Assembly (NCBI GenBank): GCA_011526015.1
Contig: WYBG01000059.1
Coordinates: 1-34,093 of the forward strand
Direction: 5' to 3'
Source of the DNA: Deltaproteobacteria bacterium
GTDB lineage: Bacteria; Calditrichota; Calditrichia; RBG-13-44-9; J075
DNA: 34,093 nt
The position numbers were made by a program, and so were the translations under genes. The notes under the pieces were generated by a model, which worked only from the letters and a program-made list of their open reading frames with translations, was not told the DNA's origin and did not search any database. Shown in pieces: positions 1 through 34,093 of the stretch. Within the stretch, counting starts at the first letter, position 1. Each line of letters starts with the position of its first letter.

Positions 1-46
1 ACTACGCCCCACGCACTTCGCCCCATGTTTCACGCCTCGCCTGCCC
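1..46. repeat. Partial short-word array (cacgc/cgcc words)
   Basis: The 46 bases before the stop codon of the first gene are made of related words such as cacgc, cgcc and tttcacgcct. The string gtttcacgcct also occurs at 1809-1818 in a complete inverted-repeat array. The partner arm, if there is one, lies outside the window, so this can only be called a probable fragment. Confidence 0.4.
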
Positions 47-766
47 CTAATACTTCCCGAACCAGCCCCGAATCGCCAGCTTCCAGACCATGAAGGCGGC
101 TTCGAACATGATTTTGCGCGACATCTTTGATTTTCCCACGGTGCGGTCGGTAAAAATGATCGGCAGCTCCCGAATCCTGAACCCGCGTTTCCAGGCTTTG
201 AAATTCATTTCGATCTGAAAAGAATAGCCGTTGGATTGCACGCCGTCCAGGGGAATCGCCTCCAGCACTTCCCGGCGGAAGCATTTATATCCCCCGGTGC
301 AGTCGCTGATGGGCATTCCAGTGACTAGGCGGGTATATTGGCTGGCGAAAACGCTCAGCGCCAGGCGCATCAGCGGCCAGTTTATCACGTTTACCCCTTT
401 CAGGTAGCGGGAACCGATGACCAGGTCCGCATCTTCGATCATCCGCAAAAAATTGGGGATCTCCCTGGGGTCATGGGATAAATCCGCGTCCATTTCAAAT
501 ATATAATCATACCCGTTTTTCAGGGCATATTTGAATCCGCTGATATAAGCGGTTCCCAGTCCCATTTTACCGGGGCGTTCGATCAATGAGAGCTGCGGGT
601 ATTTGTGCATCAATTCTTTGATCAGTTCCGCAGTCTTGTCGGGAGAGTTGTCATCGACGATCAGCGCATCCAGGCCGGGAACGTCCAAATTGAAGATAAG
701 CTCCAGCAGGGTTGCGATATTATCGCGTTCGTTATAGGTCGGGATAATTACCAGTGAACGTTTCAT
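47..766 (-). CDS. Polyprenol-phosphate mannose synthase-like GT2 (DPM1 type)
   Basis: This 239-residue protein is a family 2 glycosyltransferase of the dolichol/polyprenol-phosphate mannose synthase type. Such enzymes move mannose from GDP-mannose to a lipid phosphate on the cytoplasmic face of the membrane. The nucleotide-binding strand IPTYNERDN is at residues 8-16, VDDNSPD ends at 43, the metal-binding DAD is at 93-95 and GSRY at 118-121. The length equals a bare catalytic domain without the C-terminal membrane anchor of longer homologues. The ATG has a strong ribosome site, AGGAGG, three bases upstream, and that site overlaps the TAG stop of the upstream reductase gene, so the two are probably translationally coupled. 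The product could supply the DUF2723 enzyme at 5587-8409. The exact sugar is inferred from family resemblance. Confidence 0.87.
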   Translation of the reverse strand: MKRSLVIIPTYNERDNIATLLELIFNLDVPGLDALIVDDNSPDKTAELIKELMHKYPQLSLIERPGKMGLGTAYISGFKYALKNGYDYIFEMDADLSHDPREIPNFLRMIEDADLVIGSRYLKGVNVINWPLMRLALSVFASQYTRLVTGMPISDCTGGYKCFRREVLEAIPLDGVQSNGYSFQIEMNFKAWKRGFRIRELPIIFTDRTVGKSKMSRKIMFEAAFMVWKLAIRGWFGKY

Positions 767-773
767 TTTCCTC

Positions 774-1691
774 CTACACAGAGCCTTCCATGCGCACTTT
801 CAGTTGTTCCAGCACGTTCTTCAAAGGGCGGGGATCGAACCCCAGTTCCGACCGCGCCCGCTCGATTTTTACCCCCCCGCGCATGGGACGGGGCGCCTGC
901 TGTTTCAATTGATCGGTCGTGATCGGCCGGATCAATTCCCGGGAAAATCCGAATACTTCCGCTATCCGCAGCGCAAAATCGAAGCGGTGGAGATACTCTT
1001 TTCCGCCAATGTGATACACCCCGTATTTGGATTTCTCGATCAAGAGGCGAATGCCTTCGCTTAATTCTTCCGCAAGGGTGGGATTATTCCATTGATCGGT
1101 AACCACGTTGATGGTTTTTCCACTCTTAAGGCTGTGATAAACCCACAGGAAAAAGTTGTTCTTGACGTTGACGCCGGCGCCATAGAGAACGTTGGTGCGC
1201 ACGATGGCATACGGGATGCCAGCCACCCGCACCGCGTTTTCCGAGGCTAGTTTGGATTTCCCATAATATCCCAGGGGATTGGGTTTGTGATCCTCCCCGT
1301 AAGGGCCTTCCGTACCGTCGAAAATATAGTCCGTGGAAATATGCACCACCAGGGCCATGTTCCGGCGAGCGGCCGCGGCCAGGTTCTCCACTCCTTTGAC
1401 GTTGACTCTCCAGCACAAATCTTTGTCGGTTTCGCAGCCGTCCACGTTGGTATAGGCCGCGGCGTTGATGATGATGTCCGGGCGGGTTTGCAGAACCAGT
1501 TCCCGGCAATTTTTGGGATCGGAGATATCCAGCGACCGGTAGTGTGCGATCCCGCCGGGGGGTTGCTCGGCCATCGCCAGGGCCAGGCCGTCCTGCAGAT
1601 CGGCTGCAAAAATCTCGAATTCGCCGGAGAAGGTTTTGAGCAGCGCCTGCCCCAGCAATCCGTTAGCGCCGGTGATCAGAATTTTTTTCAT
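774..1691 (-). CDS. rmlD: dTDP-4-dehydrorhamnose reductase-like (RmlD family SDR)
   Basis: This 305-residue extended short-chain reductase resembles RmlD, which reduces dTDP-4-keto-L-rhamnose with NAD(P)H to give dTDP-L-rhamnose. The dinucleotide-binding loop GANGLLGQ is at residues 8-15, INAAAYTNVD at 75-84, HISTDYIFDG ends near 126, and the catalytic tyrosine and lysine are in Y143-GKS-K147. The C-terminal PRPMRGG and ELGFDPRPL segments are also typical. It lies directly upstream of the mannosyltransferase gene, whose ribosome site overlaps this stop codon. No rmlA, rmlB or rmlC is in the window, so a relative that reduces another nucleotide sugar cannot be excluded. The start lacks a clear Shine-Dalgarno sequence but fits the usual MKKILITGANG N-terminus. 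Confidence 0.85.
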   Translation of the reverse strand: MKKILITGANGLLGQALLKTFSGEFEIFAADLQDGLALAMAEQPPGGIAHYRSLDISDPKNCRELVLQTRPDIIINAAAYTNVDGCETDKDLCWRVNVKGVENLAAAARRNMALVVHISTDYIFDGTEGPYGEDHKPNPLGYYGKSKLASENAVRVAGIPYAIVRTNVLYGAGVNVKNNFFLWVYHSLKSGKTINVVTDQWNNPTLAEELSEGIRLLIEKSKYGVYHIGGKEYLHRFDFALRIAEVFGFSRELIRPITTDQLKQQAPRPMRGGVKIERARSELGFDPRPLKNVLEQLKVRMEGSV

Positions 1692-1720
1692 AAACGTGAT
1701 GAGCTTTCTGGGTCGATTTG

Positions 1721-1816
1721 TAATGCGTGAAACGTAACTCGTAACTCGTAATGTGTGACTGCTATTTCGTATTGCGTATTTCGTATTCCGTTTTTATTAC
1801 GCATTACGTTTCACGC
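1721..1816. repeat. Imperfect inverted repeat of TAATGCG/GTATTTCG words
   Basis: The spacer between the reductase and PfkB genes is filled with words such as cgtaactcgtaactcgtaatg and cgtattgcgtatttcgtattc. The outer arms gcgtgaaacgtaa (1725-1737) and ttacgtttcacgc (1804-1816) are perfect complements. The right arm runs through the TGA stop (1811-1813) and last codon of the pfkB-like gene. The 16-mer gcattacgtttcacgc at 1801-1816 recurs exactly at 18721-18736. A transcript of either strand could fold into a long stem. Confidence 0.8.
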
Positions 1817-2749
1817 CTCCCGCTCGTTTTCCGCCCGGATTTGCGCCATGGTCTCCAGCAGGCGGTGCATTTCGTTCGTTCCCTTGAGGGATAAATTTGC
1901 CGCTGCGACCAGGTTGGCAAATTCCACCGCGGCAGGAACTTTGCCGGTTTCCAGGTATTTGACCACAAAACCGGCTCCGAAGGCGTCTCCGCAGCCGGTG
2001 GAATCTACCAGCCGGGAAACTCTCCAGGCCGGAAAATTTTTATGCCCTACCATTCCGTCCCGCTGGTAAACGATGGTTGCGCCTCTTACTGCCCGGGTAA
2101 TTAACAAAACCTGGTCATCTTTGCAATAGCGCTGAAAAAAATCTACCTCGTTGCGCGACTCCGCGGCCAGCAAACGGTATTCCTCCTCATTCATTTGTAC
2201 GAAGCGGCTTCCCGCCAGCCATTCTTCCACCCCTTCTTCCGGGCGGCGCAGGAAGCGCCGTCCCATCTCATCGACCCCCATCAGCAGGTAATGCACGTCA
2301 AGGTAGAGCCGCTCCCGCGCCGCCTGGCTCAGCTTCAGGTAGGCGGCTTTATCGATATCCCAGCCGGAAATCATGTTCACGATAACCATGTCGGCCTCGA
2401 GGAAAGGGGCGATTTGTTGCCAGCTCAAGGGCGGGAAGCGGAAGAGCGATTTTCCCTGCCGGCGCTGGGGAGAGGTGTATTCCAAAATCACCTTATGGTT
2501 TTTCTCCGGAAGGGGGATCAAGCCCGCCTGGGAGACCCCGGGCAGTTTTTTCAATACCGCCTGCACCGTATGCAAAACGTCTTCGCCGATGTAAGAAACC
2601 GGAACGATTTCGCCGCTTTCCCCCAACAACTGCGCCAGGATGGCGATGTCGTAAAAAATCCCTCCGAAGCTCTCGATCGGGGCGCTGCGGAAGGGCAGGA
2701 TCAGATCCTTGTTAATGGTGCCGATGACGGTGATTCTCAAAGCTTGCAT
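1811..2749 (-). CDS. PfkB/ribokinase-family carbohydrate kinase
   Basis: This 312-residue protein belongs to the PfkB family of ATP-dependent sugar or nucleoside kinases. The signature DSTGCGDAFGAGF is at residues 249-261, with D255 as the expected catalytic base, followed by the usual helical end. The N-terminal half (TVIGTINKDL, then FGGIFYDIAILAQLLG) matches the substrate-lid side of the fold, but the substrate cannot be named. The start codon lies within the 3' end of purE (13-base overlap), indicating translational coupling. This pairing has been met elsewhere but does not by itself show a purine role. The last codon and the stop lie inside the inverted-repeat array at 1721-1816, so the array may have replaced the original C-terminus. 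Confidence 0.88.
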   Translation of the reverse strand: MQALRITVIGTINKDLILPFRSAPIESFGGIFYDIAILAQLLGESGEIVPVSYIGEDVLHTVQAVLKKLPGVSQAGLIPLPEKNHKVILEYTSPQRRQGKSLFRFPPLSWQQIAPFLEADMVIVNMISGWDIDKAAYLKLSQAARERLYLDVHYLLMGVDEMGRRFLRRPEEGVEEWLAGSRFVQMNEEEYRLLAAESRNEVDFFQRYCKDDQVLLITRAVRGATIVYQRDGMVGHKNFPAWRVSRLVDSTGCGDAFGAGFVVKYLETGKVPAAVEFANLVAAANLSLKGTNEMHRLLETMAQIRAENEREA

Positions 2750-3195
2750 CCCCGTTCTTTGAACTCCCCTAATTTACCGGCCAGGGTTTTATCAGACAAC
2801 GCCAAAATCTGCGCCGCCAGCACTGCGGCGTTGCGCGCCCCCGTTTTTCCGATGGCCACGGTGGCTACCGGCACCCCCGCGGGCATCTGTACCATGGAAT
2901 AGAGCGCGTCCACCCCGTTCAATTCGCTGCCGGCAAGGGGCACCCCGATTACCGGCAGGGTGGTGTACGCCGCAATCACCCCGGGCAGGTGGGCAGCCAT
3001 GCCGGCGCAAGCCACAATGACCCCGTATCCCTCTTCTGCCGCGGTTTTGGCAAACTGCTGCACTTGTTCTGGGGTGCGGTGGGCAGACATGACCCGTATA
3101 TCCAGCGGGATTCCAAAGTATTCATAATATTCCAGGGAGGCATTCACCGTCTCCCGGTCCGATTCGCTTCCCATAATGATGGCAACTTTTTTCAT
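2737..3195 (-). CDS. purE: N5-carboxyaminoimidazole ribonucleotide mutase PurE
   Basis: PurE (152 residues) converts N5-CAIR to CAIR in de novo purine synthesis and forms a cytoplasmic octamer. The substrate loop GSESD is at residues 9-13, SAHRTPE at 37-43, and the CAGMAAHLPG glycine-rich loop follows, as expected for class I PurE. The length is normal. Its ATG has a GAGGT ribosome site five bases upstream. The downstream PfkB-like gene starts inside its 3' end. The usual partner purK is not in the window. Confidence 0.95.
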   Translation of the reverse strand: MKKVAIIMGSESDRETVNASLEYYEYFGIPLDIRVMSAHRTPEQVQQFAKTAAEEGYGVIVACAGMAAHLPGVIAAYTTLPVIGVPLAGSELNGVDALYSMVQMPAGVPVATVAIGKTGARNAAVLAAQILALSDKTLAGKLGEFKERGCKL

Positions 3196-3292
3196 GGGCT
3201 ACCTCGCTTGCATTATTCTTTCATAGCCGGTATCACCTTCGGCCTGTCTCTCCTACCTGGCGGCGATGCAAAATACATCTTACGCCCCGGTT

Positions 3293-4339
3293 TCACCCTT
3301 CCGGCTGCGGAGAATTGTTGGTGCGAAAAGTATGGGCCATCACGTCCAGTTGGTCTAAGAAGGTTTTTTTCCGCTCCCCGATGGCCTGCACGTAAAAATC
3401 GATCATAAAAATCAAACCGCTCTCTTTATCCGCAAACACGATGGTGCGAAAAGGACCGCCCACGATCATCCGGGGATTTTTCCAGGTGCCCTCCAAGCGA
3501 TAGGCCGGCCAACGGCCAAAGCGCACCGGCTCTAAGCGGGTTTCTTCTTCTACCACCACGTCATTCTGGTAAATCCGGGTCGCCAATTGGTTGCGTTGCT
3601 GCACGATCCAGTTAAAATCTATGCGGATGCTGTCACTGAAGGGCATCCAGTGCACTGCCAGGGCGCGGTCGCGGCTGGGATGAATGCGCCGCAGCCAAAT
3701 GTAGCGTTCTTCCAGGGACTCGCTGGCAATCTGGTAATCGTGCTGCACCCGCAGCGTGAAGGGAAAGTGCTTGCGGAGGTAATCCTCCAATTTTTTGTTT
3801 TCATAGGTTTCGTACATCTGTTCTTGCAGGCGGGTGTAGTAGGACTTTTCAAAATCATCGAAAACCAACTCACCGAGGTCGTAAATGCGCTGGAGCATGG
3901 CGTCTTTTCCCGGGGCTACCAGGTAAACCACGTACTGCTCCCTGGCCCACACGTCATTGCGGGGAATGTAGAAAAACTCCCCGGTTTGAATGCCCTCCAG
4001 CACCTCCTGGCTCAATGCCTTTTTGACCTCCAGGGAAACGCGGTCCTGCCCGTCCAGGCGGGCCAGGAAGAGCACATTTTTGCGCAAGCGGTAGCGGGTG
4101 AAGTCCTCGAAGGGGCGCCAGGTTAAGAGGTAGCTGGGTTCCGGTACCGGGGTCAGGTATTCTTTGCCGAAAAGGGTGTCCAACCCGGCCTGGTAATCTA
4201 ACCAGTCCAGGGAGTCGGCAAATACGATGATTTCATCCAGGTTGCCGATGCCTTCGGTTTTGGTAGAAGAGCAGTTTGCGATTAAAATAATCATTGTCCA
4301 GAGGAACGCCCACCGAAGCGGGTTAAAAAAGTTTTTCAT
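3293..4339 (-). CDS. DUF4837-like lipoprotein
   Basis: This 348-residue protein has a lipoprotein signal: a hydrophobic stretch ending in the lipobox IANC with Cys23. A mature domain follows that opens with a DEIIVFADSLDW segment, resembling DUF4837 proteins of Bacteroidota and relatives. The function is unknown; it is probably anchored to the inner or outer membrane facing the periplasm. I chose the ATG at 4339 rather than one five codons upstream because AGAAGAGAAG, which covers the upstream ATG, makes a good ribosome site for it. It lies between purE and a YbhN-like membrane gene. The spacer on its 5' side contains the AATTGCC repeat. Confidence 0.75.
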   Translation of the reverse strand: MKNFFNPLRWAFLWTMIILIANCSSTKTEGIGNLDEIIVFADSLDWLDYQAGLDTLFGKEYLTPVPEPSYLLTWRPFEDFTRYRLRKNVLFLARLDGQDRVSLEVKKALSQEVLEGIQTGEFFYIPRNDVWAREQYVVYLVAPGKDAMLQRIYDLGELVFDDFEKSYYTRLQEQMYETYENKKLEDYLRKHFPFTLRVQHDYQIASESLEERYIWLRRIHPSRDRALAVHWMPFSDSIRIDFNWIVQQRNQLATRIYQNDVVVEEETRLEPVRFGRWPAYRLEGTWKNPRMIVGGPFRTIVFADKESGLIFMIDFYVQAIGERKKTFLDQLDVMAHTFRTNNSPQPEG

Positions 4340-4368
4340 GGCTTCTCTTCTCATTTGGTATAGTATTT

Positions 4369-4407
4369 AATTGCCAATTGCCAATTGCCAATTGCCAATT
4401 GGCAATT
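4369..4407. repeat. AATTGCC heptamer tandem repeat with terminal palindrome
   Basis: Four exact 7-bp units aattgcc run from 4369 to 4396 and end in the perfect 18-bp palindrome aattgccaattggcaatt (4390-4407). The array lies between the YbhN-like gene and the DUF4837 gene. The same word reappears at 8490-8545. It could form a hairpin in the transcript and resembles the heptanucleotide STRR arrays known from cyanobacteria. Confidence 0.9.
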
Positions 4408-4417
4408 AGAACGCCCG

Positions 4418-5398
4418 CTATTCCGCAGGGGCTTCTAACTTGCTGATAGCCGGATCGGGAATGTTGTTGCGGTAAAAAATCATCAGAATTCCGCCCAGCA
4501 GGCTCATCAGCAGGGGAACTAAGGTGTTCAGGAAAGACAGGGATAACGCTTCCGCAGAAGTGATACCGGCGCGGGAAAGCAGCTCGATGTAGCCGTAATC
4601 TCGCACTCCCAGCCCGTTGATGGAGGGGATCATACCCATCACAAAGGTAACCGGCACCACCAGGAACAGGTATCCCAGGGATACCCGGTGCAGGCCCAGC
4701 GCCAGGGCCAGCACGTAATTCATCACGATCAACATCACCTGGCATAAGAGCGACAGGAGGTAGGCTTTAATGATCGCCTTTTTGGACTCCCGCAGGGCGT
4801 GGATGGCGGAAAGAACCCGCTTGATTTTTTCCCCGATTCCCAACAACTTGAACCTGCTCAAAAAGCGGCTGGTAAAATTGTATAACGAAGGATTCAGCAG
4901 GTAAACCAGGATAAACACCAATACCAGCAGGGAGCTGAGGGTCAGGGAAACAATCAGGGTAGTATGAAAGTAATGGATCGCCCAGAATAACGAAAAAGCC
5001 GCCAGGGTAAGGGTGGCTACAAACCCCATGATCCGTTCCAGGATTACGATGCCGAAGCTGGTGGCGGGTTTGCCGCTAACCCGGGCGACGTTGTACACCC
5101 TGCTAAGGTCGCCCCCTATGGTGGTGGGCAAAAAATTGTTGAGAAAGTAGCCGATCATATAATATGCCAGCAAGCGGCTATATCCCGGCGCGATGCGCGA
5201 TTCCCGGAGAAGAATCTGCCAGCGCAGGGCGAACAGCACTACCGTAGCCAGGAAGATTACCAGGGCAACCCCGAAGAAACTGTAGTCCGCGGCCTTGAGG
5301 GTGGCGTAAATTTGGGAAATATCGGCCATATAGACCAGGTACGCCAGCAGGCCGAAGCTGATCACGCCGCGCAGAATGTTCGCCAGGGTTCTTTTCAT
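4418..5398 (-). CDS. YbhN/AglD-like flippase-domain membrane protein (LPG synthase TM family)
   Basis: This 326-residue polytopic inner-membrane protein belongs to the UPF0104 / lysylphosphatidylglycerol-synthase transmembrane family. Around seven or eight hydrophobic segments are visible. The family hallmarks are NNFLPTTIGGDLSRVY near residue 88 and INGLGVRDYGYIEL in the C-terminal third. Relatives are thought to act in lipid or lipid-linked sugar transfer across the membrane, but the substrate is generally unknown. Position next to the DUF2723 glycosyltransferase and the polyprenyl-phosphate mannose synthase suggests lipid-linked sugar handling. The aminoacyltransferase half of MprF is absent. 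The ribosome site AGGA abuts the ATG, which is unusually close. Confidence 0.82.
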   Translation of the reverse strand: MKRTLANILRGVISFGLLAYLVYMADISQIYATLKAADYSFFGVALVIFLATVVLFALRWQILLRESRIAPGYSRLLAYYMIGYFLNNFLPTTIGGDLSRVYNVARVSGKPATSFGIVILERIMGFVATLTLAAFSLFWAIHYFHTTLIVSLTLSSLLVLVFILVYLLNPSLYNFTSRFLSRFKLLGIGEKIKRVLSAIHALRESKKAIIKAYLLSLLCQVMLIVMNYVLALALGLHRVSLGYLFLVVPVTFVMGMIPSINGLGVRDYGYIELLSRAGITSAEALSLSFLNTLVPLLMSLLGGILMIFYRNNIPDPAISKLEAPAE

Positions 5399-5450
5399 TC
5401 CTGAAAACCGCTATGATGCTTCCTATTAGACTTTATTGGAATTAATTTTT

Positions 5451-5570
5451 GACCGGATAAAACAGGATTGACAGGATCAACTAATCTATATTTCTCAAGC
5501 AATCTTGGTCTTGTTCATCCTGTTCATGCCTTCGGTAATCATGCCTTTAGTACTAATCCTGTCAAAGTCA
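5451..5570. repeat. Inverted repeat of ACAGGAT-type words
   Basis: The spacer upstream of the YbhN-like gene contains aacaggattgacaggatc at 5461-5478 and, further right, ttgttcatcctgttcatg and taatcctgtcaaagtc (5554-5569). The two sides are imperfect complements made of the word acaggat. I recall similar ACAGGATT arrays in intergenic DNA of many unrelated bacteria. No gene is seen here. Confidence 0.65.
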
Positions 5571-5586
5571 TTATTTCCAATTATGT

Positions 5587-8409
5587 CTATTCTTCTTCTT
5601 TGAGTTTGTTGAACTCTTCCAATTGTTTTTGAGCAAAGGTATTATCCGGCTTATTCTGCAACCATTCCTGCAAAAAAGTTGTTCCCCGGTCATACTGTTT
5701 GGATTCTTTGTACAGCCGGGTCAATTGCCGGCGAATCTGCTCCGAGGCGCTATCCAGGATCTGTTTTTTGCGCTCCGCGGTGGCCTGGTTGTAGTCCTGT
5801 TGATTTCTGAAGAAAGACCTCAAATAGTCCTGCACCTGCTCGCTTTCCGGCTGGCTTTCGACGGCTTGCAACAAGCCCTGGTAGCCCTTTTCCGCCATGT
5901 CATAGCGTTTGTAGCTGAGACCCACTTCGCCGCTGGCTTGCAGCACCCGGAGGTTGTAATTGCGGGCGTTCAAGGAATCCGCCGGGTATATGTCCGCCAT
6001 GATCGCAAAAGTGGTCATTACTTCTTCGAACTGGGAGTTGGTGAAGGGAATGACCGCCGGCGGCATGACGGAATAGAGCTTTTGGAGCACTTCTTTGAAT
6101 CGCTCCTGCTCCTCGGTGGATAAATAATGCGTGGCCAGCCGGAAGAAAGCGGAACGATAATTTTGCAGCAACCCGATGATGTTTTCATTATAGTAAACAT
6201 CCGGATTATCGAGGTTGCGGTATTGGAATTTGTTCATCAGGTTGTCGTAGAGAACGTCCGGGTCAATCGACCAGCCGGGAATGGTGGTGACTTTGAAGAG
6301 CAGGCCGTCCATGCGCTGGTAATCTTTTAACCCGTCCAGCCGGTTCTGGTCGGAAGTCGTTACCGCAAAATACAGCGGTTTCTGGAACTGGTTGGTGGCC
6401 AGGATATTCAGGATCATCAGGTCCTGCACCCGCAGCCCGCCCATGGTTCCGCCGCCCCGCACCGGCATGCTTAGCTTGGGGCGAACCTCGAAGCTCATGG
6501 TCGCCGGAACGTCCACGGTATCGGCATCCAGGCTCAATTTGTAACGCTCCGCTTCCGCGCGGCGCACCGGCTCCGGCACGATGGGAAGCTCGAATTTTCT
6601 GGTTTCCCAGGGCTGGGGATAGATCATCCGGGCGATCTGGTCGTCGGAGAGGCTGATCGGCGCTTTCGGCTCCTTGTCTTTCAACTGCTGAATGTACCAG
6701 GGAGTGTTCAGGAGGCTCAAATTGGCCACCCGCACGTCGGTGCGAATATACTCGACTTCCTGCAAGTACCACAACGGAAAGGTGTCGTTATCCCCGTTGG
6801 TGAACATGATACCGTTTTCTTCGCTGGAAATCAGCATGTTGTAGGAATAATCCCAGGCCACGTAGTTGCCGTTGCGGTCCTGCACGTGGTAATCTTCCGC
6901 CAGAATCCGGAAGGGCAGCAAGATGAGCATGATGATCGTGGCTCCCCCAATGAGGATATTCTTAAATCCCTCGTCACTATTTTTGAAAACCTGGGTAAGC
7001 CGCTCTAACAGCGCCGCCGCCCCGATCCCGATCCAGATGGCGAAGGCAAAAAAGGAGCCCACGTAACTGTAATCCCGTTCCCGGGGCTGCGGATCCGGCT
7101 GGTTGAGGTACAAAATGATGGCGTAGCCGGTCATCAAAAAGAGCGCCAACACCGCCAGCGCGTGCTTCCAATCGCGCCGGAAATGATAATAAGCCCCCCA
7201 TAACCCCAGCAACAGCGGTGCAAGGGAGAACAACAACTTCAAGGCCCAACTGAAATCCCGGGAGAAGAACGTTCGCAGTTCCGCCATGCGCGAATCTACC
7301 CCGTTTTCGGCCATTCCGGTAAAATTCCACAGGAAATAGCGATTATACATGTGATTGACCTGGTAAGACCAGAAAAATTCGCTGGTGCTGGCGTAATTCC
7401 TGCCGTTGGGAGATTCCTTCCAGGTCCTTTCCCGGTCGAGGTGGTGCTCCCCGTACTGTTCCCGGTTCATGTAGCTGATGAACTGCTCGATGGTTTCCGG
7501 ATTATTCTCATCGATGTTGGGGTCCAGGTTGGAACGGATGTAGATCATCATGTAAGACGAATAGCCGACGACAATGAGCAGGATCGACATCACCAGCAAG
7601 CCGATTAGATGCTGGCGGTTGCTGACCGCCACTGCCAGCACCGCAATCAGGAGGATGATGCTGAACAGCAGACCCAGGAAACCGATTTTTTCCGCGATCA
7701 GGGGAATCCCGATCACCATGCCGGGATAGACCAGGGCGGTTAACAGCGCTCCCACGATCACCAATCCGGTAAAGGTGGTCGGGTTCAACTCAAATCGCCG
7801 GTAGTAGATAATCATAAACACCATTGGGAGGGTAAGCACGTTGAGCAGGTGCACCCCGATCGCCAGGCCGGTGAGGTAGGCGATGATCAGGAGGTATTTT
7901 TCATTGCCGATCTCTTCGCTGCGCTCGCTCCAGTGCAGGATCAGCCACACCGAGAGGCTGGTGAAGAGCGCGGAGGCGGCGTACACTTCCGCCTCCACGG
8001 CGTTGAACCAGAAGCTGGGAGTGACCGCAAAGGTCAGCGAGCCTATCAGCGCGCCCAGGTACGGCAGGTAGCGGGTATAGCCTCCGTTGGATTTCGAGTA
8101 TTCGCGAATGAGGTGCACGATCGACAGATACAGGAACAAGACCGTAAACGCGCTGGAAAGAACCGAGATCAGGTTTACCCGCTTGGCGACGTTGTTGATC
8201 AGAAATTCGGGAATGAGGGTGAACACCCGCCCTACCAGCAAATACAACGGGGAGCCGGGCGGGTGGGGCACCGCCAAACGGTAGGAACAGGCGATAAATT
8301 CTCCGCAATCCCAAAACGAAACCGTCGGCGCCATGGTCATAACGTAAAGAACCAGGCCGAACAGGAAGGCGATGGAGGCGAATAGGATATTGATACGTTT
8401 CTCGTTCAT
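5587..8409 (-). CDS. DUF2723 family membrane protein, predicted GT-C glycosyltransferase
   Basis: This 940-residue protein matches the DUF2723 family, large membrane proteins distantly related to protein O-mannosyltransferases. The N-terminal part has about a dozen hydrophobic segments and begins with MAPTVSFWDCGEF, whose acidic pair in the first periplasmic loop parallels the catalytic acids of GT-C enzymes. HPPGSPLYLLVGR follows. A second conserved block, QPDPQPRERDYSYVGSFFAF, lies mid-protein. The last 350 or so residues are soluble and end in a helical, TPR-like repeat region rich in Glu and Gln. It likely uses a lipid-phosphate sugar, perhaps that made by the synthase at 47-766, to modify exported proteins; that link is inferred. 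An AAGGAG site lies 12 bases before the ATG. Confidence 0.85.
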   Translation of the reverse strand: MNEKRINILFASIAFLFGLVLYVMTMAPTVSFWDCGEFIACSYRLAVPHPPGSPLYLLVGRVFTLIPEFLINNVAKRVNLISVLSSAFTVLFLYLSIVHLIREYSKSNGGYTRYLPYLGALIGSLTFAVTPSFWFNAVEAEVYAASALFTSLSVWLILHWSERSEEIGNEKYLLIIAYLTGLAIGVHLLNVLTLPMVFMIIYYRRFELNPTTFTGLVIVGALLTALVYPGMVIGIPLIAEKIGFLGLLFSIILLIAVLAVAVSNRQHLIGLLVMSILLIVVGYSSYMMIYIRSNLDPNIDENNPETIEQFISYMNREQYGEHHLDRERTWKESPNGRNYASTSEFFWSYQVNHMYNRYFLWNFTGMAENGVDSRMAELRTFFSRDFSWALKLLFSLAPLLLGLWGAYYHFRRDWKHALAVLALFLMTGYAIILYLNQPDPQPRERDYSYVGSFFAFAIWIGIGAAALLERLTQVFKNSDEGFKNILIGGATIIMLILLPFRILAEDYHVQDRNGNYVAWDYSYNMLISSEENGIMFTNGDNDTFPLWYLQEVEYIRTDVRVANLSLLNTPWYIQQLKDKEPKAPISLSDDQIARMIYPQPWETRKFELPIVPEPVRRAEAERYKLSLDADTVDVPATMSFEVRPKLSMPVRGGGTMGGLRVQDLMILNILATNQFQKPLYFAVTTSDQNRLDGLKDYQRMDGLLFKVTTIPGWSIDPDVLYDNLMNKFQYRNLDNPDVYYNENIIGLLQNYRSAFFRLATHYLSTEEQERFKEVLQKLYSVMPPAVIPFTNSQFEEVMTTFAIMADIYPADSLNARNYNLRVLQASGEVGLSYKRYDMAEKGYQGLLQAVESQPESEQVQDYLRSFFRNQQDYNQATAERKKQILDSASEQIRRQLTRLYKESKQYDRGTTFLQEWLQNKPDNTFAQKQLEEFNKLKEEE

Positions 8410-8489
8410 TTTAAAATGTCGCTCCTTATGTTAATGATTCAAATGGCCTTCGCGGCCAGCGGGATAATATTGGCATCTGTGAGGCTTTT

Positions 8490-8545
8490 TAATTGGTAAT
8501 TGCCAATTGCCAATTGCCAATTACCAATGGCCAATTGGCAATTAT
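8490..8545. repeat. AATTGCC/AATTGGT word array with hairpin symmetry
   Basis: A second array of the AATTGCC word fills the spacer between the DUF2723 gene and the GT2 gene. It reads aattggtaattg, then three aattgcc units, then caattaccaatggccaattggcaatt. The left part (8491-8502) and the segment near 8518-8529 are complements, so the whole array can fold. No protein-coding gene is apparent here. Confidence 0.85.
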
Positions 8546-8562
8546 TCCGATCAAAGGCCGGG

Positions 8563-9696
8563 CTACCCGGCCCGGGCCGGGTCAATCTTTTTTTTTACCA
8601 ACCGCCCCGGGGATTCTTCAATGTTGCCGGCCGGGTGCAGGATCTGGTCAACAAACAGCAAGCGGGAAAAGGTCTTCCGCCCCAGCAGGAAATACTCGAA
8701 CACGATGCAGCCGGGGTACACGTACTTGAAAATCTGCCGGTCGGGGACTTTCCGTTTTCTCTGCACCTCCGCACGTTTACGCAGCATCAGGGGGATATGG
8801 CTCCCCGCCCAGGCGTAGGCTTTGATGATGGCCAGGGCGCTGCGGTAATGGCCTTTCAGGATTTCTACCAGCAGGGCCAGGAAATCGAGCGGAAAACGGA
8901 GCAGCAGGCGCGGGAGCAGGCGCGGAAGGGAAAGGTTTTTGATCAGTAAAAACAGGTTGTTGCGAAAGTTCCAGAAAACTTTGCGAGGGTTTTCCTGGTC
9001 TAAGGTTCCCCCCACGTGATGCCAGATTTGGGATTGGGGCAGGGAGATAACTTCCCCCCCGGCCAGTCGAATCCGCCAGCACAGGTCAATTTCCTCCATG
9101 TGCAGCCCGAAATCTTCATCGAAATATCCAACCTCGTCCAATACGCTCTTCCTCAGGAAAAAACAGGCCCCGCTGGCCCAAAATAATCCTGCCGGGGCGT
9201 CGTATTGCCCGGCGTCTTTTTCGATAGTGAATAGAATTCTGCCCCGTACAAAGGGGTAACCCAGCCGGTCGATATACCCCCCGCAGGAGCCGGCGTATTC
9301 GAAGTAGTCGCGCTGCTGCAGAGAGCGGATTTTCGGCTGGATCGCCATCACCCGGGGGTGTTTTTCAAACGCTTCTATCACCGGCTCGATAAAGCCCGGC
9401 TGCACTTCCACGTCATTATTGACCACGCAGATGTATTCCCCGGAAGCGACGGCCAGCCCGCGGTTGTTCCCCCCGGCGTAGAGGTAATTGCGGTCATTTT
9501 GCAGGATTTGCACTCCCGGGTAATTTTCTCTCACAAATGCCGCGCTGTCATCGCCGGAACCGTTGTCCACCATGATGATTTCCAGGTTGGGATAGCTGCA
9601 CGCTTGCAGGGAGTCGAACAACGCCTTCAGAAATCGCCTGCCGTTGTAGTTCAGAGTAATGATGGAAACTAAAGGTCGATCTTGCCTGGAATTCAT
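8563..9696 (-). CDS. Family 2 glycosyltransferase (WbbL-like rhamnosyltransferase type)
   Basis: This 377-residue GT2 protein has SIITLNYNG at residues 11-19, VDNGS at 43-47, the GGNNRG acceptor loop near 75-80 and the metal-binding NND at 93-95. Further on are LHMEEIDLCWRIRLAGG, typical of WbbL-type enzymes, and HHVGGT. A basic, hydrophobic C-terminal part may form amphipathic or membrane-associated helices. It probably adds a deoxyhexose or other sugar to a lipid-linked glycan in the cytoplasm, which fits the RmlD-like reductase nearby; the donor is inferred. The last codons are odd: an A9 tract followed by a 16-bp GC palindrome that reaches the stop codon. Confidence 0.87.
   Translation of the reverse strand: MNSRQDRPLVSIITLNYNGRRFLKALFDSLQACSYPNLEIIMVDNGSGDDSAAFVRENYPGVQILQNDRNYLYAGGNNRGLAVASGEYICVVNNDVEVQPGFIEPVIEAFEKHPRVMAIQPKIRSLQQRDYFEYAGSCGGYIDRLGYPFVRGRILFTIEKDAGQYDAPAGLFWASGACFFLRKSVLDEVGYFDEDFGLHMEEIDLCWRIRLAGGEVISLPQSQIWHHVGGTLDQENPRKVFWNFRNNLFLLIKNLSLPRLLPRLLLRFPLDFLALLVEILKGHYRSALAIIKAYAWAGSHIPLMLRKRAEVQRKRKVPDRQIFKYVYPGCIVFEYFLLGRKTFSRLLFVDQILHPAGNIEESPGRLVKKKIDPARAG
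8566..8596 (+). terminator. GC palindrome plus T9 tract (terminator-like; frameshift-like on minus strand)
   Basis: The perfect 16-bp palindrome cccggcccgggccggg (8566-8581) is followed on the plus strand by six bases and nine Ts (8588-8596), an intrinsic-terminator shape, although no plus-strand gene ends here. On the minus strand the same bases are the last codons of the GT2 gene. They read A AAA AAG in the zero frame, six spacer bases, then the GC stem, which is the layout of a dnaX-type frameshift signal. Either function is unproven. Confidence 0.4.
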
Positions 9697-9770
9697 CCGC
9701 TTTACCGATTCTCATTTTACCAAAGGGTCGTGGAGTTTAAGAAAAAACCGAAATTTACGCAAGTATTAAA

Positions 9771-9889
9771 AAGTGAGAAGTAAGAAGTGAGAAGTAAGAA
9801 GTGAGAAGTATCACTTTTCACTTTTCACTTGCAACTTCCCACTTCCCACTTGCAACTTCTCACCTGCAACATGCAACTTCTCACTTCCC
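9771..9889. repeat. GTGAGAAGT / ACTTCTCAC word array, imperfect hairpin
   Basis: Left arm: agtgagaagtaagaagtgagaagtaag with a 14-bp period (9772-9809). Right arm: stuttered cacttttcact, cttcccact, gcaacttctcac words (9812-9889). The arms are complementary, so the spacer between the GT2 gene and the crotonase gene can form a long imperfect stem. The right edge overlaps the last two codons and TGA stop (9881-9883) of the crotonase-like gene. Confidence 0.9.
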
Positions 9890-10642
9890 GTCCAGATAGC
9901 GTTCTACAAAGGCGCGGAAATCCTTTCCCATCCACAAATCGGCGAAGCGTTGGGTCTCGAATTCCCGCAGCGTTTCCCAGTCCCCGGTTTCCGAAAGGGC
10001 GGCCAACTCCAGAAACGCCTCCACGGCGGATTGGGAATTGCGGTTGATCAGTTTCGCCAGATTCAGGGCGGCGGGCAGCAACTCCGCAGCATCCACCACC
10101 TGGTCGATCAGCCCGATGCGCAGCGCCTCCGCTGCGTCGATGCGCTCCCCGGCCAGGAACAAGCGCAGGGCGCGGGTTTTGCCCACCAGCCGCAGCAGCC
10201 GTTTGCCCCCGCCCCAGCCGGTGATGATCCCGTTGGGAGCCTGGCGGAAGGAAAATTGCGCCTGCGCCGCGGCGATGCGAATGTGGCAGGCGGTGAGGAT
10301 TTCACACCCGCCCCCCAGCGCCTGCCCGTTGACGGCGGCGATGGCCACCCGTTTGCCGTATTTCAAGCGCTGCAAAATGGTCTGCATCCGCAGCGACATG
10401 TTCAGGCAGGCTTCCCGGGTCCTCAAGGTGGAAAAATAGCGGATATCGCCGCCGGCGCAAAAGGTTTGCGTGCCCGCCTCGGTAAGGATAATCGCCCGGA
10501 TGCCAGGGTCCACCTCGATGCCGTCGAGTCGTTCTTCCAGCGCCGCCATCATCTCCTCATTGACGGAATTGTGCACTTCCGGGCGGTTCAGGCGCAAAAT
10601 GGCGCTATCTTCCCGTAATTCAAAATCCAGCGGTTGATTCAT
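9881..10642 (-). CDS. Crotonase-fold protein (enoyl-CoA hydratase/isomerase superfamily), atypical active site
   Basis: This 253-residue protein has the crotonase fold that binds acyl-CoA thioesters. The oxyanion-hole segments are clear: FCAGGD at residues 61-66 and GQALGGG at 106-112. By eye alignment with rat enoyl-CoA hydratase, the two catalytic glutamates are missing: Glu144 is replaced by Gln134 and Glu164 by Arg160. The segment GIITGWGG (138-145) recalls ethylmalonyl-CoA decarboxylase (ECHDC1-type) proteins more than hydratases. It may therefore act as a decarboxylase, isomerase or hydrolase rather than a hydratase. No other fatty-acid gene is nearby. The gene stops within a GTGAGAAGT word array. 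Confidence 0.85.
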   Translation of the reverse strand: MNQPLDFELREDSAILRLNRPEVHNSVNEEMMAALEERLDGIEVDPGIRAIILTEAGTQTFCAGGDIRYFSTLRTREACLNMSLRMQTILQRLKYGKRVAIAAVNGQALGGGCEILTACHIRIAAAQAQFSFRQAPNGIITGWGGGKRLLRLVGKTRALRLFLAGERIDAAEALRIGLIDQVVDAAELLPAALNLAKLINRNSQSAVEAFLELAALSETGDWETLREFETQRFADLWMGKDFRAFVERYLDGK

Positions 10643-10656
10643 GCTCTTAAAAAGCC

Positions 10657-10791
10657 GGGTGTTTTGGTGTTTATGTGTTCAAGTGTTATGGTGTTTTAGT
10701 GCTCGGGTCTTAATGCCTAAGAATGATTATCCTCCCAAACTAAAACACTAAAACACTTGCGCACTTGAACACCTGAACACCCAAACACTAT
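10657..10791. repeat. GTGTTTTAGTGTT / AACACTAAAACAC inverted word array
   Basis: Left arm (about 10659-10704): gtgttttggtgtttatgtg and gtgttatggtgttttagtg words. Right arm (about 10739-10790): actaaaacactaaaacact and cacttgaacacctgaacac words. The arms are imperfect complements separated by a 30-base centre. The array fills the gap between the AAA+ ATPase gene and the crotonase gene. The right arm ends two bases before the ATPase stop codon. Confidence 0.9.
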
Positions 10792-10792
10792 C

Positions 10793-12313
10793 TTATCGAT
10801 AAAAATCCACGTCCGAGAGATCCTCATCCTCTTCCCGCCCCCTGCTCATGTTCAGCATTCCGCTGAGCAGGTCGCGGAATTGCAGGCCGGAATCTACCAA
10901 GTGCTTGCTGAGGAAGGAGTATTCCGCCAGCCCGTGGAGGGCAAATTCCATCAGGAAAAACTGCGCGTCGGGGTCCGCCTGGGGATGGTATTTTTTCACC
11001 AGCTCCGGCAGGCCGGGCACGCTGCGCAGGGTTTTGCGATAGATATCTTCCGGGTAATCGTTCAAAATATCCACGGCGTTGCCGCTTCCGAACCAGTTGG
11101 CGATTTTTTGATAAGGATTCGCCTCGGTCTCTTTTTTGAATTTCTCCGGGTCCGGGAAATAGGTCGGGAAGATACTGCGAATGGCTTTGCCGATCAGGAT
11201 TTGCGCCACTTTTGCCGGCCCTTCCTGCTCCCCCTCGTACACCAATTCGATTTTCCCGGTAATGGAAGGCGTCACCCCCCAGAAGTCGGAGATGCGCACG
11301 TGCGCCTTCTCTTCGTTGTACAGCAAGGCCCGCCGTTCCGCGGCGCTGTAGAGATTCTCGTACGCGGAGATGGTCAACCGGGCAGATACCCCGCTGCGGG
11401 CGTCCACGTACTCGCTGGAGCGGGCTTCGAAAGCGACCTGTTCGATCAGGTTTTTGGAAAGCTCCGGAATGGTCACCCGCTTCTGTTGCTCCTCTGAGAT
11501 GTGCGCTTCCTGCTCGGTGATCTGCCGGGCTACTTCCAGGGTTTTGGGGTAGTGGGTTAAAATCTGGCTTTCGATGCGGTCTTTCAAAGGGGTGACGATG
11601 GAGCCGCGATTGGTGTAATCTTCCGGGTTGGCGGTGAAAACGAACTGAATGTCCAGGGGAATGCGCAGCTTGAAGCCGCGAATCTGGATGTCCCCCTCCT
11701 GCAAAATGTTGAACAGCGCCACCTGGATGCGCGCCTGCAAATCCGGCAGCTCGTTGATGACGAAGATGCCGCGATGAGAGCGGGGCACCAGCCCGAAGTG
11801 GATTACCCGCTCGTCAGAGTAGGGAAGCTTCAAATTCGCCGCTTTGATGGGGTCGGAATCGCCGATCAGGTCTGCCACGGACACGTCCGGGGTGGCGAGC
11901 TTCTCCGAATAGCGCATGGAACGGTGCAGCCAGGCAACCGGGGTGCTGTCGCCTAACTCTTCGATCAAATCTTTGGCGTAGCGGGAAATCGGGGCCAGGG
12001 GATCGTCGTTCAGCTCCGAACCCTCTACTACCGGGATGTATTCATCCAACAATTCGACCATCTTCCGGGCGATACGGGTTTTGGCCTGCCCGCGTAATCC
12101 CAACAGAATAATATTGTGCCGGGAGAGGATCGCCCGCTCGATATCGGGGATCACGGTCTTTTCGTAACCTAAGATGCCCTCGAACAGCGGCGCTTTATTA
12201 CGAAACTGGCGGATCAGGTTCTCCCGCAACTCCTGTTTGATGGAGCGGGGCCGGTAGCCGCTATCTTTCAACTCGCCCAGGGTTTTGATACTGGTATGAT
12301 CGAGTATTGGCAT
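10793..12313 (-). CDS. MoxR/ChlI-like AAA+ ATPase
   Basis: This 506-residue ATPase resembles magnesium-chelatase subunit I and MoxR proteins. Walker A GLRGQAKT is at residues 72-79, Walker B FVINE at 184-188, sensor 1 FTANP at 226-230, and a likely arginine finger lies in TPLKDR near 246. Such proteins usually work as chaperone-like remodelling rings together with a von Willebrand A-domain partner. No VWA gene is in the window, since the next gene downstream is the crotonase. The C-terminal 200 residues are helical and less recognisable. AAGGAG lies 11 bases before the ATG, a long spacing. It is not a sigma-54 activator, because the GAFTGA loop is absent. The true substrate is unknown. Confidence 0.8.
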   Translation of the reverse strand: MPILDHTSIKTLGELKDSGYRPRSIKQELRENLIRQFRNKAPLFEGILGYEKTVIPDIERAILSRHNIILLGLRGQAKTRIARKMVELLDEYIPVVEGSELNDDPLAPISRYAKDLIEELGDSTPVAWLHRSMRYSEKLATPDVSVADLIGDSDPIKAANLKLPYSDERVIHFGLVPRSHRGIFVINELPDLQARIQVALFNILQEGDIQIRGFKLRIPLDIQFVFTANPEDYTNRGSIVTPLKDRIESQILTHYPKTLEVARQITEQEAHISEEQQKRVTIPELSKNLIEQVAFEARSSEYVDARSGVSARLTISAYENLYSAAERRALLYNEEKAHVRISDFWGVTPSITGKIELVYEGEQEGPAKVAQILIGKAIRSIFPTYFPDPEKFKKETEANPYQKIANWFGSGNAVDILNDYPEDIYRKTLRSVPGLPELVKKYHPQADPDAQFFLMEFALHGLAEYSFLSKHLVDSGLQFRDLLSGMLNMSRGREEDEDLSDVDFYR

Positions 12314-12715
12314 GTATGGTCATCTCCTTCGATTTACGAACTTTTAAAGATAGAAAATATTTTTGTGACGATTTCGTCGTAACTTCTGTTCTTCGCCGCC
12401 GGGATTTGGCGAAGCCCTAATCTAAGACGGGATACCCCGGTATGCAAAGAACTTCGTTACTATTCAGCCACAGATTTTCACAGATGAATACGGATAGCAT
12501 TTTTATAATGAATACCAGTTTGATTGCTCCATTGAGGGTTTATAACCTTCATGGGGTATATGAATCAATATCTTATGGGATGTTTTTGATCCGTGTCCAT
12601 TCGTGTTAATCTGTGGCTGAATAGACAGAACTTCAAATCTTTCCCGAAAAGGAACCCGGAAACTCCCGAAGAGGTTCCTTCTCTGTTGTCTGAATCTCAA
12701 AAATAAGGAACGGCG
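12314..12715. other. 402-bp divergent intergenic region with inverted repeat and 5'-UTR hairpin
   Basis: This spacer separates the minus-strand ATPase and the plus-strand lipoprotein, so promoters for both should lie here. On the minus strand, TATCTTTA (12344-12351) is one mismatch from the Bacteroidota -7 element TAnnTTTG, but no clear -33 partner is seen. A short stem cttcgcc/ggcgaag is at 12391-12414. The CCACAGAT inverted repeat (12461-12625) fills the middle. The stem aaggaacc/ggttcctt (12649-12680) lies in the lipoprotein leader. No credible gene was found. Confidence 0.5.
12461..12625. repeat. Inverted repeat built on CAGCCACAGAT arms
   Basis: The left arm tattcagccacagattttc begins near 12461. 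The right arm, ending ttaatctgtggctgaata near 12624, is its imperfect complement, and the inner parts (cagatgaatacggat and atccgtgtccattcgtg) also match. About 90 bases of AT-rich unique sequence lie between. From memory, similar CCACAGATTNNCACAGAT blocks recur in intergenic DNA of many bacteria. It could be a miniature element or a structured RNA; no terminal duplication was seen. Confidence 0.7.
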
Positions 12716-13657
12716 ATGAAAGTGCGTTTTTTGAAATGTTTGCAGCGGTATGCGTACTGTGGAGGGGTATTTATTCTGCTGGCTTGCTCGGTAAACGGCA
12801 ATGGAGGAGAGGGGCGGGCGCCCTTTCAAACCGACGCTTTCAAAGAGTACTGGTATTCCGGGAAAGCGGAGTTGACCCGTTACCGTTTAGAGCAGGCCCG
12901 CTACGGGGAAATCCACCCCGGTGAGGCGGTATTAATCTTCGTGACGGAAGATTTTTTGCCCGGCAAACAGGTGAAATATGAATCCGGAGAGCGCCCCGCG
13001 GAGGCCCTTTCGGTGCTGAAGCTGAATTTTACCCGCCACTTTTTCACCGGTATCTATCCTTATAATATGTTGACCTCGGTATTCACCCCGGTGGATTTAT
13101 CCAAAACCGGCAGTTTGAAGGTCGCTTCTTCCGCCCAGGAGTGGTGCGGGCAGACTTACATGCAGTTGAATAAGCGCGGGGATGAATTCAAAGGACTTTT
13201 CCACTCCTACTTCCAGGCGGAAGCAGACTGGGAATTCGAATTGGAAAATGCGTTGTTGGAAGATGAGGTTTGGGCGCGAATTCGCCTGAATCCCGCTTCC
13301 CTGCCGGTGGGAGATATCGAGATTATTCCCGGAACGCAGTATCTGCGCATGAGCCATAAACCGATCCGGGTGGAAAACGCGCAGGCAACGCTGGGCGATT
13401 CATTAGACCCCGCTCTCTCCCCTGACAGCATCAAGCTTTACCGGGTGCAGTACCGGGATTTGCCGCGCATCCTGACAATACGCTTCGAGGCGCGGTTTCC
13501 CTTCCGCATCCTGGCCTGGGAGGAAAAAATTCTCGAGGGTTTAAGAGAACCGAAATGCCTGACCACCCGGGCAGCGCGCACCCATTCCCTGGTCACCGAT
13601 TATTGGACGAAGAATTCCGCGGCGGACTCCACTTACCGGAAGATGTTGGGAATGTGA
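12716..13657 (+). CDS. Bacteroidota-type lipoprotein (often mislabelled 'septum formation inhibitor Maf')
   Basis: This 313-residue protein begins with a lipoprotein signal whose lipobox is LLAC, Cys24. The mature part (FKEYWYSGKAELTRY, then ARYGEIHPGEAVLIFVTEDFL, GIYPYNMLTSVFTPVD and QEWCGQTYMQLN) matches a family in Bacteroidota that is widely mislabelled as septum formation inhibitor Maf. It has none of the motifs of the true Maf nucleotide pyrophosphatase. The function is unknown and the location is likely periplasmic and membrane-anchored. The ATG is preceded by AAGGA at good spacing, and an 8-bp stem sits in the leader. It is transcribed convergently with the glutaredoxin-like gene, with a CAGGGG repeat hairpin between. 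Confidence 0.78.
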   Translation: MKVRFLKCLQRYAYCGGVFILLACSVNGNGGEGRAPFQTDAFKEYWYSGKAELTRYRLEQARYGEIHPGEAVLIFVTEDFLPGKQVKYESGERPAEALSVLKLNFTRHFFTGIYPYNMLTSVFTPVDLSKTGSLKVASSAQEWCGQTYMQLNKRGDEFKGLFHSYFQAEADWEFELENALLEDEVWARIRLNPASLPVGDIEIIPGTQYLRMSHKPIRVENAQATLGDSLDPALSPDSIKLYRVQYRDLPRILTIRFEARFPFRILAWEEKILEGLREPKCLTTRAARTHSLVTDYWTKNSAADSTYRKMLGM

Positions 13658-13663
13658 AACGGT

Positions 13664-13855
13664 TGGCAGGAGCAGGGGCAGGGGCAGGGGCAGTTGGCAG
13701 GAGCAGGGACAGGAGCAGGGACAGGAGGCAGGGGCAGTAGGTAAATTGCATATTGCGCTCTCCATCCACTGCCAACTACTACTCAATGCTACTGTTCACT
13801 CCCCCCTGCCCCTGCTCCTGCTCCCGCCCCTGCCACCTGCCCCTGCTCCTGTTTC
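13664..13855. repeat. CAGGAG/CAGGGG word array and its inverted counterpart
   Basis: The left arm (13664-13740) is stuttered caggagcaggggcagggg sequence with a period near 6. The right arm (about 13765-13855) carries the complementary words cccctgcccctgctcctg. The array occupies the whole gap between two convergent genes and ends at the TGA stop of the glutaredoxin-like gene. A transcript entering from either side would fold into a very GC-rich stem, consistent with bidirectional termination. Confidence 0.9.
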
Positions 13856-14500
13856 TCAATTTCCCGCAATCGCCAAAACGCGCGCTAAAAACTGCGCTTC
13901 CGGCAGAGCGCCCTCGGCGGCGTCGCGCTTGTTGGCGATGGTTTTGGGCACCCCGCGCACGTTGAATTCTTGCGACAAATACGGAAATTCGATGGCTTCT
14001 ACCATGTCCGCGGTAACCTTATCGCTCTCCATGGCGAACTGGTGCGCCAGGTGCACCGCGCCGGGGCAGTACGGGCAGGTGGGGGTGATGAACACTTGCA
14101 GGTGCAGCTTCTGTTTCAATGCGGCTAATTTTTGCCGGGTCTCTTCGGAAAGACCGGAATCGCGCCGGGAGACCATCAGGATTGCTTCTAAAAGGGTGGA
14201 AAATTCATAGCCGGAGGGAATGCCGAAAAAGCGAATTCCGTAATCTTTTTCGCCCATGACTATGGTGGCGGGAATTTTGTCGATGTTGAATTTCTTCGCC
14301 ACTCCCTGGTCTTTCATCAGATCATACTCCTCCAGGGTAATTTTGTCGGAAAGCGCGGCGACGTCTTCCGCTAATTCACGGGTTTCCTTACAAAACTGGC
14401 ATTCTAATTCCTGGGTAAAATTGATGATTTTGACCGGGTGCTGCAGGTCCGCTAAACGTTTTTTGACTTCTTTGGTGACTTTTTCATCGAGGATAGGCAT
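13856..14500 (-). CDS. Protein disulfide oxidoreductase, tandem glutaredoxin-like domains (PDO)
   Basis: This 214-residue protein has two thioredoxin-fold units, each with a redox motif: CQFC at 34-37 and CPYC at 142-145. The cis-proline loops are IPATIV near 76 and VPKTIA in the second unit. This is the layout of the PDO / glutaredoxin-like domain family (TIGR02187 type) of thermophiles and several anaerobic phyla, which catalyses dithiol-disulfide exchange and peroxide-linked reduction in the cytoplasm. No signal peptide is present. A GGAG ribosome site sits eight bases before the ATG. It follows the OsmC-like gene in the same direction, but a strong hairpin lies between them, so the two redox genes may be only partly co-transcribed. 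Confidence 0.88.
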   Translation of the reverse strand: MPILDEKVTKEVKKRLADLQHPVKIINFTQELECQFCKETRELAEDVAALSDKITLEEYDLMKDQGVAKKFNIDKIPATIVMGEKDYGIRFFGIPSGYEFSTLLEAILMVSRRDSGLSEETRQKLAALKQKLHLQVFITPTCPYCPGAVHLAHQFAMESDKVTADMVEAIEFPYLSQEFNVRGVPKTIANKRDAAEGALPEAQFLARVLAIAGN

Positions 14501-14531
14501 GGTGTGTCTCCATAGGTTTGTATTTGAGCTT

Positions 14532-14565
14532 AAACCTCAAAGGTTTTCAAAACCTTTGAGGTTTT
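14532..14565 (-). terminator. Perfect 16-bp stem hairpin after the OsmC-like gene
   Basis: The sequences aaacctcaaaggtttt (14532-14547) and aaaacctttgaggttt (14550-14565) are exact complements with a 2-base centre, placed immediately after the TAA stop of the OsmC-like gene. On the minus strand only a short T run follows; the plus strand has a better T tract. It could act as an intrinsic or attenuating terminator. The palindrome resembles a common dispersed repeat, so a transposed origin is possible. Confidence 0.65.
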
Positions 14566-15036
14566 TTACCGGACTTTAATCGTGGGCTCCACCATTACTT
14601 GCGAACGGATGGAATTGGTGATCAGGCACTTGTGGTGCGCGTCGTGAATGGCCTGCTCGACCTGCGGCAGCGCCTCCGCTTTTTCTATTACGATCACTGG
14701 CCGGATGACCACTTTGGTAAATTGATATTTTCCCTCTGCGAATTCCAATAATCCTTCCGCGCTGCTGCTGTAAGAGACCACCGGCAGATTCAAGCGCAGC
14801 GCAAAGGCGAGAAAAGTGGTCATGGTGCAGGCTTCCACCGCAGCAACGAAGAGGTCTTCCGGGGTCCATACCCCCTCTTCGCCTTTGAACTCCGGGGGGC
14901 TGGCCACCCGGAACTCCGCTTTGCCGGGAGAGCTCAACATGCCGGCGCGATTTCCCGCCCACTTCAGGCCGGTGTGATAGTTGAAACTTTTGTGTTTTAC
15001 TTTCGGCTCTGCCGCCGAAACAGGTCTGGATTCCAT
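14566..15036 (-). CDS. OsmC-family peroxide/organic hydroperoxide reductase-like protein
   Basis: This 156-residue protein belongs to the OsmC/Ohr superfamily, which uses two cysteines to reduce hydroperoxides in the cytoplasm. Both are present: Cys70 in VEACTMTTF and Cys137 in HHKCLIT, and TPEDLFVAAV is the usual preceding helix. I chose the ATG at 15036 because AAGGAG lies six bases upstream; a longer frame starting with TTG at 15051 would place that ribosome site inside the coding sequence. The neighbouring glutaredoxin-like gene in the same orientation suggests a shared redox role. It belongs to the general OsmC branch; the exact substrate is unknown. Confidence 0.88.
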   Translation of the reverse strand: MESRPVSAAEPKVKHKSFNYHTGLKWAGNRAGMLSSPGKAEFRVASPPEFKGEEGVWTPEDLFVAAVEACTMTTFLAFALRLNLPVVSYSSSAEGLLEFAEGKYQFTKVVIRPVIVIEKAEALPQVEQAIHDAHHKCLITNSIRSQVMVEPTIKVR

Positions 15037-15070
15037 AGCAAACTCCTTCAAGTTTTTATGTTTTACGCAT

Positions 15071-15093
15071 TACCCTTCGACAAGCTCAGGGTA
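15071..15093. repeat. REP-like palindrome CCCTTCGACAAGCTCAGGG
   Basis: The segment taccct ... agggta encloses the core ccttcgacaagctcagg, which I recognise as a palindromic motif dispersed in many bacterial genomes. It stands alone here, between ttttacgc words, upstream of the OsmC-like gene. Confidence 0.6.
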
Positions 15094-15221
15094 AACTGTT
15101 TTACGCCTCACACCAAATGCAATCCTTTGATGCACTGCCCTGGAAAAAAGATACGCCGGCCGTTTTCCGCGGGATTTCCCGCCCAACCATAATTTTTCTT
15201 TATTCCCCGGCAAAGAGTTTG

Positions 15222-15229
15222 TATCTTTG
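15222..15229 (+). promoter_or_regulatory. Possible Bacteroidota-type -7 element for miaB
   Basis: TATCTTTG matches the TAnnTTTG consensus of Bacteroidota housekeeping promoters and lies about 110 bases before miaB. No convincing TTG -33 partner is found 19-21 bases upstream, so this is only a weak candidate. Confidence 0.2.
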
Positions 15230-15339
15230 CGGGCGTTAAAACGGTGTTTTAGTGTTAGAGTGCTCTGGTGTTCAAGTATCTTTAATCAGTGCGCGGGAAA
15301 TCCTGTCAACCTCAAAACTCGAAACTCAAAACTCGCAAG

Positions 15340-16665
15340 ATGAAAAAAGTTTTTATAGAGACCTACGGCTGCCAGATGAACGTGTACGATACCGAGATCG
15401 TCAAATCGGTATTGGGCAGGAGCGGCTACCAGCTAACCGACCAGGAAGCGGAAGCGGACATCGTGCTGCTGAATACCTGCTCGGTGCGCGATAACGCCAA
15501 CCGCAAGGTGTACAGCCGCATTCACCAGATCCGCAAGGGCCGGAAAGGGAAAGTGCAGATCGGCGTGTTGGGCTGCATGGCTACCAATTTCCGCAAGCAA
15601 CTGTTGGAAAATCCCAAACTGCCCATCGACTTCATCGCCGGGCCGGACAGTTACAAGCGCTTGCCCCAATTGTTAGACGATCTCAACGGCAACGGCAAGG
15701 AAGCGAGAAATTTCGACGTGACCCTCTCGGAATTCGAGACCTACTCCGACGTCTATCCCGCCCAGGGCGGGGGCGTGAACGCCTGGATTGCGGTGATGCG
15801 CGGCTGTGACAACTTCTGCACCTTCTGCGTGGTGCCCTACACCCGCGGGCGGGAGCGCAGCCGCTCCCCGGAAAACGTGGCAGACGAAGTGAAGCGCCTG
15901 GCGCAGCAGGGCTATCGCCAGGTTACTTTGTTAGGGCAGAACGTCAATTCCTACCGCTACGAGGGGCGCGATTTTGCCGATTTGCTGGAAGAAGTGAGCG
16001 AAGTGCCGGAAATCGCGCGCATCCGCTTTACCTCTCCCCATCCCAAAGATTTTCCCCGCCGCCTCCTGCGCGTGATTGCGGAGAATCCCAAGGTGTGCAA
16101 GCAAATCCACCTGCCTTTGCAGGCCGGCAACGACCGGGTTCTGGAAATGATGAATCGCACCTACACCCGGAAAGAGTACCTGGATCTGGTGGATGAAATC
16201 CGCGCCCTCTGCCCGGCAATGGTATTGAGCACCGATATCATCGTGGGCTTCCCCACGGAAACCGCTGCGGAGTTCGAGGACACTGTGCGGATCATGGAGG
16301 CGGTGGAGTATGATTCCGCTTTCATTTTCAAATATTCCGAGCGTCCCCATACCATCGCGCAACGCAAATTTCCCGACGACGTACCCGAAGAGGTGAAAAC
16401 GGAACGGATCGTGCATCTCAACGAGATTCAAAAGCGCCATTCTTATCAAAAAAACCTCGCCCATATCGGCCAGGTCCACGAAATCCTGTTAGAAGAAGAA
16501 AACACAAAGAAATCGGCAGATGAATTCCAGGGGCGCAACGACGGCAATAAAATCGTTATTATTCCCAGGGGCTCATACCGCAAAGGCCAATTTCTCAACG
16601 TGAAAATCACCGATGCCACCCCCCACGTGCTGCGGGGAGAGGTAACGGAAGTGCTGGAGAAATAG
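15340..16665 (+). CDS. miaB: tRNA-2-methylthio-N6-dimethylallyladenosine synthase MiaB
   Basis: MiaB (441 residues) is a radical-SAM methylthiotransferase that adds a methylthio group to i6A37 in tRNAs. The N-terminal UPF0004 cluster cysteines are C11 (ETYGCQMN), C47 (NTCSVRD) and C79 (LGCMA). The radical-SAM cysteines are C156, C160 and C163 (GCDNFCTFCVVPYTRGRERSR). The C-terminal part ends in a TRAM domain. I chose the ATG at 15340, since MKKVFIETYGCQMN matches the family N-terminus; a GTG 17 codons upstream would translate the aaactcg repeat. No good Shine-Dalgarno sequence precedes it. It starts a plus-strand run with the small membrane gene (one base apart) and lspA. Confidence 0.95.
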   Translation: MKKVFIETYGCQMNVYDTEIVKSVLGRSGYQLTDQEAEADIVLLNTCSVRDNANRKVYSRIHQIRKGRKGKVQIGVLGCMATNFRKQLLENPKLPIDFIAGPDSYKRLPQLLDDLNGNGKEARNFDVTLSEFETYSDVYPAQGGGVNAWIAVMRGCDNFCTFCVVPYTRGRERSRSPENVADEVKRLAQQGYRQVTLLGQNVNSYRYEGRDFADLLEEVSEVPEIARIRFTSPHPKDFPRRLLRVIAENPKVCKQIHLPLQAGNDRVLEMMNRTYTRKEYLDLVDEIRALCPAMVLSTDIIVGFPTETAAEFEDTVRIMEAVEYDSAFIFKYSERPHTIAQRKFPDDVPEEVKTERIVHLNEIQKRHSYQKNLAHIGQVHEILLEEENTKKSADEFQGRNDGNKIVIIPRGSYRKGQFLNVKITDATPHVLRGEVTEVLEK

Positions 16666-16666
16666 C

Positions 16667-16933
16667 ATGTGGGCAATTATCATCGTTTATTTAATCGTTC
16701 ACGGGGCATTGGTGGGGTTTGGCATCGGAACCGGCTTATTTCTCCGCTGGCTGTTTCCGGAAATGGAGGTAGGCATGGCGCTCCTGATCGGGGTGCTGTC
16801 CACCGTCGGCGCCTGGCACTTTTTTGCCCGTTTTATTAAGGCCACGGGTGAAGAAGTCATCAGCGATGAAGCGCTTCCGCGTTTTCAAATATTGGAGCCT
16901 ATTTCTTCCCGGCGAAAAAAATCGAAGAGGTAA
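16667..16933 (+). CDS. Small two-helix membrane protein, function unknown
   Basis: This 88-residue protein begins one base after the miaB stop. Residues 2-28 and about 36-57 are hydrophobic and probably form two membrane helices with a Gly-rich first one. The tail ends in the basic string RRKKSKR, likely cytoplasmic. I recognise no family. Tight spacing with miaB, co-orientation with lspA and a plausible membrane-protein composition support it as a real gene. Confidence 0.65.
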   Translation: MWAIIIVYLIVHGALVGFGIGTGLFLRWLFPEMEVGMALLIGVLSTVGAWHFFARFIKATGEEVISDEALPRFQILEPISSRRKKSKR

Positions 16934-16986
16934 CCCTGTAAAAAATTTGTCCCTCGAGAGATTATCAAACCGCTTGATTATTAAAG

Positions 16987-17499
16987 ATGACGCGACGAAA
17001 TAGAATTCTCTTTGTCTTAACGATCCTGTTCTCATGTATCGTTCTTGACCAGCTAACTAAAAAAATTGCCGTGGAGACTCTGAAATCTTCTCCGCCAACC
17101 TCTTACCTGGGAGATTTCTTCCGCTTTCAATATGCCGAGAATACCGGGGCGATGCTGGGGTTCGGCTCGGAATTGCCCGAGCTGCTTCGTTTTTGGCTGC
17201 TGACGGTGCTGGTGGGAGTGCTGTTGCTGGTGTTGTTGGGATTTTTGCTGTTCAGCCAAAAATTGACTTTCGCCCAGAACCTGGCGCTCTCTTTGATCTG
17301 CGGGGGAGGGGTGAGCAATTTTATCGACCGGATGTTGAACGACGGGAGGGTGGTGGATTTTATGAATATGGGAATCGGCTGGCTGCGCACCGGCATTTTT
17401 AACGTCGCGGACGTGCTGATTATGATCGGGTTAGGCCTGGTCCTGCTCTTTGGGGAATGGAGCGCCAAAAGGAAAGTTGAACAAGAAGCGGCGGAGTGA
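16987..17499 (+). CDS. lspA: Lipoprotein signal peptidase LspA (signal peptidase II)
   Basis: LspA (170 residues) cleaves the signal peptide of diacylglyceryl-modified prolipoproteins in the inner membrane. The motifs ENTGAMLGFG (51-60), NFIDR (111-115), RVVDF (121-125) and FNVAD (138-142) are present. D124 and D142 correspond to the catalytic aspartates, and four hydrophobic segments are visible. It would process the lipoproteins encoded at 3293-4339 and 12716-13657. It follows the small membrane gene by 53 bases. The sequence right after its TGA enters the GGATGGATT word array. Confidence 0.94.
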   Translation: MTRRNRILFVLTILFSCIVLDQLTKKIAVETLKSSPPTSYLGDFFRFQYAENTGAMLGFGSELPELLRFWLLTVLVGVLLLVLLGFLLFSQKLTFAQNLALSLICGGGVSNFIDRMLNDGRVVDFMNMGIGWLRTGIFNVADVLIMIGLGLVLLFGEWSAKRKVEQEAAE

Positions 17500-17803
17500 G
17501 GGTGAGGAGGGATGGATTAGTGGAGTAATGGATTGATGGATGAGGGGGAATTGGCCAATGGCGGATGATCATCACTCTGTTTGTTCGACCGTCCTCGCTA
17601 TACTTATTAAGGGTTAGTCTTACACTGTCATGCCCGCGAAAGCGGGCATCCATAAGCCTTTGATAACCAATGGATTCCCGCTTTCGCGGGAATGACATGG
17701 TGGTGTGTAATTTTCAACCTTAACGAGCATGTCTATCTTTTACGCTTACAGGCCATCAATCCAATAATCCATTACTCCAACCCTCCAACAATCCAATCCT
17801 CGA
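17499..17803. repeat. GGATTAGTGGAGTAATGG word array flanking a REP pair (convergent gap)
   Basis: The left arm (about 17501-17545) holds gaggagggatggattag and tggagtaatggattgatgg words. The right arm (about 17753-17800) holds ccatcaatccaataatcc and attactccaaccctcc. They are imperfect complements with roughly 210 bases between, which contain two REP-like hairpins at 17626-17697. The array lies between convergent lspA and the nucleotidyltransferase gene and begins at the lspA stop codon. No gene is present. Confidence 0.85.
17626..17697. repeat. Head-to-head pair of TGTCATTCCCGC...GCGGGAATCCA REP elements
   Basis: Copy a (17626-17652) is a 27-mer starting tgtcatgcccgcgaaagcg and ending gggcatcca. 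Copy b (17671-17697) on the opposite strand is the same with two base changes. Each can form its own GC hairpin and the pair can form a larger one, like a bacterial BIME. The core resembles the dRS3-like / REP motif found in many genomes. A diverged third copy lies at 34022-34070. Confidence 0.85.
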
Positions 17804-18553
17804 CTACGCCATCGCTTGCTGCCGCGCCCGCAGGATTTTCTCCGCGTGTTTGAGTTGCTCGACGGTATTGATTCCATGGGTTTCCTCCACGTCTCCGGTG
17901 AGCACCGCGGCGATTTTCTCTCCCCGTTCCACGTAAATCTTCAACACCTCCGGCAGGTAATATTCGCCCTGGCGATTGTCGTTTTTCACCATTGGCAGAA
18001 CCTCGAATAGCGGCTGCGCCTTAAAGATGTAAATTCCCACGTTGATCTCTTTGATCTTGCGAACCTCCTCGCTGGCGTCTTTCTCTTCCACAATTTGGCG
18101 TACAAAGCCCTCGCTATCGCGAACCACCCGGCCGTACCCGCCGGGATCCTCCATCGCGGCAGTCAGGAGGGTGGCCAGGGGTTTTTCCCGGGCATGAATA
18201 TCGATCAGTTTCCGCAGGGTTTCCGCTCTTAGCAGGGGAACGTCTCCCGACAAAACCAGCACGTCCCCGGCGTAGTTTTCGAAAAACGGTTTGCTTTGCA
18301 GAACCGCGTGGCCGGTACCTAATTGGGGGGATTGAACGGCAAATTCGACCCGCCGTGCGTTCACCGCCTCCATTACCAGCTCTTTCTGGTGCCCCACGAT
18401 CAAAACGATTTTTTCCGATTGAATTTCTTCCGCCACGTCGATGACATACTCTACCATCGGGCGGTTATTCAAAGCGTGCAGCACTTTGGGTAAATCCGAT
18501 TTCATTCGGGTTCCTTTTCCGGCAGCCAGGATCACCGTTGCGATCTTTGCCAT
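17804..18553 (-). CDS. GlmU-type N-acetylglucosamine-1-phosphate uridylyltransferase domain, standalone
   Basis: This 249-residue nucleotidyltransferase matches the N-terminal half of GlmU. LAAGKGTRM is at residues 9-17, QLGTGHA at 77-83, SGDVPLL at 102-108, GYGRVVR near 139-145 and EEKDA near 156-160. It should make UDP-GlcNAc (or a similar UDP-sugar) from UTP in the cytoplasm. The left-handed beta-helix acetyltransferase half of bifunctional GlmU (about 450 residues) is absent; the frame ends cleanly at TAG. I favour the ATG at 18553, ten bases after AAGGAG; another ATG at 18562 is only one base from it. The gene is convergent with lspA. A different UDP-sugar specificity is possible. Confidence 0.83.
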   Translation of the reverse strand: MAKIATVILAAGKGTRMKSDLPKVLHALNNRPMVEYVIDVAEEIQSEKIVLIVGHQKELVMEAVNARRVEFAVQSPQLGTGHAVLQSKPFFENYAGDVLVLSGDVPLLRAETLRKLIDIHAREKPLATLLTAAMEDPGGYGRVVRDSEGFVRQIVEEKDASEEVRKIKEINVGIYIFKAQPLFEVLPMVKNDNRQGEYYLPEVLKIYVERGEKIAAVLTGDVEETHGINTVEQLKHAEKILRARQQAMA

Positions 18554-18604
18554 ATTCGCCATGCTCCTTTTGCTCAGTTTAATCCATTCTGTTTCAGTAT
18601 TCAA

Positions 18605-18736
18605 GTGATGCGTAATGCGTAACTTGTAATGCGTATTGCGTAATGCGTATTGCGTGCGAAATACGAAATACGCAATACGTAATACGAAATGTGCTTCCCC
18701 TTTTACGCATCACATTTCATGCATTACGTTTCACGC
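18605..18736. repeat. TAATGCG/GTATTGCG word array with hairpin symmetry
   Basis: The left half is stuttered gatgcgtaatgcgtaac and gtattgcgtaatgcgtattg (to about 18655). The right half is the complementary gaaatacgaaatacgcaatac words plus ttacgcatcacatttcatg. It ends with the 16-mer gcattacgtttcacgc (18721-18736), identical to 1801-1816, so the two loci share a family. It lies just 5' of the nucleotidyltransferase gene. Confidence 0.88.
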
Positions 18737-19247
18737 CCTATGCTTCACCTTAAGCTAACCGCAAGACGCCAAATATACGAATTCCCTTGCCGGGAAATGT
18801 GATTTATGACTGCCAGCAGACCGTGCGGGCTAAATTAGCGAGCTATGGCATACGGTATGCTCTACTTATCGATGTATCACCGGGTTTGGCACAGGGGTTC
18901 TCGATAGCAGACGGCGCCTGGTGGGAGCGGTCTCTCCATCCTTCCTTGCCGGGATAGCGAATCCCGTTTCCTTTTACATAAATTTTAAGAAACATTAAAA
19001 TTAACAGTTGAAATCCAGGTCTCAATTGGTTAAATTTTCGGCTAAATCCCAATAGAAAAGGAGCGGCAGCGGGATTCGCGGGGGGAGCCGGGGTGGGGTA
19101 AATTGCCGGGGAGGCGCAAGGTTCTCGGAAGCAATCAATATGAGGGAAACCCGATTCTGTAAAATATTTACACAAAATCCAATCAACTGCTTCGCTAAAA
19201 TTTGCCGCTAACGGTTCAGAAGCCGCCCTGCCCGGCAGGGAAAAGCG

Positions 19248-19279
19248 GCAATTCCAAAGGCATAGGCCGCAATTCCAAA
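19248..19279. promoter_or_regulatory. Paired 11-bp direct repeats upstream of the TolB-like gene
   Basis: Identical gcaattccaaa boxes at 19248-19258 and 19269-19279 are 21 bp apart, two helical turns. They end 14 bases before the ATG, just ahead of the ribosome site AAAGGTAA. They could be an operator that blocks expression when bound, or a local duplication. Confidence 0.3.
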
Positions 19280-19293
19280 CAAAGGTAACAAAT

Positions 19294-20742
19294 ATGCGCG
19301 CTCTTGTGACGATCGTTGTTCTGGCAGCGTTGAGCTGCGGAGTTTTTTCCCAGGCTTCTTTGCAGTTGCAGGGAGAAATCGTGGAAATCCTGTCCAGCGA
19401 AAAACCGGAATTGGCCGGCATACTATCTAAACCGCGATTTGCTTACGCTCCTTCCCAGGTGTTTTCCCTGGAACGCCAGTCCGTGGGGAACAATTATTTG
19501 TTTATCTATGACCTGGGCACCAAGCGCCTGACCGAGATTCGCACCGCGCTGCGGGACGCAGGTCCTAATATCACCGTAGAAGACAGCATCCGCCAGGCGG
19601 TGGTCTATAACGGCCAGCTGGATTGGAGACCCCGGCCGGATGACCAGGGCCAGCAGTGGTTCGCGTTTGTCAGCAACGGCTCCCAGAACAATCGCGACAT
19701 CTACATCGGGTTTGCCGGGGGGAGCAATTACATCCGCTTAACCACCAACCCGGCGGTGGACAGCGAGCCTAAATGGTCGCCGGACGGGAATTCGATCGCC
19801 TTTATTTCCAACCGCAGCGGCAACGGGGACATCTATCTGATCCATGAAGTCGATAAGATCATTGCCGATGAAAACCGGAATATCAAAAATTTCAAAATCA
19901 CCCAGGTTACCGATACCGCCATGCCGGAGGGCAACCCGGTCTGGAATCCCAACCCGGGAGCCGATTTGCTGGCTTATGCCAAAAAGGAGAGTTTCCCGGG
20001 AAGAGAAGTGGAAACCTTTCAAATCCGGGTGTTGAATCTGCGGCTGGAGCAAGATAACGTTTTTGAAGTTACCAACGACCCCCTGGCGCATTATACCCGG
20101 CCCTCCTGGGATCCCTACACCGGCAGCCGCCTGCTGTACGTCGGGCAATCCTTTTTGCAAAATCTGAATGCCGAGCTCTATGTCAGCGAATTGGCCTGGG
20201 GAAGCGACAAGAAGTTGAAGAACAAGGTGCTGGAAGGCTATAAAACCGAAGTCTTCAAAAACGTGCACTTGAAGGGAACGCCGGCGTTGTGGCTGGCCGG
20301 GGGAGAAGCGATTCTTTGCCAGGAAGACCGCCCGGAGCAGAATTATCCCCTCTATTCCGTGAATGTCAGCCGCTGGCTGGATAAAAAAGAGCGGGCGGTG
20401 AATTACTTCGAAGATTTGCACAATGCCTTTCCTTATGTATCTGATTTCGACATGCGAAAAAACGACTTTCTCTTCGTCGCCCAGGAGGGGGAATTCTTCA
20501 AGGTATATTTGACCCAGGTTTTTGGGGACGACGTGGTGCCGAACAAGCTTGCGGAATACGCCCTGGTCAACCCCCGCACCGGCGGCGGAGCGAAATTGCC
20601 TTCCGGTAAATGGCTGATCATCGGCGGGGCGGCGGCGACGGCAGGAGCGGTTGCTTATTTACTGCTGCAGAACGGGGGCGAAACCCCGGCAATTGAGAGC
20701 GTCCCGATCGGGCTTCCGCCCAGCATGCCCGGCGGGAATTAA
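19294..20742 (+). CDS. Exported TolB/PD40-like beta-propeller protein with C-terminal membrane helix
   Basis: This 482-residue protein has a signal peptide (hydrophobic residues 3-17, likely cleavage near VFSQ) followed by propeller repeats of the WD40-like PD40 type found in TolB. The clearest is EPKWSPDGNSIAFISN, then GDIYLI; others are NPVWNPNPGADLLAYAK and RPSWDPYTGSRLLYVG. A hydrophobic stretch WLIIGGAAATAGAVAYLLL near residues 449-467 would anchor it, with a short Pro-rich tail outside. It is probably periplasmic or surface-facing. A ribosome site AAAGGTAA precedes the ATG. It lies 81 bases before, and co-directional with, the large repeat protein, so the two may be co-expressed. The partner or ligand is unknown. 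Confidence 0.72.
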   Translation: MRALVTIVVLAALSCGVFSQASLQLQGEIVEILSSEKPELAGILSKPRFAYAPSQVFSLERQSVGNNYLFIYDLGTKRLTEIRTALRDAGPNITVEDSIRQAVVYNGQLDWRPRPDDQGQQWFAFVSNGSQNNRDIYIGFAGGSNYIRLTTNPAVDSEPKWSPDGNSIAFISNRSGNGDIYLIHEVDKIIADENRNIKNFKITQVTDTAMPEGNPVWNPNPGADLLAYAKKESFPGREVETFQIRVLNLRLEQDNVFEVTNDPLAHYTRPSWDPYTGSRLLYVGQSFLQNLNAELYVSELAWGSDKKLKNKVLEGYKTEVFKNVHLKGTPALWLAGGEAILCQEDRPEQNYPLYSVNVSRWLDKKERAVNYFEDLHNAFPYVSDFDMRKNDFLFVAQEGEFFKVYLTQVFGDDVVPNKLAEYALVNPRTGGGAKLPSGKWLIIGGAAATAGAVAYLLLQNGGETPAIESVPIGLPPSMPGGN

Positions 20743-20823
20743 AAGCCCCCGGAAAGTACGGCACGAGCGCATAACAAGCCGGTCCGTTAACAGTGGGTTC
20801 ACTATTTCTGCTGAGGAGATACG

Positions 20824-23800
20824 ATGAGTAGTTTGAAACTTAAATTATTGGTTCTGAGCCTGACTTTAGGTTTTATCGCCGTTGCAATTGCCCAGCCGAT
20901 CATTTCTGTGAATACTGACGTTTTGAACTACGGCAATATCCCGGTAAACTCGGACTCCGTGCGGGCGATTATCATTTCCAATACCGGCAACGCAGGTTTA
21001 ACCATAAGCAGCATGGCGATTGTGGGTACCAATCCCAGTCATTTTTCGCTCCCCAACCCGCCCACCCTGCCGGTGGTGGTGGGTCCCGGGGCAAGTTTGC
21101 CCCCTATAGACGTTCTTTTTCGCCCCACCTCGTTCGGGCAGAAATTTGCCGTTTTACGGATCATCAGCAACGACCCCGACCCCGACCGAGATACCCTGAA
21201 CGTGGTTTTGACCGGAACCGGCCTGGCTCCGGATATTAACGCCGCTCCCAATCCCCTGGAATTCGGGAACGTTACCACCAACTCCGAGTTGATCCTGACG
21301 GTCAATATATCGAATATCGGGAATTCCAATTTAGTCATCAGTTCTTTCCAGCTTACCGGCAGCAATGCCAATCAATTCTCCCTGATTGCCCCACCCACGC
21401 CCCCGGTTACCATTATTCCCAGCGGTACTGTGCCGGTGCAGGTGCGCTTCCGCCCCACCTCCGCAGGGTCAAAGACCGCATTTCTGCGCATTGCCAGCAA
21501 TGATCCCGATGAAAATCCCTTCGATATAACTCTAAACGGAACCGGGGTCAGCCCGACCATTTCCGTAACCCCCGCCAGCCTGAGTTTCGGTAGAGTGCTG
21601 GTGAATTCCGATTCCACCGCTACGGTGTCTATTTTCAATACCGGCCAGGGAAGCTTGTTTATCCAGAGTCTGGATATCGCCAACGATCCGGATACCCTGT
21701 TCAGCCTGGTAAGCCCGCCGCAATTGCCGGACACCCTTCCCCCGGGCGGGGGACCGCTGACCATCAGCGTCAAATTTTCCCCAAAAGCCCAGGGCAATGT
21801 ATCCGCCTTCCTGATCGTTACTCACAACGATCTTACCCAGAACCCCTTGAGCATCCCACTCTCCGGCAGGGGCGTTTTTGCGCAGATCGCGGTTTCCAGC
21901 AACGCCCTGGACTTCGGGGAGGTGCTGGTAACTTCATTTTCGGAATTGCCTATCCAGGTAACCAACACCGGCGAGGGGCCGTTGTTTATTACCGCCACGC
22001 CCATCGTGGGAACGAACGGCAACCAGTTCAGCCTCTTCAATCTGCCCCCCTTGCCCATCAAAATCAATCCCGGCGCACCCCCGGTAACCATCCGGGTGCG
22101 TTTTTCGCCGAGTACCATCGGAACCAAGCAGGCTTTCTTAGCCCTCATCAACAATGATCCGGATCCCGATGATAACCCGTTTTTCGTTTCCCTGGAGGGG
22201 TTCGGGGTAAAACCGGATATTATCGCTTCCCCCACCGCGCTGGATTTTGGTGAGGTAGTGGTTGACTCCAGCGGGCAATTGAGCACCACCATCAAGAATG
22301 TCGGGAACCTGGATCTGATCGTCACCGATATTGCGATCGTGGGAGATGACGCCAGCCAGTTCTCCTTTTTCGGGGATAGCAGCTTTACGCTTCGGCCTAA
22401 CATCGATTCCGCGGTGGTTTCAGTTCAGTTTGCTCCCACCACCGGGGGGCCTAAAAGTGCGATCTTGCGGCTGGTCAATAACACCCCGGATGAGAATCCC
22501 TACGATATTCCCCTGGAGGGAATCGGAACCGTGCCGGATATCGCCGCCCGGCCTGTGCTCCTGGATCTCGGCAACGTTTTGCTCGGCGAGGAAACAACCG
22601 GAATCGTGAGAATTTTCAACGAAGGAAGGGCGCCCCTTACCATCAGCGATACCGCCTTCGCCGGGAACCATGCTTACCTCTTTTCCATCGTTTCGATGCC
22701 CCCGCTGCCGGCGGTTCTGCCCCCGGATACTGCTATCAAGCTTCCTATTACCATCCGTTTCCGGCCTGATTCCCTGCAATTGAAAACCGCGGAGCTTCGC
22801 ATCAGCAGCAACGATCCCGACGAAAACCCGTTCATCATCACCCTCCGGGGAACCGGGGTTCAGCCCGCTATTGCCACCAATCCCGAGGTATTGGATTTTG
22901 ACAGCGTGCGGGTGAGAACCGATTCGACCCTGGTTTTGGAAATCCGCAATACCGGCTCTGCCACCCTGGTGGTGCAGGATACCTTCCTGGCCGGGGAGGA
23001 TGCCGACCATTTTTCAATCGCGAGCATTCCGCAGCTGCCTTTTTCCGTCACCCCGAACGGCGAGCCGGTTCCGATAAGCGTGCGGTTCTCCCCAAAAACC
23101 TTAGGGCCTAAGTCGGCCGCCTTCCGGATTTTCAGCAATGCTCCCCAGAGTCCCCTGGATGTTTCCTTACTGGGCATCGGCGTGGAACCGGACATTGCCG
23201 TCTCTCCCGATACCCTGAATTTCGGCAAAGTGGTGCTCAACCGCGGCGAAGATCGCAGCCTGATTTTGCTAAATGAGGGGGGCGCAATCCTCACCGTGAA
23301 CGGCGTTACGATTGCCGGGGAGAAGCCGGGGTTGTTCAGCTTCGTCAATTTGCCGGGATTGCCCTTTACCATTTTGCCGGACCAGACGGTTTCGGTTACG
23401 GTGCGCTTTACTCCCGACAGTTTGGGGGAGAAATCCGCGGAGTTACGCTTCCTCAGCGATGACCCGGACGAGCCGGTGCTGGCAGTGCCGGCGATCGGCA
23501 TTGGCGCCATCCCCATCATTACCCTGAGCGCCGATACCCTTTCGTTTGGCAATACCGGCGTGAGTTTGCTGAAAACCCTGCCGCTGCGGATCACCAACCC
23601 GGGCAGCGCGCCGTTGGAGATCAGCGACACCCTCATCAGCGGCGAAAATGGAGCGGATTTCACGCTGGTCGATTTCCCGCCCCTGCCCCTCATCATCCCC
23701 GAAGAGGGGGGAGAGCAGGAGATCCTGGTCGGCTTCAAGCCGGGCAGCCCGGGATTCAAAAATGCGCTGCTGCAAATCCTCAGCAACGATCCGGAAAACC

Positions 23801-25539
23801 CCCTTGTCGGGATTACTCTGGGCGGGCGGGGGGTCAATCGCCCGCAGATCAACGCGTTCGATTTATCGGAAGTGCGCCTGAACCAGAGCGTAACCGTGGA
23901 TGCAACTATTACTGCCGACACGCTGATCCAGTCCGTGCTGCTGAACTACGGATTCGGAAACAGCGCGGGCTTTCCGCGGCAGCTTGCCCTGGCGCAGCAA
24001 TCCCCCGGGGTATATAACGGAACCATCCCGGCCACAGACGTCACCGTGAACGGCCTGAAAATGGTTCTGGAAGTGGTCGACGGCTTCTCCATCACCACGG
24101 ATTCCACCCGGTTTGCCAGCGTGCTCATTCCCGCCGGGGCGCTGCCGGATACTTTTTCCCAGAACCAGGTCAATCGCTGGATGATGTATTCCCTGCCCTT
24201 CGAGTTTACCAGCGTTGCCAACAGCAGCATCGATGCGGTGCTGGCCGACCTGGGCGGGGAAGGGGACTTCAGCTGGCGGATTTACCGCACCGACTCCTCC
24301 GGGGTTAACTCCAATTACCACAACCGCGGGCAGTTGAATAACATGGGCGATTACGGGCGCTTCCTGCCCGGAAACGCTTTCTGGCTCTACCTTCGGGATG
24401 ACGACCAGGGAGGCATCCCTACCCGGATCATTGATTTTCCGGAGATGCGCACCGCGCCGGTGGACTCTTATACCGTTACACTTCAAGAGGGTTGGAACCA
24501 GCTCGGTTCCCCCTACGCCTTCGACGTCACCTGGAACCAGGTGGCCTCGGATTTCAAGGATTCCTTGCAGGTGTACCGTTACGAGGGCGGCACTGAGTTC
24601 ACCCTGCTGACCACCGGCGGAGGGCTTGAAAAAGTGGGTTGGACCCCCCTGGTGAACGCCAATTTTACCATCTCGCCCTGGATCGGCTACGCGGTGTACA
24701 ATAGCGCCGGCCGAAGCGTCCGGCTTACCTTCTATCCCCAGCGGCCCGCGGCGGGAGCGCCGTTGCTGGCAAAATCTCCCGAAGAAGAGAGCGTCTGGCA
24801 ACTCCAGATGGTCGCGGAGAGCGCGCTCAATTACGCTATCAGCGTGGTGGGCATGCACGGCCAGGCAAAACCGGGGCGGGACTACCTGGATTATTCCAAC
24901 CCCCCGGTGATGGGAAACGAATACGTCTCCATGTATTTCCGCCACCCGGAATGGAACGCCGCCCGCCCGGACTTTTGCAGCGACTTCCGGCCCCTGAATT
25001 CCCAGGGCGAAGTGTGGTATTTCAACATCAACAGCTCCGACCGGATCGTGGATTTCCGGTTGCGGAACATCGAAAACCTGCCCGCGAACTTCCGGGTGGT
25101 GTTGTTCGACGCGAAATACCGCAACCGTTACCACCTCAGCGAGGGGCAGCGGGTATCCCTGCGCGATCTTTCGCCCGGGGAAGATAACCGTTTTGTGTTG
25201 CTGGTGGGCACGGACAGCTTCATCGAATCGGAAAGCGGCAACGTGGCGCTGATGCAGCCTTCCGACCACGCTTTATTGGAGAATTATCCCAACCCCTTCA
25301 ACCCGGAAACCTATATTCGCTACCGGCTTGCCAGTCCCGCGAAAGTCAGCCTGAAAATTTACAACCTGCTCGGCCAGGAAGTGGCCAGCCTGGTGGATGA
25401 ATTCCAGCCCGCCGGTTTCTACGAAGTGCGCTGGGACGGGCGTACCCGCGGCGGCGGCCCGGCGGCCAGCGGAATCTATTTCTTCCGAATCGACGCAGGC
25501 GAATTTACCCAAACGCAGAAGATGATCTTGCTGCGTTGA
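20824..25539 (+). CDS. Giant secreted protein: nine choice-of-anchor D repeats plus T9SS/FlgD-like C-terminal domain
   Basis: This 1571-residue protein has a signal peptide cut after AIA near residue 23. Nine repeats of about 110 residues follow (about 26-1008), each opening like PDIxxxPxxLxFGxV and containing VRFxPxxxGxKxAxLxIxSNDPDENP, the choice-of-anchor D / ASPM-SPD-2-Hydin Ig-like type. Residues 1008-1480 form a non-repetitive region with GWNQLGSPYAFDVTW. The end (1484-1571) carries ENYPNPFNP, IYNLLGQEVASLVD and SGIYFFRI, i.e. a FlgD-Ig/type IX secretion sorting domain. It is probably delivered to the cell surface. An excellent ribosome site, GAGGAG, precedes the ATG. The repeats have diverged, so recent tandem expansion is unlikely. 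No type IX secretion gene is in the window. Confidence 0.85.
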   Translation: MSSLKLKLLVLSLTLGFIAVAIAQPIISVNTDVLNYGNIPVNSDSVRAIIISNTGNAGLTISSMAIVGTNPSHFSLPNPPTLPVVVGPGASLPPIDVLFRPTSFGQKFAVLRIISNDPDPDRDTLNVVLTGTGLAPDINAAPNPLEFGNVTTNSELILTVNISNIGNSNLVISSFQLTGSNANQFSLIAPPTPPVTIIPSGTVPVQVRFRPTSAGSKTAFLRIASNDPDENPFDITLNGTGVSPTISVTPASLSFGRVLVNSDSTATVSIFNTGQGSLFIQSLDIANDPDTLFSLVSPPQLPDTLPPGGGPLTISVKFSPKAQGNVSAFLIVTHNDLTQNPLSIPLSGRGVFAQIAVSSNALDFGEVLVTSFSELPIQVTNTGEGPLFITATPIVGTNGNQFSLFNLPPLPIKINPGAPPVTIRVRFSPSTIGTKQAFLALINNDPDPDDNPFFVSLEGFGVKPDIIASPTALDFGEVVVDSSGQLSTTIKNVGNLDLIVTDIAIVGDDASQFSFFGDSSFTLRPNIDSAVVSVQFAPTTGGPKSAILRLVNNTPDENPYDIPLEGIGTVPDIAARPVLLDLGNVLLGEETTGIVRIFNEGRAPLTISDTAFAGNHAYLFSIVSMPPLPAVLPPDTAIKLPITIRFRPDSLQLKTAELRISSNDPDENPFIITLRGTGVQPAIATNPEVLDFDSVRVRTDSTLVLEIRNTGSATLVVQDTFLAGEDADHFSIASIPQLPFSVTPNGEPVPISVRFSPKTLGPKSAAFRIFSNAPQSPLDVSLLGIGVEPDIAVSPDTLNFGKVVLNRGEDRSLILLNEGGAILTVNGVTIAGEKPGLFSFVNLPGLPFTILPDQTVSVTVRFTPDSLGEKSAELRFLSDDPDEPVLAVPAIGIGAIPIITLSADTLSFGNTGVSLLKTLPLRITNPGSAPLEISDTLISGENGADFTLVDFPPLPLIIPEEGGEQEILVGFKPGSPGFKNALLQILSNDPENPLVGITLGGRGVNRPQINAFDLSEVRLNQSVTVDATITADTLIQSVLLNYGFGNSAGFPRQLALAQQSPGVYNGTIPATDVTVNGLKMVLEVVDGFSITTDSTRFASVLIPAGALPDTFSQNQVNRWMMYSLPFEFTSVANSSIDAVLADLGGEGDFSWRIYRTDSSGVNSNYHNRGQLNNMGDYGRFLPGNAFWLYLRDDDQGGIPTRIIDFPEMRTAPVDSYTVTLQEGWNQLGSPYAFDVTWNQVASDFKDSLQVYRYEGGTEFTLLTTGGGLEKVGWTPLVNANFTISPWIGYAVYNSAGRSVRLTFYPQRPAAGAPLLAKSPEEESVWQLQMVAESALNYAISVVGMHGQAKPGRDYLDYSNPPVMGNEYVSMYFRHPEWNAARPDFCSDFRPLNSQGEVWYFNINSSDRIVDFRLRNIENLPANFRVVLFDAKYRNRYHLSEGQRVSLRDLSPGEDNRFVLLVGTDSFIESESGNVALMQPSDHALLENYPNPFNPETYIRYRLASPAKVSLKIYNLLGQEVASLVDEFQPAGFYEVRWDGRTRGGGPAASGIYFFRIDAGEFTQTQKMILLR

Positions 25540-25585
25540 GCCTTTGCGGGAAAGGGGATAGAGTATGGGGTATAGGGTATAAGGT

Positions 25586-25709
25586 TGTACTATCACCTGA
25601 TATTGAGAATTTGAAAAGGTGAAACGGAGAGCGGGGGAGCCGGAGAAACGGAGACTTGCATCTCCCATTCGCCGTTTCTCCCACTCTCCGGTTCACAGCA
25701 TTGACAATT
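25586..25709. mobile_element. Truncated inverted copy of the GGGAGA hairpin MITE
   Basis: This element starts with tgtactatcacctga and is closely similar throughout to the reverse complement of the element at 32131-32278, including the central ggagacttgc and cactctccggttcacag. Similarity stops after ttgacaatt at 25709. The last 23 bases, including the right terminal repeat, are missing, so it is likely an immobile remnant. It fills the convergent gap between the repeat protein and the sigma-54 activator. Confidence 0.8.
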
Positions 25710-25734
25710 GTCATGGCGAAGCCATCCCTCAGGA

Positions 25735-27507
25735 TTAGCGGGGGGTATCATCCTCTATTCCCAACTGCGCCAACATGCGGTAAAAGTGGGTGCGGTTCAC
25801 CCCTAACACTTTCGCGGCTTCGGATTTAGAGGCGGTTTGCTTGAGGGTGCGCAGGATGTAACGCCTCCTGAATTCCATTTCTGCTTCGTCCAGGAGTTTG
25901 CCGGGCGGGATGGGAGGAACCGCAGCGGTTTCGGCGCTGATGAGCTCCGGGGGGAGGTCAGAGGCTTCGATTTTTGAACTTTTGGCGAGCACGATCGCCC
26001 GGAGGATCACGTTTTCCAGTTCCCGGATGTTCCCCGGCCAGGAGTAGTTCTCCAGAATCTCCAGCGCCTCGTCGGTAATCTCCCGGGGAGTCTTCTCCTG
26101 GGCGTGCTTTTTCAAAAAATGCTCCGCCAGCTCGGCAATATCCTCCTTGCGATCCCGCAGCGGGGGGGTGGTAATTTCCACCACCTTCAGGCGATAGTAG
26201 AGATCCTCCCGGAACTTGCCGGCGCGGATCATTGCGGTAATATTTTGATTGGTTGCAGCAATAATCCGCAGGTCGATTTTGCGCGGGGTAACACTGCCCA
26301 GCCGCTCGATTTCGCCGTTCTGCAGCACCCGCAGCAATTTAGCTTGCAGGTTTAAATTTAACTCCCCGATTTCATCCAAAAACAGGGTTCCGCCGTCTGC
26401 GGTTTCCATTTTGCCGGGCTTCGGTCTGGTCGCCCCGGTAAACGCCCCCGCTTCGTAGCCGAACAGCTCCGATTCCAGCAAATCCGCCGGGATGGCGCTG
26501 CAATTAATGGCCACAAAGGGTTTTCCGGCCCGGCGGCTGTTCTGGTGAATCGCCCGGGCCAGCAGTTCCTTGCCGCTGCCGTTTTCTCCCAGGATAATTA
26601 CCGAAACGTTGCTGGGAGCCACTTTGGAGGCCAGCAGCAGCGTCTCGAACAATCGCCGCCCGGAGCCGATGATCTCCGGGCAGGGAAATTCCCGGCGCAG
26701 GTCTGCGAACTTCATCTGCGCTTCCCGCAGCAGCTTGTTTTCTAACAGGGAGATTTCCCGGGAAATCTCCAGCCCCTGCACAATCTGGCGGGCGAAGGAG
26801 AGCAGGAAGAACAGGTCGCGCTGCCCAAATGGATTGGCGCTGTCGCGGCGATCCAGGTACACCGCGCCGAGCACCCCGCCTGGCGACATTAGCGGAACGC
26901 ACAACACCGATTTGATCCCCAGGCGGATGATGCTGGTTTTCTCCCACAGGGAAGCATCGGCGCGGGTCTGGTTCAGAAAGGCTTCCGCCCCCGGGATCCC
27001 GCTGGGCCGGGCGGCGGAGAGAGTCTGCCGGATCACGCTGGTGCTCAGCTCCCGGGCCTCCGGGTGATCCTCCGGGTTCATGTTGCGGGCGAAAATGGCG
27101 TCGATTTGCTGCTGTTCATCCACTAACACGATGAACCCGGCGTCGGCCTGCAATTCTTTGATCACCACGTCGATGGCCTTGCCTAACAGCGATTTCATCT
27201 CCGTTTCGGAAGAGAACAGGATGCCGGAGGCGTAGAGCACCTCCAGGCGGCGCTTTTCCTCTTGCAATTGCTCGAATTGTTTTTCCAGCTTCTCATAGAG
27301 GTCCAGCAGGGGATCGATCTGCCCGGCCAGCGCCTGGTGGGATTGCATCCAGGTTTTGAACAGGCGGTCCAGTTTTTTCAGCGCTTCCCCGGTAACGCCG
27401 GCCGCGGTTAAAACGGAGGTCGTTTCCATGAATCCGGAAGATACCTGGCTGACGGCGTCGCCGAGCTGTTTCTGCAATTTCTGGCGGAGTTCGGTAATAG
27501 GGGGCAT
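25735..27507 (-). CDS. GAF-domain sigma-54-dependent transcriptional activator (bEBP)
   Basis: This 590-residue bacterial enhancer-binding protein has a helical N-terminus (1-85), a GAF sensor (about 90-250), an AAA+ domain and a Fis-type helix-turn-helix. In the AAA+ domain GENGSGKE (Walker A) is near 306, GAFTGA near 352, [12 protein letters not shown] (Walker B) follows, and NIRELEN lies near the end. The intact GAFTGA loop indicates it contacts sigma-54 and drives open-complex formation; the C-terminal [20 protein letters not shown] is the DNA-binding helix. The GAF ligand is unknown. I chose the ATG at 27507, with AGGA nearby; a longer frame to 27756 would be read through the end of the phosphatase gene. 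It lies 59 bases after the phosphatase stop. Confidence 0.93.
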
Positions 27508-27566
27508 GGTGGAGTTCCTGAAAAAATGGGTAACATGACTGGGAAGCCAGGCCAGGCGCAGGGGCG

Positions 27567-28079
27567 CTAAGACTGGGGATTCGGCGTTACCAACTCGGGG
27601 GCAAATTCTATCACCCACTTGCGTTGTTCCGGGGTTTCCGGCACCGGGCATCCTCGCGCCGCGCTCACCCGCTCGAAAGCGGCTTCCGGCTCTATACCGG
27701 CTAAAACGAGAAGACACGCTGCTATCAAGGCTGCCCGGCCGATTCCCTGGCGGCAATGAATGGCCAGGCTTTTTCCCCCGGCCAGGGCCTCCTCTAATTT
27801 TCTCAAGAATTGCCGGGTAGCGCGCCGGGAAGCCGGAACGCCGCGGTCCACCAGGGGAAAAGCTAAGAACTGCAAGCCATAGGACCGGCAGATTTTTTCT
27901 TCCTGCCCCAGGTCGAGATCGCTGATTTCATCGTTGGTGAGCAAAGAGACAATGCTAGTAAGACCGGCTTGTTGCCAGGAGCGCACTTCATCTTCCAGCC
28001 AGTCCCCGCCCCGGGGGCGGGGGGAAATGGCCAACCGCCCCGCCCACGGCCCTTCGATCCAATAAAGTTTCGTTCTCAT
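27567..28079 (-). CDS. Dual-specificity/tyrosine protein phosphatase (CDKN3-like)
   Basis: This 170-residue cysteine phosphatase carries HCRQGIGRA (H108, C109, R115), the CX5R phosphate loop, and the likely general acid D78 in [23 protein letters not shown] closes the fold. The family removes phosphate from Tyr or Ser/Thr of proteins, but small-molecule or RNA substrates are known for relatives. The ATG at 28079 has GGGAGA upstream; the longer frame reaching 28196 overlaps the neighbouring gene and is not favoured. It starts 19 bases after the ParB-like gene and 59 before the sigma-54 activator, so the three probably form one operon. It could counter the receptor kinase encoded at 28536-32033; that is inference. 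Confidence 0.88.
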
Positions 28080-28098
28080 AAAGTTCTCCCGGGGGGAG

Positions 28099-28353
28099 TT
28101 AGTTCCTGGATATGATCTCCCGGGGCAGCGAATCGACATCGACCCCCCGGTCTCGAAGAATTTTAATGCGATGATGGCCATCCATGATTGTCCCATCAGG
28201 CCGGGTCTTAAGAGATCCCGATTGACCTGGTTGGAGGGAATTGATCAGGTCCTGAGTTGACATTTTATCAAACTGATTCAGTTTTACCCGGCTCAAGGAA
28301 CTGTCCGGGTGCAGCCACTTCAGGGGCGGTTGGCTCACAGGCAATGCTTTCAA
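28099..28353 (-). CDS. Small ParB/Srx-fold-like protein
   Basis: This 84-residue protein contains LQPGQSGSLKTRPDGTIMDG then HHRIKILRDRG and SLPREI, a pattern I associate with small ParB N-terminal-like or sulfiredoxin-like proteins. DGHHR (58-62) is the likely phosphate or nucleotide-binding loop. Related folds bind CTP or ATP/ADP, and one (SerK) is a free-serine kinase. The function here is unknown. The only available starts are TTG (28353) or GTG, with no clear ribosome site. A 24-codon ATG-started frame at 28350-28424 ends TGA overlapping the TTG, allowing translational coupling, or it may be the 5' part of a frameshifted gene. Confidence 0.62.
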   Translation of the reverse strand: MKALPVSQPPLKWLHPDSSLSRVKLNQFDKMSTQDLINSLQPGQSGSLKTRPDGTIMDGHHRIKILRDRGVDVDSLPREIISRN

Positions 28354-28424
28354 TTAATGTTTTGTCTTAAATCCAACTTCACCAATCTTTCAACGCTTGA
28401 GCGCCCACTCTTATTTTTAGGCAT
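28350..28424 (-). CDS. Possible 24-codon leader ORF overlapping the ParB-like start
   Basis: An ATG at 28424 opens a 24-codon frame (MPKNKSGRSS, then basic and leucine-rich residues) ending in a TGA that overlaps the TTG start of the ParB-like gene as TTGA. This is the classic overlap for coupled translation. It has no strong ribosome site and no recognised family. It could also be the displaced 5' end of a frameshifted ParB-like gene. It is kept at low confidence because of its size. Confidence 0.3.
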   Translation of the reverse strand: MPKNKSGRSSVERLVKLDLRQNIN

Positions 28425-28535
28425 ACAGAATTTCAAAAAATCTATTCAAATTTCATCGAAGGCGCAAACACTCATTTTTTCCATATCGGATGATGTTTCT
28501 ATCCCCTTTCCGAAATCCGCAATCGCTGTTTCCCA

Positions 28536-31500
28536 TCACTCACCCCGTAGCGCTTCCACCACCTCCTCCATCCCGGCAAACCGCTCCCCGGGCGTTTTGG
28601 CCAGGCAGCGGGCGACGAGGGCATCCCATTTGGGGTCCATTTCCCCGGCGCGGAGGCAGGAGGGGGGCGTCGGGGTGGTGTTGAAGATGGCGTGGATGAG
28701 GGCCATCTCGTTTTCGCCGCTGAAGGGCAGTTTGCCGGTCAGCAGTTCGTAGATCACCACCCCGAAGGAAAAAATATCCGCCCGCTGATCCACCTCCATG
28801 CCGGTAACCTGCTCCGGGGCCACGTATCCCAACGTGCCGATCACCGTGCCCAGGGAGGTCATGGCGCTCACCAGCGGGGATTTGGAAAGCCCGAAATCCA
28901 TGATCCGCACCTCGCCCTGGCCATCGAGCATCACGTTGCCGGTTTTCACGTCGCGGTGGATGATCCCCCGGGCGTGAATCTCCCGCAGCCCTTCGGCAAT
29001 CTGTAAGAGAAGGCGCTGCGCTTCCGCAAGCGTCAGGGGGGAATGCTGCTTCAAATAATCCTTCAGGGTGCCGCCAGGCAGGTATTCCATGGCGATGAAA
29101 CCGCGCCGGGGAGCATCTCCCCCGGCCCCGGGAGCCGGCATCCCCGTGGAATCCGCTTCCCCAATCTCGAATACCTTGACGATGTGCCGGTGGGAAAAAG
29201 AGGAGAGCAACTGTCCTTCCCCGGCAAAACGCTTGCGGTTTTCGGGATCGTGAAGCAAGTCTTCATGCAGGATTTTCAAGGCGACGATATTTTTGTTGTT
29301 CATATCCAACGCCTTGTAAACCTGGCCCATCCCGCCCTTGCCTAAGAATTCCAGCAATTTGAAATGGGAGATGTAGCGGGATTCCCGCCGCTGCACCATC
29401 CGGCCGGCGGCGATCAACGCCAGCGCCCCGGCCCCCCCGAAAACCGCTAAGGAAACGATGGCGGAATAGAGCTTCCCCTCCCGGATGGTGGCGTGAATGC
29501 TGAGCAGGTACAGCAGCGCCAGTCCGGCGATGAAAAGCGGGTGGGCAAGGTATTGGCGGGTTCGCTGTTTTTCCGCAAAACGGAAAAACAGCCAAACGAG
29601 CAGAACGAGTAAGGGCAGCCTGGCCAGTTCCCAGGCGGGATGGGCATATTTAAGGGAACGCGCCAGGGAATATACCGATTTCCAGAACCAGCCGGCCGGC
29701 CCGGAAAACTCGGAAATTTCCAGGTAGCCGGGAGCGACGTTCTCGCGCCGGACCGTTTTTCCGCCCGGGAAAACCACTTCCAGGTCGTAGCGGCTCTGCG
29801 CATCAGGGTAGAATTGCAGCGGGAGCGGGTGCAGCGCCTCCTGGGAGGCGGCCATGCCGGGGCGGCCTTCGCCATCTTTCCGCCACAGGGTTACTTTTGC
29901 GCCAATGCCCTGGGAATTGCCGCGAATTCCGCGCAGTTTCACGCTGAGAACCCGTTCGGGGTTAAAGCTGTTTTCATACAGGTTCAAACGGAGGGTTTCC
30001 ATGTCGAGCAGCCACAAGTCCGCGTCCCCGTCGGCGTCGAAATCGGTCAGGTATGGCAGGCCCTGGTTCCGAAACCCGATTTCGGAATATTCGGAAAATT
30101 CTCCCCGGTCGTTTTTATAAAACCGGTCTTTGAAAAACAGATCCAGGTCGCCGTCGCAGTCGATATCTGCCAGGCCGGCGCCGGCATAGCTCGGGTCGCT
30201 GAATTCCAGGGTCTGGCCGGGTGAAAAATGCGCCTTTCCGTCGTTCAGAAAAAAAGCAGCCCGCCCCTGCCGCCAAACCAGAAAAATATCCTGCGCCCCG
30301 TCATTGTTCACGTCGCCGGCGGTCGCCTCGACAATGTAGGGATGCGCTTCAAAATAAGTTCCATCAATGCCGCCCGCTGCCGCCGCTTCTTTGAATCGAA
30401 AATTTCCTTCATTGAGATAGAGCTCGCAGGGATCGTTTTTATCGTACTTGAAGATGTCCGCCAGGCCGTCATTGTTGAAATCTGCTACCAGGATGCCCCC
30501 GGCGGCGGCGTTAGAAGGGGTGGGCACGCCGAAATTCAGGCCGCCGCTGAAATTCCCGATGCCGTCGTTTTCATACAGCCACAGGGGTTTCAAACTGTCG
30601 GCCTGGGCAATGGAGAGGAAGAGCAGGTCCAGGTCGCCGTCGTTATCCAGGTCTGCAAAAGAGATGGCGCCGTTGGAGTTGTCATCCATCGGCAGGGGGC
30701 GGGGTTGGTAACGGAATTTCCAGGATCCCAGGTTGAAATAACAGGAATTGCCGACCGAGGGGGTGCGGGTAAAAATATCTACCAGGCCGTTGTTATCCAG
30801 GTCGGCAAAAACCACCGTCCCATCTGCCCCCCGGGGCGGGGGCCGGAGGCGGTCGCTCTTTTCGTTGAACAGGCCGCCGCGGTTGGAATACAGCCGGGTT
30901 GGAAAATCTCCCAGGGGATGGAGGTACACGTCCGGACCGCCGTTGTTATCGAAGTCGATCATTTCCGGATAACCCCCGACTAAGTGGATATTGATCGAAG
31001 GCGATACATCTGTGAAGGTGGGGATTTTTTCCCAGGTGGTGCCGTAAATTCCGCCGGTGGTGAGGAAATAGAGGCGGTAGGCGTCCCCGTTGCGGAGGCT
31101 TTGCAGCCCCAGCAGTGTTGAGGAGGTATTGTTGGGAATTTTTTGATACAAAGACCATTCAGCGCCGTTATAGCGCAGAATATCCCCGCCGTGGCTGATA
31201 ATCCAGCCCTCCGTGGGGGAAATCATCTCCACGTCGCGCAGGTAGGAAGCAACCGGGCAGGGCATCGAATCCCAGGCGGCGCCGTCGTAATGCCAGATGC
31301 CCCGGCTGCCCACCGCCCAGCCATCCGTAGGGGAGAGGAAGCTGAAATTCATGATAAAACTGCGGGAATCCGCTTGGCGGACCGGGGTGGAGCGCCAGCT
31401 TTTTCCGTCAAAATGGAAAATGGCCCCGTTGCGGCCGCCTATCCAAATATCGCCGGGAGAGTTGAGCTTCAAGGCGCGGAAAATCTGCTCGGTCAGTTTC

Positions 31501-32033
31501 TGTTGAAGCCGCCAGCGAGCGCCGTCATAGAAATATACCAATCCGTCCTGCCCGGCCACGTACCCTTTGGTGAGATTGCCCTCGCGATACATTTTCAGCC
31601 GGAACATCACCAGGTCGTCACCGGGATCGTCCAGCGCCTGGGGAAAGTCGATTTTTTGCCATTCCCGCCCGTTAAAGCGGTACATGGTCTTTTTCCAGTT
31701 TTTGACCTCGTGCCCTAACGCCCACACCTCGCTATCGGAAAGCGCATCCACACTGAGCATTTCTACAATGGTCTGGGTGAAGGCGGAAGCGTCTAACATC
31801 TTCCGCGCCTGTTTGCCGTCATAGTGATAAACCCCGCGGTTGGTAGAGAACCAGATCGAAGAATTGCTCACCACCGAGAGGGTGTAGCCGTATTCGCCTG
31901 GCTCGAAGGGGATTAACTGGTAGAAAGTGGGGGAGGTCCGGGAAAAAGCCGCTGAAAAGGCCAGGCAGAAGCATAGCGCCGCCAGCTCACGAACGCCGGC
32001 GCGGGCAGGGGTCGATGATTTTTTAATCGGCAT
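28536..32033 (-). CDS. Receptor-type Ser/Thr kinase: two beta-propellers, ASPIC-like domain, 3 TM, C-terminal kinase
   Basis: This 1165-residue protein has a signal peptide, then six or seven YDGxxW propeller repeats (about 40-340), then seven FG-GAP/VCBS motifs of the DxDxDGxxD type between about 356 and 665 (DFDNNGGPD, DLDNNGLVD, DLDNDGDLD, DFNNDGLAD, DVNNDGAQD, DIDCDGDLD, DFDADGDAD). NSQGIGAKVTLW and YDLEVVFPGGKTVR resemble an UnbV/ASPIC domain. About three membrane helices follow (770-875), then a kinase domain from about 893: GKGGMGQVY, VALKIL, HRDVKTGN near 1026, DFGLSK near 1046, GYVAPEQ. All catalytic residues are present. The large sensor is predicted to lie outside the membrane and the kinase inside, the reverse of most bacterial kinases with an N-terminal catalytic domain. 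Downstream genes encode the ParB-like protein, a phosphatase and a sigma-54 activator. Confidence 0.86.
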   Translation of the reverse strand: MPIKKSSTPARAGVRELAALCFCLAFSAAFSRTSPTFYQLIPFEPGEYGYTLSVVSNSSIWFSTNRGVYHYDGKQARKMLDASAFTQTIVEMLSVDALSDSEVWALGHEVKNWKKTMYRFNGREWQKIDFPQALDDPGDDLVMFRLKMYREGNLTKGYVAGQDGLVYFYDGARWRLQQKLTEQIFRALKLNSPGDIWIGGRNGAIFHFDGKSWRSTPVRQADSRSFIMNFSFLSPTDGWAVGSRGIWHYDGAAWDSMPCPVASYLRDVEMISPTEGWIISHGGDILRYNGAEWSLYQKIPNNTSSTLLGLQSLRNGDAYRLYFLTTGGIYGTTWEKIPTFTDVSPSINIHLVGGYPEMIDFDNNGGPDVYLHPLGDFPTRLYSNRGGLFNEKSDRLRPPPRGADGTVVFADLDNNGLVDIFTRTPSVGNSCYFNLGSWKFRYQPRPLPMDDNSNGAISFADLDNDGDLDLLFLSIAQADSLKPLWLYENDGIGNFSGGLNFGVPTPSNAAAGGILVADFNNDGLADIFKYDKNDPCELYLNEGNFRFKEAAAAGGIDGTYFEAHPYIVEATAGDVNNDGAQDIFLVWRQGRAAFFLNDGKAHFSPGQTLEFSDPSYAGAGLADIDCDGDLDLFFKDRFYKNDRGEFSEYSEIGFRNQGLPYLTDFDADGDADLWLLDMETLRLNLYENSFNPERVLSVKLRGIRGNSQGIGAKVTLWRKDGEGRPGMAASQEALHPLPLQFYPDAQSRYDLEVVFPGGKTVRRENVAPGYLEISEFSGPAGWFWKSVYSLARSLKYAHPAWELARLPLLVLLVWLFFRFAEKQRTRQYLAHPLFIAGLALLYLLSIHATIREGKLYSAIVSLAVFGGAGALALIAAGRMVQRRESRYISHFKLLEFLGKGGMGQVYKALDMNNKNIVALKILHEDLLHDPENRKRFAGEGQLLSSFSHRHIVKVFEIGEADSTGMPAPGAGGDAPRRGFIAMEYLPGGTLKDYLKQHSPLTLAEAQRLLLQIAEGLREIHARGIIHRDVKTGNVMLDGQGEVRIMDFGLSKSPLVSAMTSLGTVIGTLGYVAPEQVTGMEVDQRADIFSFGVVIYELLTGKLPFSGENEMALIHAIFNTTPTPPSCLRAGEMDPKWDALVARCLAKTPGERFAGMEEVVEALRGE

Positions 32034-32120
32034 GGGCTAAATTAAAGAAGCTTCGCGGAACTTGCAAATGTTCCAACGCAAAAGGGTGCGATTGTATTTC
32101 CTGGCCGCCGGCCGTTCAAA

Positions 32121-32130
32121 CCCTTTATCG
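32121..32130. repeat. Target-site duplication, left copy
   Basis: The 10-mer ccctttatcg abuts the left terminal repeat of the MITE and is repeated exactly at 32279-32288, immediately after the right terminal repeat. Confidence 0.8.
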
Positions 32131-32278
32131 TGTACTATCACGTGACCTCTGAGAATTGTCAATGCTGTGAACCGGAGAGTGGGAGAAGCGGAGAATGGGA
32201 GACGCAAGTCTCCGTTTCTCCCGCTCTCCCATTCTCCGATTCACCTTCTCAAATTCTCACAGGTCAGGTGATAGTACA
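32131..32278. mobile_element. MITE-like 148-bp hairpin element with 27-bp TIRs and 10-bp TSD
   Basis: The left end tgtactatcacgtgacctct and the right end (reverse complement tgtactatcacctgacctgt) match at 25 of the first 27 bases, and complementarity continues less perfectly into the centre through words like ggagagtgggagaagcgg. The exact duplication ccctttatcg flanks both ends (32121-32130 and 32279-32288). It encodes no protein, so movement would need a transposase from elsewhere. A truncated inverted relative is at 25586-25709. It lies between the cytochrome and kinase genes. Confidence 0.85.
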
Positions 32279-32288
32279 CCCTTTATCG
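32279..32288. repeat. Target-site duplication, right copy
   Basis: Second exact copy of ccctttatcg, immediately after the right terminal repeat of the MITE. Confidence 0.8.
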
Positions 32289-32328
32289 CTATACTTTGTA
32301 CTCGCCCCGTTCCGGCAATTACCGCTGC

Positions 32329-33846
32329 TTACGGATTCAACCCCTCGTGGCAGTCGGTGCACATGCCTTCTTTCCAATCTTCCTCTTCCACGTCTTCCCC
32401 GGGGTGCCTGAACGCCAACACCTGGCCCAGGGGGGCAATTTCCTGGCTTCCCGGGTGGCCCTGGGCGCTGATGTAGTGGCAAAGGTTACAGTCTTTACTG
32501 ATTTTGCGCGCCCCGTCTTCGCTGACGTGGCGGTCGTTGTGGCAGCGGAAGCAGCCGTTGTAATTCAAATGCCCGATGTGGTCCGGGTAGGCGCTCCACT
32601 TTACTTTCATTTCCGGGAAAATATTTTTGGAGAAGATTCCCTGCAACCCTTTAACCGCTTTTTCCACCAGTTCCGGGCTTTCTTCCGGGATTTCCGGGTA
32701 GTTGTCTTCGTAGTACGTGCGGATTTCCCGCTCGATGTATTTCATGGCCGAGTCCGCCGTGGGGAATTCTTTGGCGCAAATGTCCATAGCCACGGTTTTG
32801 ATTTCCGGCAGTTCTTTGGGAATCTCTCCCGCGGTGATGGCGGCGTTCACAAACAGGTTGGGCGCGCGGTAGTTATGGGAAGGGCGGGTGTGGCAATCCA
32901 CGCAGTCCATCACCCGGATTTCCCGGTTTTTGATTTCGTCTTCGTCCAGGGGAGCTTCTTCATCCTGGTAAACCACCACTTCCCCGGTTCGCAAATTGGT
33001 GTAACGCACCCAGGGCAGCTCTTCGCGGGTGGGGTCTGCAGAGATGTACTCGATTTGCACGTCCGGATTGATGTGCCAGTGGATGCCTTCTTCCAGTCCC
33101 TGGGCGGATTTCGGAGCGCCGATTTTCATGATCAGGGCAATATCCCATTGGGTATTTTGCTCATCCGGCAAATAATAACTTTCCAGGCGCAGTTTGTGGG
33201 CGTAGAACTTTTGCGGCCAGTGGCACTGTTCGCAAACTTCCCGCGCCGGGCGCAAATTGCTGATCGGGGTGGGAATGGGCCGGGGGTAAATATTCCGGGC
33301 CGTGGCGTACACCTGGTATAAACCGGAGAGTTTGGAGCGAACGTACCAGTCCGCCCCCGGGCCGACGTGGCAATCCACGCAGGCCACCCGGGCATGGGGA
33401 GAGTTCTGGTATGCGATATGCTCCGGGTGCATGACGCTGTGGCACATGGTTCCGCAGAAGGTCACCGATTCCGTGAAATGAAAGGCTTCGTAACTTCCCA
33501 CCGCGGAGATGAAGAGCAGAAAGGTCGTTCCGATCACAAAAATGAAAAAAGCATTGCGGTGGCGGGTTTCGCCCAAATCCACCCGCGGCCAGGCCGGGCG
33601 GTCGGGAATGCCGTGTTTATGTTCCCGGCGCATCTGGATCAACATCCCGATGGGGATCAACAGGAGTCCCAGGATCATCACCGCCGGCAGCAAGATATAC
33701 ATGACCAGGCCGAGATATGCGTGTCCTTTCATTCCAAAGAGGGAAACGGTAAAGGTAAAAATAATCATAAACAGGCTGATCAGCGCAATGGTCGCGCCCG
33801 TCAAGGTAATCCAGTTGCGGGTGGTGCGGGGAAGCTGAAATTTCAT
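32329..33846 (-). CDS. Seven-haem NapC/NirT-type membrane c-type cytochrome
   Basis: This 505-residue cytochrome has two N-terminal membrane helices (about 12-36 and 45-70) and a third at 99-120, then a periplasmic part with seven c-type haem sites. Six are CXXCH: 156-160, 205-209, 315-319, 432-436, 453-457 and 496-500. The first (131-136) is CGTMCH, a CX3CH form followed by SVM, whose methionine may be a haem ligand. ARVACVDCHVGPGADW matches the NapC/NirT group, which passes quinol electrons to periplasmic reductases. The C-terminal region after residue 210 goes beyond the usual four-haem core. AAAGGA and AAAGG lie just upstream of the ATG. No terminal reductase is in the window, so its partner is unknown. 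Confidence 0.88.
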   Translation of the reverse strand: MKFQLPRTTRNWITLTGATIALISLFMIIFTFTVSLFGMKGHAYLGLVMYILLPAVMILGLLLIPIGMLIQMRREHKHGIPDRPAWPRVDLGETRHRNAFFIFVIGTTFLLFISAVGSYEAFHFTESVTFCGTMCHSVMHPEHIAYQNSPHARVACVDCHVGPGADWYVRSKLSGLYQVYATARNIYPRPIPTPISNLRPAREVCEQCHWPQKFYAHKLRLESYYLPDEQNTQWDIALIMKIGAPKSAQGLEEGIHWHINPDVQIEYISADPTREELPWVRYTNLRTGEVVVYQDEEAPLDEDEIKNREIRVMDCVDCHTRPSHNYRAPNLFVNAAITAGEIPKELPEIKTVAMDICAKEFPTADSAMKYIEREIRTYYEDNYPEIPEESPELVEKAVKGLQGIFSKNIFPEMKVKWSAYPDHIGHLNYNGCFRCHNDRHVSEDGARKISKDCNLCHYISAQGHPGSQEIAPLGQVLAFRHPGEDVEEEDWKEGMCTDCHEGLNP

Positions 33847-34093
33847 CCTTTATTCCTTTCTTTAATGCGGTTACAGGGTTATAAACCTCTCCGCTCTCCG
33901 TAAAACCCGTTCGGTTGTTTCTGTGAAAAGCTTACGATTTACCGGGAAAATATCAAAACAAAATTTGTAACATTTTAGCGCTATGAAAAATTCGGAAATT
34001 TTGGCCGCTTATCCTTTCGTCTGTCATTCCCACGAAGCTTGTCCCCGTGAATACGGGGAGTGGGAATCCATATTCTAAGCCACTTTTCTGGAT
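33847..34093. other. Upstream spacer of the cytochrome gene, AT-rich, with REP copy
   Basis: The region holds AT-rich sequence (33940-34005) that may include the cytochrome promoter on the minus strand, followed by the third REP-like palindrome. I saw no coding gene. The region is cut by the window edge. Confidence 0.4.
34022..34070. repeat. Diverged TGTCATTCCC...GGGAATCCA REP element with nested hairpin
   Basis: Outer arms tgtcattcccac and gtgggaatcca match the REP family at 17626-17697. An inner hairpin, tccccgt/acgggga, sits between them. The overall arrangement is a double stem. Confidence 0.75.

Follow-up and report, generated by a model that had tools for sequence, protein, structure and literature searches.

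The window, that is, the whole 34,093-nucleotide stretch of DNA that was analyzed, contains a receptor Ser/Thr kinase gene at positions 28536 to 32033 that begins with an ATG and encodes a product of 1165 amino acids. The gene lies on the minus strand, a detail absent from the earlier sequence-only reading. From the N terminus onward, the product comprises a signal-peptide-like segment, a Ycf48-like propeller, an FG-GAP propeller, an ASPIC-like domain, three membrane helices, and a Hanks-type kinase; an orthologue that is 81% identical is found in L006, with cytochrome and activator neighbors in common. The N-terminal segment (residues 1 to 31; 31941 to 32033, minus strand) shows a hydropathy peak at residues 12 to 30, and basic residues precede this hydrophobic stretch, which is consistent with the signal peptide previously claimed. 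Likewise, the roughly three membrane helices that had been expected were located by hydropathy at residues 803 to 821, 832 to 850, and 858 to 876 (residues 803 to 876; 29406 to 29627, minus strand), and because the helix count is odd and basic residues follow helices 1 and 3, the kinase domain is predicted to be cytoplasmic. Some 100 bp before the start codon there is a match to a sigma70-like promoter (32134 to 32162, minus strand; 10 of 12 consensus bases), but it is weak, since five such sites were found versus 2.0 expected. Two further minus-strand genes are a DSP/PTP-type phosphatase gene (27567 to 28196; PTP-SAK, 1.9e-8) and, beyond it, the gene for a 590-amino-acid GAF-sigma54 enhancer-binding protein (25735 to 27507; Pfam GAF, Sigma54_activat, and HTH_8), the candidate output partner. 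The phosphatase was rejected as a conserved partner, as neither L006 nor any other kinase locus in the comparison had a match to it.

The first propeller (residues ~36 to 340; 31014 to 31928, minus strand) was identified by profile comparison, in which Ycf48 was the best solved relative (5ojr, E = 2.3e-16; range for 5ojr and 2xbg, 2e-16 to 7e-16). Pfam PSII_BNR scored over its cut-off in the homologues L077 and L079 and under it in the window protein. The YDGxxW repeats noted earlier were recovered as six [YF][DN]G motifs (residues 71, 120, 169, 208, 249, and 288), with xxW after five of them, versus 1.3 motifs in shuffled sequence; 8 of 5000 shuffles reached as many. In the second propeller (residues ~346 to 688; 29970 to 30998, minus strand), the seven DxDxDG-type motifs that had been described lie at residues 360, 411, 461, 518, 574, 623, and 664 with a spacing of 41 to 57 amino acids, whereas shuffles gave 0.008 on average and 1 at most. 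Pfam FG-GAP_3 matched five stretches here (E = 1.6e-32, 112 bits), and the key Asp/Asn residues of the motifs are invariant in seven homologues at identities down to 27%. The ASPIC-like juxtamembrane domain (residues ~692 to 782; 29688 to 29960, minus strand) was also recovered, albeit with a sub-threshold match to Pfam UnbV_ASPIC (PF07593) of 12.1 bits versus a gathering score of 23.4 (15.1 and 19.5 bits in homologues, the latter in L079); rather, its assignment comes from a profile alignment of the ectodomain to CRTAC1 (9etn, E = 1e-18) that extends through the ASPIC end of CRTAC1. For the FG-GAP/ASPIC half, an AF2 model made with more distant sequences was of moderate quality (pLDDT 61, pTM 0.62; mostly <50 pLDDT in the ASPIC part) and matched CRTAC1 best in the PDB (Foldseek, E = 2.5e-11); for the whole ectodomain, a model built from two sequences reached a pLDDT of 34 and was not used. 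CRTAC1 (9etn) is the top match of the second propeller and ASPIC-like domain by both sequence profile and fold.

These matches bear on what the ectodomain might detect. Since calcium lectins and integrin alpha chains rank with CRTAC1 among the solved structures that best match the second propeller, and since the ectodomain is large, it could be regarded as an adhesion or cell-contact module that binds a surface protein of a neighboring cell or matrix, with the kinase reporting contact. We regard this as quite improbable, as the likeness is at the level of fold and repeat, GlcNAc-binding lectins match about equally well, and no partner adhesin is conserved beside the kinase gene. Calcium itself might instead be the signal, with the DxDxDG blades unloading at low calcium and so altering kinase activity, in line with the conservation of seven intact motifs across the family. 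Yet Dx[DN]xDG sites commonly play structural roles (PMC3123361), and because FG-GAP homologues without any kinase carry the same motifs, these do not mark a calcium sensor; a signaling role is thus very unlikely, and the calcium in the blades is more likely structural.

The kinase domain (residues ~889 to 1162; 28548 to 29369, minus strand) is, by its sequence, that of a Hanks-type Ser/Thr protein kinase (Pkinase, PF00069; E = 1.7e-53, 182.2 bits versus a gathering score of 31.7). The core is complete, as first read, from the Gly loop (898) through the VALK lysine (Lys920), the alphaC Glu (939), HRD (1026), Asn1033, and DFG (1046) to APE (1072), and these intact motifs are mostly invariant across seven homologues. 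PknB is the closest solved kinase, and like PknB/PASTA receptor kinases the protein combines a Ser/Thr kinase, a membrane anchor, and an extracytoplasmic sensor in one chain. However, the order is reversed (sensor N-terminal, kinase C-terminal), there are three transmembrane helices, and no PASTA repeats were matched in a profile search; NF033483, which describes PknB/PASTA receptor kinases, scored 270 bits against a curated cut-off of 450, over the kinase part only.

The full architecture was present in 5 of 40 Calditrichota genomes, as eight proteins in three families, when proteins sharing the domain order were sought. At the cut-offs used it was not seen outside the phylum in a small sample of about 435 genomes, with scoring confined to the top two candidates from each, nor was it found among the FG-GAP loci opened in other phyla; searches in the phyla to which G310, G094, G097, and G219 belong covered 1 to 8 genomes each and added little. 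An artifact, in which misassembly or a sequencing error had merged two genes, one for a secreted CRTAC1-like protein and one for a kinase, was considered, given that the source genome is a fragmented metagenome-assembled genome of 624 contigs and that a TAG codon and the end of a contig split the G030 homologue. Nevertheless, six more uninterrupted full-length frames occur in four other genomes at 27 to 81% identity over the whole length, leaving this explanation a negligible chance, and misassembly was rejected on the strength of these conserved homologous frames. Moreover, other families of the class conserve the whole chain at 42 to 43% identity, and therefore the fusion is real and maintained. 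The window protein is a member of a small, conserved family and no one-off. As to the suggestion of a possible new architecture, no published description was found in the literature on FG-GAP or ASPIC kinases, with most subscription journals outside coverage.

In a tree of 53 Ser/Thr kinases (STKs), 34 carried the kinase N-terminally or stand-alone, in agreement with the stated rule that most Hanks-type kinases place the catalytic domain first; the remainder formed one clade and two outliers. That clade comprises 17 C-terminal kinases (support, 100/100), with Reg_prop/Y_Y_Y sensors in 10, FG-GAP in 6, and CHASE2 in 1. The closest relative of the window kinase in the tree is a Reg_prop kinase encoded in the same genome (97/95), and a topology uniting all FG-GAP kinases in one clade was rejected (AU P = 0.011). 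Sensors have therefore been exchanged, and such swapping of extracytoplasmic sensor types is the behavior that should be expected of a receptor input. The CHASE2 member (G005:C490) resembles the cyanobacterial CHASE2-STKs (PMC2176072), which, like the window protein, have an N-terminal extracytoplasmic sensor and a C-terminal Ser/Thr kinase but sense through CHASE2 instead of propellers. The FG-GAP/ASPIC ectodomain has also been reused on TM-GAF-histidine kinases across the class (for example, L039 and C452 of the same genome), where it likewise precedes the membrane helices and the kinase; these differ in their histidine kinase output and, in the Calditrichota examples examined, lack the first propeller. 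The ectodomain occurs on histidine kinases in another phylum too, once with both propellers (L237). Given these fusions in Calditrichota and a second phylum, FG-GAP/ASPIC is an established kinase input module, and the generalization that it usually sits in secreted proteins is incomplete. Indeed, CRTAC1 (cartilage acidic protein 1) and the bacterial FG-GAP/ASPIC secreted proteins share the calcium propeller followed by ASPIC, but they are secreted and have neither a kinase nor a Ycf48-like first propeller.

As to output, the GAF-sigma54 activator neighbor is 93% identical in L006, and in G000, G002, and G001, the last with a Reg_prop sensor, the next conserved gene encodes the activator. The 10 genomes that have the kinase clade all carry a strong activator orthologue, as do 2 of the 30 that lack it (G022 and G023 have the activator and no clade kinase); the Fisher P value of 8e-8 takes no account of phylogeny or incomplete metagenome-assembled genomes, and when stratified by family by hand it was only ~0.002. 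Furthermore, an STK is found no more than 5 kb away from 17 of the 23 GAF activators in this family, versus 0.5 expected, and activator residue 23 is Ser or Thr in all 10 orthologues. These data indicate that the window kinase clade is probably paired with this particular activator gene; neither the neighboring activator nor the clade with its interchangeable sensors figured in the earlier sequence-only reading. The receptor kinase could, however, like PknB, have cell-wall or metabolic proteins as its substrates, with the activator being a chromosomal neighbor that senses its own GAF ligand. Consistent with this, PknB is the nearest solved domain, Pfam found a GAF domain in the activator itself but no NtrC-type receiver or FHA domain, and kinase and activator are at separate loci in five genomes (G003, G005, G024, G026, and G027; they are ~7 kb apart in G032). 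On the other hand, the adjacency is kept under different sensors (L034), and the co-occurrence and STK/GAF-activator pairing given above also argue against it, so we consider such other substrates rather unlikely. No sigma54 promoters above chance were found in the window and L006. The NapC-like cytochrome upstream of the kinase is common to the close relative L006 only, the neighbors in L073 and L074 are unrelated to those of the window kinase, and because the neighboring metabolic genes differ between genomes, they name no ligand.

The best reading is, as first suggested, that of an outside-in receptor kinase, in keeping with an intact kinase preceded by two propellers and an ASPIC-like module; it would resemble the glycan-sensing hybrid two-component systems (HTCS) of Bacteroidetes, with Ser/Thr phosphorylation and the GAF-sigma54 activator as its likely output. 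HTCS sensors have two seven-blade propellers and a Y_Y_Y domain and bind oligosaccharides (PMC3243724); the system proposed here shares with them a periplasmic two-propeller sensor of ~700 to 900 amino acids, a smaller juxtamembrane domain, and a cytoplasmic kinase coupled to transcription. They differ in that the HTCS propellers are Reg_prop and the juxtamembrane domain Y_Y_Y, neither of which Pfam detected in the window protein, although both are present in paralogous kinases of its clade. In addition, an HTCS joins histidine kinase (HisKA/HATPase_c), receiver, and HTH in one chain, whereas the window protein has Pkinase and no receiver. A transmembrane Hanks kinase is also tied to a transcription regulator in Xanthomonas citri, where PknS directly phosphorylates EcfK (PMC13147305), a sigma factor of the ECF type and not a sigma54 activator.

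We consider it reasonably probable that the window protein is a transmembrane receptor Ser/Thr kinase whose propellers sense a ligand and which signals through the neighboring activator to a sigma54 regulon. The signal peptide would export the two-propeller ectodomain, in which the ASPIC-like part would form a beta-sandwich beside the membrane, after the Ycf48-like and calcium-blade FG-GAP propellers. A cell-envelope ligand, most plausibly a glycan or surface protein, would bind a propeller face, and the altered packing or dimerization of the ectodomain would be relayed via the ASPIC-like domain and the three helices, so that the kinase domains in the cytoplasm meet and trans-autophosphorylate. 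Once active, the kinase would phosphorylate the GAF-sigma54 activator and so turn on its regulon. More broadly, and with somewhat less than an even chance of being right, the one C-terminal Hanks kinase clade may be a common output for exchangeable CRTAC1-like, HTCS-like, and CHASE2 receptors, acting by Ser/Thr phosphorylation on a dedicated receiver-less GAF-sigma54 activator, as a Ser/Thr counterpart of a two-component system.

The sensor-kinase arrangement is new but explicable. Histidine and Ser/Thr kinases alike carry the CRTAC1-like FG-GAP/ASPIC module as an input, a sign that this domain pair, very common in bacteria but functionally obscure, may act in sensing. If the link between kinase and activator is true, Calditrichota would possess a Ser/Thr-based path by which an extracellular receptor controls sigma54 transcription, one assembled through the exchange of receptors on a single kinase.

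The two-propeller receptor-like Ser/Thr kinase of the window is encoded by a single uninterrupted frame on the minus strand (28536-32033) that specifies 1165 aa. The seven DxDxDG motifs noted in the sequence-only reading were recovered at residues 360, 411, 461, 518, 574, 623, and 664, compared to a mean of 0.008 in shuffled sequences, and six [YF][DN]G motifs lie within residues 71-288, where 1.3 were expected by chance. In Pfam searches, FG-GAP_3 scored 112 bits over five stretches, PSII_BNR matched the first propeller below threshold, and Pkinase scored 182 bits at residues 892-1158; with its full set of catalytic motifs, the kinase core is complete, as had been claimed. Hydropathy gave one N-terminal hydrophobic helix and three C-proximal ones, the latter agreeing with the roughly three membrane helices proposed earlier.

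The first part of a seven-ectodomain profile matched Ycf48 (E = 2e-16), and profile positions 319-731 matched CRTAC1 (9etn; E = 1e-18) in an alignment extending through the ASPIC end. This alignment favors the UnbV/ASPIC segment of the sequence-only reading, but Pfam UnbV_ASPIC was below threshold in the window protein (reaching 19.5 bits in one homologue), and the segment is therefore termed ASPIC-like. An AF2 model of residues 346-790 was moderate (pLDDT 61, pTM 0.62); its top PDB match was again CRTAC1 (2.5e-11), with calcium-binding GlcNAc lectins and integrins ranking next. Because ectodomain modeling was moderate at best, the putative blade counts come from motifs and homologues rather than from a high-confidence structure. 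A structural role within the blades is the likelier one for calcium (compare PMC3123361).

The source of the window is a MAG from Calditrichota. The nearest named relative, from Calditrichaceae bacterium MAG_33, is 81% identical end to end, and its locus has a cytochrome upstream and the activator downstream, as in the window. Full-length homologues (42-43% identity) occur in genomes G026 and G027; the one in G030, also full length, is interrupted by a TAG and the end of a contig. The G030 homologue (loci L075/L076; contigs C304 and C292), with its in-frame TAG and two contig ends, could reflect an error or a decaying gene. A second homologue group (27-33% identity; G026:C6, G027:C128, G030:C90) brings the total to eight two-propeller FG-GAP kinases in 5 of 40 Calditrichota genomes. 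Two members of this group (L077:5038-8652 and L079:3438-7013) have N termini resembling lipoprotein signal peptides (e.g., LINAC), unlike the window protein. No FG-GAP/STK fusion was found among the loci opened in ~345 genomes of other phyla or in 82 genomes of one further FG-GAP-rich phylum, a negative of limited reach.

TM-GAF-histidine kinases across the class also carry the FG-GAP/ASPIC module, one of them in the window's own genome (C452; L039:2855-6187), as do histidine kinases of another phylum (L220, L223, L227, L230, L236). Further class loci with the TM-GAF fusion are L050-L062 and L093-L114. In that other phylum, L237:29-3664 (G451:C285) has both propellers, the ASPIC-like region, and, by eye, a histidine-kinase-like ATPase tail; it is the same ectodomain paired with another kinase type. 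Since this input module is common to two unrelated kinase types, there is good evidence that it senses, and the earlier statement that such modules are usually secreted is incomplete, given these fusions in two phyla.

In a tree of 53 kinase domains, 17 C-terminal kinases formed one clade (support, 100/100) bearing Reg_prop/Y_Y_Y (n = 10), FG-GAP (n = 6), or CHASE2 (n = 1) sensors. The CHASE2 member is L036:3588-5603 (G005:C490); the GAF activator lies elsewhere in G005. Outside the clade, 34 of 36 kinases were N-terminal or stand-alone, in keeping with the catalytic-domain-first rule cited earlier; the exceptions were L078 (FG-GAP) and L028 (C-terminal, with a CHASE2 label not based on Pfam). 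The closest kinase to that of the window was G000:C434, which has a Reg_prop sensor and comes from the same genome (75% identity; support, 97/95), whereas the closest ectodomains were found in G026 and G027. Monophyly of the FG-GAP kinases was rejected (AU P = 0.011; group set by architecture and test run once the tree had been seen). Sensor and kinase have thus recombined.

Cyanobacterial STKs carry accessory domains mostly C-terminally, with FHA and CHASE2 as exceptions (PMC2176072), and FG-GAP is absent from the text of a 2005 survey of bacterial STK architectures (PMC1262709). The order of N-terminal sensor and C-terminal kinase is already known. The window kinase is real and conserved, and the suggestion of a new domain architecture holds for a new form of known receptor kinases, not for a categorically new one.

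Downstream of the kinase, beyond a DSP/PTP-type phosphatase gene (27567-28196) with no counterpart in L006, the close relative, there is a GAF-sigma54 activator (25735..27507, minus strand) that has no receiver domain. It is the gene next to the kinase in G002 and G001 (the G001 sensor being Reg_prop), and a 31% relative adjoins the kinase in G030:C90. Strong activator orthologues were present in 12 of 40 Calditrichota genomes, namely the full set of 10 carrying the kinase clade plus 2 others (Fisher P = 8e-8, uncorrected for phylogeny; ~0.002 when stratified by family by hand). Across the whole family, 17 of 23 such activators had an STK no more than 5 kb away (0.5 expected); the kinase-activator pairing is family-wide. 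Examples among G000-G006 are G002:C8, G001:C454, G003:C10, and G006:C6, and the neighboring STKs include the ordinary N-terminal type. All 10 orthologues compared carry Ser or Thr at activator residue 23, which lies in the N-terminal helix and is no more than a candidate phosphosite. Searches for sigma54 promoters in the window and L006 gave nothing above chance. Another product of the window (20824-25539; 1571 aa) combines many Ig domains of the ASH/HYDIN/Cep192 type with a type IX secretion tail.

The best reading is that the window protein is a putative outside-in receptor kinase like the sensors of Bacteroidetes hybrid two-component systems, which bind oligosaccharides and, being built of two propellers and a Y_Y_Y domain (PMC3243724), resemble it in their two-propeller plan. 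Its output would likely pass to the GAF-sigma54 activator; in the PknS-EcfK pair, a Hanks kinase is already known to act directly on a regulator of transcription (PMC13147305). The chief interest, beyond what the sequence-only reading had seen, lies in a single kinase clade whose sensors are exchangeable and in the coupling of that clade to a sigma54 activator.
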